From Rhizobiales bacterium TMED25 (GTDB lineage Bacteria > Pseudomonadota > Alphaproteobacteria > Rhizobiales > TMED25), in NCBI GenBank assembly GCA_002168075.1, contig NHCE01000010.1, positions 62,001 to 126,000 on the forward strand: DNA of 64,000 bases. Reading direction: 5' to 3'. Below the pieces are notes generated by a model, which was given only the letters and a program-made list of their open reading frames with translations, was not told where the DNA came from and searched no databases. A program made the position numbers and the translations under genes. This document shows positions 1 to 64,000 of the stretch, piece by piece. Position 1 is the stretch's first letter. Each line of letters begins with the position of its first letter.

Positions 1-563
1 CCGACTTCTGATGCTGCGCTAAATAATTTGGCTGTTTTATTATTTATAATTTTGAAATATTGTTCTTCAGATATATTTATATTATTAGAATAAACTAATT
101 GCATCACTTCGCCTTCGGCAATTATGGATGCAGCACTAGATAATACCTCTAATGATTCGAGTGATTTTGCATCTACCATCATTTTGAACGCTTCACCCAA
201 CAGATAATCACCAACCAAAACACTGGCTTCATTCCCCCATAACATTCTTGCACTAATTTTTCCTCTTCGCATACTACTATCATCAACAACATCATCGTGT
301 AGCAAAGTAGCTGTATGCATAAACTCGACACTTGCTGCTAAGGAAATATGATGATCATTTTTACACTCACATATCTGACTTGCTGATATTGTAAGCATTG
401 GGCGTAACCTTTTCCCTCCTGATGAAATTAGGTACTGAGATATTTTAGGTATTATTTCTGTATCAGACAGAGTTCTCTGAATTATTAAATCATTCACTCG
501 GCCCATATCTTTTGAAGTAATATTTATGAGTTTATCTATACTAGTTATTTTTTCAGGTATCAT
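1..563 (-). CDS. ispB: Polyprenyl diphosphate synthase (octaprenyl/decaprenyl type), 3' end cut by window edge
   Basis: Builds the long isoprenoid side chain of ubiquinone by adding isopentenyl diphosphate units to a prenyl diphosphate. I translated the minus strand from the ATG at 561-563; the frame stays open to base 1, giving the first 187 residues. The substrate-entry motif GGKRLRP lies at residues 49-55, and the first aspartate-rich Mg-binding motif DDVVD at 90-94, followed by MRRG. The second aspartate motif would lie beyond the edge. Family members are about 320-340 residues, so some 40% is missing. It is divergent from the TrmN6-like gene at 640 with 76 AT-rich bases between them, the usual alphaproteobacterial neighbourhood upstream of glyQS. 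Chain length cannot be read from this fragment; farnesyl synthase is less likely because the region is typical of the long-chain enzyme. Confidence 0.9.
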   Translation of the reverse strand, partial: MIPEKITSIDKLINITSKDMGRVNDLIIQRTLSDTEIIPKISQYLISSGGKRLRPMLTISASQICECKNDHHISLAASVEFMHTATLLHDDVVDDSSMRRGKISARMLWGNEASVLVGDYLLGEAFKMMVDAKSLESLEVLSSAASIIAEGEVMQLVYSNNINISEEQYFKIINNKTAKLFSAASEV

Positions 564-639
564 ATTTTTTGCTTTTATTATTTACATAATTTATAAATTG
601 TTTTTTTATATAAATAAACATATTTAATCTAATGATTTA

Positions 640-1437
640 ATGAAAAAAGAAAAAGAAAAAGTATATCAAACAACCCATGATAAGTTTCTAAATGGGTCTA
701 TTACGATTGAGCAATTATTAGATGGTGGAAGATCAGGATCTGATACTATTCTTCTTGCTGCATCCATTCCAGCTAATCCTGGTGAGGCAATATTAGAGAT
801 TGGGACAGGTAATGGAACTGGGACAATTGCATTAGCAAAGCAGATAGCAGATTTAAAAATAATTGCTATAGATATTGATCCAATAAATCTAAATATTGCA
901 AAACGGAATGTCATCTTAAATAAATTATCTAAAAATATTGAAATGCTTAACGAAGATATTACAAAAAAAAATTTATCTTTTTGTTTTAAAAATAAACTAA
1001 TTAAATCTTTTGATCATATATTTATGAACCCACCATATTATGATGCCAAGAAAATTATTTTACCCACTTCAGATCATAATAAAGTTGCGAAATCTTTTGA
1101 CTATAATTTAATGGATTCGTGGTTGGATATTTCACTAAGATTGATTAAACAAAAAGGTACAATAACAATCATCAATAAAGTATCTAATTTAGATATCATC
1201 ATAAGAAAGTTAACTAGATATGGGAGTCTAATCATACTTCCATTAGTTGCAAATAATAAAAAAGAAACAGATAGGATTATTATTAATTTCAAAATGGGTT
1301 CAAAATCTAATACTAGAATTCTAAATTCTATTATTCTTCATACTGATTTGGGTAAGTACTCTGATGATGTTGAAAATGTTCTGCGGGGAAGAGCTCGAAT
1401 TGATATTACTAAAACAAATTATTTTTATCAAATATAG
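640..1437 (+). CDS. TrmN6/YfiC-like tRNA (adenine-N6)-methyltransferase
   Basis: A class I SAM-dependent methyltransferase of the MTS/YfiC family, which in E. coli methylates A37 of tRNA-Val. The SAM-binding loop EIGTGNG is at residues 53-59, an acidic IDID strand end follows near 77-80, and the N6-adenine catalytic motif NPPYY is at 130-134. Length (265 residues) is normal. Its place between the divergent polyprenyl synthase and glyQ is a conserved alphaproteobacterial arrangement, which supports a housekeeping role. The YfiC motifs are clear; the exact tRNA target is inferred from the family. The start ATG at 640 has no strong Shine-Dalgarno sequence. Confidence 0.8.
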   Translation: MKKEKEKVYQTTHDKFLNGSITIEQLLDGGRSGSDTILLAASIPANPGEAILEIGTGNGTGTIALAKQIADLKIIAIDIDPINLNIAKRNVILNKLSKNIEMLNEDITKKNLSFCFKNKLIKSFDHIFMNPPYYDAKKIILPTSDHNKVAKSFDYNLMDSWLDISLRLIKQKGTITIINKVSNLDIIIRKLTRYGSLIILPLVANNKKETDRIIINFKMGSKSNTRILNSIILHTDLGKYSDDVENVLRGRARIDITKTNYFYQI

Positions 1438-1520
1438 GGAAATACTAAAAAAGTAGTATGGCATTGAGAATATTTCTTATATAGATAATATTAGTTTAAT
1501 TAACGGAAATAGCTACCGAT

Positions 1521-2414
1521 ATGGCTAAACAAATTTATAAAAAAAAAGAACCCACCAAATCATTTCAGGATCTTATACTTATGTTACAAGATTATTGGTC
1601 TGCGAAAGGATGTGTTATATTACAACCTTATGATATGGAAGTCGGTGCCGGGACATTTCATCCGGGAACAATACTTCGGGCTTTAGGGGAAGATGAATGG
1701 TTTGCTGCATACGTTCAGCCCTCAAGAAGACCTAGTGACGGGAGATTCGGTGAAAATCCAAATAGATTACAGCACTACTATCAATTTCAAGTAGTTTTAA
1801 AGCCATCACCTGAGAATATTCAAGATTTATATTTGGATAGTCTCGAATATATCGGCATCGATAAACAAAAGCATGATATTAGATTTGTTGAGGATGATTG
1901 GGAGAGTCCAACCCTTGGTGCTTGGGGTTTGGGATGGGAGGTTTGGTGTGATGGTATGGAAGTCTCACAGTTTACGTATTTTCAACAGGTTTGTGGTCAT
2001 GATTGTAGGCCAGTAACTGGTGAACTGACATATGGGCTCGAGAGGTTAGCGATGTATGTTCAAGGAATAGATAATGTTTATGATTTAAATTATAATGGTC
2101 TAGAAGGTCAAAAAAAAGTTACATATGGAGATATCTTTAGAAAAGCAGAAAAAGAGTTTTCTGAATATAATTTTAATTATGCAAATACTCAAATGATAAC
2201 TGAACAGTTTAGTAAGATTGAAGAAGAGTGTGTTTCTCTAGCCAATCAGCGACTCGCACTGCCTGCATATGATCAGTGCATAAAAGCATCTCATTTATTT
2301 AATTTACTAGATGCCAGGGGAGCAATATCCGTGACTGAGAGGCAATCATATATTCTAAGGGTAAGAGCACTTGCAAAACTATCAGCTGATGCATGGATTT
2401 CAACAAGAAGTTAA
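1521..2414 (+). CDS. glyQ: Glycine-tRNA ligase alpha subunit
   Basis: Catalytic alpha subunit of the bacterial alpha2beta2 glycyl-tRNA synthetase; it activates glycine with ATP and charges tRNA-Gly in the cytoplasm. The 297-residue product has the family's characteristic start ([13 protein letters not shown], then [19 protein letters not shown]) and the conserved blocks [12 protein letters not shown] and [19 protein letters not shown]. Length matches the family (about 290-310). glyS follows after 26 bases in the same direction, so the two subunits are probably made from one transcript. The 83 bases before the ATG hold a weak 6-bp inverted repeat near 1442-1459 but no clear promoter. Confidence 0.97.
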
Positions 2415-2440
2415 TTTGAGTACTAGGATTACATATAAAA

Positions 2441-4528
2441 ATGGCTAATTTCATTTTAGAACTTTTATCAGAAGAAATTCCATCAAGAATGCAAAAGCAG
2501 GCATCGATTTTTTTAGTAAAACAATTTGAAGAGAAAATTAATTTTTGTGGCGTTCAATATGAAGATTTAAAAGTATTTTTCTCTTCAAGAAGACTTTCAA
2601 TTATTATTTATAATATTGCTGTCCAAAGTAATGAGGTTAACTCTGTAATATTGGGTCCTAGAGTTGACTCACCTGAAAAAGCCATTTCAGGTTTTTTAAA
2701 ATCTAATAACATTAGAAGCTTAGATATGTGTAATGTTATTCCAGATAAGAAGGGTGATAGGTATCAATTTATAAGTAAGATACCTCCCAAGTTAACTAAT
2801 GAAATATTATCTGAAATAGTTATAGAGATTGTGTCCAAGTTTTCGTGGCCAAAATCAATGAGATGGGGAGATGGTAATTTAAAGTGGGTTAGACCAATCA
2901 GAAATATTCTCGCAATAATGATAGATGGAATAAAGATTGATACATTGGATATAAAGATTGGCGACATTGCTGCCCAAAACTTTACTTATGGGCATAGATT
3001 TATGAAAAATGATAAAATTTTTATTAAAAATATATCGAATTATTTCTCAGACTTGGAGGATAATTTTGTAATTCTTGAAGACTCCAAAAGAAAAGATTTG
3101 ATAGTATCCCAAATAAATCAAATTGAAAAAAAATATAATATTAAGGTGATTGAGGATGCATCACTATTAGACGAAGTTTCAGGCCTAGTTGAGTGGCCGG
3201 TAGTTTTATTAGCAGACTTTAACCAAGAGTTTCTCTCATTACCACCGGAGGTTTTGCAAACTTCAATGAGAAGCCATCAGAAGTATTTCTCAGTATTAGA
3301 TGGTAAGTCAAATAAAATAACAAATAAATTTATACTTATTGCAAATATATATTCTAAAGATCAAGGTGCTTCTATAATATTAGGGAATCAGCGAGTCTTA
3401 TCTGCGAGATTACACGATGCTAAATTTTTTTGGGAGAAAGATCTATCTCACCCACTTGCAGATAATTATCACCTTTTAAAAAGAGTTACATACCACCAAA
3501 AACTCGGAAGCTTGTTTGAGAAAGTGGAGAGGATTGAAGAAATTGCAAAAGATATAGCTAGTTATTTAGAAATTGATAAAATTAAACTTCCAATCGCTGC
3601 TAAATTAATAAAAAATGATTTGTTATCTGAAATGGTTGTTGAGTTTCCTGAGCTACAAGGGGTAATGGGTCATTATTATGCAGTTCAACAAGGTTATGAA
3701 TTAGATATATGTAACTCGATCAAAGATCATTATTTACCAAATTCGCCCAAAGACCCAACTCCGGATGAGCCGATATCCTATATTCTCTCAATTGCTGATA
3801 AACTTGATAGTCTTATCTGCTTCTGGTCCATAGGAGAAAAACCAACTGGTTCAAAAGATCCTTTTGCATTAAGAAGGGCTGGAAATGGAATAGTAAGAAA
3901 TATTATTGAGAATGAATTAGATATAGAGCTTGATAATCTAATACACAATATATTTAAGAAATCTAATATTTGTCAAAGTAAAGATAAGGAAATAATATCG
4001 AGTGACTTAATAAGTTTTTTCAATGATCGGATGAAGAGTTATCTGCAATACAAGGGAATGGATATTAATCTCTATGAGTCAATAATGAAACTTGAGGAGT
4101 CTTGCAATCTTTCATTAATTTACCGTAAATTGGTACTTTTAGATCATTTTAGAAAGGATAAAAATGGAGAAATTTTCTTAAAATCTATAAAAAGAGTGAA
4201 TAATATCTTAGAGCCAATAGATAATAAAATTAAGCTAGATAGAGATCATATAAAAATATCCGAAGATTTATTAACAAAAAAAGTTGAAAAAAATTTATAT
4301 AAATTGATATTGGAACTTAGAAAACAAGTAATTGATAAAAATAATATCAAACAGTTGGAAGAATACCTATACATGAATTGTAAATTATCAAATCTCATAA
4401 ATGATTTCTTTGATAACATTATTGTGAACGATGAAAATAATGATTTAAAAAACAATAGAATGCATTTACTGTATGCAATAATAAATCTTACAAGTGATTT
4501 ATTTGACATAAAATCAATTGAGATATAG
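2441..4528 (+). CDS. glyS: Glycine-tRNA ligase beta subunit
   Basis: Beta subunit of the heterotetrameric glycyl-tRNA synthetase; it supplies tRNA recognition and the anticodon-binding domain. The 695-residue length is standard. Recognisable blocks are the N-terminal LLSEEIPSRMQ, the central YLPNSPKDPTPDEP and the KPTGSKDPFALRRAGNGIVR segment of the HD-like core, followed by a lysine- and asparagine-rich C-terminal DALR-like region typical of this AT-rich genome. It follows glyQ by 26 bases and ppdK begins 20 bases after its stop, so glyQ-glyS-ppdK look like one operon, as in many alphaproteobacteria. Confidence 0.97.
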   Translation: MANFILELLSEEIPSRMQKQASIFLVKQFEEKINFCGVQYEDLKVFFSSRRLSIIIYNIAVQSNEVNSVILGPRVDSPEKAISGFLKSNNIRSLDMCNVIPDKKGDRYQFISKIPPKLTNEILSEIVIEIVSKFSWPKSMRWGDGNLKWVRPIRNILAIMIDGIKIDTLDIKIGDIAAQNFTYGHRFMKNDKIFIKNISNYFSDLEDNFVILEDSKRKDLIVSQINQIEKKYNIKVIEDASLLDEVSGLVEWPVVLLADFNQEFLSLPPEVLQTSMRSHQKYFSVLDGKSNKITNKFILIANIYSKDQGASIILGNQRVLSARLHDAKFFWEKDLSHPLADNYHLLKRVTYHQKLGSLFEKVERIEEIAKDIASYLEIDKIKLPIAAKLIKNDLLSEMVVEFPELQGVMGHYYAVQQGYELDICNSIKDHYLPNSPKDPTPDEPISYILSIADKLDSLICFWSIGEKPTGSKDPFALRRAGNGIVRNIIENELDIELDNLIHNIFKKSNICQSKDKEIISSDLISFFNDRMKSYLQYKGMDINLYESIMKLEESCNLSLIYRKLVLLDHFRKDKNGEIFLKSIKRVNNILEPIDNKIKLDRDHIKISEDLLTKKVEKNLYKLILELRKQVIDKNNIKQLEEYLYMNCKLSNLINDFFDNIIVNDENNDLKNNRMHLLYAIINLTSDLFDIKSIEI

Positions 4529-4548
4529 AGAATTATCTAGGATTTAAT

Positions 4549-7212
4549 ATGAACAAATGGGTTTACATTTTTAGCAAAGAGCAAACTGATGGGGAAGCAA
4601 AGATGCTAGACCTATTAGGTGGGAAGGGAGCTAATTTGGCAGAAATGTCAAAATTAGGATTACCAGTACCACCAGGTTTTACTATTACAACAGATGTATG
4701 TAATCAGTTTTACAAAAATGATAAAAAATTCCCAGAAGATCTCTATGATCAGGTTTCAAGAGCTATCAATCAAATTGAAGAATTAGTTAAAAATCAGTTT
4801 GGTTCAAATCAGAATCCATTACTTGTATCTGTAAGATCAGGAGCAAGGTCTTCCATGCCTGGGATGTTAGATACTGTTTTAAATTTAGGTTTGAACGATA
4901 GTACTGTTGTTGGATTAGCTAAAAAATCAGGAGATGATCGTTTTGCATTCGACTCATATAGAAGATTTATACAGATGTATTCTGACGTAGTATTAAATAT
5001 AGAACATCATTATTTTGAGGATATACTTGAAGACTACAAATTAGAAAATGATTATATTTTAGATACAGATCTCATGGGTAATGATTGGAAAAATATTGTT
5101 GATTTATATAAGAAAGAGGTTTCAAACATTACAGGGAATGAATTCCCTCAAGATGTAAATGAGCAATTATGGGGTTCAATCTCAGCTGTTTTCCTATCTT
5201 GGCAGAATAATAGAGCTGTCACTTACAGAAGGCTTAATGATATTCCAGACCATTGGGGAACAGCTGTGAATATACAAGCTATGGTTTTTGGAAATCTTGA
5301 CGATAATAGCGCTACAGGAGTTGCGTTTACAAGAAATCCATCTAATGGTGATAGAAGATTCTACGGCGAATTCCTTGTAAATGCTCAAGGGGAAGATGTC
5401 GTTGCAGGTATAAGAACTCCTCAAAATATAACAGAAGAGGCAAGATTAGATGCTAATTCTGATGATATTTCTCTTGAGAAGTTAATGCCAAAAATATATG
5501 AAAATCTCATTGATTTAGCGAATAAATTAGAATCTCATTATCTTGATATGCAAGATATAGAATTTACTATTCAACAAGGAAAATTGTGGATACTACAAAC
5601 ACGGTCAGGTAAACGGACATCACATGCTGCAATAAAAATAGCTGTTGATATGCACGAAGAGGGTTATATTACAAAGCAAGTTGCAATATCACGTATTAAT
5701 CCTGCTAGCTTAGACCAGCTATTGCATCCAACAATTGATCAAGAAACAGAAATTGAAATTATAGCAAAAGGCTTGCCGGCATCACCGGGTGCTGCTTCTG
5801 GAAAAATTGTGTTTAGTGCGGACGATGCCGAGAAAGCGTCAAATGAAGGGGAAAAAGTTATATTAACTAGAATTGAAACAAGCCCTGAAGATATTCATGG
5901 AATGCATGCTGCTCAGGGTATTCTTACAACCCGAGGTGGGATGACAAGTCATGCAGCAGTTGTAGCAAGGGGAATGGGAAGACCCTGTATTTCTGGAGCT
6001 GGTTCTCTAAGAATTGATTATGATTCAGGGTCCGTTTTTGTCAATGATAAGGTATATAAAGCCGGGGATATTATTACAATTGATGGTACTTCAGGTAATA
6101 TAATTAGTGGGAATGTAAAGATGAAAGAACCGGATTTATCTGGTGACTTTCAGAAAGTGATGAAATGGGCAGATCAAATAAGAAAATTAAAGATCAGAGC
6201 TAATGCTGAAACCAAATTAGATGCTACGGTAGCAAAGAATTTTGGTGCTGAAGGTATTGGTCTATGCCGTACAGAGCATATGTTTTTTGAAGAAGGAAGG
6301 ATTAACTCAGTAAGAGAAATGATCCTTGCAAAAGATGAAGAAGCAAGAAGATTTGCCTTATTAAAATTACTTCCGATGCAAAAGAATGATTTTGTTGACT
6401 TATTCAAAGTTATGGGAGACCTTCCAGTAACAATAAGGTTATTAGACCCTCCATTACATGAGTTCCTGCCACATGCTGAGGAAGACTTTGCAGAGGTTGC
6501 CGGCTCCCTAAATATTAAAGTTGATGATTTAAAGCAGCGGGTATCAGAATTAATTGAGTCTAACCCAATGCTTGGTCATAGGGGTTGTAGACTTGGAATC
6601 ACTTATCCAGAAATACCGGAAATGCAGGCAAGGGCAATCTTTGAAGCAAGTGTTCAGATGAAACAAGAATTTAATCAAATTGTTACACCAGAGATAATGG
6701 TACCATTAATAACTTCAAAATCTGAGCTTCAGATAATTAAAGATGTAATTGATCTCGTAGCAATCGAAATTTCAAAGAAGTCAGGAATAAAATTAAATTA
6801 TACAGTTGGAACTATGATTGAGTTGCCGAGAGCCGCACTCAGATCAGCTGAAATTGCAGAAATCGCAGATTTTTTCTCCTTTGGAACTAATGATTTAACC
6901 CAAACTACATTTGGTATAAGTCGAGATGATGCATCAAAATTCTTACAAGAATACGTAGATAAGAATATACTTGAAAAAGACCCATTTGTTTCAATAGATG
7001 TGGAGGGCGTAGGAGAGTTAATCGAAATATCAGCAACAAGAGGAAGATCTATAAATAGAAAAATTAAACTGGGTATCTGCGGTGAGCATGGTGGAGATCC
7101 GAATTCAATTGATTTTTGCGCTAGCAAAAATTTAGACTATGTTTCCTGCTCTCCATATCGTGTTCCAATAGCTCGCTTGGCGGCAGCCCAAGCTGAGATC
7201 AAAAAGAAATAA
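4549..7212 (+). CDS. ppdK: Pyruvate, phosphate dikinase
   Basis: Interconverts pyruvate + ATP + Pi and PEP + AMP + PPi, giving a reversible, energy-sparing link between pyruvate and PEP. The 887-residue protein has all three domains: an N-terminal ATP-grasp region starting with GGKGANLAEM, a central swivelling phosphohistidine domain with GGMTSHAAVVARGMG (phosphorylated His468), and a C-terminal PEP/pyruvate barrel with the catalytic Cys844 in GICGEHGGDP. Length and motifs are those of PPDK rather than PEP synthase. It follows glyS by 20 bases and faces nadC tail to tail with only 10 bases between; no terminator hairpin is visible there. Confidence 0.97.
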   Translation: MNKWVYIFSKEQTDGEAKMLDLLGGKGANLAEMSKLGLPVPPGFTITTDVCNQFYKNDKKFPEDLYDQVSRAINQIEELVKNQFGSNQNPLLVSVRSGARSSMPGMLDTVLNLGLNDSTVVGLAKKSGDDRFAFDSYRRFIQMYSDVVLNIEHHYFEDILEDYKLENDYILDTDLMGNDWKNIVDLYKKEVSNITGNEFPQDVNEQLWGSISAVFLSWQNNRAVTYRRLNDIPDHWGTAVNIQAMVFGNLDDNSATGVAFTRNPSNGDRRFYGEFLVNAQGEDVVAGIRTPQNITEEARLDANSDDISLEKLMPKIYENLIDLANKLESHYLDMQDIEFTIQQGKLWILQTRSGKRTSHAAIKIAVDMHEEGYITKQVAISRINPASLDQLLHPTIDQETEIEIIAKGLPASPGAASGKIVFSADDAEKASNEGEKVILTRIETSPEDIHGMHAAQGILTTRGGMTSHAAVVARGMGRPCISGAGSLRIDYDSGSVFVNDKVYKAGDIITIDGTSGNIISGNVKMKEPDLSGDFQKVMKWADQIRKLKIRANAETKLDATVAKNFGAEGIGLCRTEHMFFEEGRINSVREMILAKDEEARRFALLKLLPMQKNDFVDLFKVMGDLPVTIRLLDPPLHEFLPHAEEDFAEVAGSLNIKVDDLKQRVSELIESNPMLGHRGCRLGITYPEIPEMQARAIFEASVQMKQEFNQIVTPEIMVPLITSKSELQIIKDVIDLVAIEISKKSGIKLNYTVGTMIELPRAALRSAEIAEIADFFSFGTNDLTQTTFGISRDDASKFLQEYVDKNILEKDPFVSIDVEGVGELIEISATRGRSINRKIKLGICGEHGGDPNSIDFCASKNLDYVSCSPYRVPIARLAAAQAEIKKK

Positions 7213-7222
7213 ATTCAAATTA

Positions 7223-8074
7223 CTATTCAATATGCATACTTACATCGAGGGAATCGGAAGAGTGTGTCAGTCTCCCGATTGATATATATTCAATACCTGT
7301 TTCTGCAATAGCTTTTATATTTTTTAAATTGATACCACCTGATGCTTCGATTATTGAATTATTTTTATTATACTTCATACACTCTTTTATTTGATCAGCA
7401 CTCATGTTATCTAGAAGAATATATTTAACTCCAAGTTCCTGACACTCTCTGAACTGCTCAATTGTATCTACTTCAACTTCTATATTAGATAAGTGCGGGA
7501 TATTCTTTTCAGTACCTTGAATAGCATTTAATATTCCATTAGCAACTTTTATGTGGTTATCTTTTATTAGAATACCATAATCAAGACCAAAACGGTGGTT
7601 AAAACCACCACCACATTGAACAGCATATTTTTCTATAACCCTTAATCCAGGGGTTGTTTTTCTCGTAGATAAAATTTTTGCTTTGGTATGGGATATTAAT
7701 TTAGTAAAATTTCTTGTCTGTGATGCAATCCCTGACATGTGGCCTAAAAAGTTTAGTGCAGTTCTTTCAGCAGAGAGAATTGATAAAGCGCTACCTGTAA
7801 CTGATGCAATTACCGAGTTAATTTTCAGTGAGTCACCATCATCTAGCTTTGGAGCAAAATTTATTTTTTCATCAATTTTATTAAAAGTCATTTTGGCACA
7901 ATTAAGTCCTGACAGAACACCTTCTTTATTTGAGGTTATTATGGCCGTAATTTCGTTAGTGTTATTTTCTAATGATTGGCTTGTCAGATCACCAAAAGAT
8001 CCTAAATCTTCTTGAATGGCGTTATTAACTATATTACTTAGTGTATAAGATGGAATTTCAAGATGATCATTCAT
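7223..8074 (-). CDS. nadC: Nicotinate-nucleotide pyrophosphorylase (quinolinate phosphoribosyltransferase)
   Basis: Last of the three de novo NAD enzymes here: quinolinate + PRPP gives nicotinate mononucleotide + CO2 + PPi. The 283-residue protein shows the family blocks RTALNFLGHMSGIAS, the STRKTTPGLR phosphoribosyl-binding motif, CGGGFNHRFGL and DNHI, and the C-terminal IEASGGINLKNI barrel strand. Length is normal. Its start overlaps the end of nadB by 4 bases (8071-8074, ATGA), a sign of coupled translation in a nadA-nadB-nadC operon read from the minus strand. Confidence 0.97.
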   Translation of the reverse strand: MNDHLEIPSYTLSNIVNNAIQEDLGSFGDLTSQSLENNTNEITAIITSNKEGVLSGLNCAKMTFNKIDEKINFAPKLDDGDSLKINSVIASVTGSALSILSAERTALNFLGHMSGIASQTRNFTKLISHTKAKILSTRKTTPGLRVIEKYAVQCGGGFNHRFGLDYGILIKDNHIKVANGILNAIQGTEKNIPHLSNIEVEVDTIEQFRECQELGVKYILLDNMSADQIKECMKYNKNNSIIEASGGINLKNIKAIAETGIEYISIGRLTHSSDSLDVSMHIE

Positions 8075-9588
8075 AGTTCTAATTCTTCAAATTTTATTCG
8101 ACTTCTTTTAGTTAATTTATCGTTCTTATTTGGATAATCAATTCTATAATGACTTCCTCTATGTTCAGTCCTATTTATTGCAGATTTGATAATTAGTAAG
8201 GCTGTTATAAGAGTATTATTTTTATATCCATCTCTATTATATTTTAAATAAATTTCTTTTACTAGTCTGTATGCTTCTTCTAAGCCTTTTTGTTCTCTTT
8301 CAACTCCAACATATTTTGTCATTATATCTCTAAGTTTATTTAAATCGGATAAATCTAATTTTTTAACACTCGGAGGAGTATAATTATTATTGACTATTTC
8401 AGAATTAATTGAATCAGCTTTAATATGACATGATATTATGTCAGCAAATACGATAGCTTCGAGAAGTGAGTTTGATGCTAATCTATTAGCACCATGTATT
8501 CCACTACAAGCATTTTCGCCACAAACATATAACCCTTCAACACTACTCTTACCATATTCATCGCATGAGATGCCACCCATATGATAATGTGCGGCAGGTG
8601 AGATTGGAATTGGATCAGTAACTGGATTGATGTTATTCTTGATACATAAATCATATACTGTTGGAAAGTCATCTTTCATTTTACTTCCAAGATTTCCTCG
8701 ACAATCTAGGTAAACCTTGTTTCCATTCTTCTGCTCATTAAATATTGCTCTCGAAACAATATCACGAGGCGCAAGTTCGCCAGCTTCATGATACTTAAAA
8801 GTAAATCTATCATCATTATTGTTTATGATTTTTGCTCCCTCACCACGAAGTGCCTCGGTAGCAAGTGGAGCTGGATCAAGGCCAATATCAAAAGCAGTTG
8901 GATGGAATTGAACAAATTCCATATCAGACAATACCGCTCCGCATCTTGCAGCCATTCCCACTCCATCCCCTAGAGCTTCTTGTGAATTTGTTGTTACTTT
9001 AAATAATTGTCCGACACCTCCTGTAGCAAGCACAATACAGCTTGTCTCAAGAAACTTTTGGTTATTATCATTTTGAATAGTTACTCCAAAAATTTTATTA
9101 TTACTTTGATGGAGCTCAATAGCGTTATATCCTTCAATTACATTTATATGTTTGGATTTTTTAACAACTGACGTCAGCGTTTCCATGATTTCTTTACCAG
9201 TCATATCACCTCTGACCGACACTATTCTGTTATGTTGATGAGCAGCTTCTTTTCTAAGAATTAATTCATTTTGATCATTTTTATCAAAAGTTACGCCAAG
9301 AGTTATTAAGTCTCTTACTCTATCTGGACCATTCTTTATGACTAATTCTGCAATTTTCTCATCAACGATGCCACCTCCTACTGTTATTGTATCTTTGAGA
9401 TGTGAAATAGTAGAGTCATCTTTTCCCATTGCAGCAGCTATTCCTGCCTGGGCCCATTGACTTGATGTCCCCGATCCTAAACTTTTTGAGGTTATCAATT
9501 CTACATGAAGTGGTGCCAATTTAATCGCTGTAAATAAACCAGCAAGCCCAGCGCCAATTATAACAATTTTATTATCAGGATTTTTCAA
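8071..9588 (-). CDS. nadB: L-aspartate oxidase
   Basis: FAD enzyme that oxidises L-aspartate to iminoaspartate, the first step of bacterial de novo NAD synthesis. The N-terminal dinucleotide-binding motif GAGLAGLF begins near residue 12. The succinate dehydrogenase/fumarate reductase-type core follows: SSQWAQAGIAAAMG, the conserved FVQFHPTAF block, AAHYHMGGISCDEYG, and GANRLASNSLLEA near the active site. The 505-residue length fits. nadC overlaps its end by 4 bases, and nadA lies 12 bases upstream. Product iminoaspartate is unstable and is passed to NadA, which the operon structure suits. Confidence 0.97.
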   Translation of the reverse strand: MKNPDNKIVIIGAGLAGLFTAIKLAPLHVELITSKSLGSGTSSQWAQAGIAAAMGKDDSTISHLKDTITVGGGIVDEKIAELVIKNGPDRVRDLITLGVTFDKNDQNELILRKEAAHQHNRIVSVRGDMTGKEIMETLTSVVKKSKHINVIEGYNAIELHQSNNKIFGVTIQNDNNQKFLETSCIVLATGGVGQLFKVTTNSQEALGDGVGMAARCGAVLSDMEFVQFHPTAFDIGLDPAPLATEALRGEGAKIINNNDDRFTFKYHEAGELAPRDIVSRAIFNEQKNGNKVYLDCRGNLGSKMKDDFPTVYDLCIKNNINPVTDPIPISPAAHYHMGGISCDEYGKSSVEGLYVCGENACSGIHGANRLASNSLLEAIVFADIISCHIKADSINSEIVNNNYTPPSVKKLDLSDLNKLRDIMTKYVGVEREQKGLEEAYRLVKEIYLKYNRDGYKNNTLITALLIIKSAINRTEHRGSHYRIDYPNKNDKLTKRSRIKFEELEL

Positions 9589-9600
9589 AATAAATATACC

Positions 9601-10638
9601 TTATGATATATCTAGTTTGATCATTCTATCAACGGCACTATAAGCTCTCTTTGATATTTCTGCATCAATTATAACTTCGTTGTTTAGATATAAAAGATTA
9701 TTTAGAATTTTTGAAAGAGTAATTTTTTTCATATGAGGGCACATATTACATGGTCTTATGAATTTTGTTTCAGGATTTTCCGCTGCGATATTATCACTCA
9801 TTGAACACTCCGTTACCATCATAACTTTTTCTGGTTTCTTTTCAGTTACCCATTCTATCATTCTCGCAGTTGATCCTGAAAAGTCTGCTTCTGCAACAAC
9901 ATTAGGAGGGCACTCCGGATGTGCAATAATCTTCAAATTTTCTTCACTCTCTCTTGCTTCAATTAAGTCCTCAGGAGTGAATAACTCATGTACCTCGCAG
10001 CAACCATTATCCCACCATATTATTTCAACATCTGTTTCTTTTGCAATATTTTGAGCAAGGTACTTATCGGGTATGAATATTACTTTTCCAACACCTAATG
10101 ACTCTACAATTCGCTTTGCATTTCCAGATGTGCAGCAAATATCAGATTCAGCTTTTACATCTGCTGAGGTATTCACATAAGTTACAACTGGAACCCCCGG
10201 ATATTTCTTCTTCAGATTTCTTACATCTTGCCCTGTAATAGATTCAGCAAGTGAACATCCGGCTTCCATGTCCGGAGTTAAAACAATTTTATCTGGATTT
10301 AATATTTTTGATGTTTCAGCCATAAAATGAACACCGCATTGGATGATTATATCCGCATCAGTTCTCGCGGCCTCCTTTGATAATGCAAGGCTATCACCAA
10401 CAAAATCAGCTACGCAATGATATATTTCTGGTGTCATATAGTTATGTACAAGACATACAGCATTTCGTTCTTTCTTTAATTTATTGATAGCTTTCACATA
10501 TGGAGCATGGTAAGGCCATTCAATTTTCGGTATTACTGTTTTGACCTTTTCATAGTAAGGCTCCATCTCTTTAGCTATTTGCGGAGTATAATCAAGATTT
10601 GGTAATTCAGTGATAACTCTATAATCTGAAATTTTCAT
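9601..10638 (-). CDS. nadA: Quinolinate synthase (4Fe-4S)
   Basis: Condenses iminoaspartate with dihydroxyacetone phosphate to quinolinate, using an oxygen-sensitive [4Fe-4S] cluster. Three cysteine sites are in family positions: Cys101 in CGVHFMAE, Cys168/169 in DICCTSGNA, and Cys297/300 in RPCNMCPHM. The HNY segment (residues 65-67) and TPDMEAGCSLAES also match. Length is 345. It is the first gene of the minus-strand nadABC operon. The 121 bases upstream (10639-10759) are extremely AT-rich and must carry the promoter, but I could not pick out a convincing -35/-10 pair or a known NAD-regulator operator. Confidence 0.97.
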   Translation of the reverse strand: MKISDYRVITELPNLDYTPQIAKEMEPYYEKVKTVIPKIEWPYHAPYVKAINKLKKERNAVCLVHNYMTPEIYHCVADFVGDSLALSKEAARTDADIIIQCGVHFMAETSKILNPDKIVLTPDMEAGCSLAESITGQDVRNLKKKYPGVPVVTYVNTSADVKAESDICCTSGNAKRIVESLGVGKVIFIPDKYLAQNIAKETDVEIIWWDNGCCEVHELFTPEDLIEARESEENLKIIAHPECPPNVVAEADFSGSTARMIEWVTEKKPEKVMMVTECSMSDNIAAENPETKFIRPCNMCPHMKKITLSKILNNLLYLNNEVIIDAEISKRAYSAVDRMIKLDIS

Positions 10639-10744
10639 CTTTTTGATGTACTTAAAATTACATTATTTGTGTTTATTTATATTTTATATAATACCATAAA
10701 AGCATAATACAATTGCAATATAATAATATAAAATAAAATATTTG

Positions 10745-10763
10745 TTAATCTAAAAAAGATTAA
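10745..10763 (-). terminator. Possible weak terminator hairpin after the phosphatase gene
   Basis: A perfect 7-bp inverted repeat (TTAATCT and AGATTAA) with a 5-base A/T loop overlaps the stop codon of the minus-strand phosphatase gene at 10760. The stem is almost all A-T and the following sequence is only moderately T-rich, so it could end transcription before nadA but would be a weak terminator. Confidence 0.35.
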
Positions 10764-11266
10764 AAATTTAGATAAAATGCGACTGATCCAAAAGTTCTTT
10801 TTTTTTGGGTAAAGTTTTTTACTAGTTCTTGAAAAAATTGTTCTTCTTTAAGAACACGTCCTGCTTGTTTTAAAACTAACTTATTTGGATTTGCAAATGG
10901 TGCTTTCTCCATTATCAAGCTATAAAGGTCGGATGGCCTTATATTCCTGTTATGCATAAAATATATAATTATACTGATTGCAATTGATCTAGATACTCCT
11001 GCATAGCAATGTATTAATATATCAGTGTTTTGGTGACTGCCCATGGCAAACTTTAATATTTTACGAATATCTCTCTGAGATACGGGTTTCAGATTATCTC
11101 GTGAGTGATCAATATCATTAAAACATAATCTAAGAATATTCATAGCCTTCACTTCAGGAAATAATGGAAAAGAATTATTAGGGGAATAGATGGATATTAT
11201 TCTTTTTATTTGCTCTTTTTTAATAACCTTTAAAGCACTGTTAAGAGGAGTATTATGTATCTTCAT
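10760..11266 (-). CDS. Dual-specificity / tyrosine protein phosphatase-like protein
   Basis: A small cysteine-dependent phosphatase of the PTP/DSP superfamily. The P-loop signature CX5R is seen as Cys87-YAGVS-Arg93, preceded by IH and followed by S, in the segment LIHCYAGVSRS. Asp51 or Asp53 in CFNDIDH could be the general acid. At 168 residues it is a bare catalytic domain, without signal peptide or membrane segment, so it should be cytoplasmic. Its start codon overlaps the stop of the upstream YgfZ-like gene (ATGA at 11263-11266), so the two are probably translated together. The substrate is unknown: phosphotyrosine, phosphoserine or a non-protein phosphoester are all possible. Confidence 0.75.
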   Translation of the reverse strand: MKIHNTPLNSALKVIKKEQIKRIISIYSPNNSFPLFPEVKAMNILRLCFNDIDHSRDNLKPVSQRDIRKILKFAMGSHQNTDILIHCYAGVSRSIAISIIIYFMHNRNIRPSDLYSLIMEKAPFANPNKLVLKQAGRVLKEEQFFQELVKNFTQKKRTFGSVAFYLNF

Positions 11267-12036
11267 TTATTCAATAATTCTTTTTTGACAAGGTTGGAGT
11301 CATCAATATAGAAATTTAGATTTGCGAAATTTTTATTTACAAAGGCCAAAGTTAACTTATCTGAATTTGAACCAAAAAAACCAATCTCCTTGTCTTGATA
11401 AAATAATTTAGTACCCATTTTTCTAGGTAAATGAATACAATTAAATGGGTAAAAAATTTTCTTTGAGGTAGCTTTTTTATGGTAAATTCTTGAGACAATT
11501 TCTTGTCCAGGATAACAACCTTTGGTATAAGAAATAGAATTAACATAATCATTTAATTCATGCGCAAATATATCTGATGGAAGAAAATCTTTATTGATTT
11601 CAGCAATACCAAGTTTTATCCTAAAATGATCATAATAGGATACATCATTTTGACTTCTAATTGACTTTCTAATATTAATTTTTCTGGAACCAATACTTTT
11701 ATTTCTTGGATCTTTTGGAAAAATTATCTTTGATTCTTCCCAATAAACACTTAAATCCTCTCTAAATCTTAGAACAATTTTACTTCTAAGTTTATACATC
11801 GTCAATTTTTTGATTAGTTCATCTGCTGAAGCATAGTTACAATCAAGGAGTAGACATTCTGAGGTATAATGTATGTAAAACTCAAAAATAATTTTACCTA
11901 GATGGTTTAAAATAAAAGTATGAGATATCTTTTTTTCACTGATATCTATCAAGTCGTTTGTTATTAAATTTTGAAGAAAAATTATACGATCTTCGCCTGA
12001 TAGCTCAATTATTTGTCTGTCTGCTAATAATTTCAT
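11263..12036 (-). CDS. ygfZ: YgfZ/GcvT-family folate-binding protein
   Basis: A folate-dependent protein that helps maintain or repair iron-sulphur enzymes such as MiaB in E. coli. The defining YgfZ motif KGCYxGQE is present as KGCYPGQEIVSR near residues 171-182. The N-terminal half (ELSGEDRIIFLQNLITNDL) matches the GcvT-like fold. At 257 residues it is shorter than E. coli YgfZ (about 325) but similar to many alphaproteobacterial versions. It overlaps the phosphatase gene by 4 bases downstream and is divergent from the AcuI-like gene at 12118, with 81 AT-rich bases between. Confidence 0.85.
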   Translation of the reverse strand: MKLLADRQIIELSGEDRIIFLQNLITNDLIDISEKKISHTFILNHLGKIIFEFYIHYTSECLLLDCNYASADELIKKLTMYKLRSKIVLRFREDLSVYWEESKIIFPKDPRNKSIGSRKINIRKSIRSQNDVSYYDHFRIKLGIAEINKDFLPSDIFAHELNDYVNSISYTKGCYPGQEIVSRIYHKKATSKKIFYPFNCIHLPRKMGTKLFYQDKEIGFFGSNSDKLTLAFVNKNFANLNFYIDDSNLVKKELLNK

Positions 12037-12117
12037 TTTAAATTACTTAATTTAATTAATTTATAATATAATAATAAGGTATAAATTTTATTTTTATTTT
12101 AGCTATAACATACTTAA

Positions 12118-13113
12118 ATGCAAAAAAAATTCAACGCATGGTTAATTACCAAGAAAAATAATAAAACATGCTCAAGTTATCTTGAGCTTGAAAGTAATAA
12201 ATATTTAAGTGGCGAAGTAATTATTCAGGTTAAAAATTCTGCACTGAATTATAAAGATGCCCTCGCTTTAACTGGATCCGCCCCAATTATAAGAAAATTT
12301 CCATTAATTCCTGGTATTGATTTAAGCGGTGTGGTAATTCAGTCAAAAAATAAGAAGTTTAGTGAGGGAGATCGGGTGTTCACAACTGGATGGGGCCTTG
12401 GTGAGCTTCAAAATGGTGGGCTATCATCTCACGCATCAACAGATGCCGATATGCTAATAAAAGTACCAAATAAATACACGCATTCTTATATTATGGGTCT
12501 TGGCACAGCAGGGCTTACTGCAATGTTAGCCGTTTTGGCATTGAATGAAAACAGTATTAAACCAGACGCAGGTAAAGTCTTGGTAACTGGCAGCTCAGGT
12601 GCTGTAGGTGGTATTGCAACCAAGTTACTTTTAAAGCTTGGTTATGATGTAGTCGCCTTGACATCACGCCCCGAATATAACAGGGATTATTTAAAATCTT
12701 TTGGTAATATTGAGGTGCTTGATACAGATGATTTTTTAGGAAATCCAAGAATGCTATCAAAAGAAAGATGGGCTGCGGCGATAGATGTGGTAGGGGGTAA
12801 GGTACTTGAAAATATTATTACTGAGACCAATAGATCAGGGGTAATTTCTGTATGCGGTCAAGTCTTGGGCCTGAACCTAGTTACAAATCTTGCACCATTT
12901 ATTCTGCGTGGTGTTCGGCTAATTGGTATCGACTCTGCCTTTTGTAGTCATGAGAGAAGAAGTAGGGCTTGGGATATGATCTTTGATTTATTAGATGTAA
13001 AAGATGTCGACTATGCGTCTGAGATAATAGATATTAAGGATGTTTATGAAAGATCCAAACTAATTGTTAATGGTAAAAATCGAAGAAGAATTATTACAAA
13101 TAATTCTAATTAA
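12118..13113 (+). CDS. acuI: AcuI/YhdH-family NADPH-dependent acrylyl-CoA reductase (quinone oxidoreductase-like)
   Basis: A zinc-independent medium-chain dehydrogenase/reductase. Family members reduce acrylyl-CoA to propionyl-CoA, which detoxifies the acrylate made from DMSP or 3-hydroxypropionate. Visible blocks: SALNYKDALALTG, the IPGIDLSGVV segment, GDRVFTTGWGLGE, GLGTAGLTAML, the nucleotide-binding VLVTGSSGAVGGIA and the NADPH-side VALTSRPE. The 331-residue length fits AcuI and YhdH. No Zn-binding cysteine cluster is seen. It stands alone on the plus strand and meets the NUDIX gene tail to tail with a 4-base overlap. No DMSP lyase or demethylase lies nearby, so the DMSP link is inference; YhdH-like general enoyl reduction is the alternative. 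Confidence 0.8.
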   Translation: MQKKFNAWLITKKNNKTCSSYLELESNKYLSGEVIIQVKNSALNYKDALALTGSAPIIRKFPLIPGIDLSGVVIQSKNKKFSEGDRVFTTGWGLGELQNGGLSSHASTDADMLIKVPNKYTHSYIMGLGTAGLTAMLAVLALNENSIKPDAGKVLVTGSSGAVGGIATKLLLKLGYDVVALTSRPEYNRDYLKSFGNIEVLDTDDFLGNPRMLSKERWAAAIDVVGGKVLENIITETNRSGVISVCGQVLGLNLVTNLAPFILRGVRLIGIDSAFCSHERRSRAWDMIFDLLDVKDVDYASEIIDIKDVYERSKLIVNGKNRRRIITNNSN

Positions 13114-13541
13114 TACCCGCAGATCTTAAGAATCCTTGAGGCGCCATCTATTAATTTTATTTCATTAATTTTATTGATTTGATGCCATTCAGCAGCAACA
13201 ACATCATCACCAAATTGAGGTCTGCCGCTTATGTATGCACATTCATAAAATGATAAAACATAATGTATCTTTATTTTATGATTTGTATCTTTTCTTATGA
13301 CATTAATGTTTTCAATTTGATCCCCAACTTTGATGATAATTGACGTCTCTTCGAGTATTTCCCTCGTGAGGGCTTCATGAAGTGTTTCACCAATTTCAAT
13401 TGCACCACCGGGAAAGCTCCATATATCTTCCAGATTACTTTTTTTTACTAATAAAACGCTGTTATTATGAATAACTACACCGGCCACAGCGCTGATTGGC
13501 CTATCTGGATACTCCCTTTTGATATTATTTCTGAGCATCAC
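13110..13541 (-). CDS. NUDIX hydrolase
   Basis: A pyrophosphohydrolase of the NUDIX family that cleaves nucleoside diphosphates linked to another moiety; many such small proteins clean up oxidised or non-canonical nucleotides or act on ADP-ribose. The NUDIX box is seen as GAIEIGE...REILEETSI (about residues 46-68), with the usual glycine before the last position replaced by serine. Length is 143. The start at GTG 13539-13541 overlaps the end of dadA by 17 bases; the ATG just downstream (13536-13538) is equally possible. A degraded copy of its first ~37 codons exists at 14823-14934. The substrate cannot be predicted. Confidence 0.85.
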   Translation of the reverse strand: MMLRNNIKREYPDRPISAVAGVVIHNNSVLLVKKSNLEDIWSFPGGAIEIGETLHEALTREILEETSIIIKVGDQIENINVIRKDTNHKIKIHYVLSFYECAYISGRPQFGDDVVAAEWHQINKINEIKLIDGASRILKICGY

Positions 13542-13543
13542 TT
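13432..13543. repeat. Direct repeat copy A (5' end of the intact NUDIX gene)
   Basis: This segment covers the first ~37 codons of the NUDIX gene and the last codons of dadA. It matches 14823-14934 in the same orientation with, by eye, about 13 mismatches and two single-base gaps over roughly 111 bases. The two copies flank dadA exactly, so dadA plus a NUDIX copy probably arrived or was duplicated as a unit. Confidence 0.85.
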
Positions 13544-14694
13544 GACTCAGTTATTTGTTCAGCTATCTTTTGTGCTGTATAAGCAGACAGCGTCCAGCCG
13601 AGATGTCCGTGTCCTGTATTGTAGTAAATATTATCATTACGTTTACTCCTCTTTACAATTGGCATCATGTACGGAGTCATAGGTCGAAGGCCTGCCCACG
13701 GAGTTACATGCTCAGTATTTATTCCCGGAAAAATTTTTTCACTCCATCTTATAAGTGGTCTAATTCTACGTTGAATTATATCAGTATTATAGCCATTAAG
13801 TTCTGCAGTCCCGGCCACTCTAAGCCTGTCTTCACCGAGCCTACTGGTAACTATCTTAGCCCCGTCATCTAACATACTAGTCCATGGCGCAACTTCAGGA
13901 TTATGTATTGTGATACTGTATCCTTTCACAGGATATATAGGCAAACTATCTCCTATTGTTTTTGCCAGTTCACGACTGTTAACGCCGGCACAAACTACTA
14001 AAGGAATATCTGGATTTAGAAATTTTACTTCTTTATTGACATGCTTTACATTATATTTCGTCACTAATACAGATAATAAATTTGTGCAAAACTTATGTAT
14101 ATCTCCTGTAAAATCTGTTTCGTTATAAAAGCCGCCCAGTAGTTTTGGCGGAGGAACAAGTGCTGGTTCAATATCTAAACATTCTTTTGGTGATACTTCC
14201 CATCTTTCTAGCCCTGCCTTATTGTAAATTTTGTTCACTTTCCGAGCGTTATTTAATTCTGATTGATCTGTATAAATGTGTAGTATGCCTTTTTCTACCA
14301 TATCAAAAGATAAGTTTTCACGAGTAGCAATCTCTTTGTAGAGTTTGTGAGCTGCCAAAGCCCACATGCATGTATCGTATGTATTTTTTTCTGCACTGGG
14401 AATAGCTCTAATAAATCTGTATATCCACGTATATTTTTCAATACTAATAGATGGGTTAATTTTCAATGGGGCATCGGCCTTAAATAACCATTTGACTCCT
14501 TTCTTAACACTGCGCCAACTATTCCAAGTTTCTGCATTGCTAGCACTAAGTTGTCCACCATTACCATAACTGGTCGCCATTGCTGGATGCTTTCTTTTAT
14601 CATATATTACAACTTCGTGTCCGGCTCTGGCGAGGTAATATGCAGTTGTTATTCCAGCTATCCCGGCGCCAACTATAGCTACTTTTTTATTCAT
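13525..14694 (-). CDS. dadA: DadA-type D-amino-acid dehydrogenase (FAD oxidoreductase)
   Basis: Oxidative deamination of D-amino acids (or a related amine) to the 2-oxo acid, passing electrons to the respiratory chain. The N-terminal FAD motif VGAGIAGITTAYYLARAG starts at residue 8; SYGNGGQLSAS and the C-terminal GHGHLGWTLS blocks are diagnostic of DadA-like members of the DAO family. At 389 residues it is somewhat shorter than E. coli DadA (432). Its 3' end overlaps the NUDIX start by 17 bases. It lies between two direct-repeat copies of the NUDIX 5' end, which suggests insertion or duplication. Sarcosine or D-proline oxidation cannot be ruled out. Confidence 0.85.
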   Translation of the reverse strand: MNKKVAIVGAGIAGITTAYYLARAGHEVVIYDKRKHPAMATSYGNGGQLSASNAETWNSWRSVKKGVKWLFKADAPLKINPSISIEKYTWIYRFIRAIPSAEKNTYDTCMWALAAHKLYKEIATRENLSFDMVEKGILHIYTDQSELNNARKVNKIYNKAGLERWEVSPKECLDIEPALVPPPKLLGGFYNETDFTGDIHKFCTNLLSVLVTKYNVKHVNKEVKFLNPDIPLVVCAGVNSRELAKTIGDSLPIYPVKGYSITIHNPEVAPWTSMLDDGAKIVTSRLGEDRLRVAGTAELNGYNTDIIQRRIRPLIRWSEKIFPGINTEHVTPWAGLRPMTPYMMPIVKRSKRNDNIYYNTGHGHLGWTLSAYTAQKIAEQITESSDAQK

Positions 14695-14752
14695 TTTTAG
14701 TCTTTCTTAATTCTGTTGAACGGAAGTCATGACTCCTTTTATTAAAAAATTA

Positions 14753-14803
14753 AGCCATTGAACCTTCAACTAATTCTCAGCCCAGTACTCTACCCGTCGA
14801 GCC
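14753..14803 (-). pseudogene. Possible decayed tRNA relic
   Basis: Read on the minus strand, this segment resembles the interior of a tRNA: a D-arm-like GCTC...GGGTAGAGT, then CTGAGAA resembling an anticodon loop, then GAAGGTTCAAT resembling the T-arm. The distance between the GGTAGAG and GGTTC boxes is about four bases too short, the anticodon stem no longer pairs, and no matching acceptor stem or CCA is visible. I read it as a relic, not a working tRNA. It lies between the NUDIX remnant and the start of dadA. Confidence 0.4.
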
Positions 14804-14822
14804 TTTATTTATATATTTGTCT

Positions 14823-14934
14823 AGATTACTTTTTTTACAAATAAAACGCTATCATTATGAATAAATAAACCGGCCAAAGCGCTGATTGGCCTGTCCAGAT
14901 ATTCTCTTTTTGATATTATTTCTTAACATCACTT
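14823..14934 (-). pseudogene. Remnant of the NUDIX gene 5' end (direct repeat copy B)
   Basis: A degraded copy of the first ~37 codons of the NUDIX gene at 13110-13541. The frame is broken by an extra A about eight codons in and by a missing A in the lysine run near the end, after which a stop follows and similarity ends. The last codon and stop of the Sua5 gene (AAGTGA) lie inside this repeat, just as the end of dadA lies inside the other copy. This suggests an ancestral Sua5-NUDIX overlap later split by dadA. Confidence 0.8.
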
Positions 14935-15876
14935 TGAGGCTCGCTTAATTCTGTCGTTTATTGCCCTACCAATGCCTTGATGGGGGATTGGTGATATGGC
15001 GATTTTTTTAATATTCATGCTGTCAAGATCTCTCAAACATGCATACAATCTGTGAGCAAACTTATGCATATCTCCAGTGCTAGAAAGATTAATTGTATTG
15101 ATGTGGTTATTATTATTTTTTTCTCCAAATGTGATAAAATATTCATCTGCATTTGGTCTTTTTACATTAATTCGAACTCTTGCTTTTGGTGAATAGTGTT
15201 TCTTAAGTTGACCCGGGGATAAAATTTTATGGCCATCATACGCATCCAACTGTAATTTTGTAATTTTAAATATTTGATCTTTTGTAATAGCCCCTTCTCG
15301 AAGAATTTGAATATTCTCTGATCTAACATCAACTATTGTAGACTCTATTCCGTGGGCACATTTATCACCATCAAGTATCATTTCAATATCGTCACCAAAG
15401 TCATCAAAAACGTGGCTTGCATTTGTTGCACTTACTGTGCCAGACAAATTTGCACTTGGAGCTGCAATAGGCTTTCCGAACGTATTTAGAATTTTTAGTA
15501 TTATTGGGTTAGATGGTACTCTAATTGCAATTGAGTCAAGATTTGAAGTAGCAGCTGGAGTTATTCCATTATTCCTTTTCTTTTCGACAAGTAATGTCAA
15601 TGGGCCTGGCCAAAATGCTTTTGCCATTTTCATTGCAGTATTATTCAATTTTCCAATCATTTTTGCTTCTTCTAACGATGCAACATGAATGATTAGAGGA
15701 TTGTGTAATGGTCTATTTTTAATAATATAAATTTTCTTTATTGAGCTTTCGCATGATGCATCTCCACCAAGCCCATAAACAGTTTCAGTAGGAAAAGCGA
15801 TTACACCAGATTCATTTAAGATATCTACTGCTTTGTTTATATTAACATTACTGGCTTTATAAATTGTTTTTTTCAT
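14929..15876 (-). CDS. tsaC: L-threonylcarbamoyladenylate synthase (Sua5 type)
   Basis: Makes threonylcarbamoyl-AMP from threonine, bicarbonate and ATP, the first step of the universal t6A37 tRNA modification. The YrdC domain opens with the characteristic IAFPTETVYGLGGDA and continues with IKNRPLHNPL and GPLTLLVEK. A C-terminal Sua5 domain follows, with LSPGQLKKHYSPKA near residue 212. The total of 315 residues fits the long Sua5 form rather than short TsaC. The final codons run into the NUDIX relic. It is divergent from xseB, with 81 bases between. Confidence 0.93.
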   Translation of the reverse strand: MKKTIYKASNVNINKAVDILNESGVIAFPTETVYGLGGDASCESSIKKIYIIKNRPLHNPLIIHVASLEEAKMIGKLNNTAMKMAKAFWPGPLTLLVEKKRNNGITPAATSNLDSIAIRVPSNPIILKILNTFGKPIAAPSANLSGTVSATNASHVFDDFGDDIEMILDGDKCAHGIESTIVDVRSENIQILREGAITKDQIFKITKLQLDAYDGHKILSPGQLKKHYSPKARVRINVKRPNADEYFITFGEKNNNNHINTINLSSTGDMHKFAHRLYACLRDLDSMNIKKIAISPIPHQGIGRAINDRIKRASK

Positions 15877-15957
15877 TTTTTTATTAACTCAATCAAATTA
15901 TTTATATATAATTTTAATTGGTAAAGTCAAAGCCAATAGTTATTAATTAATCAATGC

Positions 15958-16242
15958 ATGGATAATATTATGGTTAAAAAAATTGAGCCAGCGGATATAA
16001 ACAAACTTGAGTTTGAAGAAGCAATGGAAATGCTTAATGAAATAATACAAGGCCTTGAAAGTGGAGAGGTGAGATTATCTCAATCCGTAGAAAAATTTGA
16101 AATTGGTTCTGAGCTTGCCAAGCATTGTAAGAAATTACTCGACGATGCAGAGTTACGGATAAATGCAATCAAAATTAATAATGTGGGAAATATAGTTAGT
16201 TCATCCGAACTTAATGAGTCTGATCAAAGTGATAAAAATTAA
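15958..16242 (+). CDS. xseB: Exodeoxyribonuclease VII small subunit
   Basis: Small subunit of the single-strand exonuclease VII, which acts with XseA in mismatch repair and DNA clean-up. The family core is visible: [25 protein letters not shown], then a helix ending in [14 protein letters not shown]. The 94-residue length includes a short acidic tail. The second ATG at 15970 is an alternative start. Its stop overlaps the dxs start by one base (TAATG at 16240-16244). xseA is not in the window. In many alphaproteobacteria ispA lies between xseB and dxs; here it does not. Confidence 0.92.
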
Positions 16243-18131
16243 TGACAGCAACCCCCCTATTAGATAAGATTAGCGACCCAAAAAATTTAAGACAGTTTTC
16301 AGAAAGCGAACTTCAACCTCTGGCTAAAGAACTCCGAGAAGAGCTTATTCAGTTGGTCTCAAAAACTGGAGGGCACCTAGGAGCGGGGCTTGGCGTTATC
16401 GAATTAACAATTGCCTTACATTACATATTTGATACCCCAAAAGACAGGATAATTTGGGATGTTGGGCACCAGGCCTACCCACATAAAATACTTACTGGAA
16501 GACGAAAAGAAATGTCATCACTGAGGCAGGGTGGCGGTTTGTCTGGTTTTACAAAAAGGTCAGAAAGTATATACGATCCATTTGGAGCTGCGCATTCCTC
16601 AACATCAATTTCCTCAAGTCTTGGTATGAGTGTTGCAAGGGATATTCAGGGGCAAAATCATAACATCATTGCTGTAATCGGAGACGGAGCTATGAGTGCT
16701 GGTATGGCATATGAGGCAATGAATAATGCAGGGGTTATGAAAAATAAATTAATAGTAATCCTGAATGATAATGATATGTCTATCGCTCGTCCGGTTGGTG
16801 CTATGAGTGCCTATCTAGCGAAGCTAATATCTAGTGGAACATACAGTGGTTTTAGAAACTATGCAAAAAAGATAATTAAATATTTACCGTCAAGAATAAA
16901 AAGAATCCTAGTAAAAATGGAAGGGCATGGGCGAAGTTTCTTTACCGGAGGAACATTATTTGAAGAATTAGGCTTCTACTATGTTGGTCCTATAGATGGC
17001 CATAACTTTAATCATCTAATTCCAATATTAAGAAATGTAAAATCAAATCATGATGGGCCTATTTTAATTCATATTGTCACTAAAAAAGGGAAAGGATATT
17101 CACCTGCTGAAAATTCTAAAGATAAATATCATGGTGTATCTAAATTTGATGTTACAACCGGAGAGCAGATATCAAAAAAATCAAATATACCTCCCTATAC
17201 AAAAGTATTTGCTAATCAGCTTGTGAAAGAAGCAGAAAACGACAAAAAAATTATTTCAATTACTGCTGCAATGCCCACAGGTACGGGCTTGGACATATTT
17301 CAACAAAAATTTCCAGATAGATATTTTGATGTAGGCATTGCTGAACAGCACGCAGTAACATTTGCAGCAGGACTTGCTTCGGATGGGTTTAAACCCTTTT
17401 GTGCAATTTATTCAACTTTTTTACAGCGGGCTTATGACCAGGTTATCCATGACGTAGGTATCCAGAATTTACCAGTAAGATTTGCAATTGATAGGGCGGG
17501 CCTTGTTGGGGAAGATGGTGCAACTCATGCAGGTTCATTTGATATCATGTATCTATCAGCTATACCAAATTTTACTGTTATGGCACCATCTAATGAGTTG
17601 GAACTCGCTCGTATGGTCAAGACTGCGGCTAATTTTAATGAAGGACCCATAGCCTTTAGATATCCTCGTGGTAATGGTATTGGCATTGATATTCCTGAAG
17701 ATTTGAAGCCAATTGAAATAGGTAAAGCTCGACTAATTGAAGAGGGAAGTGATTTAGTTATATTATCCTATGGGACGATTTTTAAGGAGTGTGAAGGAGC
17801 AGTAGAAGCATTAAATAAAGATAAAATATTTCCAACATTTATTGATGCGAGATTTGCAAAACCACTAGATACACAAATAATTAGTAAATATATAAAATCA
17901 CATAAATTCATTCTTACAGTTGAGGAAGGCGTAATAGGTGGATTTTCTGCACAAGTAAGTGCATATCTTCAGTCTAATAAGGATTATTATATAAATAATA
18001 TTAAGTATAAGAATATTACATTACCTGATAGATTTATAGATCAGGATACTCAGGCAAACCAAATAGGGTTGTCTGGTTTAGATTCGGAGATGATTTACAG
18101 GGCAGCAAAAGACCTAATGAATGTGGGATGA
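16242..18131 (+). CDS. dxs: 1-deoxy-D-xylulose-5-phosphate synthase
   Basis: Thiamine-diphosphate enzyme condensing pyruvate with glyceraldehyde-3-phosphate to DXP, the entry point of the MEP isoprenoid pathway and also a precursor for thiamine and pyridoxal phosphate. The 629-residue protein has the DXS blocks [29 protein letters not shown], the ThDP motif [20 protein letters not shown] and the transketolase-type catalytic segment [17 protein letters not shown]. It overlaps xseB by 1 base and tlyA by 11 bases, so the three genes form an operon. The isoprenoid supply feeds the polyprenyl synthase at the start of the window. Confidence 0.97.
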
Positions 18132-18870
18132 TAAAAAAAAAAGATTAGATATATGGCTTGAAGAAAACAATTTTTATACATCAAGAAATATTGCCTCAAA
18201 CGCTATTAAATTGGGCTTAATATCAATTAATGGCAAAATTATCTTCAAAAATAGTGCTAGGGTCTCACCTTTTGATAAGGTATTAGTTGACAAAAACCAG
18301 CATATTTATGTTTCAAGATCTGCATATAAATTACAATTTATCATTCATAAGCTCTCTTCAAAAATCTCAGATCTTACGTGCCTTGATCTGGGGGCATCTA
18401 CAGGAGGATTTACAGAAGTACTTCTCGAATATGGTGCAAGCAAGGTTTATTGTGTTGATATTGGACATGACCAATTATCATCATCACTGAAGCAGAATCC
18501 AAAAGTAATAAATATTGAGAGAACTGACGTCCGAGAGGTAAGTTTAGATATAGTCAAAACTTGTGATATTATAACTATTGATCTAAGTTTTATAAGTTTA
18601 AAAAAAGCAATTCAAAATATAGTAATTAATTCAAAAAGCGATACGCTCTTTTACATCTTATTCAAGCCACAATTTGAAGTTGGCAGAGCTGATATCCATA
18701 AAAATGGTATTGTAAAAAATGAAATATTAGTTTGGGATAAGTTATTAGAGTTTAAAAGGTGGTTGATAGATCAAGGTATGGATGAGATTAAACTTTTCAA
18801 GTCGCCAATATTAGGTAAGGATGGAAATCAAGAGTGGCTTTTCTTTGGAAGAAAGTATGATAAAAGTTAG
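18121..18870 (+). CDS. tlyA: TlyA-family 23S/16S rRNA 2'-O-methyltransferase
   Basis: A ribose 2'-O-methyltransferase of the TlyA ("hemolysin A") family, which methylates ribosomal RNA. An N-terminal S4 RNA-binding domain (about residues 5-65; [15 protein letters not shown]...[12 protein letters not shown]) is joined to an FtsJ-like SAM domain containing [19 protein letters not shown] near residues 88-106. The 249-residue length is normal. The start overlaps dxs by 11 bases and the end overlaps aroC tail to tail by 4 bases. Linkage with dxs and xseB is widespread in bacteria and supports the call. Confidence 0.93.
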
Positions 18871-19949
18871 CCGATTTGTCCTCTATTTCTAAGAAATTGA
18901 TCAGCTAAAACTAATGCCAGCATAGCTTCTCCAATTGGAACTGCTCTTATACCGACACAGGGGTCATGTCTACCACGTGTTACAATTGTTGTTTGTTTAT
19001 CCTGTGAGTTAATAGTTTTTTGAGGCTTTAATATTGAAGATGTAGGTTTTACAGCAAATCTTACTATAATGTCTTGCCCTGTTGAGATACCTCCCAATAT
19101 TCCACCAGCATTATTTGATAAAAATTTTGTTATTCCATCTTTTACTATAATTTCGTCTGCATTATCGCTCCCAGTCATAGAAGCAGTTTTAAAACCAGCT
19201 CCAATTTCGACTGCCTTAACTGCATTGATGGACATCATTGCCGAGCTAATTTCTTGATCAAGTTTACCATATATTGGTTCACCTAGACCTATGGGAACAT
19301 TTTCAGCAACAACTTCTATGATAGCACCAGTTGAGTCCCCATCTTTTCTTACTTTTTCAAGATGATTTTTCCACTTTGCTATGATTGAATTATCTGGTGA
19401 AAAGAATGGATTTTGATCAACAAAATCCCAATCCCAATTATCACGATTAATTGCATAAGGACCCATCTGAATTAGTGCTGCTCTAATTTTGATATCAGGA
19501 ACAATTTTTCTTGCTATAGCAGCACCTGCAACTCTCATAGCGGTTTCTCTTGCAGAAGACCTTCCACCTCCACTTGGGTCTCTTAATCCATATTTTTTCA
19601 TGTACGCAAAATCAGCATGTCCGGGTCGGAATTTATCTTCAATGTCGCTATAGTCTTTCGAGCGTTGATTGGTATTCTTGATTATTAGTGAAATGGGAGT
19701 TCCTGTTGTGGTTAAAGAGCCATTCTTATTTTTTAGCACACCGGATACAACTTCAACAATATCATCTTCTTTTCGTTGAGTGGTATATTTTGATTGTCCA
19801 GGTTTTCTTCTGTTCAAATGAAATTGGATTTCATCAAGTGTTAATTCTATATTAGGTGGACACCCGTCGAGGACACAACCAATTAGGTCCCCATGGCTTT
19901 CACCCCAAGTCGTAATACGCAGCATTTTACCGAAGGTATTATGTGACAT
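18867..19949 (-). CDS. aroC: Chorismate synthase
   Basis: Last step of the shikimate pathway: converts 5-enolpyruvylshikimate-3-phosphate to chorismate with reduced FMN as cofactor. The 360-residue protein starts with the signature [15 protein letters not shown] and contains [16 protein letters not shown] and [19 protein letters not shown], all diagnostic. Length is normal. fabI lies 11 bases upstream on the same strand, so fabI-aroC is a likely operon; this pair is common in alphaproteobacteria. The gene meets tlyA tail to tail with a 4-base overlap and no terminator. Confidence 0.97.
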
Positions 19950-19960
19950 AAACTTATTCC

Positions 19961-20779
19961 TTATAACACCGATATATCGGGTGCTTCCTCATTTTTCATA
20001 CCTACAATATTGTAACCAGCATCCACATGCAGTATTTCACCTGTTACAGACTTGCTAAGGTCTGATAATAAATAAATAGAGGCATTACCTACGTCTTCAA
20101 TATCAACAGTTCTACGAAGCGGTGAGTTATATTCATTCCATTTTAAAATATATCTAAAATCTCCAATGCCGGATGCCGCAAGTGTTTTGATTGGACCAGC
20201 AGATATAGCATTTACTCTAGTTTGGTTCTTACCCATGTCTACACTTAGATATTTCACGGATGCTTCTAGGCCAGCTTTTGCAACACCCATTACATTATAA
20301 TGGGGCATCACTCTTTCGGCTCCAGAGTATGTAAGAGTTACAAGGGATGCACCTTCATTTAGAATTCTTTCTGCGTGTTGGGCTATTGTTGTAAATGAAT
20401 AGCATGAGATTAGCATAGTTTGAAGAAAGTTCTCTTTGGTGGTTTCAATATATCTACCAGTTAATTCATTTTTATCAGAGTAGGCAATTGCATGTACAAT
20501 AAAATCAATTTTACCCCAAGCCTTCTCTAATTTATTGAAGAGTGATGCAATTGATTTATCATCACTAACATCACACTCAATTGTAATTTCCGAATTTAAT
20601 TCTTTTGCTAGAGGAATTATTCTTTTTTCAATTGCTTCACCTTGATAACTAAAAGCAAGTTCAGCTCCTGCACTACGAAGAGCTTTAGCGATACCCCAAG
20701 CAATTGATCTATTATTGGCAACACCCATAATAAGGCCTTTTTTGCCATTCATCAGGTTTTGAAAAGTGTTGTTATCCAT
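19961..20779 (-). CDS. fabI: Enoyl-ACP reductase (NADH), FabI
   Basis: Reduces trans-2-enoyl-ACP in the final step of each fatty-acid elongation cycle. The SDR fold shows [16 protein letters not shown], and the divergent FabI catalytic pair occurs as Tyr-x6-Lys in [27 protein letters not shown] and the C-terminal [12 protein letters not shown] are typical. Length 272 is normal. It is divergent from pdxH with 80 AT-rich bases between and is followed by aroC. Triclosan/isoniazid-type inhibitors target this enzyme family. Confidence 0.96.
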
Positions 20780-20859
20780 TTTTAGTTTTTACTACTTTTA
20801 ATATTTAAATATAATATTATATAAAACATATCATTACAACTATATGATGAGATAAAATT

Positions 20860-21471
20860 ATGCAAACTTATGACGGTTTCAAAGAAAAAGAACTAAACTA
20901 TACAAGTCCATTCGAAATATTCTACGATTGGTTTGAGGAAGCAAAGACGGAAGAAATAAACGATCCGGATGCTATGTCTCTCGCTACTGTCAATGATGAT
21001 GGCCAACCAAATGTGAGAATGGTATTACTAAAAAAAATTGATCATGGTTTTGTATTTTTTTCAAATAAAAATAGCCAAAAGGGTATTGAATTAAATAAAA
21101 ATAAAAGTGCAGCAGTTTGCTTCCACTGGAAAAGTATTAGAAAGCAAGTTCGAATAAAAGGTGAGGTGTCAATTATTGCACCCATTGAAGCTGATAATTA
21201 TTTTGACACAAGACCGAGAGGCAGTAGAATTGGGGCTATTGTAAGCAAACAATCGTCTGTATTAAGTGGCCCAGATCAATTTTCTAAAGAATATTCTGAA
21301 TTTATAGAAAGTATGGAAGGAAAAGAGATAATCAGACCTGATTATTGGGTTGGATATCGTATTATTCCGAATGAGATTGAATTCTGGTTAAATTCGGATT
21401 TCAGATTGCATCAAAGACTAAAATTTAGATTACAGGATAAATCTTGGACACGTGATTATCTATATCCATAG
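20860..21471 (+). CDS. pdxH: Pyridoxamine/pyridoxine 5'-phosphate oxidase
   Basis: FMN enzyme that oxidises pyridoxine- or pyridoxamine-5'-phosphate to the active cofactor pyridoxal phosphate. The 203-residue protein has the family motifs DAMSLATVNDDGQPNVRMVLLK, FFSNKNSQKG and, at the C-terminus, FWLNSDFRLHQRLKFR...W. Length is normal. It is the only plus-strand gene between fabI and the metallo-hydrolase, ending 12 bases from the latter. PLP made here would serve the threonine-phosphate decarboxylase at the right end of the window, among others. Confidence 0.96.
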   Translation: MQTYDGFKEKELNYTSPFEIFYDWFEEAKTEEINDPDAMSLATVNDDGQPNVRMVLLKKIDHGFVFFSNKNSQKGIELNKNKSAAVCFHWKSIRKQVRIKGEVSIIAPIEADNYFDTRPRGSRIGAIVSKQSSVLSGPDQFSKEYSEFIESMEGKEIIRPDYWVGYRIIPNEIEFWLNSDFRLHQRLKFRLQDKSWTRDYLYP

Positions 21472-21483
21472 TTTACTAAGTCG

Positions 21484-22293
21484 CTATTTTATCGAGTAGT
21501 AATATATGTCTTTTTTTTTTTCTTTTTTAATAATATTATTTTCAATCATATTCTCGAGTAATGCTTCAAGAGTATATTTTGCATAATCGATCAATTTTTT
21601 ATTTATTTTTCCATATATTATTTCAGTAATTTCACTCAAGTTTAATTCCGCATTTTTTAATGTATTTTTTACTTGTAAAGACCTTTTATTTCTATGGGCA
21701 ATAAGCTGCTGACATCTTTTTTTACCATCTAATATTTTTTCACCGTGTGCTGGTAAAATCTGTTCATGACTCAGATTTTTAATTAATTCCAAACTCTCAA
21801 GATAATCTCTCATATTACCATCCGGTAATCTAATCATTGTAGTTGACCACCCCATAATATGATCTCCACTAAATAAGGCGATACTGGGTATATGAAAACA
21901 ATAGTGATCCGAAGAGTGACCTGGAGTATGAATAGTATTAATTCTAAATTCTCTTGTAAGTATTGTAGACTCAAAAAGACTACATCTTTCTTCTAATCTC
22001 GAGTCATACTTATAAAATGTATTTATTTGGCCTCGACCAATAAATATTGGTGAATTTTTTATTGATGATAGCTTATGTAGAAGACCAATATGATCTGCAT
22101 GATGATGTGTTGCAACTATAAGTTCAACTTTTCTTTTTCCAATATAATTTATTAGTTTACTTAGATGTTTATCAGAGTCGGGTCCGGGGTCAATTATTAC
22201 TAAATTTTCATTTCCAAGTATGTAGGTATTTGTGCCTTCATATGTTGATGGGCTTGGATTATCTGCTAGTATCTTTTTTATGTTGATTAACAT
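21484..22293 (-). CDS. Metallo-beta-lactamase-fold hydrolase (LACTB2/glyoxalase II-like)
   Basis: A metal-dependent hydrolase of the MBL fold. The metal motif HxHxDH appears as THHHADHIGLL, the second histidine in TPGHSSDHYCF, and the aspartate in LFSGDHIMGW, followed by a C-terminal winged-helix-like segment. At 269 residues it resembles the LACTB2-type proteins that are annotated as hydrolases or RNA endonucleases; the C-terminal helix region is like those proteins. The N-terminal NPSPSTYEGTNTYIL is typical of this subfamily. Substrate unknown. It ends 12 bases from pdxH, tail to tail. Confidence 0.8.
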   Translation of the reverse strand: MLINIKKILADNPSPSTYEGTNTYILGNENLVIIDPGPDSDKHLSKLINYIGKRKVELIVATHHHADHIGLLHKLSSIKNSPIFIGRGQINTFYKYDSRLEERCSLFESTILTREFRINTIHTPGHSSDHYCFHIPSIALFSGDHIMGWSTTMIRLPDGNMRDYLESLELIKNLSHEQILPAHGEKILDGKKRCQQLIAHRNKRSLQVKNTLKNAELNLSEITEIIYGKINKKLIDYAKYTLEALLENMIENNIIKKEKKKDIYYYSIK

Positions 22294-22416
22294 TTATTAT
22301 AACATGTATTTTTTAATTTATTTTTGTTATAACTTATAATACTAATATACATAATGTATATCAGTAATAATTGTTAATATATTTATCGTTTTTTATTATA
22401 AATAGATATTGACTAA

Positions 22417-22490
22417 TGGGGCGTAGCCAAGCGGTAAGGCATCGGGTTTTGATCCCGTGATCGCAGGTTCGAATCCTGCCGCCCCAGCCA
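22417..22490 (+). tRNA. tRNA-Gln (anticodon TTG)
   Basis: The acceptor stem TGGGGCG pairs with CGCCCCA, followed by G73 and an encoded CCA at 22488-22490. The D-arm is AGCCAAGCGGTAAGGC. The anticodon loop TTTTGAT (22447-22453) carries TTG at 22449-22451, and the T-arm holds GCAGG-TTCGAAT-CCTGC. U1-A72 and the loop match bacterial tRNA-Gln. The outermost anticodon-stem pair (27-43) is T-T, a small oddity. It is the only intact RNA gene I found. Confidence 0.95.
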
Positions 22491-22561
22491 TTATCAAAAT
22501 ATTGAAATATATATAAAAATATAAATAAGCGTACCCTAGGCAATTAAAATTTATAAATATA

Positions 22562-24058
22562 ATGAAACTTTTCATAATTTTAGGTAATCAATTATTTCCA
22601 GACTCATACTTAGAGGATTATAAAAAAAACTTTACATTCTTTATGGCTGAAGATTTTGGTCTCTGTTCACATCAAAAACCAAATAAGAAAAAAATACTCT
22701 TATTTCTATCATCAATGAGATCTTATGCTGATAAATTGAGGGAAAACGACTTTCAAATTATTTATCAAGATATTGATGACCCCGAGTTTGAAAGTCCTTA
22801 TATAAAAAAATTAGAAAAGATTATTCGATTATATAACATTGAGTCGATAACTTTTTTTGAAATTGAAGATAAGTTTTTTGAGAGCTCAATAATCAGGTAT
22901 TTAAGTCAAAGTAAAATTGATTTTAACATGATAAAGAGCCCGATGTTCTTAACAAGTAGAGATGAGTTTAGCCAATTCTTACTAACAAATAAGCCTTTTA
23001 TGGCATCTTTCTATAAGTATGTAAGAAAAAAGCACCAGATTTTATTAGATAGCAATGATAAGCCTATTGGAGGGAAATGGAGCTTCGACAGTGAAAATAG
23101 AAAAAAAATTCCGGATAGTATTGAGATTCCAACTTTCCCGGAAATAAATATGTCAGAACATACCAAGCTATTGATACCTATAATTGAGAAGAAATTTGCT
23201 AAACACTATGGAACACTTGATAATTTTAATTTTGTTACAGAAGTTCAAAAGGTAAATGAATTATTTAATTTTTTTCTTGAAAATAAGCTAAACTTATTTG
23301 GGGATTATGAAGATGCGCTCACCCAAAGAGACAATATATTATTTCATAGTAAGTTAAGCCCCTATATCAATATGGGTATGATTACTCCTGACTATATTAT
23401 CAATAAGACGCTCGATTATTATCAAAATAATGATATCAAACTTAACTCAATTGAGGGTTTTATTAGACAAATAATTGGGTGGAGAGAATTTATAAGAGGT
23501 ATATATCAAAACTATAGTCAAGAAATGGAACAAAAAAATTTCTTCCAGCATCAAAGACACATGTGTGACAGCTGGTATAGTGGGAAAACAGGAATACCTC
23601 CATTAGATCATTGTATTAATAATGCATTTCAAAATGGATGGTCACACCATATTGAAAGACTTATGGTTCTCTCAAATATCATGAACCTGTGCGAGATAAA
23701 TCCTAATTCTGTCTATAGTTGGTTCATGGAGGCTTTTGTAGACTCATCAGACTGGGTTATGGCTCCAAATGTATTTGGAATGGGATTATTTAGTGATGGC
23801 GGTATATTTTCTACAAAGCCATATATTTGTGGGTCAAATTACATTCTAAAGATGATGGATTTCCAAAAGGGCGAGTGGTGTGATACGCTCGACGGATTAT
23901 ATTGGAGGTTTATAGATAAAAATAGAGACTATTTTAAGGGTAATCCCAGACTTTCAATAATGATTGGATCCTTAGATAGAATGAATACCGAAAGAAAAAG
24001 TAAAATTTTTTCCAAAGCTGAGGATTTCATTAAGGATAATACTTATGTACTTGAATAG
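22562..24058 (+). CDS. PhrB/CryB-like bacterial (6-4) photolyase-family protein, apparently lacking two of the four Fe-S cysteines
   Basis: A flavoprotein of the cryptochrome/photolyase superfamily, in the branch with PhrB and CryB that repairs (6-4) photoproducts and usually carries FAD, a lumazine antenna and a [4Fe-4S] cluster. The N-terminal LFIILGNQLFPDS and the C-terminal run IIGWREFIRG, HHIERLMVLSN, DWVMAPNVFGMG, SDGGIFSTKPY and NPRLS match the branch, and the 498-residue length is right. Cluster ligands: Cys351 (DHC) and Cys440 (EWCDTL) are in place, but the CxxC expected between residues 430 and 440 is missing, with a shortened loop. It overlaps the DUF3429 gene by 14 bases. Confidence 0.85.
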   Translation: MKLFIILGNQLFPDSYLEDYKKNFTFFMAEDFGLCSHQKPNKKKILLFLSSMRSYADKLRENDFQIIYQDIDDPEFESPYIKKLEKIIRLYNIESITFFEIEDKFFESSIIRYLSQSKIDFNMIKSPMFLTSRDEFSQFLLTNKPFMASFYKYVRKKHQILLDSNDKPIGGKWSFDSENRKKIPDSIEIPTFPEINMSEHTKLLIPIIEKKFAKHYGTLDNFNFVTEVQKVNELFNFFLENKLNLFGDYEDALTQRDNILFHSKLSPYINMGMITPDYIINKTLDYYQNNDIKLNSIEGFIRQIIGWREFIRGIYQNYSQEMEQKNFFQHQRHMCDSWYSGKTGIPPLDHCINNAFQNGWSHHIERLMVLSNIMNLCEINPNSVYSWFMEAFVDSSDWVMAPNVFGMGLFSDGGIFSTKPYICGSNYILKMMDFQKGEWCDTLDGLYWRFIDKNRDYFKGNPRLSIMIGSLDRMNTERKSKIFSKAEDFIKDNTYVLE

Positions 24059-24464
24059 GTTTTTAACTATATCAGGGATTTTACCCTTTTTAATTATTTT
24101 AGTATTATCATTATTTCAAATTTACCCAATGCCATTAGATTATCAATTTATATTTTCTGCTTATTCCGTGATTATAATTTCTTTTATTGCAGGGTCACAT
24201 TGGGGTATCGCAAAAAATATTTCAAATGGAAAAAGAATTAAAATTGAAAGTAATCTAATTGCGTTGATTGCGTGGGCATGTATTCTCTGGGATAGCATAT
24301 ATGCTTGGGTCGTGGTTATTTTATGTTTTATATATTTGCAATATATAGATTTTAGGTTAAGAAATAAAAGTTATATAAGTCAATATTATTATCAATCACG
24401 TCTCTTGGCTACATCTTGTGTTGTTGTAATTATAACTATATTTAATCTACTAGCTTCTAATTAA
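24045..24464 (+). CDS. DUF3429 (TMEM69-like) membrane protein
   Basis: A small integral membrane protein of unknown function with about four hydrophobic segments over 139 residues (roughly 7-27, 32-50, 70-95 and 117-137). The second segment leads into the GSHWGIA block that I recognise from DUF3429 proteins. Its start lies inside the last codons of the photolyase gene (14-base overlap), so it is probably translated with it. Its end overlaps the amidase gene tail to tail by 8 bases. Family members are often found next to photolyase genes; a role in light response is only a guess. Confidence 0.7.
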   Translation: MYLNRFLTISGILPFLIILVLSLFQIYPMPLDYQFIFSAYSVIIISFIAGSHWGIAKNISNGKRIKIESNLIALIAWACILWDSIYAWVVVILCFIYLQYIDFRLRNKSYISQYYYQSRLLATSCVVVIITIFNLLASN

Positions 24465-25872
24465 TTTTCCAAGAGACCATTTGCTCAAACTGACTTGCTA
24501 ATGATATCAATTTTCCTTCATCTCCGATTTTAGCAGCAAAATGCATCCCAAGAGGTAGGTCATGATCTATTTTCCATAATGGAAGAGATATTGCAGGACC
24601 ACCAGTCTGATTAAATATAGCTAAATGAGGTGCAAAGTCTCTAAATAGATAATTCAAATGAGCATCAATATCACAATGATTTGTTTTTATTGTGCCAAGT
24701 TCTAATTTTTCTTTGACAATGGTTGGAGTTAATAATAAATCAAATTTTACAAATTCTTGTGAAACTCTTCGTCCTATCGCATGCATAGTATTTATTGCAT
24801 TAAGGTAATCGACAGCTTTGTAACGTCTTCCTTCCTCGAGCCATGCCCAATTTAGCTCTTCGAGATGGCTACCTTTAAGTTGAATTCCAAGAAAATCAGC
24901 TCTTTTTTGCATATTATACAATAAATTTACTGCTGGAATAACCTTCCATGCTTGATGGATTGGCATTGGATTAAGGTTGATCTCAAATTCTTCCACTGTA
25001 TGGCCAAGGTCTTCACATAGTTTTGCGGTTTTTAGCGTATATTTTTTTATACTTTCGCAAATTTTATTTCCTTCGAAGTCAGTTGTCATAAATCCAATCT
25101 TTAGTTTACCGAGGTCCTTCCCAACATATTCTAAAAAATTTTCATGATTATTGGGAGCGCAATATGGGTCTCCGACCGACTGTTCCTTGGATATTTCTAA
25201 GAGAGCAGCTGTATCTCTTACAGATTTTGATAGGCAATGGCTGGTAGCCATGCTTCCAAGTGCTTCACCCATTTGTGGTCCAGCGGTAATTCTACCTCTG
25301 GAGGGTTTTAGTCCAACTAAACCGCATAGTGAGGCTGGAACCCGAATACTTCCTCCTCCATCTGTCGCGTGTGCCATGGGAACATAGCCTGCGACAATAG
25401 CAGCTGCTGATCCCCCCGAGGATCCGCCTGGAGAATTTTTAAGATTGAGAGGATTTCGTGTTGGTCCATGAAGATTTGGCTCAGTTGTTAAGGAAAGCGC
25501 AAGTTCAGGGGTTTTTGTCATACCAACAATAATCAAGCCAGATTTTTTATATAAACGAATTAGATCACTATCATAATTTGGAATATTATTTTCGAATAAT
25601 GAATTCGACATTGTCGTAGGTAAATCTTTACAGGATACATTTAAGTCTTTGAGCATAAAAGGTACGCCATAGAAATAACCGTCTTTTTTTTCTTTTTCAA
25701 TTTCCTTTTTACCATAATCAAATGCTTGAGTTGTCAAAGCCGATATTTTTTTTTCACTATTATTAACTATAGACATAGCTAATTCTAAAAGTTCAATTGC
25801 AGTGACTTCACCTTTTTTTACTAGATTTGCAAGCCCTGTTGCGTCGAATGACTTATATTCTTCTATATTCAT
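24457..25872 (-). CDS. Amidase-signature family amidohydrolase
   Basis: Hydrolyses an amide (sometimes an ester) bond through a Ser-cisSer-Lys triad. The catalytic lysine is in GVPFMLKDLNV (about residue 74) and the two serines in the glycine/serine-rich run GGSSGGSAAA and in TDGGGSIRVPAS. The 471-residue length is standard, and there is no signal peptide. It lies 8 bases downstream of the Baeyer-Villiger-type monooxygenase and appears to be the last gene of a formate dehydrogenase-monooxygenase-amidase unit. GatA is excluded by context (no gatB/gatC) and by sequence feel. Substrate unknown. Confidence 0.85.
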   Translation of the reverse strand: MNIEEYKSFDATGLANLVKKGEVTAIELLELAMSIVNNSEKKISALTTQAFDYGKKEIEKEKKDGYFYGVPFMLKDLNVSCKDLPTTMSNSLFENNIPNYDSDLIRLYKKSGLIIVGMTKTPELALSLTTEPNLHGPTRNPLNLKNSPGGSSGGSAAAIVAGYVPMAHATDGGGSIRVPASLCGLVGLKPSRGRITAGPQMGEALGSMATSHCLSKSVRDTAALLEISKEQSVGDPYCAPNNHENFLEYVGKDLGKLKIGFMTTDFEGNKICESIKKYTLKTAKLCEDLGHTVEEFEINLNPMPIHQAWKVIPAVNLLYNMQKRADFLGIQLKGSHLEELNWAWLEEGRRYKAVDYLNAINTMHAIGRRVSQEFVKFDLLLTPTIVKEKLELGTIKTNHCDIDAHLNYLFRDFAPHLAIFNQTGGPAISLPLWKIDHDLPLGMHFAAKIGDEGKLISLASQFEQMVSWKIN

Positions 25873-25880
25873 TTTAACCC

Positions 25881-27473
25881 CTAATTGAAAAAACGAAATC
25901 CTTCGTATGAATTCCTAGTAATTTCCTCACATTTTTTTATGTATGTTGGCAGGCCACCTACAAATGGTAAGAAAATCCTTTGCTTATTATTTACATTTGA
26001 CCCTAAATACCAAGAGTCACATTCGTATCTTAATGTATTTCTCGCACAATCTTCATTATATTTCACCCAAGATGTTTCAGCATCTAAATTTGCTTCTATT
26101 GAATGGTACGATTTTTTTTGCATATATCTGATACAATCACCAATCCAATCAACATGCTGTTCAATTGTTGGTATCATATTGGTTAAAACTGATGGGCTAC
26201 CTGGTCCTGTTATTGTAAATAGATTTGGAAATCCGTTTACCATAAGTCCTAGATATGAACTTGGTCCATTTAACCATTTATTCCTGAGTTTTACTTTATC
26301 TTTACCTACGATATTAATATTATTTATTGCACCTGTCATTGCATCGAACCCTGTCGCAAGTATTAATGAGTCAATAGCTATTTCTCTATTTTTTAGTTTT
26401 ATAGAGTGATCAGTTAGAAAATTAATTGGTTCTTTATTAAGATCAATTAGCTCAACATTTTTTCTATTATAAGTTGTATAATAATCACTATCGATAACTA
26501 ATCTTTTGCATCCAACTATAGAATTAGGTGTTAAGAGTTTTGCAACTTCTTGATCATCAACTATCTCTTTTATCTTATTTTCAATATAATTTGATGCAGT
26601 TTTATTTGCTCGTTTATTATATGTTATATCACTAAATGCAGCTAGAAATGCCAAACCACCTGCCTCCCATCTTTTATCATACTCTTTTTTTAAGTCTCTT
26701 TCATTAACCTCCAAAGCGGATAATGGATTATAATGGGTAAGAAAACCACTAACTAATTCTTTTGCTTTCTGCCGATTTTCTTTGTAATTATTTTTAAAAT
26801 TTTTGACATATTCATCAGGTAACTTCCGATTATGAGCTGGTACTGCGTAGTTTGCTGTTCTCTGTAAAACATATAAATTTTTACAATATTCTGCAATTAT
26901 TGGTATTACATGAACCCCAGATGAGCCGGTTCCAATGATTGCTACTTTTTTATTTCTGAAATTAATACTTTTATCAGGCCACCGGGATGTTTGGAATATT
27001 TCTCCACTAAAGTTTTCTATACCGTTTATCTTCGGTTTAATTGGCTCAGATAAGCAACCGCTAGCTAGAATGCAAAATTTTGATTGAAATTGCTCAAATT
27101 GATCATTTTTAATTTGATAAAGTTTTGTTTCTTCATTGTAGATAACGTCTGTTATTTGCTTATTTAAGCTTATAGACTCAGAAAGTTTAAATCTATCCAC
27201 TACGTGCTCTAAATATTTTAGTATTTCGGGTTGGGTTGCATATTTTTCAGACCAAACCCACTCATCTTGAAGCTCTTTTGAGAATTGATATGAATATTGG
27301 AGACTCTCAGTATCGCATCTGGCTCCAGGGTATTTATTCCAATACCAGGTTCCTCCAATCCTTGGTGCTTTTTCAAATATATGGGCTTTTAAACCATAAC
27401 AACGTAACTTATGGAGCATATATAGACCCGCAAATCCAGCTCCAATGATTACTGCATCGTAAGTTACGTTGAT
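25881..27473 (-). CDS. Baeyer-Villiger-type flavin monooxygenase with no canonical start codon for its full N-terminus
   Basis: An FAD/NADPH monooxygenase of the class B family. From the first ATG (27419) the protein is 512 residues, with GGTWYWNKYPGARCD at 22-36, a second Rossmann motif GTGSSG at 163-168 and the fingerprint FxGxxxHxxxWP at 137-148, where the histidine is Gln143. That start would omit the essential FAD-binding GxGxxG. The same frame upstream encodes AVIIGAGFAGLY directly before the ATG, so the real protein must begin further up. No ATG, GTG or TTG is available before an in-frame stop; I extended to an ATC at 27471-27473. A -1 slip on the A7 run at the end of the formate dehydrogenase gene would also enter this frame. 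Ketone or aldehyde oxygenation is inferred from the family. Confidence 0.8.
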   Translation of the reverse strand: MNVTYDAVIIGAGFAGLYMLHKLRCYGLKAHIFEKAPRIGGTWYWNKYPGARCDTESLQYSYQFSKELQDEWVWSEKYATQPEILKYLEHVVDRFKLSESISLNKQITDVIYNEETKLYQIKNDQFEQFQSKFCILASGCLSEPIKPKINGIENFSGEIFQTSRWPDKSINFRNKKVAIIGTGSSGVHVIPIIAEYCKNLYVLQRTANYAVPAHNRKLPDEYVKNFKNNYKENRQKAKELVSGFLTHYNPLSALEVNERDLKKEYDKRWEAGGLAFLAAFSDITYNKRANKTASNYIENKIKEIVDDQEVAKLLTPNSIVGCKRLVIDSDYYTTYNRKNVELIDLNKEPINFLTDHSIKLKNREIAIDSLILATGFDAMTGAINNINIVGKDKVKLRNKWLNGPSSYLGLMVNGFPNLFTITGPGSPSVLTNMIPTIEQHVDWIGDCIRYMQKKSYHSIEANLDAETSWVKYNEDCARNTLRYECDSWYLGSNVNNKQRIFLPFVGGLPTYIKKCEEITRNSYEGFRFFN

Positions 27474-27484
27474 ATTTTTTTTAT

Positions 27485-28684
27485 TTACATTTTTTTGTAT
27501 TTTTGCGCTTCCTCGGAACCACTTGTTGCACTTCCTTCAGAATATGAATGTGCACCAGTTCCTGCTAATTTACCATCTTTAACAATTGTGTACTCATTTC
27601 TCACTTCTTTATTTCCCATGAAACATTCGAGTATTTCTCTAACACCAGCTGCATATCTTGTTTGTGCAGATAATGAAGTACCTGAAGTATGGGGTGTCAT
27701 TCCATGATTTGGCATTGTTCGCCAAATATGATCATTTGGTGCCGGTTGTGGGAACCAAACATCACCTGCATAACCACTCAACTGGCCTGATTTAAGTGCA
27801 GACGCAATGGCTTCTCTGTTACAAATTTTCCCTCTTGCAGTATTTACAATATATGCACCTTTTTTCATTTTATTTATTAATTCTGTATCAAAAAGGTTTT
27901 CTGTTTCTGGATGTAATGGGCAATTTATTGTAACAACATCACAAACTGCAACCATAGATTCAACAGTTTCGTGAAATGTTAAATTAAGTTCTTTTTCAAT
28001 AGACTCTGGCAGTCTATGCCTATCAAAGTAGTGTAAATGCACATCAAAAGGCTTCATCTTTCTTAGAGCATCAAGTCCAATTCGACCAGCGGCAACAGTT
28101 CCGATATGCATCCCTTCAACGTCATAAGATCTTTGAACAGCATCGGCAATATTCCAACCACCTTCATTAACTATTCTGTGTTGGTTATGGTAATCTCTAA
28201 CTAATGATAAAATCATCATAACAATATGTTCTGCAACTGATCTTGAGTTGCAATAAGTTACTTCAAAAACATCAATATTATTGTCCATTGCAGCTTGTAA
28301 ATCAACATGATCTGAACCAATACCTGCTGTAATAGCAAGTTTAAGATTCTTGGCACTATCTATTTTTTCTCTTGTAAGGTAAAAAGGGAAAAATGGCTGA
28401 GATATTACAACATCTGCATCTTTTATATGATGGTTTGCTTCGCAATTATCGCCATCTTTGTCTGAAGTGACAACCAGTTCATGTCCATTTTCCTCAAGGA
28501 ATTTTCGCAGTCCCAGCTCTCCTGAAACACAACCAAGTAATTCGCCAGGGTTAAAGTCAATATTTTCTGGTGTTGGTAAAGTCTGTCCATCTGGATATCC
28601 AGTAAGTTTTGGTAGTTCAGCTAGTGGATAATTTTTTGGCATTCCGCCCTTTGGATCGTCATATAAGATACATAATACTTTCAT
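27485..28684 (-). CDS. fdh: NAD-dependent formate dehydrogenase (metal-free type)
   Basis: Oxidises formate to CO2 with reduction of NAD, in the cytoplasm and without molybdenum or iron-sulphur centres. The 399-residue protein follows the numbering of the well-studied Pseudomonas enzyme: Asn146 (YCNSRSVAEH), the nucleotide loop VAAGRIG near 198-203, Asp221 (YFDRHR, preference for NAD over NADP), Arg284 (NTARGK), Gln313 (FPQPAP) and His332 (TPHTSGTS). All catalytic residues are present. The last codons contain an A7 run (27490-27496) just before the stop, and the monooxygenase frame overlaps this end. It heads a minus-strand unit pointing away from the formyl-CoA operon at 29349. Confidence 0.96.
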   Translation of the reverse strand: MKVLCILYDDPKGGMPKNYPLAELPKLTGYPDGQTLPTPENIDFNPGELLGCVSGELGLRKFLEENGHELVVTSDKDGDNCEANHHIKDADVVISQPFFPFYLTREKIDSAKNLKLAITAGIGSDHVDLQAAMDNNIDVFEVTYCNSRSVAEHIVMMILSLVRDYHNQHRIVNEGGWNIADAVQRSYDVEGMHIGTVAAGRIGLDALRKMKPFDVHLHYFDRHRLPESIEKELNLTFHETVESMVAVCDVVTINCPLHPETENLFDTELINKMKKGAYIVNTARGKICNREAIASALKSGQLSGYAGDVWFPQPAPNDHIWRTMPNHGMTPHTSGTSLSAQTRYAAGVREILECFMGNKEVRNEYTIVKDGKLAGTGAHSYSEGSATSGSEEAQKYKKM

Positions 28685-28766
28685 TACAATAAACTTTCAT
28701 GGGTTTTTAGATTAAAATTAATGTTTCATATCATTTTTAGATACATGGAGCAAATATAATATAAAT

Positions 28767-29243
28767 TCATATTTTATATTTTCTCTTCAGAATATAATTA
28801 TTTATTATGAAAGCTTGGATAATTATTAGTAAGCATCCAGTAATAATTGGAGTTATAATAAATTCGAAAGAGTATCCACCTACAAGCACAATTATTGGAT
28901 TACCTCCTGCTGGAGGATGTGTAACATTACACGCAATCATTAAAAATATTCCCAAACCTACAGCCAATGGTATTACAATATAAATTGGAATATCAAACTG
29001 AACAATAAGAAGTCCATGGCAAATAGTACCTGCAAGGGATGTTAAAAGGTGTCCTGTAAATACATTTCGTCCTCTTGCAAAAGGAGTTTCTGGGTATCCT
29101 AACATCAAAACCATTGAGGAACCAAAGGATGCGACTAAAAATAATCCATATTCATATCCATAAGTTAAGTAGGATAATGAACCTATTATTAGTACCGAGA
29201 AAGAACCTGCTATGAGAGCTCTTTTTAGTGTTTCTTTTTCCAT
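28767..29243 (-). CDS. HPP-family membrane protein
   Basis: A small integral membrane protein of the HPP family, named for a His-Pro-Pro motif, seen here in NVTHPPAGGNP near residues 106-116. About four hydrophobic helices span the 158 residues (roughly 10-28, 32-47, 80-103 and 118-148). Some plant relatives carry nitrite; bacterial substrates are not settled. It sits between fdh (82 bases downstream) and the divergent NIPSNAP-led operon (105 bases upstream), so it could carry a small anion such as formate or oxalate, but this rests only on position. Confidence 0.8.
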   Translation of the reverse strand: MEKETLKRALIAGSFSVLIIGSLSYLTYGYEYGLFLVASFGSSMVLMLGYPETPFARGRNVFTGHLLTSLAGTICHGLLIVQFDIPIYIVIPLAVGLGIFLMIACNVTHPPAGGNPIIVLVGGYSFEFIITPIITGCLLIIIQAFIINNYILKRKYKI

Positions 29244-29348
29244 GATTTAATGCTATTCAATCGGTATAAAATTTTTTTTTATATTAGTTGTTTTAATTAT
29301 ATATACAATATTATAATGGGTATTAAAAATAGTTGAAGGAATACAAAT

Positions 29349-29663
29349 ATGATATTTGATCACAGAACCTACACAATACAACCCGGAAAAACAAATGAAT
29401 ATGTTAAAATATTTGAAGAATTTGCCTATCCGATCGCTAAAAAACATGGGTTAGAACTTACAGCATATTTTGTAAGTAAAGTAGGCCGCCTAAATCAAGT
29501 TGTCCATATATGGCAATATAATGATATTATGGAATTTGAAACACTTAGGGAAAAAAGAGATGCCGACCCTGCATGGACTTTATATAGATCCAAGATTGCT
29601 GGTATGATTGTGAATCAGGAAGATAAGTTAATGGTTGGGGCTAATTTTTCTCCTATAAAATAA
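29349..29663 (+). CDS. NIPSNAP-family protein
   Basis: A 104-residue dimeric alpha/beta-barrel-type protein of the NIPSNAP family, recognised from IFDHRTYTIQPGKTNEYVKIFE at the start and VVHIWQYNDIMEFETLR followed by the short helix RDADPAW. The biochemical role is unknown in bacteria; NIPSNAPs are often first or last in catabolic operons. It is the first gene of the plus-strand formyl-CoA unit, 33 bases before the thiamine enzyme. The 105 bases upstream are shared with the divergent HPP gene and should hold the operon promoter. Confidence 0.85.
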   Translation: MIFDHRTYTIQPGKTNEYVKIFEEFAYPIAKKHGLELTAYFVSKVGRLNQVVHIWQYNDIMEFETLREKRDADPAWTLYRSKIAGMIVNQEDKLMVGANFSPIK

Positions 29664-29696
29664 ATTTTAATTTATGAACTTAGTGAGGTATAAATT

Positions 29697-31424
29697 ATGG
29701 CAACATCAACTGAAGATATTCTGAAGAAAAGAAATCAAAAAAAAGGCTTTATTACAGGCGGTCATTTAGTTGCTCGTGCCCTAAAAAATGAAGGGGTCGA
29801 TACAATATTCACTCTTTGCGGAGGGCACATAATAGATATTTATGATGGCTGTATTGAAGAAGGAATAAAGATTATTGATTTTAGGCATGAACAGACCGCA
29901 GCTCATGCTGCTGATGGTTATGCAAGACAAACAGGAAAACTTGGGTGCTTAATTACAACTGCAGGACCAGGATTTACAAATGCAATTACAGGTATTGCAA
30001 CTGCTTTTAGATCAGAAAGTCCAGTACTTCATATTGGTGGGCAAAGTGCATTATCACAGTGGAAAATGGGAGGTTTACAAGAATTACCTCATGTCGAAAT
30101 ACTCAAGCCAATAACAAAGTTTGCATCAACGGTTATGTCAACAGAAAGAGTTGCAGAAATGGTTGCAATGGCTGCAAGGGAGTGTTTTAAAGGAGCATGT
30201 GGACCATCTTATCTTGAAATTCCAAGAGATGTTTTAGATAAGGAGATACCCATCGAAAATGCTAAAATACCAGAAAAATCAATGTATAGGGCATCAACGC
30301 ATACGCAAGCAGACCCTAAAGATATTGAAAATCTTGTAGAAATATTATCCAAATCTGAGAGGCCTGCAGTATTATTTGGACAGCAAGTTTGGCAATCAAG
30401 AAGCCATATAGAGGCTAATAGATTTGTTAAGGATTTAATGATACCGGCCTATACAAATGGAGCTAGCCGTGGAATGATAGACAGTAATTCACCCTACTCA
30501 TTTGATAGGACAAGAGGGGATGCATTTAAAGATGCAGATCTACTAATGATTGTTGGAACACCATTTGATTTTAGAATGGGATATGGTGGGCGAATATCAA
30601 AAGATATTAAATTAATCCAAATTGATCAGGACTATTCAAATATTGGAAAAAATAGAGATATAGATATTGGACTTACAGGTCATCCTGGTACAATAATGCT
30701 ACAAATTATAAATAAAATGAAAGATGTTTATAGCAAAGAAATAAAAGATAAAAGAAGTTTGTGGATTAAAAGTCTTAATGTAAAGGAAGATGAAAAATAT
30801 AAAAAATTACTTCCAATTTTTACAAATGACTCCACTCCAATACACCCATATCGAGTCGCCTATGAACTGAATGAGTTTCTTAATGATGATACTATTTTTA
30901 TAGGAGATGGTGGTGATGTTGTAACTATTTCGGCTCAAGCTGTGCGACCTCGAAACCCAGGACAATGGATGGATCCAGGAGCTTTGGGAAGCTTAGGTGT
31001 CGGAACTGGCTTCGCACTCTCTGCCAAGCTCGCAAACCCAAATAAAGAGGTGCTTTGCTATTATGGAGATGGTTCTTTTGGTATGACAGCCTTTGATATG
31101 GAGACTGCTGACCGGTTTGGTTTACCATTCATTGCAGTTATTGGAAATAATTCAGCAATGAATCAAATAAGATATGGTCAATTAGCTAAATATGGACAGC
31201 AAAAGGGTGATATTGCTAATAAGCTGGGTGATATGGAATTCTCAAAATTTACTAGCCTATGGGGTGGGCTCGGCCTTGATGTTAAAGACCCTAATAAAAT
31301 ACAATCTGCATTGGTAGAAGCAAGAAAATTTGTCAAAGAAAATAGAAAGTCAGCTATTGTAAATATTTGGGTAGATCCGAATGAGTATGCCCCTGGAACT
31401 AAAGCCCAAACTATGTATAAATGA
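29697..31424 (+). CDS. Thiamine-diphosphate enzyme, 2-hydroxyacyl-CoA lyase / oxalyl-CoA decarboxylase-like
   Basis: A 575-residue member of the pyruvate-oxidase-like ThDP family. Glu65 in DFRHEQTAAHAADG is the ThDP-activating glutamate, and GDGS at 457-460 with NN at 484-485 binds the diphosphate via Mg. Position next to frc suggests oxalyl-CoA decarboxylase, which turns oxalyl-CoA into formyl-CoA + CO2. But the active-site segment at 125-134, GGLQELPHVE, lacks the Tyr-Glu pair of that enzyme and resembles the Phe-Gln-Glu pattern of 2-hydroxyacyl-CoA lyase, which cleaves 2-hydroxyacyl-CoA to formyl-CoA plus an aldehyde. Either way the CoA product would be formyl-CoA. An acetolactate synthase is unlikely because no small subunit is near. 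The next gene begins 11 bases later behind GGAG. Confidence 0.75.
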   Translation: MATSTEDILKKRNQKKGFITGGHLVARALKNEGVDTIFTLCGGHIIDIYDGCIEEGIKIIDFRHEQTAAHAADGYARQTGKLGCLITTAGPGFTNAITGIATAFRSESPVLHIGGQSALSQWKMGGLQELPHVEILKPITKFASTVMSTERVAEMVAMAARECFKGACGPSYLEIPRDVLDKEIPIENAKIPEKSMYRASTHTQADPKDIENLVEILSKSERPAVLFGQQVWQSRSHIEANRFVKDLMIPAYTNGASRGMIDSNSPYSFDRTRGDAFKDADLLMIVGTPFDFRMGYGGRISKDIKLIQIDQDYSNIGKNRDIDIGLTGHPGTIMLQIINKMKDVYSKEIKDKRSLWIKSLNVKEDEKYKKLLPIFTNDSTPIHPYRVAYELNEFLNDDTIFIGDGGDVVTISAQAVRPRNPGQWMDPGALGSLGVGTGFALSAKLANPNKEVLCYYGDGSFGMTAFDMETADRFGLPFIAVIGNNSAMNQIRYGQLAKYGQQKGDIANKLGDMEFSKFTSLWGGLGLDVKDPNKIQSALVEARKFVKENRKSAIVNIWVDPNEYAPGTKAQTMYK

Positions 31425-31435
31425 GGAGCTAAGTA

Positions 31436-32686
31436 ATGGAAGCGTTAAAAGGCATAACAATACTAGATTTTACACATGTTCAATCAGGACCAACTTGCAC
31501 ACAACTACTTGCATGGTTTGGGGCTAATGTAATAAAAATTGAAAGACCAGGCGGTGGTGATATTACAAGATCACAATTACGTGATTTAGATGGAGTTGAC
31601 TCACTTTACTTTACGATGTTGAACCATAACAAGAAATCTATAACGCTAAATGTTAAGGACTCTTCTGGTAAGCAGGTTCTAGAAGATTTAATTAAAAAAT
31701 CTGATGTGTTCGTAGAAAACTTTGCACCAGGCACAATTGAAAGAATGGGTTATGGGTGGGAAGAAATACAAAAAATTAATCCAAAAATTATTTTAGCATC
31801 AGTAAAAGGATTTGGTCCGGGACCTTATGAGGAATGTAAAGTCTACGAAAATATTGCTCAATGTGCAGGGGGAGCTGCATCAACTACTGGTTTTCTCGAT
31901 GGACCTCCACTTGTCACCGGAGCGCAAATCGGTGACTCTGGAACAGGACTTCATCTCGCACTTGGGATAGTAACAGCATTATTCCAGAGGGAAAAATCTG
32001 GAAGAGGGCAAAGAGTAGATGTCGCAATGCAAGATGGTGTTGTTAATTTATGTAGAGTTAAACTAAGAGACTATCAGAGATTGAAAAGTGGCCCATTGAG
32101 AGAATATAGCCAATATGGAAAGGGAATACCATTTACTGATACTACACCGAGGGCTGGAAACGACTCGGGGGGTGGGCAGCCTGGTTGGATCCTAAAATGT
32201 AAAGGGTGGGAGGATGATCCTGATGCCTATGTTTACTTTATAACTCAAGCACCGGTTTGGGGTAAGATTTGTAATGTTATCGGCAAAGAAGAATGGTTAG
32301 AAGATTCGGGATACTCGACACCCGAAGCTCGACTCGATAAACTCGAATTTATCTTTGACACGATTGAAGAATGGACAAAAACAAAATCCAAACATGAAGT
32401 TATTTCTATTTGTGACCCGCTAGGTATCCCATGTGGACCTATATTATCCATGAAGGAAATTGCAAATGATGAGTCATTAAAAGCGACAGGTACAATTGTT
32501 GAGGTAGACCATCCAATCAGAGGTAAGTATACTACTGTTGGATGTCCGATAAAACTATCGGACTCGAAGGCTGATGTTAAAAGATCACCTCTGTTAGGTG
32601 AGCATAATGATGAAATTCTGAGTGATATTTTAAATTATGATGATGAAAAAATAAATAAAATTAAACAATCAGAAGCGATGAAGTGA
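31436..32686 (+). CDS. frc: Formyl-CoA:oxalate CoA-transferase (class III)
   Basis: Moves CoA between formyl-CoA and a free acid such as oxalate, releasing formate. It resembles the Oxalobacter formigenes enzyme along its whole length: [14 protein letters not shown] with Gln16, [34 protein letters not shown], the catalytic Asp167 in AQIGDSGTG (Asp169 in Oxalobacter), the glycine-rich loop SGGGQPGW and [12 protein letters not shown]. Length is 416 against 428. It follows the thiamine enzyme by 11 bases and precedes the formyltransferase-like gene by 10. This is the firmest anchor for calling the operon a formyl-CoA pathway. The acceptor acid might differ from oxalate. Confidence 0.93.
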
Positions 32687-32696
32687 TCCCAAATAA

Positions 32697-33605
32697 ATGA
32701 AGATAGTTTTACATGGTCAACAGGCATTTGGTAGTGCCGTATTGGATAGTCTAATAAGTAATAACGAAAATGTTATAGCTGTATGCTCGGCTCCAAATAA
32801 AGATAATAAGAAAATGGATCCCCTTGTTGAAAATGCTATAAAAAATGAAATCCCAGTATATCAACCTGAAAGTTGGAAAACGGAAGAAGCCTTTGATCTG
32901 ATGAAATCTTTAGATGCAGATCTATGTATTATGGCTTATGTACTTTTGATTGTTCCAAGTAGAATTTTAGATCTACCCAAATATGGCTCAATTCAATACC
33001 ACCCATCACTTTTACCAAATCATAGAGGTCCATCTTCAATAAATTGGCCTATTTCAATGGGTTCAAAGACTACTGGAATTAGTGTATTTTGGCCAGATGA
33101 TGGCCTCGATACGGGGCCAATACTCATACAAAAGCAATGTGATATTGATGAAAATGAAACACTGGGTGAATTATATTTTAATAAATTATTTCCAATGGGT
33201 ATTCAAGCAATAGAGGAGTCAATTCAATTGATTAAGGACGGTCATGCTCCAAGAATTATTCAAAATCTTGAAGATGGGTCATATGAAAGTTGGTTTGGAA
33301 AGTCGCAAGCACAAATAGAATGGTCAAAAGATATTAACGTAGTTCATGCATTAATTAGAGCAGGCGACCCTCAGCCAGGGGCATGGTCAATATTGAACGG
33401 AATAGAAGTAAAGTTATACGAGAGTATGATTTTTTCAAATGAAGATTCCGATCCAGGCCGGATATATGGAGTTGAAGAAAATTTATTAATCGGCACTAAG
33501 AATGGAATATTATCCTGCAATAAGATTAGGTCAGATGGAAACAAAGTTATGGCTTGCGATTATTGTAAGGATAATAATATTCAAATTGGTGATTATTTTA
33601 AATAA
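32697..33605 (+). CDS. 10-formyltetrahydrofolate hydrolase/formyltransferase-like protein (stand-alone)
   Basis: A 302-residue protein of the formyltransferase fold that resembles the N-terminal domain of animal 10-formyl-THF dehydrogenase (ALDH1L1), not PurU (no ACT domain) and not ordinary methionyl-tRNA formyltransferase. Catalytic His102 is in YHPSLLPNHRGPSSINW and Asp138 in DDGLDTG; Gln100 stands where Fmt has asparagine. The C-terminal ~100 residues match the oxidoreductase-linked Fmt_C-like subdomain. It lies between frc and fhs. Predicted reactions are hydrolysis of 10-formyl-THF to THF + formate, or formyl transfer between folate and another carrier; I cannot tell which from sequence. 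Confidence 0.75.
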   Translation: MKIVLHGQQAFGSAVLDSLISNNENVIAVCSAPNKDNKKMDPLVENAIKNEIPVYQPESWKTEEAFDLMKSLDADLCIMAYVLLIVPSRILDLPKYGSIQYHPSLLPNHRGPSSINWPISMGSKTTGISVFWPDDGLDTGPILIQKQCDIDENETLGELYFNKLFPMGIQAIEESIQLIKDGHAPRIIQNLEDGSYESWFGKSQAQIEWSKDINVVHALIRAGDPQPGAWSILNGIEVKLYESMIFSNEDSDPGRIYGVEENLLIGTKNGILSCNKIRSDGNKVMACDYCKDNNIQIGDYFK

Positions 33606-33626
33606 ATCAAAGAGAGATTATCAGAT

Positions 33627-35303
33627 ATGACAACAGATATTGAAATTGCAAGATTAGCAAAACCAAAAAAAATAAGTGAAGTTGCAAACAAATTAGGTAT
33701 TCCAGAAGATAAATTATTTAATTATGGTAATTATAAAGCGAAGATTTCAATTGATTACTTAGATAGTTTGAATAGTCGATCCAATGGAAAGCTAATACTT
33801 GTTACGGCGATTACTCCAACACCTGCCGGGGAAGGGAAGACAACCACTACAGTTGGTCTAGGAGATGGTCTAAATAAGCTTGGTAAAAAAGCAACAATTT
33901 GTATTAGGGAACCATCTCTTGGTCCTTGTTTTGGAATGAAAGGTGGTGCAGCAGGAGGTGGGTACTCACAAGTAATTCCCATGGAGGATATAAATTTACA
34001 TTTTACAGGCGATTTTCACGCAATTGGTATAGCTCATAATTTATTATGTGCAATGGTTGATAATCATATCTATTGGGGCAATAGCCTAAATATTGATACA
34101 AGAAGAATTTCAATCAGAAGAGCTCTTGATATGAATGAGCGCTCACTAAGAGAAATTGTTTCATCGCTTGGCGGTGTTGCGAATGGTTATCCCCGTAGTG
34201 ATGGTTTTGATATTACCGTTGCCTCAGAAGTCATGGCTATATTCTGTCTTTCTAGTAGTCTATCGGAATTAACAGACCGACTTGGTAGAATAGTTGTTGG
34301 TTACACAAGGGAAAGAGATCCAATTACAGCTAGCATGATCAGTGCAAATGATGCCATGGCTGTGCTCTTAAAAGACGCACTCATGCCAAATATAGTGCAG
34401 ACTTTGGAAGGCAGTCCAGCTTTAGTTCATGGAGGACCTTTTGCAAATATAGCTCATGGTTGTAATTCAATAATAGCTACAAAAGCGGCTCTTAAGCTAT
34501 CAGATTATGTGATCACTGAGGCTGGTTTTGGAGCTGACTTAGGTGCTGAGAAGTTTTTTAATATCAAATGTAGACAATTAGATACAAAGCCATCAGTTGC
34601 AGTCGTTGTCGCAACAGTAAGAGCTCTTAAGATGCATGGTGGTATTGAGAAAGATCAGCTTTCAAAGGAAAATATTGATGCTGTACGTCTTGGATGCTCA
34701 AACCTAATACAGCACATTGAAAATATATCAAAATTTGGTGTACCTGTTGTTGTATGTGTTAATAAATTCACAAAAGATACTGAAAATGAAATTGCAGAAA
34801 TAGGCAAGGTTTTATTAGAAAATGGTGTTGATGCCAAAGTTATACTTTCCAATCACTGGGCAAAAGGTGGTGAAGGCATTCTTGACTTATCTAACGAAAT
34901 AATTGAAATTTGTAGCAAGGAGCAATTAGATTTTAAATTTTTATATGATAAAGAAAATTCAATTATGGATAAGATAAGTGTCATATCAAAGGAAATATAC
35001 AGAGCGAATAATGTACATTTTTCTAAGAAATCATTGACACAGATAAAGGATATGGAGAAAAATGGGTTTAGCTCACTTCCCATTTGTATGGCTAAAACAC
35101 AATACTCATTTTCTACCGATCCAACTGTCAAAAATAATCCTCAAGAACATGATATAGAAATAAAAGAACTTCGGCTCTCTGCCGGCGCCGGGTTCATCGT
35201 TGCAATATCTGGCGATATTATGACGATGCCAGGACTACCAAGAGTGCCAGCAGCTGAAAAGATATATCTTGATGATCAGGGTAAGGTTGAAGGATTATTC
35301 TAA
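33627..35303 (+). CDS. fhs: Formate-tetrahydrofolate ligase
   Basis: Joins formate to tetrahydrofolate at the cost of ATP, giving 10-formyl-THF for purine, formyl-Met and C1 metabolism; the reaction is reversible. The 558-residue length is typical, and the P-loop-like [13 protein letters not shown] lies at residues 63-75. Other clear blocks are [22 protein letters not shown] and [13 protein letters not shown], and [15 protein letters not shown] at the C-terminus. It sits 21 bases downstream of the formyltransferase-like gene and 16 upstream of the PanE-family gene. With fdh nearby, the cell could route formate either to CO2 or to folate. Confidence 0.97.
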
Positions 35304-35319
35304 ATAACTTGGAGCTATA

Positions 35320-36354
35320 ATGGAAAAAATATGTATTTTAGGTGGAGGTGCAATAGGATCTTGTGTTTCAGCGTCATTAACTGAAGCAAAATTGGATGTG
35401 TGTCTTGTTGATCAGTGGGCAGCTCATATAGAAAAAATAAGAATTGATGGATTAGATGTCATAACCACCAAAGGAAAAACAAATACAAAGATAAAATCTT
35501 ACCACTTATCAGATTTTGCTCAATTACAAGATAAATTTGATTATATTTTTATGGCAGTTAAGGCTTACGATACCCAATGGGTTGCAAAATTTGCATCTGT
35601 ATATTTAAAGGAAGATGGAGTATTAATTGGCTTACAAAATGCATACAATGACGATAAAAATGTCGAAATGATAGGAAAAGATAAGGTGATTGGAGCTGTT
35701 GTTGAGTTAAGTTGTGAGATTTTCCAGCCCGGAATTGTGCAAAGAAATACTATCCCAACTGGAACATGGTTTGCTGTTGGTGAACTGGATGGGACAATAA
35801 CACCCCGCCTCAGAAATATTCAAAAGATAATGTTAAATGTTGGAAAATGTGATTTAACTGATAACATATATGGGGCTAAATGGACAAAGCTAATAGCAAA
35901 TTCAATGACATGTCCTTTTTCATCTCTAAGCCTTAAAAACTGGGAAGCAATGAAGCTGCCGGGTATGTTTGAATTTTCAGTTGGGGTTGGCAAAGAGTCA
36001 TTTAAGGTAGGTAAAGCACTAGGATATATGATTGAGCCATTATTTGGTCTAACTAATGAAGAAATTGGAAATGCAGGTGAAAATGCTGCCGAACTTGTAA
36101 TGAAAAAAATGGTACAAGACGTTGGTCCAAATGCTAGAACGCATGCAGCACAAGACCATGTAAAAGGAAGAAGAAGCGAAATTGAATTTATCAATGGAAA
36201 AGTTTCACAAGAGGGCAGGAGATTAGGTATTCCAACCCCTTTTAATGATGCTGTATGTGAGGTAGCACGTATGACACATAGTGGTGAAATACAACTTGAT
36301 CCTGATAATGTTAAACTTTTATATCAAAAACTTGAAAAAATATTAAATAAGTAA
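35320..36354 (+). CDS. PanE/ApbA-family 2-dehydropantoate 2-reductase-like protein
   Basis: An NAD(P)H-dependent reductase of the ketopantoate reductase family. The Rossmann motif LGGGAIGSCVSASL begins at residue 7, and the catalytic lysine lies in GAKWTKLIANS with the conserved asparagine. The 344-residue protein is longer than E. coli PanE (303). In pantothenate synthesis it would reduce 2-dehydropantoate to pantoate, the precursor of CoA. As the last gene of the formyl-CoA unit it may instead reduce a 2-oxo acid to the 2-hydroxy acid that feeds the thiamine lyase; that is inference from position. It meets cinA tail to tail with one base between. Confidence 0.8.
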   Translation: MEKICILGGGAIGSCVSASLTEAKLDVCLVDQWAAHIEKIRIDGLDVITTKGKTNTKIKSYHLSDFAQLQDKFDYIFMAVKAYDTQWVAKFASVYLKEDGVLIGLQNAYNDDKNVEMIGKDKVIGAVVELSCEIFQPGIVQRNTIPTGTWFAVGELDGTITPRLRNIQKIMLNVGKCDLTDNIYGAKWTKLIANSMTCPFSSLSLKNWEAMKLPGMFEFSVGVGKESFKVGKALGYMIEPLFGLTNEEIGNAGENAAELVMKKMVQDVGPNARTHAAQDHVKGRRSEIEFINGKVSQEGRRLGIPTPFNDAVCEVARMTHSGEIQLDPDNVKLLYQKLEKILNK

Positions 36355-36355
36355 A

Positions 36356-37597
36356 TTATCTTTCAAAGTCAGACTTTTCGTCAAATGGTAGACCTTGAAA
36401 ATACCTACGAATACAATCAAGTGCCATTTCAATGCTACCCAATGTAACCCGATAATTATCACCAATAAAGTACCCAATTCGCGATTGTGATATTTGGCCG
36501 CTTAGTGCAATGAAAGTTTCTGCCTCATTTTTTTCTGTATGGTTTATTAGAACACAAAAACCAAAATCAGTAGAATAAATATCACGTGTTTTTAGAGCAA
36601 CTTGTTCTGCAAGCTCAAGATTTACTTCATTTTTATGATTAATTTCTAGACTCTTACACAGTGCATATATATTATTTGAGGCCAATGCATAAATTAAGCT
36701 TTCACCTCCAGTATCTGTCTTTGATAATCTTGAATTAATACCACCATCGGTCATAAACTCAGCAATTGAAATTGTTTGACTATTATTCTTTAGGCTTTCA
36801 ATTATTACTCCTTCCAGAGTTTGCTTATCTTCTGCAAAAATATAGTTTCCAAGTCTCTTTCTCAATTCATCTTGAACAGGTACTAAATTTTTTTCTATTG
36901 AATCTTTAGAATTTCCCCTGACATGTAATTTTGTTTCAAGCTGAGGAAAATGAGCTTGAAAACCAAGTTTTACATTTTTATCTGGCGCCAAATCGACTAT
37001 ATCTTCTAGAAGAGTATCAGCTCTTGATTCACCAATACCATAGGAGTGAAATGTTTTAAGCTTGGTTATGAATTTCTCTCCAGATAATTCTAGTAATCTT
37101 GGGATAATTTCATCCTCTAGCATAAGAAATAATTCTCGGGGTACTCCAGGTGTAAAAAAGAAACGTGATTTATTTATATTAATCGCAAAACCACAAGCTG
37201 TTCCAATTGGATTATTTATTAGCTCTGCACCCTTTGGAAGCATGGCTTGTTTTTTATTATTTTCAGTCATAACTCTGCCACGTTTAATAAAAAAACTTTC
37301 CATGATTTCAAGCCAGTCTGTCCGTAATTCTAATTCATTACCTGACGCAATTGCAGCCACCTCCTGAGAGAGATCGTCAACAGTTGGACCAAGCCCACCA
37401 TTAACAATTACTGCATCAGCTCTTTCAGAAGCAAGTTTAAAGGCATCAAGGAGGTCCTGTTTATTATCACCAACTGTAGTTCCCCAAATTACTGATATCC
37501 CTACCTCCTCAAGTTTCCCGCTCATGAATGCAAAGTTAGAATTTATTATTTTCCCACTTAGCACTTCATCTCCTGTGCATAATATTTCAACTTTCAT
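36356..37597 (-). CDS. cinA: CinA-family protein with degenerate C-terminal amidase domain
   Basis: The N-terminal MoCF_biosynth/COG1058 domain (about residues 1-170; EILCTGDEVLSGKIINSN, VNGGLGPTVDDLS, TPGVPREL) is well conserved; this half is reported as an ADP-ribose pyrophosphatase in relatives. The C-terminal half should be a nicotinamide-nucleotide amidase, but its nucleophile motif AESCTGG reads AEFMTDGG and the later GxAGPGGG loop is absent. I chose the ATG at 37595-37597 because the open frame's upstream part (to 37651) overlaps the MFS gene and encodes no family sequence. The call of CinA is firm; amidase activity is doubtful. Confidence 0.85.
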   Translation of the reverse strand: MKVEILCTGDEVLSGKIINSNFAFMSGKLEEVGISVIWGTTVGDNKQDLLDAFKLASERADAVIVNGGLGPTVDDLSQEVAAIASGNELELRTDWLEIMESFFIKRGRVMTENNKKQAMLPKGAELINNPIGTACGFAININKSRFFFTPGVPRELFLMLEDEIIPRLLELSGEKFITKLKTFHSYGIGESRADTLLEDIVDLAPDKNVKLGFQAHFPQLETKLHVRGNSKDSIEKNLVPVQDELRKRLGNYIFAEDKQTLEGVIIESLKNNSQTISIAEFMTDGGINSRLSKTDTGGESLIYALASNNIYALCKSLEINHKNEVNLELAEQVALKTRDIYSTDFGFCVLINHTEKNEAETFIALSGQISQSRIGYFIGDNYRVTLGSIEMALDCIRRYFQGLPFDEKSDFER

Positions 37598-37605
37598 AAT
37601 AATTC

Positions 37606-38826
37606 CTATCCATTTTCTAATTTTAAGTGATTTTCTCCGCGAAGAAACCATATTAATGCTATGATCTGCATTGATAACAGTACCATGAAACTAACATCAT
37701 ATGCTACTGGATTATATTCACTCCCATTTACAAGTGGAAATAAATCAATTATAACACCAATTAGCCATTGTACAAAAAATGCTATAACAAAAGTACCGAG
37801 GTTAACGATTGTATTTGCTCGCGATGAGAGTGATAAACCAAAGCGTGATGTTATCCATGAATAGGAAAGAATTCCTGCTTGACCTGTCATAGCTATAATT
37901 ATCCAAAAAAAGGCTCCTATATTTGGAGGTAGAAATATTAAGGGAAACCATGAAAGAATATATATAATTAAAATATATCTAAATACTTTAAGAATTTCTA
38001 TCTGATGGCTAGTCAGTATCTTCGCAACTAGTCCTGTGAGAAAGATTCCACTTATTGCAGCTATAGCATTTATTGTAAGACCTGTAGCTACATCATTTCT
38101 TCCATACCCTGCGACATCATGAAACCAAGGTCCAGCCCAAAGAGTTAAAATACCAATATGAGTTCCGCCTGTAATCCAAATTAATGGGCCTAAATACCAG
38201 ATAGACTTATCAGATAGTATTTTTTTTAACTCGGCAAGTCTTTGTGATATGGGTTGGGTATTATAAATTTTTTCTTGTTTGGGGATTAAGTAGTAAGTCA
38301 TTATTACAACAATAAATATAAGGAATATAAAAAATGCATATATACCTCGCCATGATAAGAAATTTAGCATAAATTCTGTTGGCCAGCTTGTAATAAGCAG
38401 ACCTAGTTGACCACCACTCATAATAATACCATTTCCTAAAGCTGCATTTTCTGGTTTAAAATACATACTCACAGCGCGAAATCCGCTCATTAGAGATCCC
38501 GAAAATCCTATTCCGATGAGCAATCTCGCAAATGTCATAATATAAATATTTGAACTTATTGCGAATATTATGCAGCCAAATGCCGCTAAAAGTAGAAGTG
38601 TAATTTGTACTTTTTTGGGACCATGACTATCTAAATATAAACCTAACGGTATTTGAGCAATTGCATGCGCAATTAAAAGTGTTGATGTCAGTAGGCCAAG
38701 TGAAGAAGCAGTTAGATTTACGTCTATAATTAGATTTGGAGCCAGTATAGCATTTATTGATCTAAATACTATTGCAAGTAAGTATCCAAGTATAAATACA
38801 GTGATAATAATAATTGGCTGTTTCAT
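37606..38826 (-). CDS. MFS transporter
   Basis: A 406-residue integral inner-membrane protein with about twelve hydrophobic helices in two groups of six and a longer charged loop near the middle (around residues 190-215). The MFS motif between helices 2 and 3 is seen as GLYLDSHGPKKVQ, and the helix 4 region as RLLIGIGFSGS. Substrate cannot be predicted: it has no extra domains, and neighbours are cinA (8 bases downstream) and the ABC importer (50 bases upstream). Oxalate/formate exchange is conceivable given the nearby operon but nothing in the sequence shows it. Confidence 0.85.
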   Translation of the reverse strand: MKQPIIIITVFILGYLLAIVFRSINAILAPNLIIDVNLTASSLGLLTSTLLIAHAIAQIPLGLYLDSHGPKKVQITLLLLAAFGCIIFAISSNIYIMTFARLLIGIGFSGSLMSGFRAVSMYFKPENAALGNGIIMSGGQLGLLITSWPTEFMLNFLSWRGIYAFFIFLIFIVVIMTYYLIPKQEKIYNTQPISQRLAELKKILSDKSIWYLGPLIWITGGTHIGILTLWAGPWFHDVAGYGRNDVATGLTINAIAAISGIFLTGLVAKILTSHQIEILKVFRYILIIYILSWFPLIFLPPNIGAFFWIIIAMTGQAGILSYSWITSRFGLSLSSRANTIVNLGTFVIAFFVQWLIGVIIDLFPLVNGSEYNPVAYDVSFMVLLSMQIIALIWFLRGENHLKLENG

Positions 38827-38876
38827 ATAAAAATTAGTTTAAGATATCTGACTTAAAGAACAAGCTATAAAATTAT

Positions 38877-39950
38877 TTATTGCTCATCAATCGGATTTAT
38901 CATTGAGGAGATGACATCATTTAATGTAACAGTACCAAGATAGGTTTTTTTTGTACTAATGACATCAACTTCAGTAACATCTTTGGATATCATCAATCTT
39001 GCAACCTCTTCTAATTTCATATCTTTTTTGATAGTTAACAGTGAGGGTTTTTTTTTATCTAGTTTATTCATAATTTTTTCGCATTCAACAACTCTCCCCC
39101 TATTTACTTGAGCTGTAAAATTTGTAATGTATGAGTCATGTGGGTTAAGTATTATATCTTGACCAGTCCCTGACTGAATTATCTTCCCATCACGCAATAT
39201 TGCAATATTATCACCCAGCTTGAGTGCTTCATCTAGATCGTGAGTAATGAATATTATTGTCTTTTTTAGCTCCTTTTGAAGCTCAATCAGCATATCTTGC
39301 ATTTCAATGCGTATTAGAGGATCAAGTGCAGAAAATGGCTCATCCATTAATATAATAGGAGCATCATTTGCAAGTGCTCTTGCAATACCAACTCTTTGCT
39401 GCATACCACCAGATAGTTGATTTGGATGATAATTTTCAAAACCTTCTAAGCCTACTTTTTTGATCCAATACATTGCTGTATCTTCGAGTTCTTTTCCTTT
39501 AATTCCTTTGATTTGAAGACCAAAATATGTATTAGAAAGGACGGTTCGGTGCGGTAAGAGTGCAAATTTTTGAAATACCATTGCAAAATTTTGTCTTCTG
39601 AATGGCATTAGTTCTTTATCACTTAATTTGGTTACATCAACTCCGTTAATTATAATCTCACCATGGGTTGGACGAATGAGTTGATTAAGGTGACGTATTA
39701 ATGTTGATTTTCCAGAACCAGATAGTCCCATAAATACTTGTATTTTATTTTTTGGGATATCAATATTTATATTTTGAAGTCCAATGATATGATTATAGTC
39801 ATTTTGAAGTGTTGTTTTATCTATATTATCTAATACGAGGTTTATTATTGCTTGAGGATCTTTACCAAATACTTTTGATACATTTTTTAGACGGATATAG
39901 GGCTTACTTGTCATCAGCGATTCCATGACTTTCTTGGATTCGTTTACCAT
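38877..39950 (-). CDS. ProV/OpuAA-type glycine betaine ABC transporter ATPase
   Basis: ATP-hydrolysing subunit of a quaternary-amine importer. Walker A is GLSGSGKST, the Q-loop lies in MVFQKFALLPH, the ABC signature is LSGGMQQR and Walker B is PIILMDEPFSALDP. The C-terminal ~80 residues after DKKKPSLLTIKKDM form a CBS-like region, which in ProV/OpuA senses ionic strength. The 357-residue call uses the ATG at 39948-39950, which overlaps the permease gene by 47 bases; in-frame ATGs at 39926 and 39914 would shorten the overlap. It is the last gene of the binding protein-permease-ATPase operon. Confidence 0.93.
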   Translation of the reverse strand: MVNESKKVMESLMTSKPYIRLKNVSKVFGKDPQAIINLVLDNIDKTTLQNDYNHIIGLQNINIDIPKNKIQVFMGLSGSGKSTLIRHLNQLIRPTHGEIIINGVDVTKLSDKELMPFRRQNFAMVFQKFALLPHRTVLSNTYFGLQIKGIKGKELEDTAMYWIKKVGLEGFENYHPNQLSGGMQQRVGIARALANDAPIILMDEPFSALDPLIRIEMQDMLIELQKELKKTIIFITHDLDEALKLGDNIAILRDGKIIQSGTGQDIILNPHDSYITNFTAQVNRGRVVECEKIMNKLDKKKPSLLTIKKDMKLEEVARLMISKDVTEVDVISTKKTYLGTVTLNDVISSMINPIDEQ

Positions 39951-40794
39951 ATGCTTGACTTACCCTATCAAATACAATTGCAATACCAACTATCGCAAAT
40001 CCATTAAATATACCAAGAGTGAAATATTGATTCTGAATAGCCATTAAAACTGGCTGGCCAAGACCAGTCACCCCTATCATTGATGCAATTACAACCATTG
40101 ATAGAGCAAGCATTATTGTTTGATTTATTCCTGCCATAATTGTTGGAAGTGCAAGCGGGATTTGAATATGAATTAGCTTCTGTGTATTCGAAGCACCATA
40201 TGAGTCGGCAGCCTCGATAACTGATTGATTCACTAATCTTATACCAAGGTTTGTTAATCTAATTATTGGTGGGATTGAATAAACAACAACAGCTATTAAA
40301 CCAGGAACTTTACCTATACCAAGTAGCATTACAACTGGAATGAGATAAACAAAACTAGGCATTGTTTGCATCACATCGAGAACAGGATTCATTATTCTTT
40401 GAATTATATGGGATTTTGCCATGAGTATACCCAGCGGTATCCCAAATGTTATAGCCATTATAGCTGCAACAAATGTCATAGAGATAGTTTTCATTGTATT
40501 TTCCCACATATCTAAATATCCAATTAGCAGGAGAATAACAACAACAGTTGCAACAACTTTTATATTCCTTGATCCCAACCATGCAATGATTGCTATGATT
40601 GTTAAAATAATAAACCAAGGTGTATTTGTTAAAAATTGTTCTGATTCAATTAAAAAGAACCTTACAGGATTAAATAAACTCTCAATATTATCTCCGTAGG
40701 TTCTCGAAAATGCTTTAAATCCTGCATCAATTGATTTTTTTATGGATCTAAGTGTTTCGGTATCTATTGTGGGAAATTCTGTAATAAATGACAT
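39904..40794 (-). CDS. ProW/OpuAB-type glycine betaine ABC transporter permease
   Basis: Membrane-spanning subunit of the importer. A 296-residue protein with an N-terminal extension (about 55 residues), then six or so hydrophobic helices; the EAA-type coupling loop is visible in EAADSYGASNTQKLIHIQIPLALPTIMAG. The blocks MSVFxxxT..IPLGILMAKS and VMQTMPSFVYLIPVVMLLGIG are typical of ProW. It lies between the binding-protein gene, from which it is separated by 62 bases carrying a strong stem-loop, and the ATPase gene, which overlaps it. Confidence 0.93.
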   Translation of the reverse strand: MSFITEFPTIDTETLRSIKKSIDAGFKAFSRTYGDNIESLFNPVRFFLIESEQFLTNTPWFIILTIIAIIAWLGSRNIKVVATVVVILLLIGYLDMWENTMKTISMTFVAAIMAITFGIPLGILMAKSHIIQRIMNPVLDVMQTMPSFVYLIPVVMLLGIGKVPGLIAVVVYSIPPIIRLTNLGIRLVNQSVIEAADSYGASNTQKLIHIQIPLALPTIMAGINQTIMLALSMVVIASMIGVTGLGQPVLMAIQNQYFTLGIFNGFAIVGIAIVFDRVSQAYGKRIQESHGIADDK

Positions 40795-40813
40795 ATCTAC
40801 TGATTTTCAAACA

Positions 40814-40846
40814 CCCTTAAAAAGGAAATTTCTTCCTCTTTAAGGG
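40814..40846 (-). promoter_or_regulatory. Intercistronic stem-loop between binding-protein and permease genes
   Basis: On the minus strand CCCTTAAAGAGGAA can pair with TTCCTTTTTAAGGG across a 5-base loop, giving a 14-bp stem with one G-U pair. No U-run follows in the direction of transcription, so it looks less like a terminator than a 3' stabiliser or partial attenuator that leaves more binding-protein mRNA than permease mRNA. Confidence 0.7.
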
Positions 40847-40856
40847 CTATTTTTAT

Positions 40857-41873
40857 TTAAAGAGCTGCAAGTACAGCTTTTTTGACATCTTTAGATACCC
40901 AACCAGACCAGTCGTCTTGGTTATTTTGGAGGTAATAAATTGCAGCCTCTTCTCCGGTTGCTTGATTATCTGCCATCCATGCTAGAAGTGTATTTAAAGT
41001 AGCATTACCAAATGATCTGTTAGTTATGTAGTCAAGACCAACTGATGCTTCTTTTGCAAAGTTATCTGTAACTACAGTTTCAACATATGAGAAACCCCAT
41101 GCATTAACCTTTGGATCAGCACAATCAGCAACACCAGTGCAAGTTTCCCATTCTGATTTATCATGATCAACATTTGGCTCAAGCATATACATTGGTAACT
41201 TACCAAGAATTGCTGTAGGAGCCCAATAATATGATAGTATATTATCACCATCATTTACTGCTTTGTTGATTAGTGCATCTAAACCTGCAGATGAACCTGG
41301 GTCAATAAGATCCCAACCCTTTGCCTCCATACCATAAGCTTTGTATAAATTCTGGTTTATGATTTGACAGGCCCATCCGGCAGGACAACCCACAAGGGCG
41401 CCTCTATCAGGATTTTCTGGGTTTGGGAATAAGTCTGGGCGTGCTATCACATCTTCCCATGTTTTTAATTCTGGGTTTGCTGTAAGTGTAGCTTCTGGAA
41501 TGAACCAACCTTCTTCGCCACCTTGTGAAAATACGTCACTTGCAATTAATCTTCCTTCTTCTTTAGCTACATCAAGCGGTATTCTTAATGAGTTAGACCA
41601 AAGCTCAGGTGCAACATCAGGTTCCCCTTTTTCATTCATGGATGTGAATGTTGGAACAGTATCACCTGGGACAAGTTCAACATTACAATTATATCCATGT
41701 GTTAAGATTATTTTATCGATCTCGGCTATTGCTTGCGCAGAAGCCCAATTCATATTAGCTATAGTAATATCTCCACAATCGGCAAGTTTAGTATCATCTT
41801 TTAAGATGTTATTAAAATAAACTCCACCTGCAATTAATATTACCAACACTAATGGCATCATATATTTTTTCAT
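40857..41873 (-). CDS. ProX/OpuAC-type glycine betaine substrate-binding protein
   Basis: Periplasmic solute-binding protein of the importer. The 338-residue precursor starts with KK and a hydrophobic stretch to about residue 24 (an export signal; no lipobox cysteine follows, so it should be soluble). The fold is that of the OpuAC family: ITIANMNWASAQAIAE, PDVAPELWSN, GALVGCPAGWACQ, YYWAPTAILGK. Several tryptophans (43, 166, 217) could build an aromatic box for trimethylammonium groups. Glycine betaine is the default guess; choline, proline betaine or DMSP are alternatives. It is first in its operon, 63 bases ahead of the permease gene. Confidence 0.9.
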   Translation of the reverse strand: MKKYMMPLVLVILIAGGVYFNNILKDDTKLADCGDITIANMNWASAQAIAEIDKIILTHGYNCNVELVPGDTVPTFTSMNEKGEPDVAPELWSNSLRIPLDVAKEEGRLIASDVFSQGGEEGWFIPEATLTANPELKTWEDVIARPDLFPNPENPDRGALVGCPAGWACQIINQNLYKAYGMEAKGWDLIDPGSSAGLDALINKAVNDGDNILSYYWAPTAILGKLPMYMLEPNVDHDKSEWETCTGVADCADPKVNAWGFSYVETVVTDNFAKEASVGLDYITNRSFGNATLNTLLAWMADNQATGEEAAIYYLQNNQDDWSGWVSKDVKKAVLAAL

Positions 41874-41948
41874 AATTTTCCTATCTTATTATTATATTTA
41901 TCCATTAAGTAAGATCGCTACTATAACATACTTTAAATTTAAAATGTA

Positions 41949-41958
41949 CCGCTGGCGG
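41949..41958. promoter_or_regulatory. GC-rich dyad upstream of the binding-protein gene
   Basis: CCGC-2-GCGG (read on the minus strand, CCGCCAGCGG) stands out in very AT-rich intergenic DNA, about 76 bases upstream of the binding-protein start. A TATAGT that could serve as -10 lies downstream of it on the minus strand. It could be an operator or part of an RNA leader; the matching regulator is unknown. Confidence 0.3.
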
Positions 41959-42028
41959 GAATTATCTGTTAATTCGGTTTATAAAGTACTGATATTATTG
42001 AATTATATTATTTAAAAATATAAAAAAA

Positions 42029-42053
42029 ACCCTCTATTTAATGAATAAAGGGT
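42029..42053 (-). terminator. Rho-independent terminator of sodB
   Basis: On the minus strand ACCCTTTATT pairs with AATAGAGGGT (10 bp with one G-U) across a 5-base loop, followed directly by eight T residues. It lies about 30 bases beyond the sodB stop. It is the clearest terminator in the window and separates sodB from the ABC importer operon. Confidence 0.85.
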
Positions 42054-42083
42054 AATTTTAGAAACTATTATTTGTGGGTATTA

Positions 42084-42680
42084 TTACATTGATCCTTCAT
42101 AAAGTTCTGCCACATATTCCCAATTAATTAGGTTATCAAACCAAGCCTCAAGGTATTTTGGTCGAGCATTCCTATAATCAATATAGTAAGAGTGTTCCCA
42201 GACATCACATCCGAGAATTGGAGAGGCGCCATTTATAAGAGGGTTCTCACCATTCGCTGTCTTTGAAATACTGAGTGTTCCATTTTTAGATTCTATCCAG
42301 CACCAACCTGAACCAAACTGAGTTACACCAGCATTTATAAAATCAGCTTTCAATTTATCTATACCACCAAGATCTTCATTTATTCTTTGTTCTAGATTTG
42401 ACGGAATATTATTTGAACCGTTTGGTTTCATCATTTTCCAAAAATGAAGATGGTTATAATGTTGAGCAGCATTATTGAATAATCCTGGATTCTTCCCGTG
42501 TGATTTTATGATAATATTTTCAAGTGTTTCTCCTGAGAGATCTGACTCAGCAAGTAAATTATTTCCATTTGTCACATATGCCAAGTGATGTTTGTCATGA
42601 TGAAATTCTAGTGTTTCTGCAGACATGTATGGTGCCAGTGCATCATGTGAGTAAGGTAAGTCAGGTAATTCAAATGCCAT
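42084..42680 (-). CDS. sodB: Superoxide dismutase (Fe type)
   Basis: Converts superoxide to oxygen and peroxide in the cytoplasm. Metal ligands are recognisable: the first His in EFHHDKHHLAYV, the second in QHYNHLHFW, and the Asp and His in DVWEHSYYIDY. Gln in FNNAAQHYNH, rather than a later Gln/His, favours iron. I chose the ATG at 42678-42680 because MAFELPDLPY is the family start and a GGAG lies nine bases before it; the upstream ATG at 42695 would add five residues. Length is then 198. A strong terminator follows. Confidence 0.95.
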   Translation of the reverse strand: MAFELPDLPYSHDALAPYMSAETLEFHHDKHHLAYVTNGNNLLAESDLSGETLENIIIKSHGKNPGLFNNAAQHYNHLHFWKMMKPNGSNNIPSNLEQRINEDLGGIDKLKADFINAGVTQFGSGWCWIESKNGTLSISKTANGENPLINGASPILGCDVWEHSYYIDYRNARPKYLEAWFDNLINWEYVAELYEGSM

Positions 42681-42787
42681 TTTTTTAATCTCCATTTTTT
42701 ATATTTTTTATAGCTTATATTATACGGAATACTATCATCTAAATAAGTTAATTTAAATCAAAATATTATTATATTTGATATTTAAAA

Positions 42788-43987
42788 TTAAGAAAATGCT
42801 TGTATACCTGTTTGGGATCTTCCAAGGATGAGTGTGTGGATATTTGCAGTACCTTCATATGTATTAACGGTCTCAAGATTTAATAAGTGTCGAATGATAT
42901 GATAATCGATAGATATACCATTTCCACCCAATATATCCCTTGATCTCCTTGCAATATCGAGAGCAATTTTGCAATTATTTCTTTTCATCATTGATATGGC
43001 AGCTGGATTAATATTTCTCTTATCCATTTCTCTTCCCAGCTTAAGTACTGCAAGTTTTCCAAGTGTTATTTGTGTTTGAAAATCAACTAAGTCTTTCTGA
43101 ATTAGCTGATTACTTGCAATCGGTCGGTTAAATTGTTTTCTGTTAAGGGCATATTCTCTGGCACTATGCCAACAGAATTCAGCCGAGCCAATTGTTCCCC
43201 ATGCAATTCCATATCTTGCTTTATTCAGGCATGAAAATGGGCCCTTGAACCCTGATACACCTGGAAGTAAATAATCATCAGATACAAATATTTCATTCAT
43301 ATGAATCTCTCCAGTTTCTGATGTTCTAAGAGAAAATTTACCCTCTATTTTTTTTGTCTCAATATTGTGCTGATTTCTATCTAGGATAAAACCTTTTAGA
43401 ATATTTTCATCAGTCTTCGCCCATATTATGGCAATATCTGCAATTGGTGCATTTGTAATCCAAGTTTTCGTTCCACTTATTTTCCATCCTCCATCCACCT
43501 TTTTTGCGGTTGTTTGCATACTTGAAGGGTCTGAACCATGATCTGGTTCAGTTAAGCCAAAACAGCCAATCAAATTACCTTTAATAAGTTCTGGGATGTA
43601 TTTGTTTTTTTGCTTATCTGATCCAAATTCATTTATTGGATGGATGACCAGAGAACTCTGGACACTCATTGCTGATCTATATCCTGAGTCTACTCTCTCA
43701 ATTTCGTAAGCTATTAGACCATGACAAACATTATTTAATTCAGCGCCACCATATTTAGATGAGATAGTTGGAGCTATTAAACCAAGCTCTCCTAATTCTT
43801 TTATAATTGATTTATCAAAAATTTCATTCTTGAAAGCATCTGTGACAATAGGAAAAAGCTTTTGCGAAGCATAATCATGCGCAGTCTTCTTAACCAAGAT
43901 CTCTTCTGTTGAGAGATCATTTTCAATTCCAAGTATATCAGTCCAATCTGGATCAGCTTGGATATTTATATCATGATCTGACATCAT
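42788..43987 (-). CDS. gcdH: Glutaryl-CoA dehydrogenase
   Basis: FAD acyl-CoA dehydrogenase that oxidises and decarboxylates glutaryl-CoA to crotonyl-CoA in lysine/tryptophan catabolism. Features that set it apart from other acyl-CoA dehydrogenases are visible: YRSAMSVQSSLVIHPI, GCFGLTEPDHGSDPSS, and the C-terminal TVNTYEGTANIHTLILGRSQTGIQAF with the catalytic glutamate in TYEGT. The 399-residue length fits. A second ATG directly follows the first. It lies two bases downstream of msrB. No glutarate CoA-transferase is next to it. Confidence 0.92.
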   Translation of the reverse strand: MMSDHDINIQADPDWTDILGIENDLSTEEILVKKTAHDYASQKLFPIVTDAFKNEIFDKSIIKELGELGLIAPTISSKYGGAELNNVCHGLIAYEIERVDSGYRSAMSVQSSLVIHPINEFGSDKQKNKYIPELIKGNLIGCFGLTEPDHGSDPSSMQTTAKKVDGGWKISGTKTWITNAPIADIAIIWAKTDENILKGFILDRNQHNIETKKIEGKFSLRTSETGEIHMNEIFVSDDYLLPGVSGFKGPFSCLNKARYGIAWGTIGSAEFCWHSAREYALNRKQFNRPIASNQLIQKDLVDFQTQITLGKLAVLKLGREMDKRNINPAAISMMKRNNCKIALDIARRSRDILGGNGISIDYHIIRHLLNLETVNTYEGTANIHTLILGRSQTGIQAFS

Positions 43988-43989
43988 TT

Positions 43990-44367
43990 TTACTTATCCT
44001 TTTCCTCAAAATTCAAAGCATTACCATTTATACAGTATCTCAGACCAGTTGGCATTGGACCATCTTCAAACAAGTGTCCCAAATGAGCATCACAATTCTT
44101 GCATTTCACTTCAGTACGTTTCATAAGCAAACTAAAATCATCTTTTTCATCAATATTTTCTGAACTATTTGTATCAAAAAAACTTGGCCATCCAGAACCT
44201 GATTCAAATTTATGTTTGGAATCAAATAATTCTGAGTTACAGCATATACATTTGAAAATACCATTACGTTTTTCATCAAGATAGGGACCGGTAAAAGGTC
44301 TCTCAGTTCCCGACTCTCTTGTTACATGATATTGTATATCACTTAAAATATTTTTCCATTTACTCAT
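43990..44367 (-). CDS. msrB: Peptide-methionine (R)-S-oxide reductase
   Basis: Repairs oxidised methionine (R-sulphoxide) in proteins. The 125-residue protein has two zinc-binding CxxC pairs (Cys40/Cys43 and Cys89/Cys92), the conserved SGSGWPSF, and the catalytic Cys112 in LRYCINGNALNF. Length is normal for the single-domain form. gcdH begins two bases after its stop, and the antiporter gene ends 24 bases upstream, so it may be read from the same long transcript. With sodB it forms a small oxidative-stress group. Confidence 0.95.
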   Translation of the reverse strand: MSKWKNILSDIQYHVTRESGTERPFTGPYLDEKRNGIFKCICCNSELFDSKHKFESGSGWPSFFDTNSSENIDEKDDFSLLMKRTEVKCKNCDAHLGHLFEDGPMPTGLRYCINGNALNFEEKDK

Positions 44368-44391
44368 TTTTTCAACCTTAATTATATCATA

Positions 44392-46071
44392 TTACCAAAA
44401 GAGATAAAATAGCAAGAAAGAGCCAAGTATTATTGTTGTCCACAATGCCATATTTCCTGTTGGCCATGATCGTCCCAATACTCCAGAGGGTCCGTTATGC
44501 TTATGGAGAGTATCTATAGTTTTATTTATTAAATTAGAAAATTTCTGGAGGCTAGTAGCTGCATTATTGATTAAATGTATATTAAATTCATTTACAACTA
44601 ATTGACCGAATTTTCTCCAAAACCAATCAAAATCAAGTGTAATAGTTAAAGTCCTTTTTAAATATTTTAGAAGTATAAAGAATGCAAGACCTGAAAATAA
44701 TAATAATTGAAGTTGTGAGGAAATATGATCTAAAGTATATGGCATATAGCTTACTTCATACGGTAATATAGAGTATAATATTCCAGGAAACACTCCAATA
44801 AATATACAGAGAAATGATAGTAGTATCATAGCAATTTTCATAGAAGCTGGTGGGTCTTTAGCCTTTAACTTTGCATCCTTCTGAAAAAAGACAAACCATG
44901 GAAATTTTATTCCTGCATGTAAGAATACTCCTGCCGATGCCATAGTAAGAAGAAACCATAATAGTTTCATATCTCCATAAACTGTTGACTGGACTGTAAG
45001 AGACTTTGATATGAAGCCTGATGTAAATGGGAAGGCTGATATTGAAAGTGCTCCTATAATTCCACAAACCATTGTAATTGGCATAGTTTTGTATAAACCA
45101 CCAAGGTCCGTACATTTTGTTTTACCAGTTATGTAAAAGACAGAACCGGCACTCATCAATAATAGAGCTTTATAAATTATGTGTGTAAATGCATGAGAGG
45201 AGGCACCATTTATAGCAATTTCTGTTCCCACTCCGATGGCAACAATCATGAAACCAACTTGATTTACAATTGAGTAGGAGAGAATTCTTCTCATATCATT
45301 TTCGAGGATTGCATATATTATTCCGTAAAATATCATAAAAGTTCCAATGTATAGAAGAACCTCATAGCCAGCAAAACCTTTTATAAGAACAAATACAGCG
45401 GTCTTAGTTGTAAATGCTGATAGTATAACAGTTCCGGACCATGATGCACTTGGGTACGCATCTGGAATCCAACTTGAAAAAGGAGGAGCTCCCGCATTGA
45501 TTAGAAAGCCAACCAATATGAAATAGGCGAATATATTATCAGGGCTAATTATAGAAAAATAAATAGAGTCAGTATTATGAGCGTAGCCAATAATACCTAT
45601 TAATAATATAGTACCTCCAAGGAGATGAACTGCTAAATATCGGATTCCAGGACCATAAGATCTAGGAGAACCAAACCAAATTATAACTGTAGAAGCAATT
45701 GCCATCAATTCCCAAAATATAAACAGAGTTATAAGGTCACCTGATAAAACAACTGAAATTGATGCACCCACATAAATATATGCAAAAGAAATTTCTTTTC
45801 GGTTATCTTGATTAATACTAAATATTGAAATTGCAAAAAGAATTAATATAAAGATAAGTGTAAACAATCTACTTAACCTATCAATATTCATAAAAATTAG
45901 TTCATATGAATGATAGTTGACTATTATTTGCATCCCATCTTGAAATGAAAGAAGAGAAATTAGTGCTAAGATAGGAATAATAGATATAATTTTTCTATTT
46001 CTTATTCGTGGAATGAATAATCCAAATATTATGAGAATAATTCCAGGATGTAAGAGGAGGTTATTCATCAT
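44392..46071 (-). CDS. Mrp antiporter subunit D-like (NuoM/L/N family), third copy
   Basis: A 559-residue polytopic membrane protein of the proton-conducting transporter family. Conserved charged residues within membrane helices can be seen: the Glu in FWELMAIAST and the Lys in AFTTKTAVFVLIKG. The histidine-rich HAFTHIIYKALLLMSAG block is also present. The C-terminal extension (residues ~455-559) is longer than in the other two copies. It is the last of the antiporter genes; its start overlaps the small membrane protein gene by 11 bases. It likely forms one of the ion channels of the complex. Confidence 0.88.
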   Translation of the reverse strand: MMNNLLLHPGIILIIFGLFIPRIRNRKIISIIPILALISLLSFQDGMQIIVNYHSYELIFMNIDRLSRLFTLIFILILFAISIFSINQDNRKEISFAYIYVGASISVVLSGDLITLFIFWELMAIASTVIIWFGSPRSYGPGIRYLAVHLLGGTILLIGIIGYAHNTDSIYFSIISPDNIFAYFILVGFLINAGAPPFSSWIPDAYPSASWSGTVILSAFTTKTAVFVLIKGFAGYEVLLYIGTFMIFYGIIYAILENDMRRILSYSIVNQVGFMIVAIGVGTEIAINGASSHAFTHIIYKALLLMSAGSVFYITGKTKCTDLGGLYKTMPITMVCGIIGALSISAFPFTSGFISKSLTVQSTVYGDMKLLWFLLTMASAGVFLHAGIKFPWFVFFQKDAKLKAKDPPASMKIAMILLSFLCIFIGVFPGILYSILPYEVSYMPYTLDHISSQLQLLLFSGLAFFILLKYLKRTLTITLDFDWFWRKFGQLVVNEFNIHLINNAATSLQKFSNLINKTIDTLHKHNGPSGVLGRSWPTGNMALWTTIILGSFLLFYLFW

Positions 46072-46282
46072 AGTAGCCTTCTGGTCGTTTCAAGAAAATA
46101 CCTATGATTTTTGAAATTACCACTAAGAAAATACAAGATAAGAATCCGAAGATTGACGGAAAAGCAAAAAAACCATCAATTTCAAAGTATGAATGGCGAT
46201 GAATGAAAAGATCACTTAATAATAATATCATCAGAATTGATATAAATACGATCCATAGCTTTCTAATTTTATCAGAATTCAT
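46061..46282 (-). CDS. Small membrane protein within the Mrp operon
   Basis: A 73-residue protein with two hydrophobic segments (about 9-25 and 39-63) and charged ends, closing with KRPEGYYDE. I do not recognise a family. It overlaps both neighbours by 11 bases (46061-46071 and 46272-46282), which makes it a real gene and an accessory antiporter subunit by position. It could help join the two flanking NuoM-like subunits; there is no direct evidence for this. Confidence 0.75.
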   Translation of the reverse strand: MNSDKIRKLWIVFISILMILLLSDLFIHRHSYFEIDGFFAFPSIFGFLSCIFLVVISKIIGIFLKRPEGYYDE

Positions 46283-47729
46283 TTTGCATTACCTCAATAA
46301 AAAAGTTAGGAAATAAGAAAAGTAAGATTATGAGAATAGAACATGAGAATATTGCCAAATTAATAGAAATTGGTAATTTCTTGAGTGATTTCTTGGAATT
46401 ACTGGCAATAAAAAAGACTTTATATATTATTGGAATAAAGTATCCAATATTTAGTAATGTTGATATTGTAATAACAGATATTATGAACCATCGGTTTACA
46501 TCTAGAGCAGATTCAACAATATACCATTTACTAACAAAACCGCCTAGTATTGGCAATCCAATAAGAGATAGCGCTCCGATTGAAAAACCAATCATGACAA
46601 TTTTCAGTTTAGGTCCAATTCCATTCATTTCACTTATTTTTGTATAGCCTGTTGATGTGTAGATAGCCCCAGCTGCAAAGAATAAAATTATTTTACTGAT
46701 TGCGTGAGCTACCAAATGAAGAGTTGCAGCAATAATTGCAGAGGGAGTGAGTATAAGAATTGCAATAATGACATAGGATAGTTGACTAATTGTCGAATAT
46801 GCTAGGAGTTTTTTTAAGTTATCCTGCTTTATGGCAACTATTGAGGAAGCAATAATTGTAAATCCACATAATAATATAAACAGGTCAATAATTGTTAAAT
46901 CAAATAATAGATCTATGCCAAAAGTGTAGACTACAACCTTTATAATACTAAATACACCGACTTTAACAACAGCAACAGCATGAAGTAAGGCTGAGACTGG
47001 AGTGGGCGCTACCATAGCTGCCGGTAACCATGAATGAAATGGCATAATTGCTGCTTTTGATATTCCAAATATAAATAAGATTAGTAGTATTGATAATTGC
47101 AAGTTACTTATGCCGTCAAGCCCCAAAGTTGTCATAAGAAGACCACTCGCAATAAAATCAAGACTCCCACTTAAAAAATAGACATAACTTATTGCTGGTA
47201 AGAAAAAACAAAGTGAAGTTCCAAGTAAGATTAAGAGATAGGTTCGCCCTGATTTCTTGGATAATTCATCACCTTTGTGAGTTACTAAAGGATATGTTGT
47301 AATGGTCAATAATTCGTAAAATATAAACAGGGTTAGCAGATTATCAGATAATGCTGCACCATTTGCACATGCTATTGATATTGAGAAAAACATGAAAAAA
47401 TTACCTAATCTTTTTTCATTATTTGAGGACATATATCCAAGAGAATATATTGTTGCTATAAGCCATAAACAGTTAACCATCATTAGAAAGATCATACTTA
47501 TGGACTCAACACCCAGTGTAATATTCAAACCAGATAGAATTGTGACAAGGTCTAATTTTATTGCAGTATCACTAAATATACTAAATATCTTGAAGATATA
47601 ATAAATATTAATTGATGGTCCAACGATCAGAATTGGATAACGCAAATTTTCAAATTTCCAGAGAAATTTAATTGTTAAAGCTATTATTACTGGAATAATG
47701 ATTGGTATTATCAAAATTAATTGATTCAT
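46272..47729 (-). CDS. Mrp antiporter subunit D-like (NuoM/L/N family), second copy
   Basis: A 485-residue polytopic membrane protein. The proton-conducting core is clear: the Glu in FYELLTITTYPLVTHKG, the Lys in FGISKAAIMPFHSWLPAAMVAPTPVSALLHAVAVVKVG, and the HLVAHAISKIILFFAAG block. HSWLPAAMVAPTPVSALLHA is closest to NuoL/MrpA-type sequences, so this may be the stand-in for the MrpA channel half. Its start overlaps mrpD by 4 bases and its end overlaps the small membrane protein by 11. Confidence 0.88.
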   Translation of the reverse strand: MNQLILIIPIIIPVIIALTIKFLWKFENLRYPILIVGPSINIYYIFKIFSIFSDTAIKLDLVTILSGLNITLGVESISMIFLMMVNCLWLIATIYSLGYMSSNNEKRLGNFFMFFSISIACANGAALSDNLLTLFIFYELLTITTYPLVTHKGDELSKKSGRTYLLILLGTSLCFFLPAISYVYFLSGSLDFIASGLLMTTLGLDGISNLQLSILLILFIFGISKAAIMPFHSWLPAAMVAPTPVSALLHAVAVVKVGVFSIIKVVVYTFGIDLLFDLTIIDLFILLCGFTIIASSIVAIKQDNLKKLLAYSTISQLSYVIIAILILTPSAIIAATLHLVAHAISKIILFFAAGAIYTSTGYTKISEMNGIGPKLKIVMIGFSIGALSLIGLPILGGFVSKWYIVESALDVNRWFIISVITISTLLNIGYFIPIIYKVFFIASNSKKSLKKLPISINLAIFSCSILIILLFLFPNFFIEVMQNEF

Positions 47730-49213
47730 AACACCTCCCCAGCAAATAGAACATTTTCAACTGCTACCCTTGCAAGATCTGCCGTAAGCCTGATATCTAC
47801 TCCAAAATATATTGTCGCACCGGTGAGGATAATAGTTATAATTAGCATCTCTTTGGGTAACTTATCTTTTACTATAATCATATCTTTTTCAGGTTCATGA
47901 AACCAAATTAATTCAATTACTCTACCGACATAAATAAGTGCCAATAGAGAACTAATAGCAAGAGATACTACAACAAGCCACCAGCCCTGTTCGATTGCTC
48001 CCAAAACAAGATACCATTTTGATATGAAACCAACAGTTCCAGGAACACCAATCAGACTTATTGACGCTATTGTCAGACAAACAGCTATAATAGGCATTTT
48101 TTTTCCGAGCCCAGCTAGTTTTTTAATACTTGTTTCTTTTGTTTTATATATCACGCAACCAATTGCTAAAAATATTGCAGCTTTAATTATTGAATGATTT
48201 ATTATATGAACCGTTGAACCAATCAATCCATTATAATTTGCAATACCTAATCCCAATGTAATATACCCAATTTGAGCGACGGAAGAATATGCAAACAATT
48301 TTTTTATATTACTTTGAAATATTGCAATAATTGATGCACCAAACATAGCCGCCAATGATAGAGAAATTATGACAATCATAAATAATGGGTTGGAATATAT
48401 TATGCTATAACCAAAAACAAGATATAGATATTTCATCAATAGATATATAGCAACTTTAGTGGCTGTAGAAGATAGAAATGCTGTACCAACGGATGGTGAA
48501 TATGCATAAGCATTTGGTAACCATGCATGTAATGGGAAAAGAGCTATCTTTAAGGCTATACCAACTGTGATAAATGCAAGCGATGCATAAAGTGGTCTCA
48601 TTAGCTCAATATCTTTAATTCTATCTGCAATATCAACTAAATTTAGGCTTCCGGTTATAACAAAAATTAATCCAACACCAATAACATAGAGTGTCGCGCC
48701 AATTGTTCCCATTATTAAATATTGATATGCAGCAACCAGCGCTCTTTTATCTTGACCGATTGATATAATTATATAAGTGGCTAGTGAGGATATTTCTAAA
48801 AAAACAAATGCATTAAAGGCATCGCCAGTTGATAGTATACCAATCAAACCCGCCAAGCACAAAAGATACATCGAATAAAAAATAGATATCTTATTCTTTC
48901 TAATTTCATTATTTAAGCTGTTCCTGGCATAGAGAATAATTGCAAAAGAAGCTAGTGATATCATTACGATAAATAATGCATTCAATTCATCAATTCTATA
49001 TTCAATTCCAACTGGTGGTTCCCATCCTCCCATCGCATATGATATAGGGCCGTTCACTGAAATTTTCATATAAAGGGCGATGGAACAAAATACTACTGAA
49101 AAGGATGATAATACAGCTAATAGCCAGTTTGCTCTATCATTTCGTATCAGCAATATTAATACAGACCCAAGAATTGGTGTCATAACTAAAATCGCTGGAA
49201 AATGTTCAGTCAT
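47726..49213 (-). CDS. mrpD: Mrp Na+(K+)/H+ antiporter subunit D
   Basis: A 495-residue NuoM/N-like membrane protein, the canonical MrpD of this operon. Seen are the Glu in FVFLEISSLATYIIIS, the Lys in IALKIALFPLHAWLPNAYAYSPS, the second Lys in SSTATKVAIYLLMKY and HIINHSIIKAAIFLAIG. It directly follows mrpC (2 bases), as in Mrp and Mbh operons. Mrp complexes exchange Na+ or K+ for protons and support pH and salt tolerance; in related complexes the same module is coupled to redox enzymes, none of which is present here. Confidence 0.92.
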   Translation of the reverse strand: MTEHFPAILVMTPILGSVLILLIRNDRANWLLAVLSSFSVVFCSIALYMKISVNGPISYAMGGWEPPVGIEYRIDELNALFIVMISLASFAIILYARNSLNNEIRKNKISIFYSMYLLCLAGLIGILSTGDAFNAFVFLEISSLATYIIISIGQDKRALVAAYQYLIMGTIGATLYVIGVGLIFVITGSLNLVDIADRIKDIELMRPLYASLAFITVGIALKIALFPLHAWLPNAYAYSPSVGTAFLSSTATKVAIYLLMKYLYLVFGYSIIYSNPLFMIVIISLSLAAMFGASIIAIFQSNIKKLFAYSSVAQIGYITLGLGIANYNGLIGSTVHIINHSIIKAAIFLAIGCVIYKTKETSIKKLAGLGKKMPIIAVCLTIASISLIGVPGTVGFISKWYLVLGAIEQGWWLVVVSLAISSLLALIYVGRVIELIWFHEPEKDMIIVKDKLPKEMLIITIILTGATIYFGVDIRLTADLARVAVENVLFAGEVL

Positions 49214-49215
49214 TA

Positions 49216-49575
49216 TCAGAGCTCTTTTTCAAATAGTTTATCTTCTTCAATTGTACCAAATTCTTCATTGATCCTAATTACTAATGCCAAGCCAAGAGAT
49301 AATGTGGATATACCAACAACGATGGCTGTAAGTATTAGAACATGTGGGAACGGGCTAGAGTATATTATTAAGTCATCTCTTAAAATAGGGGGGGTACCAT
49401 TTAATATTTTACCTGGAGAAATATATAGTATGTAAACCGAGGTCTGAAAGAGAGCTAATCCAATGAGTTTTTTTACCATATTACCTCTGGCAACAACAAT
49501 AAATAATCCGCTGACCATCAGAAATATTATGATGTAGTAATTATATGATGATATTAAATTTGATAGTATATTCAT
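49216..49575 (-). CDS. mrpC: Mrp antiporter subunit C (NuoK-like)
   Basis: A 119-residue three-helix membrane protein homologous to NuoK of complex I. The typical stretch GLALFQTSVYILYIS and the third helix VLTAIVVGISTLSLGLALVIRI with following acidic tail are visible. A glutamate expected in the second helix of NuoK is not obvious, as is usual for MrpC. It overlaps mrpB by 4 bases and precedes mrpD by 2. Confidence 0.9.
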   Translation of the reverse strand: MNILSNLISSYNYYIIIFLMVSGLFIVVARGNMVKKLIGLALFQTSVYILYISPGKILNGTPPILRDDLIIYSSPFPHVLILTAIVVGISTLSLGLALVIRINEEFGTIEEDKLFEKEL

Positions 49576-49991
49576 CTACCCCCTCTTGATACAAATGCAT
49601 AAAATATAGATACCATGGCACCAATAACTGTCACAAAGACACCAATTTCTATTAGAATAATTCCAATATGTTGGCCATGTTTTGGATAATGCGCAAGTGC
49701 ATCATAATCTAAAAAGTTATAGTCATTTATAATACTAAATATACCTGTGCCCGAGAATATTATCACTCCGATCGGTATCATTAGGTGAAAGACTTTTATT
49801 GGAAAATCTTTTTGAGCCTTCTTTGCTCCAAATATTATGGTGTAAAGTATTATTGATGCAGCAAATATTACGCCAGCTTGGAATCCTCCACCAGGACCAA
49901 AATCTCCATGAAATTGAACATAAAAAGCAAAAATCATAATAAATGGAATAAATATCTTTGCTGAAATTCTTAAAAGTAAATCTAATCTCAT
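49572..49991 (-). CDS. mrpB: Mrp antiporter subunit B (MnhB domain)
   Basis: A 139-residue membrane protein with four hydrophobic helices. The MnhB hallmark FHGDFGPGGGFQAGVIFAAS is present near residues 28-47, and GVFVTVIGAMVSIFYAF forms the last helix. It lies 6 bases downstream of the DUF4040 gene and overlaps mrpC by 4 bases. In the complex MrpB sits next to MrpC and MrpA's C-terminal part. Confidence 0.9.
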   Translation of the reverse strand: MRLDLLLRISAKIFIPFIMIFAFYVQFHGDFGPGGGFQAGVIFAASIILYTIIFGAKKAQKDFPIKVFHLMIPIGVIIFSGTGIFSIINDYNFLDYDALAHYPKHGQHIGIILIEIGVFVTVIGAMVSIFYAFVSRGGR

Positions 49992-49997
49992 TGTTTC

Positions 49998-50510
49998 TTA
50001 GTCCTCTTGTTTATTTTTTCGTAGAAGAGAAATAACACCAATAGCAGCTGTAAAGACAACTATAACTTCTCCAAGTGTATCGAAACCTCTATAGCTAGCT
50101 AGTACTGAAGTGACTACATTTGGAACTCCAGTCTCAGTTAGAGATCTTGCCAGATATTGACTGCTTACATGAGTATGAAGGGGTGTATCAGCAGCTCCAA
50201 AAGCCGGCAAGCCATATGTGCCGTATATAAGTAAGCCACCAACAATCACGCAAACAGAGATCGCTATAATAGAATTATGCTTAGGTTGTTCTTCATTTCT
50301 TTTTGTATAGTGCAGAACACTTAACATTAGAACTGTCGATATTCCTGCTCCGACGGCAGCTTCCGTAAGTGCTACATCTACTGCATCAAATATAAGCAAC
50401 AATGAAGCCATTAAAAAACTATATATAGTACTTAATATAACGACACTAAAAAGATTTTTTAATTTAATTATTCCAATAGTCGTAATTGCCATCAGAGTAA
50501 GAATTATCAT
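49998..50510 (-). CDS. DUF4040/MbhD-MbhE-like subunit (detached C-terminal part of MrpA)
   Basis: A 170-residue protein with two pieces: an N-terminal three-helix MbhD/DUF4040-type domain, with DVALTEAAVGAGISTVLMLSVL as its hallmark, and a C-terminal MbhE-like part with RGFDTLGEVIVVFTAAIGVISLL. In Bacillus-type Mrp these are the tail of the ~800-residue MrpA; in Mbh hydrogenases they are separate genes. Here they stand alone between mrpG and mrpB (14 and 6 bases), so the operon follows the Mbh-like order E-F-G-A'-B-C-D. Confidence 0.88.
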   Translation of the reverse strand: MIILTLMAITTIGIIKLKNLFSVVILSTIYSFLMASLLLIFDAVDVALTEAAVGAGISTVLMLSVLHYTKRNEEQPKHNSIIAISVCVIVGGLLIYGTYGLPAFGAADTPLHTHVSSQYLARSLTETGVPNVVTSVLASYRGFDTLGEVIVVFTAAIGVISLLRKNKQED

Positions 50511-50524
50511 ATTTAAATATATTT

Positions 50525-50848
50525 CTATTGTTTTTTCCTCCCTACAACTTTTAGTGGCTTGATATCATCATGTATGCATGCCCTTGCAAGTGCGTGGGTT
50601 GCAACCGAGGATATATATATTATGGCGAGTAGTATGATAATCAATTTTATGGAAATAGCGCTAAATCCAGAGTATATGATCAATCCAAAGATAATTAAGG
50701 TCGCACCAGTGGACTCCATGACTGAAACTGCGTGCATTCTAGTAAAAACATCAGGCATTCTAATTAGTCCAATGGCTCCAACTAGAAGGAATAATGACCC
50801 AATAATTAAAAAGAAATAAGCTATATTAATCTGAAATGTTTCCAGCAT
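50525..50848 (-). CDS. mrpG: Mrp antiporter subunit G
   Basis: A 107-residue membrane protein with three hydrophobic segments. The family core LVGAIGLIRMPDVFTRMHAVSVMESTGA is evident (here quoted in part: GLIRMPDVFTRMHA), and the end holds ATHALARACIHDD. It lies 4 bases after mrpF and 14 before the DUF4040 gene. Confidence 0.92.
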   Translation of the reverse strand: MLETFQINIAYFFLIIGSLFLLVGAIGLIRMPDVFTRMHAVSVMESTGATLIIFGLIIYSGFSAISIKLIIILLAIIYISSVATHALARACIHDDIKPLKVVGRKKQ

Positions 50849-50852
50849 TTAT

Positions 50853-51125
50853 TTATTCCTCTTCACCATGACTTAGAGTGCCATATCTAAAATATTTGAG
50901 AACAGCAAAAGTTCCAATGAGATTTAAAAGGATATATGTAATGGCAATATCCAAAAAGTCTGTCCTACCTGATAGGAAGCCATACATGACAAGAAAAAGA
51001 ACAGTTGAAGTACCTATGATATTTGCGGCGAGGAGGCGGTCAAATAAAGTTGGTCCCACCAAAGCTCTATAGAGAGATAATACAAGAGAAATTGAGATTA
51101 TAAATATAATTAAATTAAATATCAT
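50853..51125 (-). CDS. mrpF: Mrp antiporter subunit F
   Basis: A 90-residue three-helix membrane protein. The family features are LYRALVGPTLFDRLLAANIIGT after the first helix and DFLDIAITYILLNLIGTFA in the third. The start overlaps mrpE by 11 bases and the end is 4 bases from mrpG. Length is normal. Confidence 0.92.
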   Translation of the reverse strand: MIFNLIIFIISISLVLSLYRALVGPTLFDRLLAANIIGTSTVLFLVMYGFLSGRTDFLDIAITYILLNLIGTFAVLKYFRYGTLSHGEEE

Positions 51126-51612
51126 TATCGCCCATTAATTTTTTAATCCTATGGTCCATTTCACTTTTTAGCAATGATGCTTTTGTATCTTTAGAAATTG
51201 AGTGAACGTCAATCTCTTTATTTGAGTTATTTATTATTACAGAAATTGTTCCTGGTGTTAAGGTGATAGAATTTGCATAAATATTGAAACCCATTGTAGA
51301 TTTTTGTTTTGATTTAATTTTAAAATATTGAGGTGATATACCCATTCTCGGTGATAGGATGATTTTCGAAATATAAACGCTAGAAAAAATCATTTCCTTA
51401 TATAACCAGAGCCAATAGTAGATTGCTTTTGGTAATATTCTTATTGGGAGTGACTCATCATCTATCATAGTTATTTTATAGAGGTATAGAACTATGAATA
51501 ATGAACATAAAGCTCCAACTACGAGGAGTAGTATTACATTCTTCCCAGATAACAAATACCAGAAGAGAAATAATAGTATTATTTGAAGAGTAACTAGTAA
51601 GTTTTTATTCAT
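51115..51612 (-). CDS. mrpE: Mrp antiporter subunit E
   Basis: A 165-residue protein with two N-terminal membrane helices followed by a cytoplasmic domain. The MnhE pattern is visible: a first-helix FLFWYLLSG, the YYWLWLYKEMIFSSVYISKIIL segment, and SITLTPGTISVII. It is the first antiporter gene and begins 17 bases after sufE ends, so transcription probably starts at sufE or between them. mrpF overlaps its end by 11 bases. Confidence 0.9.
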   Translation of the reverse strand: MNKNLLVTLQIILLFLFWYLLSGKNVILLLVVGALCSLFIVLYLYKITMIDDESLPIRILPKAIYYWLWLYKEMIFSSVYISKIILSPRMGISPQYFKIKSKQKSTMGFNIYANSITLTPGTISVIINNSNKEIDVHSISKDTKASLLKSEMDHRIKKLMGDNDI

Positions 51613-51629
51613 TAATTTAATTGTCCAGT

Positions 51630-52049
51630 TTATATATTTTCCCTTGCATCATTTTTTATTCTTTGAATCATAGATAGCAGTCCATTTGAACGTTGAGGTG
51701 ATAAATGCTCTTCTAGTCCAAATTTCTTAAAAATATCTTGATGATCTATTTCTAGAATCTCATTTGGTTTTTTATCTGTGTAAATTGAAATAAGTATAGC
51801 AATTAATCCTTTGACTATAAATGCATCACTATCACCTATAAAATTTATTAGCTTCTCATTCTCAGAGTTGCTAGATGCAGAAGAATGGAGCCATACTTGG
51901 CTTACACAACCATTAACTTTTGTATTATTATTCCTAAGATTCTCAGGAAAATCATGAATTGTCTGACCCAATTCGATTATATACTTATATTTATCTTCCC
52001 AATTATCAAGGAATTCCATATTTTCTATTATTTCATTTATATTTGTCAT
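51630..52049 (-). CDS. sufE: SufE-family cysteine desulphurase partner
   Basis: Accepts sulphur from the desulphurase SufS and passes it to the SUF iron-sulphur scaffold. The acceptor Cys48 is in KVNGCVSQVWL, and the C-terminal half shows the FKKFGLEEHLSPQRSNGLLSMI block. The 139-residue length is normal. No other suf gene is in the window. It leads the long minus-strand antiporter operon (17 bases to mrpE), an unusual partner. The divergent ycgN gene begins 107 bases away. Confidence 0.93.
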   Translation of the reverse strand: MTNINEIIENMEFLDNWEDKYKYIIELGQTIHDFPENLRNNNTKVNGCVSQVWLHSSASSNSENEKLINFIGDSDAFIVKGLIAILISIYTDKKPNEILEIDHQDIFKKFGLEEHLSPQRSNGLLSMIQRIKNDARENI

Positions 52050-52156
52050 TATCTTAGTTTATTATACTTAATAAGTGTATTAGTATATACAATCTTATAG
52101 TATATGATTTTTAAATTATTTTAATTACCAAAATATAATTATTAATATCTAATTTA

Positions 52157-52597
52157 ATGTTCTGGAAAGAAAAACAGCTAAATCAAATGAACTCAGATGA
52201 ATGGGAGTCCCTTTGTGATAGATGCGGTAAATGTTGTTCGTTAAAACTGCACAATGAAATTTCTAATGAAATATTTGATACATCATTAGTATGTAAATTA
52301 TTTGATGTTAAGAAATGTAGTTGTAAGAATTATTCTGAGAGACATCAATATGTAAAAGATTGCATAAAATTATCTGACAATAATATAAGATCCATTAGCT
52401 GGCTTCCAAACACTTGTGCTTACAAACTAGTATCAGAGGGTAAGGACTTGTATCCGTGGCATCATTTAAATTCTGGAAGCTATGATACAATTCATGAAAC
52501 TGGTAATTCAATAATTTCATCCGAAATTAAAAGTGAAAGTGAAGTTGAACGAAATGATTATGAGGATTATATTACAAATAAGATTACGTCAAAATGA
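52157..52597 (+). CDS. YcgN-family cysteine cluster protein (UPF0260)
   Basis: A 146-residue member of the CxxCxxCC zinc/iron-chelating family. The cluster is CDRCGKCC near residues 20-27, with further cysteines in CKLFDVKKCSCKNY and NTCAYKL. The C-terminal block LYPWHHLNSG is typical of YcgN. Function unknown; metal binding is likely. Its stop overlaps the ccmE start (ATGA, 52594-52597), so it is translated together with the cytochrome c maturation genes. Confidence 0.88.
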   Translation: MFWKEKQLNQMNSDEWESLCDRCGKCCSLKLHNEISNEIFDTSLVCKLFDVKKCSCKNYSERHQYVKDCIKLSDNNIRSISWLPNTCAYKLVSEGKDLYPWHHLNSGSYDTIHETGNSIISSEIKSESEVERNDYEDYITNKITSK

Positions 52598-53004
52598 ATA
52601 AAAAAATAAGAAGACTGAATTTTTTATTACTACTCTTAGTTACATGTTCAATTGCAATATGGTTAATTGTAAAGGCATTAGAAGAAAATATTATTTATTT
52701 CTATTCGCCAAGCGATATAGTGGAAATAGATAAACTAAGTAAATTGTTGAGAGTAGGTGGTTTAGTAAAAGAGAGTTCAATTGTAAAGAAAGATAATTTA
52801 ATCTTCGAGTTTATAATTACAGATAATGTTAATGAAACAAAAGTTTTCTATCAAGGAATATTGCCAGATCTATTTCGAGAAAAGCAAGGAGTTATTGCTG
52901 AGGGTAAATTTGAGAAAAATATATTTATTGCTTCCAAGATCTTGGCAAAACATGATGAGAATTATATGCCAAAAGAGGTTTATGAAAGTCTACGCAATAA
53001 ATAA
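52594..53004 (+). CDS. ccmE: Cytochrome c maturation haem chaperone CcmE
   Basis: Periplasmic haem chaperone anchored by one N-terminal helix (about residues 8-26). It binds haem covalently through His120 and hands it to CcmF. The motif is LAKHDENYMPKEV, with Tyr124 at the usual position. Length 136 is normal. It overlaps ycgN by 4 bases and is followed by ccmF after 38 bases, giving a ccmE-ccmF-ccmH unit. ccmABCD are not in the window. Confidence 0.94.
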   Translation: MNKKIRRLNFLLLLLVTCSIAIWLIVKALEENIIYFYSPSDIVEIDKLSKLLRVGGLVKESSIVKKDNLIFEFIITDNVNETKVFYQGILPDLFREKQGVIAEGKFEKNIFIASKILAKHDENYMPKEVYESLRNK

Positions 53005-53042
53005 AGGTATAAATTTTTTTAAAATAACTAATTGTAAATCAG

Positions 53043-54995
53043 ATGATTAGTTTATTTGGTAATTTGTTGTTATATTCGGCAGTAATTGTTGCAATTGCGA
53101 CTGTAATTTATTCAAAACTTTTTAATATTGAACTTAATAAGAGATATAGATATTCAAGTTTTTTTACAGTTGCGCAATTTTTATTTATTTTTTTTTCTTA
53201 TCTACTTCTAACTTATGCTTACGTTATATCGGATTTTTCTATTTTCAACGTATGGCAAAACTCAGAGTTAAATAAACCACTTATATATAAAATCACGGGA
53301 GTCTGGGGGAATCATGAAGGATCAATACTTTTGTGGGTTTTGATTTTGTCTTTTTATAGCTTTCTAGTTGTCATTATTGATAGAATAATTCCAAAAAACT
53401 ATATCTTAAACATTCTCTTTATCCAGTCATTGATAACTTTAGCTTTTTTATTATTTATAATATTTACGTCTAATCCTTTCATATTACAGTATCCAGTTCC
53501 ATCCGATGGGGTAGGGCTAAATTCATTATTACAGGATCCAGGTCTGATCATACACCCGCCACTATTATATATTGGCTATGTGGGTTTTTCAGTTGTATTC
53601 TCCTATTCGATTGCAGCTATGTTGGATAAAGATACGAACAGTATATGGGCATTATGGATAAGAAAGTGGGTCTATATAGCTTGGTGTTCTCTAACTTTGG
53701 GTATTACTATTGGTTCCTGGTGGGCTTATTATGAGCTTGGATGGGGTGGCTGGTGGTTTTGGGACCCAGTTGAGAATGCGTCTTTATTACCTTGGATTAC
53801 TGGCACAGCCTTAATGCACTCACTTTCTATATATCGATCAAGTGGTCAGCATAGAGATTGGACTCTATTATTATCCATATTAACATTCTCATTCAGTCTT
53901 ATGGGAACTTTTCTTGTTAGGTCAGGAATATTAACCTCTGTGCATTCTTTCGCCTCTGATCCTCAGAGAGGTTTATGGATTTTAGTAATTATGTCTTTTT
54001 TTGTAATTATGTCGTTTACTATTTTTATACTTAATTTAACTGAAAATAATGAAAAGACTAACTTTTATATATTCAAAAGGGGCACATTTATATTATTCAA
54101 TAATTATTTATTGATGTTATCTTGTTTTATTGTTCTTTTTGGAACGCTATATCCTCTTATATTAGAGAGTATAACAAGTGAAGTAATAACTGTAGGTCCA
54201 CAGTATTTTAATACTGTATTTATTCCCGTAACCATATTACTAGCAATTTTAATGCCACTTGGGCCAAACTTACCTTGGAGCGGCAAAGTGAGCACGCAGA
54301 CAATTAATAGAATATGTATGTCACTCATTATCACAATCTCATTAATTATCATTCTACAAATAATTGTTGAAGGTAAAACATTCAATTTGAATTTATTGAT
54401 AATTGGTCTAGGTGCATGGATTATTATTAACTCGATAGTTGATTTACTTCCAAATAATAATCACTCAGCAGATAAAAATATTTCAGACATAATAATGTTT
54501 AATATCAAGAATATCAATATACGAAGGGCAGGTGTAAGAATTGCTCATGCGGGTTTTGGTTTATTAATAGTTGGTATTGTTACGGCATCAAGTTATTCTG
54601 AGCAAAAAGATCTTAAAATCTTAAATGGAGGCATAGTAGATATAAATAAATATGTACTTCAATATGAAGGGCTTGAAACTGATATTGGACAGAATTACGA
54701 TGATCTTGTTTTGAATTTTAAAATACAATTACATAATAAAACCCTCGGAGAGGTTCTGCCAAAAAAAAGATTTTTTAGAAATAGTGGAGATATTACTACA
54801 GAGGCTGGTATTTTTAGACACAACATGAGTCATATCTTTATAACAGTCGGGGAAGTGCAGGAAAGTCATATTTATGCAACAATTTCATATAAACCCTTAG
54901 TTAGGTTTATCTGGCTTGGTAGTTTTTTTATGGTTGCGGGCTTACTTACCTCACTTTTAATTAGAATATATTTTACAAAAAGGGCACATGATTAA
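53043..54995 (+). CDS. ccmF: Haem lyase CcmF
   Basis: Large membrane haem lyase of system I cytochrome c biogenesis; it attaches haem from CcmE to apocytochrome. The 650-residue protein has many hydrophobic helices, and the WWD domain is clear in ELGWGGWWFWDPVENASLLPW. The VWGNHEGSILLW block and paired histidines (IIHPPLLYIGYVGF and others) are also present. The end overlaps ccmH by 8 bases. In many operons ccmG lies between ccmF and ccmH; here it does not. Confidence 0.95.
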   Translation: MISLFGNLLLYSAVIVAIATVIYSKLFNIELNKRYRYSSFFTVAQFLFIFFSYLLLTYAYVISDFSIFNVWQNSELNKPLIYKITGVWGNHEGSILLWVLILSFYSFLVVIIDRIIPKNYILNILFIQSLITLAFLLFIIFTSNPFILQYPVPSDGVGLNSLLQDPGLIIHPPLLYIGYVGFSVVFSYSIAAMLDKDTNSIWALWIRKWVYIAWCSLTLGITIGSWWAYYELGWGGWWFWDPVENASLLPWITGTALMHSLSIYRSSGQHRDWTLLLSILTFSFSLMGTFLVRSGILTSVHSFASDPQRGLWILVIMSFFVIMSFTIFILNLTENNEKTNFYIFKRGTFILFNNYLLMLSCFIVLFGTLYPLILESITSEVITVGPQYFNTVFIPVTILLAILMPLGPNLPWSGKVSTQTINRICMSLIITISLIIILQIIVEGKTFNLNLLIIGLGAWIIINSIVDLLPNNNHSADKNISDIIMFNIKNINIRRAGVRIAHAGFGLLIVGIVTASSYSEQKDLKILNGGIVDINKYVLQYEGLETDIGQNYDDLVLNFKIQLHNKTLGEVLPKKRFFRNSGDITTEAGIFRHNMSHIFITVGEVQESHIYATISYKPLVRFIWLGSFFMVAGLLTSLLIRIYFTKRAHD

Positions 54996-55377
54996 CAAAG
55001 GATATAGAACATCAAAGCTTGTATTAATTTATCTTATGTCTATGACATTTGTAAATGCAAATGACTTGTATAAAGAAAACCTATCCGATGATATTATTGA
55101 AATAAGCAAAGAATTGAAATGCCTTGTTTGTGATGGCCAAAATATATTTGAGTCAAATTCAAATTTTTCAAAAGATATTAAGATGTACATAAAAAAAGAG
55201 CTTAATGATGGCAAGAAAAAAGAAGAAATAATTTTAGATATACACTCAAAATATGGTGATAGTATTTTGATGAAACCGCCAGTTCAATTGAATACCTATT
55301 TACTTTGGTTCTTGCCTTCACTAATGCTATTGTTTGGGATTTTATACTTAATTCGAAAAAGAACTATAAATAATTAA
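54988..55377 (+). CDS. ccmH: CcmH-type apocytochrome thiol reductase
   Basis: Membrane-anchored periplasmic thiol protein that keeps the CxxCH of apocytochrome c reduced for haem attachment. The N-terminus is a signal-like segment (residues ~8-24), the redox motif is LKCLVCDGQ near residues 46-54, and a C-terminal helix (about 103-122) anchors it. The 129-residue length is that of the short CcmH without a CcmI domain. It overlaps ccmF by 8 bases and ends 5 bases from the histidine kinase gene, tail to tail. Confidence 0.92.
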   Translation: MINKGYRTSKLVLIYLMSMTFVNANDLYKENLSDDIIEISKELKCLVCDGQNIFESNSNFSKDIKMYIKKELNDGKKKEEIILDIHSKYGDSILMKPPVQLNTYLLWFLPSLMLLFGILYLIRKRTINN

Positions 55378-55382
55378 AAATA

Positions 55383-57233
55383 TCAGGCTAATTTTCTTGG
55401 TATATAACCAGTATTTTCTGAAATTAGTGGAAGAGATATTGCAACAGTAGTTCCTTTGCCTATATTACTATTAATATTAATTGTTCCATCATGTGTGTCT
55501 AATAAAGTTTTTGTAATTGGTAATCCCAATCCTGAGCCTTCTTGGTTAACTATTGCAAGCTTCCTAGACTTATTAAATGGCCTGAATATAGAAGCAAGTT
55601 TATCTTTTGTTATTCCATGGCCGTTGTCAATTATCTCAAGTTTTAACCAACCATTACCAGTGGAACTTTGAATATTTATACAACCCGAAACTTTATTATA
55701 TTTTATAGAATTGGACATAATATTTGTTATTACTTGTTTAAGAGCCACACGATTGCAATAAAGTGATCCTTGAAAATCAAAATTATTAATTACCTTGATA
55801 TTCTTTTTTATCAAATCATTATGAAACCCATCTAATACCTCATCGATAATGTTTATTATTTTTTGATTACTTTTATTTATTTTTACATCTTCCTTTTCTA
55901 AGTGAGACATCTCTTGGATATTACTAATTATTTCAAGCAGCTCTCCCCCACTACTGTGAATATAATCTGCATATTCATGAATTTTTTCAGAGTCGTTATA
56001 TTTTTTATTTTTAAGTAACTCTGCAAAACCAATTATTGCATTCAAAGGAGTCCTTAATTCATGACTCATATTTAATAGGAATTTTGATTTGTCATTTTCT
56101 AGTTCTTCAAAATTATTCTTTTCAGAATTATACTTCTCAGCAAGTTCAATGAGTTGCTTTGATTGAATATCTTGCTTTCTTCTGAGGTTATCAAGTTCTT
56201 CAACTTTATTGATAAGATCATTTTCATTTTTTAGTAACTTATTTTCATTAATTTTTTGATCAGAAATATCGAATGCTACGCTCGCATTATAGCCAGATGC
56301 AGTTATAATATTTGTAGCTAATAGCCACCTCTTATCTCTCAATTGGATTTCTTTTATTTCTTTTATATTTTTACTTCTATTTTGGTGAACACTTGTTATA
56401 TTTTGCTCAAAAATTGCTTTAGTTGATAGATTGAAAATTTCAGATTTTGCTGATCCAAATTTTGTTATACTTGGCGCCAGAGAATAAAACTCCCTAAATT
56501 TATTGTTACACATTTCCAATTTATCTCTACTATTCCAGAGCGCAAATGATATTGGTAATGAATTTATTACTTCTGCAAGTGTAGCTTGAGTTTTGTCGTA
56601 GTTGATTTCTTGATTTTTATCAATTGTGATATCAATCATCAGTCCAAATAAGAAAACCTTATCTCTTGTTTCTGAAATAACTTCACCTTTAAGATTATAC
56701 CATTTGTTACTCAAATTCGTTTGATACTTAAAATCTATATCTACAAGAGATTTATTTTTAGCAATGATATCGTTTGCAATTTGATAGAAACTATTTTCGG
56801 TATAAGAAACTTTTTTTACGAACTCCTCAAATTTGATAGCATTATTAATAGGCGGGTTATCAACTGAGAATTTATTTTTCGAAATATAAATATTTTTATT
56901 TTTAATATCCCATGCAAAAAATATAGATTGTTTTTTATTTGATAGAAGATTGAGATAATTTTCTAAAATAGAAACTTCTTTTTGTAGTCTATATTTTATC
57001 CTATTATTATAATTTTTAGAAAGATATAAAAAGGAAATGAGTACAAGGTTAGATATTATCAGGCCAATGTATAGATTATCTGTCCCAATTTTTGGAATAG
57101 ACAAACTAGTACCTATGTAACTGAACATGAAAAAACATGTTAAAATTAAATATGATGTTAATCCAACAGAAAAGCAAACATCTCTCAGTTTACTCTGTGT
57201 ATTAACAGCTGGTCGGTTTTCTCCCAACTGCAT
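55383..57233 (-). CDS. Membrane-bound PAS-domain sensor histidine kinase
   Basis: A 616-residue kinase with two membrane helices (about 25-45 and 53-71), two PAS-like regions (about 100-205 and 215-325), a coiled coil (about 328-380), the dimerisation/phosphoacceptor helix with His391 in MSHELRTPLNAIIGFAELL, and an ATPase domain with DNGHGI and GSGLGLPITK. The design resembles the alphaproteobacterial PleC/DivJ-type kinases; no response regulator is adjacent. The start is fixed by a strong AGGAGG 5 bases before the ATG at 57231-57233, much stronger than most in this window. Upstream lie three GANTC sites. Confidence 0.9.
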   Translation of the reverse strand: MQLGENRPAVNTQSKLRDVCFSVGLTSYLILTCFFMFSYIGTSLSIPKIGTDNLYIGLIISNLVLISFLYLSKNYNNRIKYRLQKEVSILENYLNLLSNKKQSIFFAWDIKNKNIYISKNKFSVDNPPINNAIKFEEFVKKVSYTENSFYQIANDIIAKNKSLVDIDFKYQTNLSNKWYNLKGEVISETRDKVFLFGLMIDITIDKNQEINYDKTQATLAEVINSLPISFALWNSRDKLEMCNNKFREFYSLAPSITKFGSAKSEIFNLSTKAIFEQNITSVHQNRSKNIKEIKEIQLRDKRWLLATNIITASGYNASVAFDISDQKINENKLLKNENDLINKVEELDNLRRKQDIQSKQLIELAEKYNSEKNNFEELENDKSKFLLNMSHELRTPLNAIIGFAELLKNKKYNDSEKIHEYADYIHSSGGELLEIISNIQEMSHLEKEDVKINKSNQKIINIIDEVLDGFHNDLIKKNIKVINNFDFQGSLYCNRVALKQVITNIMSNSIKYNKVSGCINIQSSTGNGWLKLEIIDNGHGITKDKLASIFRPFNKSRKLAIVNQEGSGLGLPITKTLLDTHDGTININSNIGKGTTVAISLPLISENTGYIPRKLA

Positions 57234-57247
57234 TTCCTCCTCCTAGT

Positions 57248-57286
57248 GATTCGGTTCCGCATTTTCGAATCATTTACTATTGATTC
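57248..57286. promoter_or_regulatory. Cluster of three GANTC sites (possible CcrM-methylated promoter)
   Basis: GATTC at 57248-57252, GAATC at 57267-57271 and GATTC at 57282-57286 lie within 39 bases, just upstream of the histidine kinase. The last two sit in an inverted repeat (CGAATCA / TGATTCG). GANTC is the target of the cell-cycle methyltransferase CcrM in alphaproteobacteria. Chance would give about one site per several hundred bases in DNA of this composition. Confidence 0.45.
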
Positions 57287-57393
57287 GTAAAATCGCCCAA
57301 AAGTAAAGAAAAAAATGTATTAATTTTTTATTCTTTTCTGAATATAATTAAAATTAATTACATAAGCCATTGTTTCATATGTAAAAAAAAAAA

Positions 57394-57408
57394 TTAAGAG
57401 AAAATTAA
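57394..57408. promoter_or_regulatory. Possible CtrA binding site (TTAA-N7-TTAA)
   Basis: TTAA at 57394-57397 and TTAA at 57405-57408 with seven bases between match the full CtrA consensus. It lies 85 bases before the hemerythrin-like gene. In such AT-rich DNA this pattern arises by chance every few kilobases, so it is weak on its own; its value comes from lying in the same intergenic region as the GANTC cluster. Confidence 0.3.
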
Positions 57409-57492
57409 TCTTTTTTTAAAGATCTGTTGTATATTTACAGATAAATTACATATATTTTATTCAAATATATAGTATTTCAGGTTTGATAAGTT

Positions 57493-58086
57493 ATGAAAAT
57501 AAAAAAATATGATCAATTAGGTAAACGTGATGGTCTACCGAAGGATCTTCAGAAATTATTAGAAAAATATCCCAGGGATTCCTGGGGTGAAGATGTTCTC
57601 AATGGTAATTGGGTCGCTTTTTGGTTAGGGAGGCATTCTTTGTTTCGAAAAATTAGCACTTCTATCCATGATATAATTGAGCGTAAATTAGATAGTAAAT
57701 TATCAACGGAGAGTTTTCTTCGTCAATATTCTCAACTTATGAGTTTAATGTTAAAAAATTTAGACTCACATCATGCCGTTGAAGATAATTATATTTTCCC
57801 TAAATTTTATAATAAGAGCAAGCAGTTCATTTATGGCCTAGATTTATTAGAAAATGATCATCTTTTAATTCATCATTCAATAGATAATGTTGTCCATGCT
57901 GGGAATAAACTGCTTAGCTTGGGATTGACAAGTGAGAATGGCAATCTAATAGATAATTTGGGCAAATATAAGGTTATTAATGATAAGTTTGATACACTAT
58001 TAAAAAGTCATTTAAACGATGAAGAAGATTTGCTTATACCCCTTGTTAATATGTATGGTGAAGAATATTTTGGTCTTGGTCACTGA
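57493..58086 (+). CDS. Hemerythrin-like (HHE) domain protein
   Basis: A 197-residue helical protein with the HHE cation-binding pattern: an early His in GRHSLFRKISTSIHD, then SHHAVEDNYIFP (HxxxE), NDHLLIHHSID, and SHLNDEEDLLIP (HxxxD/E). Such a site binds a di-iron centre that senses or carries oxygen, or responds to nitric oxide. There is no membrane segment. The N-terminal segment (PRDSWGEDVLNGNWVAFWLGRH) is an extension I recognise from other hemerythrin-like proteins. dusA follows after 2 bases. Function in this cell is not known. Confidence 0.82.
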   Translation: MKIKKYDQLGKRDGLPKDLQKLLEKYPRDSWGEDVLNGNWVAFWLGRHSLFRKISTSIHDIIERKLDSKLSTESFLRQYSQLMSLMLKNLDSHHAVEDNYIFPKFYNKSKQFIYGLDLLENDHLLIHHSIDNVVHAGNKLLSLGLTSENGNLIDNLGKYKVINDKFDTLLKSHLNDEEDLLIPLVNMYGEEYFGLGH

Positions 58087-58088
58087 TA

Positions 58089-59072
58089 ATGAAAAGATAT
58101 GATCATAAATTATGTATTGCTCCTATGATGGATTATACAGATACTCATTTTCGCTATTTTCTAAGATTATTATCACAAGATATATTCCTTTATACTGAGA
58201 TGATCTCTGCTGATGCTCTAATTCATGGTCATCGTAATATGTTATTGAAATTTGATAGCTCTGAGCACCCAATTGGACTTCAGATAGGAGGTTCTTCAAT
58301 ACAAAAGATGGCAGATGCAGCAGCTATAGGTCAAGATTATGGTTATGATGAAATAAATTTGAATATTGGATGCCCATCACCTCGTGTGCAGAAAGGAAAC
58401 TTTGGTGCTTCTCTGATGGCAGATAGTCAGTTAGTGTCTAAAATAATCTCAAATATTAAAACTAAAATTCAAATACCCGTGACAGTTAAATGTAGACTGG
58501 GTATCGATGATCAGGATATTGAAAAAGATCTAAAGACTTTTATCAAATCTTGTATAGATGCAGGTGCTGATCTTTTAATAATTCACGCAAGGAAGGCATG
58601 GCTGAATGGAATAAGTGCAAAAGATAACAGAGTATTGCCTGAGATTAATTACCAAGCGGTTTATGATATAAAAAATTATGCAAAAGAAACAGAAATCATA
58701 ATTAATGGTGAGATTAATTCATACAGTGATATTAAAAATCATCTAAAATACGTGGATGGTGTCATGTTAGGAAGAAAAATTATCATAAATCCACTTTTTT
58801 TACTAGATGCAGATACAAATATTTTTGGTAATAAGAAACAATCTATCAAACTTGAGGATATCATTGAAATATATAGCCAATATGCTGATGAACAGATAAA
58901 GAATGGTGTCTCAAAAACTAGAATAATAAAACCATTGATGAGTATATTTAATAATAAACCTCATGCTAAGTCTTGGAGAAGGGGACTTGATAATTATCGA
59001 AATAACGAGTTATCTCCAGTTAATGGTTTGAGGTCAGTCCACGAGGATTTTCTTCAGGGCGTTTATATTTAG
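58089..59072 (+). CDS. dusA: tRNA-dihydrouridine(20/20a) synthase DusA
   Basis: FMN enzyme reducing uridines 20/20a in the tRNA D-loop. The 327-residue protein has the DusA start KLCIAPMMDYTDTHFRYF, the active-site Cys95 in NIGCPSPRVQKGNFGASLM, and HARKAWLNG with INGEINS, all typical of DusA rather than DusB or DusC. Length is normal. It starts 2 bases after the hemerythrin-like gene and meets the phosphohexomutase gene tail to tail, 9 bases apart. Confidence 0.95.
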   Translation: MKRYDHKLCIAPMMDYTDTHFRYFLRLLSQDIFLYTEMISADALIHGHRNMLLKFDSSEHPIGLQIGGSSIQKMADAAAIGQDYGYDEINLNIGCPSPRVQKGNFGASLMADSQLVSKIISNIKTKIQIPVTVKCRLGIDDQDIEKDLKTFIKSCIDAGADLLIIHARKAWLNGISAKDNRVLPEINYQAVYDIKNYAKETEIIINGEINSYSDIKNHLKYVDGVMLGRKIIINPLFLLDADTNIFGNKKQSIKLEDIIEIYSQYADEQIKNGVSKTRIIKPLMSIFNNKPHAKSWRRGLDNYRNNELSPVNGLRSVHEDFLQGVYI

Positions 59073-59081
59073 ATATCAATA

Positions 59082-60596
59082 TTATTTTTTATTGTTATTT
59101 GAAATTTTTCCAATTTCAGGCTGATTTGAAAGCCAATCAAGAATAAAATTTTTTATATTATGCATTAGTTTAGATGATTTAAAACTCTCAACTACAATTA
59201 CAATTTCGGGCTTATTTGAGGAAGCTCTTATCAATCCCCAAGTCATATCATCTAATTCAAATCTAACACCATTTATTATGATTAACTCTCTAATTTTCAT
59301 ACCAGAAATTTTTTGATTATTCTTTTTAATTTCATCCAAATAAATTTTCATGCGATTAACGACGGCATATTTTACTTTATCATGACAGTAAGCATTTATA
59401 GTTGGGGTAACCCAAGTTTTTTTTAATTCATTCTTGATACTAGAAAGGCTACATTTTTTATTCTCTTCTAGTAACTTTAAAATAAAGTATGAAGATAGTA
59501 TTCCATCGTCATAGATACTTCCCAATGGTTCATTAAAAAAATAATGACCACTTTTTTCAAATCCGGCTATTGTCCTGTTGTCTAAGCAATATTTTTTCAT
59601 ATAGCTGTGACCTGTTTTCCAATAGTCGATTGTTGCATCATTCTGTTTTAATATGGGGTCAATTTTAAATAAGTTCGTTGATTTTATATCAATAACAAAT
59701 TTCTTCCCCTTATATTGGTTGGATATATTTCTTGCAATTAGCAATCCAATTTTATCGGCAAATATAATGGCTCCCTCATTATCTACGACTCCGCATCTAT
59801 CGCAATCACCATCAAATGCAAGTCCTATATCTGCGTTATTCTCGAGCACAGTTTTAGACAAATCATTTAGCATACTCATATCTTCAGGATTTGGGTTATA
59901 GTTTGGAAAATTATGGTCTAGTTCACAATGCAATTCAATAATTTCTATACCTAAGTTCTTAAGTATTTTTGGCGCTACAATAGATGCAGTTCCATTACCA
60001 CAAGCAACGACGGCTCTAATTCTTCTTGTAAACTTTTTCTTTTTTTTAAAATATTCAACATATTCATCTAATATATTATTTAGTTCGATATATTGACCAT
60101 ATTCCGTGTCAGTACTTATTTTTTTGTATGTATTTTTCTTTATATCTTCAATCTCATCTGACAATAAAGTTTGTGGAAATTTATATCCAATTTTGAGACC
60201 AGTCCAACCATTTTCATTATGACTTGCCGTAACCATAACGACACCAAAACCATCATTTTGAGCCTGAGCAAAATAGGCCATCGGAGTCGTACATAGCCCT
60301 ATATCATAGACATCAATACCGCCATCGATAAAACCATTTGCAAGGGCATTTTTGATAGCGGATGAATAAGATCTAAAATCATGCCCTAGGATAATTTTAT
60401 TATATGATTTTTTAATAAAAAAATCTGAAAGCACAATTCCTAAAATTTTAAAACCAAATAAATTTATTTGATCTGGAAAAAGCCATCGCATATCATATTC
60501 GCGAAAGCCATCTACATCAATATATGGATCTGACTCATTTGGAGCTAAGTCTTTGCAAGACTTTTCTAAAACTAATGGATAATTTATTTTTTTCAT
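59082..60596 (-). CDS. Phosphomannomutase/phosphoglucomutase
   Basis: Interconverts hexose-1- and hexose-6-phosphates (mannose or glucose) for sugar-nucleotide and envelope polysaccharide synthesis. The 504-residue protein has the phosphoserine loop in VMVTASHNENGWTGLKIG, the metal loop DGDCDRCGVVD and the sugar-binding FEKSGHYFF. The N-terminal FREYDMRWLFPDQINLFG is typical of the alphaproteobacterial AlgC/ManB form. The TASHN loop carries ENG instead of the usual P-x-x-YNG. It stands alone on the minus strand, 31 bases from cobS. Confidence 0.92.
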   Translation of the reverse strand: MKKINYPLVLEKSCKDLAPNESDPYIDVDGFREYDMRWLFPDQINLFGFKILGIVLSDFFIKKSYNKIILGHDFRSYSSAIKNALANGFIDGGIDVYDIGLCTTPMAYFAQAQNDGFGVVMVTASHNENGWTGLKIGYKFPQTLLSDEIEDIKKNTYKKISTDTEYGQYIELNNILDEYVEYFKKKKKFTRRIRAVVACGNGTASIVAPKILKNLGIEIIELHCELDHNFPNYNPNPEDMSMLNDLSKTVLENNADIGLAFDGDCDRCGVVDNEGAIIFADKIGLLIARNISNQYKGKKFVIDIKSTNLFKIDPILKQNDATIDYWKTGHSYMKKYCLDNRTIAGFEKSGHYFFNEPLGSIYDDGILSSYFILKLLEENKKCSLSSIKNELKKTWVTPTINAYCHDKVKYAVVNRMKIYLDEIKKNNQKISGMKIRELIIINGVRFELDDMTWGLIRASSNKPEIVIVVESFKSSKLMHNIKNFILDWLSNQPEIGKISNNNKK

Positions 60597-60627
60597 TAAA
60601 TATATTTTATAAAATTTTTCACTAAAT

Positions 60628-61425
60628 TTATATCACAAGACAAATAAAGAAATATAGCAATATTTCTGATAGCTGTTGTGTAGCACCACAAACATCTCCA
60701 GTTTGTCCTTTTATTTTTTTCCATGAGATATATGACACTAACAAGCACGACAAAATAAGAGCAAAAAATGCAATGATAAAGACTTTAATATTAATGAATA
60801 TTACTAAAATAAACGAAGTAATCATCATGGCCATTATATAGGATAAAGATACTTTATTTTCATCTATCTGTTTTGCGTCTTTACCTAACCCAGTTTTTTT
60901 GATAGGTGGCAGGGTTGATAATATATAGATCATTGAAATCCTTGACAATATCATTACTGATATAATTATGAGTAAAACATTGATAATTGACTGTGAAGAA
61001 AATAATTCAAATATTAATACAAAGCGAGTAAGAATAGAAAAAACTATAGCTATTGCCCCATATGTGCCAATAGTACTATCATTCATAATCTCAAGTCTTC
61101 TCTTATGGGTATTTCCTCCAAATGCATCTGAGCAATCCGCAAGGCCATCCTCATGAAGACATCCTGTTATAATGCAAGATAAAATAATTATTAACAATGA
61201 ATTTAGTATTTCGCTTTGGGTAAATAGCGAGATAAGTAATACAGGTATAGATAATAAAATACCAATAATTAAACCAACTAGCGGTAAGGTATAAATTGTA
61301 TCTGCAAGTTTTTTAGGTTTTATTTTTAGAGGTATAATTGTAAAGAATATTAAGCATGATAAAAAATCTAGTATAATATCTTTGTATATTATATTTAACC
61401 CTTTAAGTTTAAAATGTTTTAACAT
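60628..61425 (-). CDS. cobS: Adenosylcobinamide-GDP ribazoletransferase
   Basis: Membrane enzyme that joins adenosylcobinamide-GDP and alpha-ribazole (phosphate) in the last step of B12 assembly. The 265-residue protein is strongly hydrophobic with several helices and contains HEDGLADCSDAFGG near residues 91-104, the family hallmark, and the C-terminal GQTGDVCGATQQLSE. Length is normal. It is divergent from cobT; the cobT frame could overlap its start, but the preferred cobT start leaves 43 bases between them. Confidence 0.93.
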   Translation of the reverse strand: MLKHFKLKGLNIIYKDIILDFLSCLIFFTIIPLKIKPKKLADTIYTLPLVGLIIGILLSIPVLLISLFTQSEILNSLLIIILSCIITGCLHEDGLADCSDAFGGNTHKRRLEIMNDSTIGTYGAIAIVFSILTRFVLIFELFSSQSIINVLLIIISVMILSRISMIYILSTLPPIKKTGLGKDAKQIDENKVSLSYIMAMMITSFILVIFINIKVFIIAFFALILSCLLVSYISWKKIKGQTGDVCGATQQLSEILLYFFICLVI

Positions 61426-61468
61426 ATATTTTTACTATTTTGTAATACCAGAATTAAGAAAAGTTATA

Positions 61469-62497
61469 GTGATTGACATTAAAGCAAATTCAGTACCTAC
61501 ATTCAATGAATTAGTTCAATTCATTAATGAGATGCCTAAAATTGATCAAGAAGCGATAGATCTTGTTCGGAAAAGAGATCAGAGTTTATTAAAACCAAAT
61601 GGATCACTTGGTGTTTTAGAAGAATTGGTCGAATGGGTTGCTGGTTGGCAGGGAAGTTATCCACCACGTGTAGATAACTTATCACTATCAATATTTATAT
61701 CGAATCATGAAACCGCAAATAATCATGCAATATCACCATTCCCAACTTCTGTTACAGAAGCGTTGGTTAAGAGTTTCCGCTCAGATCACGCTGTTGTTAA
61801 TCAGATTTGTAAAACACATAATATTGGGCTACAAGTATTTGACCTTGCTATTGAGATGCCGACGAATGATATAACGCTTGCACCTGCCATGCTCGAAAAT
61901 GATTGTATCACAACAATTTTATATGGTCGCGAGGCATTATCATCAAATCCTGATATATTATGTTTAGGAGATGCGGGTATTGGTAATACAACAATTTCCT
62001 CGGCTATCTGCTCGGCTCTATATGGTGGAGAAATTGATGAATGGGTAGGCCCTGGCACGGGAGCCAGTCAGGAAATGATTCAAAAAAAAATTGAGGTTAT
62101 TAAGAAAAGCCAAAAAATACATCCAAATAGGGATCCTTTTGAAATACTACGGTGCTTTGGTGGACGAGAATTTGCAGCAATATTAGGGGCCATATTGGCA
62201 GCAAGATTTGAAAGAGTGCCAGTTGTACTTGATGGTTTTCCTGTATGTGCAGCGGCTGCAATTCTTCATAGCATTTCTCCAAATTCAATAGATCATTGTT
62301 ATATAGGTCATAGATCTGCTGAACCCGGACATTCAAAATTATTAGCAAAAATAAATAAAATACCTCTCATAGATCTAAAAATGAGGCTTGGAGAAGGGAG
62401 TGGCGCTGCGATGGCTATACCAATAATTATGTCAGCGGTAAATATACACAATAATACATCAACATTTGAAGAGGCTAATGTTCCAAACCAAAAGTAA
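61469..62497 (+). CDS. cobT: Nicotinate-nucleotide-dimethylbenzimidazole phosphoribosyltransferase
   Basis: Makes alpha-ribazole phosphate, the lower-ligand nucleotide of cobalamin, from 5,6-dimethylbenzimidazole and nicotinate mononucleotide. Blocks include RDQSLLKPNGSLGVLEELV, CLGDAGIGNTTISSA, and the catalytic glutamate in RLGEGSGAAMAIPII. The frame is open from 61382, but that start would overlap cobS and add a 29-residue hydrophobic stretch alien to the family; the in-frame GTG at 61469-61471 behind AAGAAAAG gives a normal 342 residues. The next gene follows after 12 bases. Confidence 0.93.
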   Translation: MIDIKANSVPTFNELVQFINEMPKIDQEAIDLVRKRDQSLLKPNGSLGVLEELVEWVAGWQGSYPPRVDNLSLSIFISNHETANNHAISPFPTSVTEALVKSFRSDHAVVNQICKTHNIGLQVFDLAIEMPTNDITLAPAMLENDCITTILYGREALSSNPDILCLGDAGIGNTTISSAICSALYGGEIDEWVGPGTGASQEMIQKKIEVIKKSQKIHPNRDPFEILRCFGGREFAAILGAILAARFERVPVVLDGFPVCAAAAILHSISPNSIDHCYIGHRSAEPGHSKLLAKINKIPLIDLKMRLGEGSGAAMAIPIIMSAVNIHNNTSTFEEANVPNQK

Positions 62498-62509
62498 GTC
62501 AGTCAAAAG

Positions 62510-63538
62510 ATGATAGATAATAAAAATTTTTTTCTAGAAGATGAACATGGTGGTGACCTATTAGAAGCTCAAAAAAAATACAAAGATGTCTCTGAATGGA
62601 TTGATCTTTCGTCTGGGATAAATCCTCACCCATATAAAGATTTTAAGTTAGCTAAATCAATTTATAACAGTCTTCCTAGTGGACAAGCAATCAGAGAATT
62701 GCTATCTGCTGCAGCTGTTTATTACAAACTTAAAGATGATAGTAGTATAATTGCTTATCAAGGTGCCCAAGGATTGATTAATATTTTCCCTTATATTTTC
62801 AGTGAGATAAAGAAAAAAAAGGTTCAAGTATATTCTCCAACATATATTGAACATTATAAATCATGGGTCAATGCGGGTTACACAATTAAGTTAATTGTCT
62901 CGTTTGAGAAAGAAATTGATCCATCTGGGATTACTATAATAGTCAATCCAAACAATCCAGATGGCAAACTGTTTAATAAAGATGCGTTAATAGTTCTTCA
63001 AAATAGAATTCAAGAAAAAAATGGTTTACTGATCATTGATGAATCATTTATGGATCCTACACCCGATGAAAAATTTAACTATTCTATTGAGAAACAGAAT
63101 CTAATAATAATTAGGTCCTTTGGTAAATTTTTTGGGTTACCTGGCTTAAGACTCGGATTTGCATTTGGTGATCATAAATATATAAATCAAATTTCAAATT
63201 TTATAGGTCCTTGGCCTATTTCCAGCTCCTCAATCGATATTGCACTCAAAGCTATGTCCGATATTCAATGGATTAAGCAAACAATAAATCAATTAGAGAT
63301 ATTATCTAAAGACTTGGAATTGGCTTTAAATGCCATTAATATTCCAATTATTGGGGGTACTCTTTTATTCAAATTAGTTAAGTTTGAAGACGCAGGTAAG
63401 ATACATAATTTACTTGCAAAAGATGGTATTTGGACAAGAAAATTTATATATAACAATAATTGGCTCAGATTGGGAATACCTAAAGATCGAGTTGAGTTAA
63501 ATTATTTGTTCAATTCACTGCAAAACATATTAAAATAA
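62510..63538 (+). CDS. cobC: L-threonine-O-3-phosphate decarboxylase (CobD/CobC type)
   Basis: PLP enzyme of the aspartate aminotransferase fold that makes (R)-1-amino-2-propanol phosphate, the linker of the cobalamin nucleotide loop. The 342-residue protein has WIDLSSGINPHPY, IVNPNNPDG for substrate/cofactor contact, and the PLP lysine in IIRSFGKFFGLPGLRLGFAFG. Alphaproteobacterial nomenclature calls it cobC, enteric cobD. Position between cobT and cbiB separates it from histidinol-phosphate aminotransferase, which it resembles. Confidence 0.92.
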   Translation: MIDNKNFFLEDEHGGDLLEAQKKYKDVSEWIDLSSGINPHPYKDFKLAKSIYNSLPSGQAIRELLSAAAVYYKLKDDSSIIAYQGAQGLINIFPYIFSEIKKKKVQVYSPTYIEHYKSWVNAGYTIKLIVSFEKEIDPSGITIIVNPNNPDGKLFNKDALIVLQNRIQEKNGLLIIDESFMDPTPDEKFNYSIEKQNLIIIRSFGKFFGLPGLRLGFAFGDHKYINQISNFIGPWPISSSSIDIALKAMSDIQWIKQTINQLEILSKDLELALNAINIPIIGGTLLFKLVKFEDAGKIHNLLAKDGIWTRKFIYNNNWLRLGIPKDRVELNYLFNSLQNILK

Positions 63539-63557
63539 TTAGAGTTATGAATTAGTA

Positions 63558-64000
63558 ATGGAAATATTTTTAGTTATAATTATTGCAGTTTTAGTTGATG
63601 CTTACGCGGGTGACGAACATCTTTTATGGAGAAAAGTTCCGCATCCAATTATATATATTGGCAGATATATAAATTTTTTAGATATAGAATTTAATAGAAA
63701 AGAGTTTTCAGATAAATCTAAATTTTTTAACGGTTTTCTTGTAATTTTTATTTCTGTTATTGGTCTTTATTTTCTGACAAGAATCTTAGAAGATTTATTA
63801 TTAAATAATACCTTTGGATATATAATTCTTGGATTTCTTGTATCTATTCTTCTTTCTGGAAAATCCTTATTTAGTCACGTCAAATCTATTTATGATGATC
63901 TAATGAGAGATGATATTCAAAGTGCAAAATCCAACCTATCTAAGATTGTATCACGCGATGTAGACAAATTAGATGAAAGTTCAATAACCAGAGGCTCAAT
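63558..64000 (+). CDS. cbiB: Adenosylcobinamide-phosphate synthase CbiB/CobD, cut by window edge
   Basis: Membrane enzyme that attaches aminopropanol (phosphate) to adenosylcobyric acid. I translated from the ATG at 63558-63560; the frame is open to the window end, giving 147 residues. VDAYAGDEHLLWRKVPHPIIYIGRYI near the start matches the family hallmark (here in part: KVPHPIIYIG), followed by two hydrophobic helices (about 55-72 and 83-100) and the conserved SRDVDKLDE. The full family length is about 310, so just over half is missing. It follows cobC by 19 bases in the same operon. Confidence 0.9.
   Translation, partial: MEIFLVIIIAVLVDAYAGDEHLLWRKVPHPIIYIGRYINFLDIEFNRKEFSDKSKFFNGFLVIFISVIGLYFLTRILEDLLLNNTFGYIILGFLVSILLSGKSLFSHVKSIYDDLMRDDIQSAKSNLSKIVSRDVDKLDESSITRGS

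Follow-up and report, generated by a model that had tools for sequence, protein, structure and literature searches.

What does a stand-alone formyltransferase do between a gene of formyl-CoA metabolism and a gene of formyl-folate metabolism? The window, that is, the whole 64,000-nucleotide stretch of DNA from the marine Rhizobiales bacterium TMED25 that was analysed, contains such a gene (FT; 32697..33605, + strand), which starts with ATG, has an intact reading frame for 302 aa and was characterized by Pfam, PDB relatives, trees, residues and a structural model. It belongs to a same-strand run of six genes with short gaps, which begins with a NIPSNAP-family protein (29349..29663, +; PF07978) and continues with a ThDP enzyme in the place of oxalyl-CoA decarboxylase (TPPa; 29697..31424, +), frc for formyl-CoA:oxalate CoA-transferase (31436..32686, +; TIGR03253, 698 bits versus a cut-off of 504), FT, fhs for formate--THF ligase (33627..35303, +; PRK13505, 888 bits versus a cut-off of 652) and, as the last gene, a ketopantoate-reductase-family protein (KPR; 35320..36354, +; PF02558/PF08546). 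FT is separated from frc by 10 nt and from fhs by 21 nt. The nearest solved chains of the Frc protein were E. coli YfdW and formyl-CoA transferases, and Fhs was the sole PF01268 match in the genome (1.42 Mb, 98% complete, 5% contaminated). A gene for NAD-dependent formate dehydrogenase (27485..28684, −; PRK07574, 662 bits versus a cut-off of 329) is a near divergent neighbour. The search for RNA families in the window returned a tRNA at 22417 and nothing else, and scans for promoters and terminators showed no excess over shuffled sequence (35 vs 31.0 and 2 vs 4.3, respectively). The earlier note had described FT as a stand-alone homologue of the ALDH1L1 hydrolase domain lying between frc and fhs, and the reading frame, the Pfam matches, the trees and the Frc and Fhs scores all agree with that description.

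The arrangement was conserved in the family of the window's genome. FT was found in 13 of the 14 family genomes, the window's included (the 14th is 75% complete), and the order NIPSNAP-TPP-frc-FT-fhs-KPR was common to all 13, with FT always between frc and fhs; the NIPSNAP gene was present in the window and 12 family loci, truncated by the contig end in one, and the KPR gene likewise in the window and 12 family loci. In the second genus (two genomes), a formate dehydrogenase pair is inserted between fhs and KPR (L044:1872-6294, also L045/L062), of which the large subunit scored 746 bits versus an Fdh-alpha cut-off of 666 and the partner is NuoF-like; in the first genus, by contrast, the NAD-dependent formate dehydrogenase is next door to the run, not inside it. 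The nearest relatives in a one-genome-per-species scan bore the names OCS116 cluster, Rhodobiaceae, Rhizobiales, Hyphomicrobiales and others.

Sequence comparison indicated that FT belongs to the group of the FDH (ALDH1L1) hydrolase domain and not to Fmt. FT matched PF00551 (Formyl_trans_N; E 8.9e-30, 104.2 bits versus a gathering score of 26.1) and PF02911 (Formyl_trans_C; E 2.1e-15, 57.2 bits versus a gathering score of 21.1), and no third Pfam family was detected at E 0.001, hence no ACT, carrier, aldehyde-dehydrogenase or enoyl-CoA-hydratase-like domain. Its top solved relatives were hydrolase domains of 10-formyl-THF dehydrogenase (4qpd, E 8e-62), with Fmt behind (1fmt, E 3.3e-39), and its scores were below the cut-offs of both the Fmt model TIGR00460 (146.5 versus 201.5 bits) and the PurU model TIGR00655 (23.8 versus 286 bits). 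The genome encodes three PF00551 proteins, namely FT, a 319-aa Fmt-like protein (C1:68314) and a 207-aa frame (C6:286139) taken as PurN. A tree of 58 proteins (39 of the 95 FT rows), whose bootstrap was incompletely settled and whose HoxX branch was very long, grouped FT, the FDH hydrolase domain and HoxX with support of 98/99, apart from Fmt, Arn, PurN and PurU. The second tree, from which HoxX, PurN and PurU were dropped because of the long HoxX branch (35 of the 95 FT rows), united FT and the FDH domain with support of 100/99, the branch being 1.53 changes per column long. In both trees the nine Fmt rows formed one side of a branch that excludes FT (93/81 and 97/90, respectively). FT as a single clade separate from the FDH row, of which there was one, obtained 57/89 in the first tree and 26% of bootstrap trees in the second, and FDH may be sister to FT or lie inside it.

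A tree with Fmt, PurU, ALDH1L1 and ArnA-type proteins had been proposed in the earlier note, and the grouping with the ALDH1L1 domain is its outcome. The same note had named two findings that would speak against its reading, namely the lack of any other fmt gene and a place of FT within the Fmt clade; instead, Fmt proper is encoded elsewhere in the genome (G000:C1:68314) and FT falls outside that clade. A plain duplicate of the housekeeping fmt was ruled out by the Fmt score, the separate Fmt in the genome and both trees.

The fold was less discriminating. The AlphaFold model of FT (pLDDT 95.1, pTM 0.89) retrieved FDH domains first in Foldseek (4qpd, TM 0.90), but VIA Z values of 35.0 for 1fmt and 34.6 for 4qpd amount to a tie, with HypX at Z 22; judged on the predicted model, whole-fold comparison cannot separate FT from Fmt. 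Residues were more informative. His102 and Asp138, to which the earlier note had pointed as conserved, were identical in 95/95 aligned FT proteins, as was Ser104. Position 100, two before the catalytic His, was Gln in 91/95 FT proteins and Cys in 4/95; in a comparison that left out sugar formyltransferases, the same position was Asn in Fmt (9/9), ArnA-type (2/2), PurN (3/3) and PurU (3/3), Ile in zebrafish FDH (Ile104) and A. aeolicus HypX, and Val in C. necator HoxX. Among the rows compared, only FT, the ALDH1L1 domain and HypX/HoxX are without the oxyanion Asn, and the relatives of FT in this Asn-less set, the ALDH1L1 domain and HypX, are those with a pantetheine thiol as acceptor. Conservation of at least 95% was observed at 74 FT positions, of which 29 were common to FDH and Fmt, 19 to FDH only, 8 to Fmt only and 18 to neither, with an FDH row that stops before about FT position 283; 66 positions were invariant across 73 sequences. 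The earlier note had foreseen neither Gln in place of the ALDH1L1 Ile, nor the frc/oxc clusters with FT in many alpha- and gammaproteobacteria, nor the non-canonical ThDP enzyme beside frc.

From the family branch, the conserved residues, the predicted fold and the gene context, we infer the acceptor, activity and direction of FT: it is probably a stand-alone 10-formyl-THF:CoA formyltransferase, which would join the formyl-CoA pool of Frc and Oxc to the folate pool of Fhs. To our knowledge, formyl-CoA is handled by few enzymes, namely Frc, Oxc, 2-hydroxyacyl-CoA lyases and HypX, and FT is, as far as its sequence tells, a stand-alone branch of the FDH/HypX group with a link to frc. The hydrolase domain of ALDH1L1 is its nearest solved relative by sequence (34–36% identity) and shares with it the tree group, the His/Ser/Asp set and the stretches GQ..FG, DPL, RG.S..NW and FW.DDGLDTG; however, FT lacks the carrier and aldehyde-dehydrogenase domains of ALDH1L1, has Gln or Cys in place of Ile104 and sits with frc and fhs. 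Passages of one study report that replacement of Ile104 by Asn in ALDH1L1 left hydrolase activity below 10%, and they draw an added thiol as the first nucleophile in the isolated domain (PMC4388273). The N-domain of HypX/HoxX, which serves CO synthesis for NiFe hydrogenase, shares with FT the fold, the His and Asp, an RGPS..(N/D)W stretch and the missing oxyanion Asn. For HypX, formyl transfer from 10-formyl-THF to CoA was proposed in sections of the 2019 structure paper (PMC6802093) and has since been shown for its N-domain according to portions of a 2025 review (PMC12134894); as far as the open-licence literature was searched, formyl transfer between folate and CoA is described only for HypX.

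Several observations count against transfer to CoA. The HypX N-domain is just 16–18% identical to FT, and the Gln of FT is unlike the hydrophobic Ile or Val of the two thiol-acceptor relatives. In HypX an enoyl-CoA-hydratase-like domain of its own holds CoA and makes CO, whereas FT has no partner domain to hold CoA, and a CoA site in FT is hypothetical; unlike HypX, FT should exchange free formyl-CoA. FT also lies apart from frc in some genomes, and Frc without FT is common, as the following counts show.

Analysis of 240 genomes of the class, in which FT scored at least 243 bits and the next group (presumably Fmt, but with a single contig-end fragment of FT, G191:C150, among its members) at most 134 bits, revealed FT in 17 genomes from 14 families and Frc over its cut-off in 20, with 16 genomes containing both. 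In the remaining FT genome (G084), Frc was matched in part (positions 2–228 of 416) beside a TPPa gene, and Frc occurred in 4 of the 223 genomes without FT; the association was strong, with kinship ignored (Fisher p 2.3e-20). FT adjoined frc in 9/17 of these genomes, among them G191, whose FT is truncated at the end of the contig, and was located elsewhere in 8/17; in G120 FT is away from frc but beside fhs, and G191 has a second FT, also beside fhs. In a sample of 200 genomes of the phylum, FT (at least 210 bits) was found in 4, the window's included, all adjoining frc, and Frc in 12. Frc was thus without FT in 4/20 Frc-bearing genomes of the class and 8/12 of the phylum sample: FT hardly ever occurs without Frc, but Frc often occurs without FT.

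Adjacency was also counted among the wider relatives, for which the best 80 of 437 were used from the one-genome-per-species scan; the family of the window's genome contributed 10 of these 80. By tblastn, frc was directly upstream of FT in 78/80 of these loci with a gap of −3 to 277 nt; one of the other two (L103) is uninformative, with a sequence that starts 78 bases before FT, and the second is a real exception, in which FT (L098:8001-8912) has a GntR regulator and a SucCD-like ligase nearby, while the locus lacks both frc and a ThDP gene. Among the same best 80 of 437, fhs followed within 600 nt downstream in 56/80 loci and in 53 of the 69 with at least 1000 bases downstream, and was not found downstream in 14 loci with at least 2500 bases there. 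Recurrent neighbours in this best 80 of 437 were TctA (at least 46 loci), TctC and TctB (at least 41 each), a GntR-FCD regulator (at least 41) and a CoA ligase similar to SucD and SucC (at least 25 and 20, respectively), besides Usp; these cluster counts are lower bounds, in that crude ORF calling in GC-rich loci let antisense frames displace some real genes, and clusters were named from one representative each, while the adjacency counts come from tblastn instead.

FT is kept in alpha- and gammaproteobacteria, many of which hold it in frc/oxc clusters, and the FT-bearing clusters are, judging by their genes, putative oxalate uptake and breakdown clusters. They share frc, and canonical Oxc in the 11/11 sister loci tested, with the known oxalate frc-oxc clusters of Oxalobacter, Cupriavidus necator and E. 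coli (yfdWU), but FT and fhs are added to them, and the window has TPPa for Oxc. Plasmid pLA6_002 of a marine Paracoccaceae bacterium (L140, CP031587.1) carries genes for a YdfH-type regulator, oxc, frc, FT, fhs, Usp and TctB-TctA, and its FT is annotated fmt_2, methionyl-tRNA formyltransferase; the position where the Tct receptor is expected is annotated argininosuccinate lyase. One paper mentions oxc, frc and a formyltransferase together, and in the passages concerned that formyltransferase is PurT (PMC3720670).

The ThDP enzyme upstream of frc bears on what FT works with. Canonical Oxc was rejected for the product of 29697-31424, which scored 237 bits with TIGR03254 versus a cut-off of 739; its top NCBIfam match was PRK05858, "acetolactate synthase" (425 bits, cut-off 587), followed by 2-hydroxyacyl-CoA lyase (328 bits, cut-off 600), and among the matches listed none of the 12/12 tested proteins of this kind, the window's included, exceeded a family cut-off. 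By contrast, 11/11 tested loci of the Oxc-like kind (of 35 such loci) encode canonical Oxc with 974 to 1019 bits versus 739. In the best 80 of 437 relatives, the ThDP enzyme was window-like (at least 55% identity) in 41 loci, below 40% identity in 35 and missing in 4. In the class sample, TPPa (at least 700 bits) occurred in 12/240 genomes and canonical Oxc in 9/240, with both in none; of the 20 Frc genomes, 11 had TPPa, 8 had Oxc and one had neither, and of the 17 FT genomes, 10 had TPPa and 7 had Oxc. In quick trees built from 76 rows of Frc and 77 rows of FT, the ThDP kind had to change at least 8 times; well-supported branches forced 5 of these changes in the Frc tree and 6 in the FT tree. 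TPPa has Leu-Gln in 38/38 rows where Oxc has Tyr-Glu in 35/35, a pair that we take, by our own mapping, to be Y134/E135 of the Methylorubrum enzyme. These two residues are named for that enzyme in PMC8411744. Since TPPa and Oxc swap at one place, both should serve the same role, presumably the formation of formyl-CoA, and since FT stays while the decarboxylase is swapped, its partner would be formyl-CoA and not one particular decarboxylase. Judging from sequence, TPPa is likely either a second type of oxalyl-CoA decarboxylase or else a lyase of 2-hydroxyacyl-CoAs that feeds the same cycle.

By analogy with the ALDH1L1 domain and HypX, FT would bind folate in its Rossmann domain, Asp138 would activate the thiol of CoA, and His102, held by Ser104, would polarise the formyl group, which would then move between N10 of folate and the sulphur of CoA. 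In one direction, formate and ATP would be converted by Fhs to 10-formyl-THF and by FT to formyl-CoA, after which Frc would swap the CoA to oxalate. The sum of Fhs, FT and Frc would be ATP + CoA + oxalate → oxalyl-CoA + ADP + Pi, with no oxalate ligase; such ATP-driven activation would be of use, since CoA is only recycled in the Frc/Oxc cycle, and the most likely role is that Fhs and FT charge CoA so as to start the cycle and refill it after loss of CoA esters. Priming through FT would not be the sole route, since succinyl-CoA or acetyl-CoA can donate CoA to oxalate according to excerpts of PMC12188714. In the opposite direction, surplus formyl-CoA could be banked as 10-formyl-THF without ATP being spent on Fhs, with oxalyl-CoA coming from another supply such as the SucCD-like ligase of some loci; it is possible that the operon works without ATP in one direction. 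We lean slightly toward transfer from folate to CoA, because fhs is placed with FT and HypX runs that way. A larger claim joins these parts, and we put it at somewhat short of an even chance: FT would be a stand-alone formyl-CoA:THF formyltransferase, the first of its kind, and would reversibly link the CoA-thioester pool to the folate C1 pool; with Fhs and Frc it would provide a three-enzyme, ATP-driven activation of oxalate (and of formate, to formyl-CoA) without an oxalyl-CoA synthetase; the module would have spread in proteobacteria and to at least one plasmid; and the N-domain of animal ALDH1L1 would be a derived relative of this bacterial family.

Other functions were weighed against transfer to CoA. 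The main alternative is that FT is a 10-formyl-THF hydrolase that does the work of PurU, freeing THF and formate for oxidation by formate dehydrogenase, and a small thiol such as CoA may then be just a helper. We consider this unlikely, although the nearest solved relatives are hydrolase domains, formate dehydrogenases are found beside or inside the run, and PurU was over its cut-off in 51/240 class genomes but in 0/17 with FT (Fisher p 0.027, a weak value with kinship ignored), being present in 2/4 of those with Frc but without FT. This absence of PurU suits a hydrolase, or a bridge followed by hydrolysis of formyl-CoA, or chance of lineage. PurU resembles FT in its reaction only if FT is such a hydrolase; in other respects it differs, namely in sequence score, in the ACT domain, which was not found in FT by the Pfam search, and in keeping the Asn (3/3) that FT lacks. 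Moreover, with Fhs as its neighbour a hydrolase would set up a futile cycle that wastes ATP, and a stand-in for PurU is not expected to track Frc (16/17). The interpretation in the earlier note is supported in part: of the functions that it left open, formyl transfer between folate and a different acceptor, namely CoA, is the better fit, and plain hydrolysis the poorer one.

Most characterised members of PF00551 formylate amines, and 18 of the 74 nearly invariant positions are specific to FT, which would be in keeping with formylation of some other acceptor of the pathway, an amine or the thiol of a carrier protein. We regard such an acceptor as quite improbable: the named recurrent genes (frc, Oxc/TPPa, fhs, TctCBA, GntR regulator, SucCD-like ligase and Usp, only part of the clusters being named) include no maker of an amine, and FT lacks the Asn seen in the compared formyltransferases that act on amines. 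A second methionyl-tRNA formyltransferase has in its favour the fmt_2 annotation on pLA6_002 and the full-length match to Fmt, which has the same two domains and a VIA Z of 35, but the score below the Fmt cut-off, the position outside the Fmt clade, the Fmt proper elsewhere in the genome and the replaced catalytic Asn make it highly implausible. It is just as hard to credit that FT is a neutral or decaying passenger of the run. FT is the less conserved protein among farther members of the window's genus (63–65%, versus 85–86% for Frc and 80–81% for TPPa), yet its reading frame is uninterrupted in 80/80 loci (best 80 of 437), 66 of its positions are invariant, and it is retained in two classes, the alpha- and gammaproteobacteria.

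If FT does transfer formyl groups between folate and CoA, this exchange would explain how the Frc cycle is started and refilled in such bacteria, and would open a second way for carbon from oxalate to enter one-carbon metabolism. FT with Fhs would offer synthetic C1 pathways a route that takes formate to formyl-CoA with two enzymes, and the animal ALDH1L1 domain would gain bacterial relatives with a concrete thiol-acceptor reaction for comparison.

Some neighbouring genes showed further variation. The proposal that KPR is the oxalyl-CoA reductase PanE2/ApbA2 was not supported, as no match was obtained at E 1e-10 in 8 Frc-bearing genomes, in a search with no positive control; PanE2/ApbA2 is encoded near frc-oxc in C. 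necator according to passages of PMC7486775. With one and the same model, KPR of the window scored 119 bits versus 451 bits for a ketopantoate-reductase-like protein of locus L063, and a gene of the L063 kind comes after FT in some gammaproteobacterial loci. Two tandem frc copies directly precede FT in G388 (C1:450798-453446), and close frc pairs also occur in two genomes that yielded no FT, G330 and G407. A pterin-4a-carbinolamine dehydratase gene adjoins FT in two members of a single family in which frc is elsewhere (L126:2446-2769 and L130:8267-8593).
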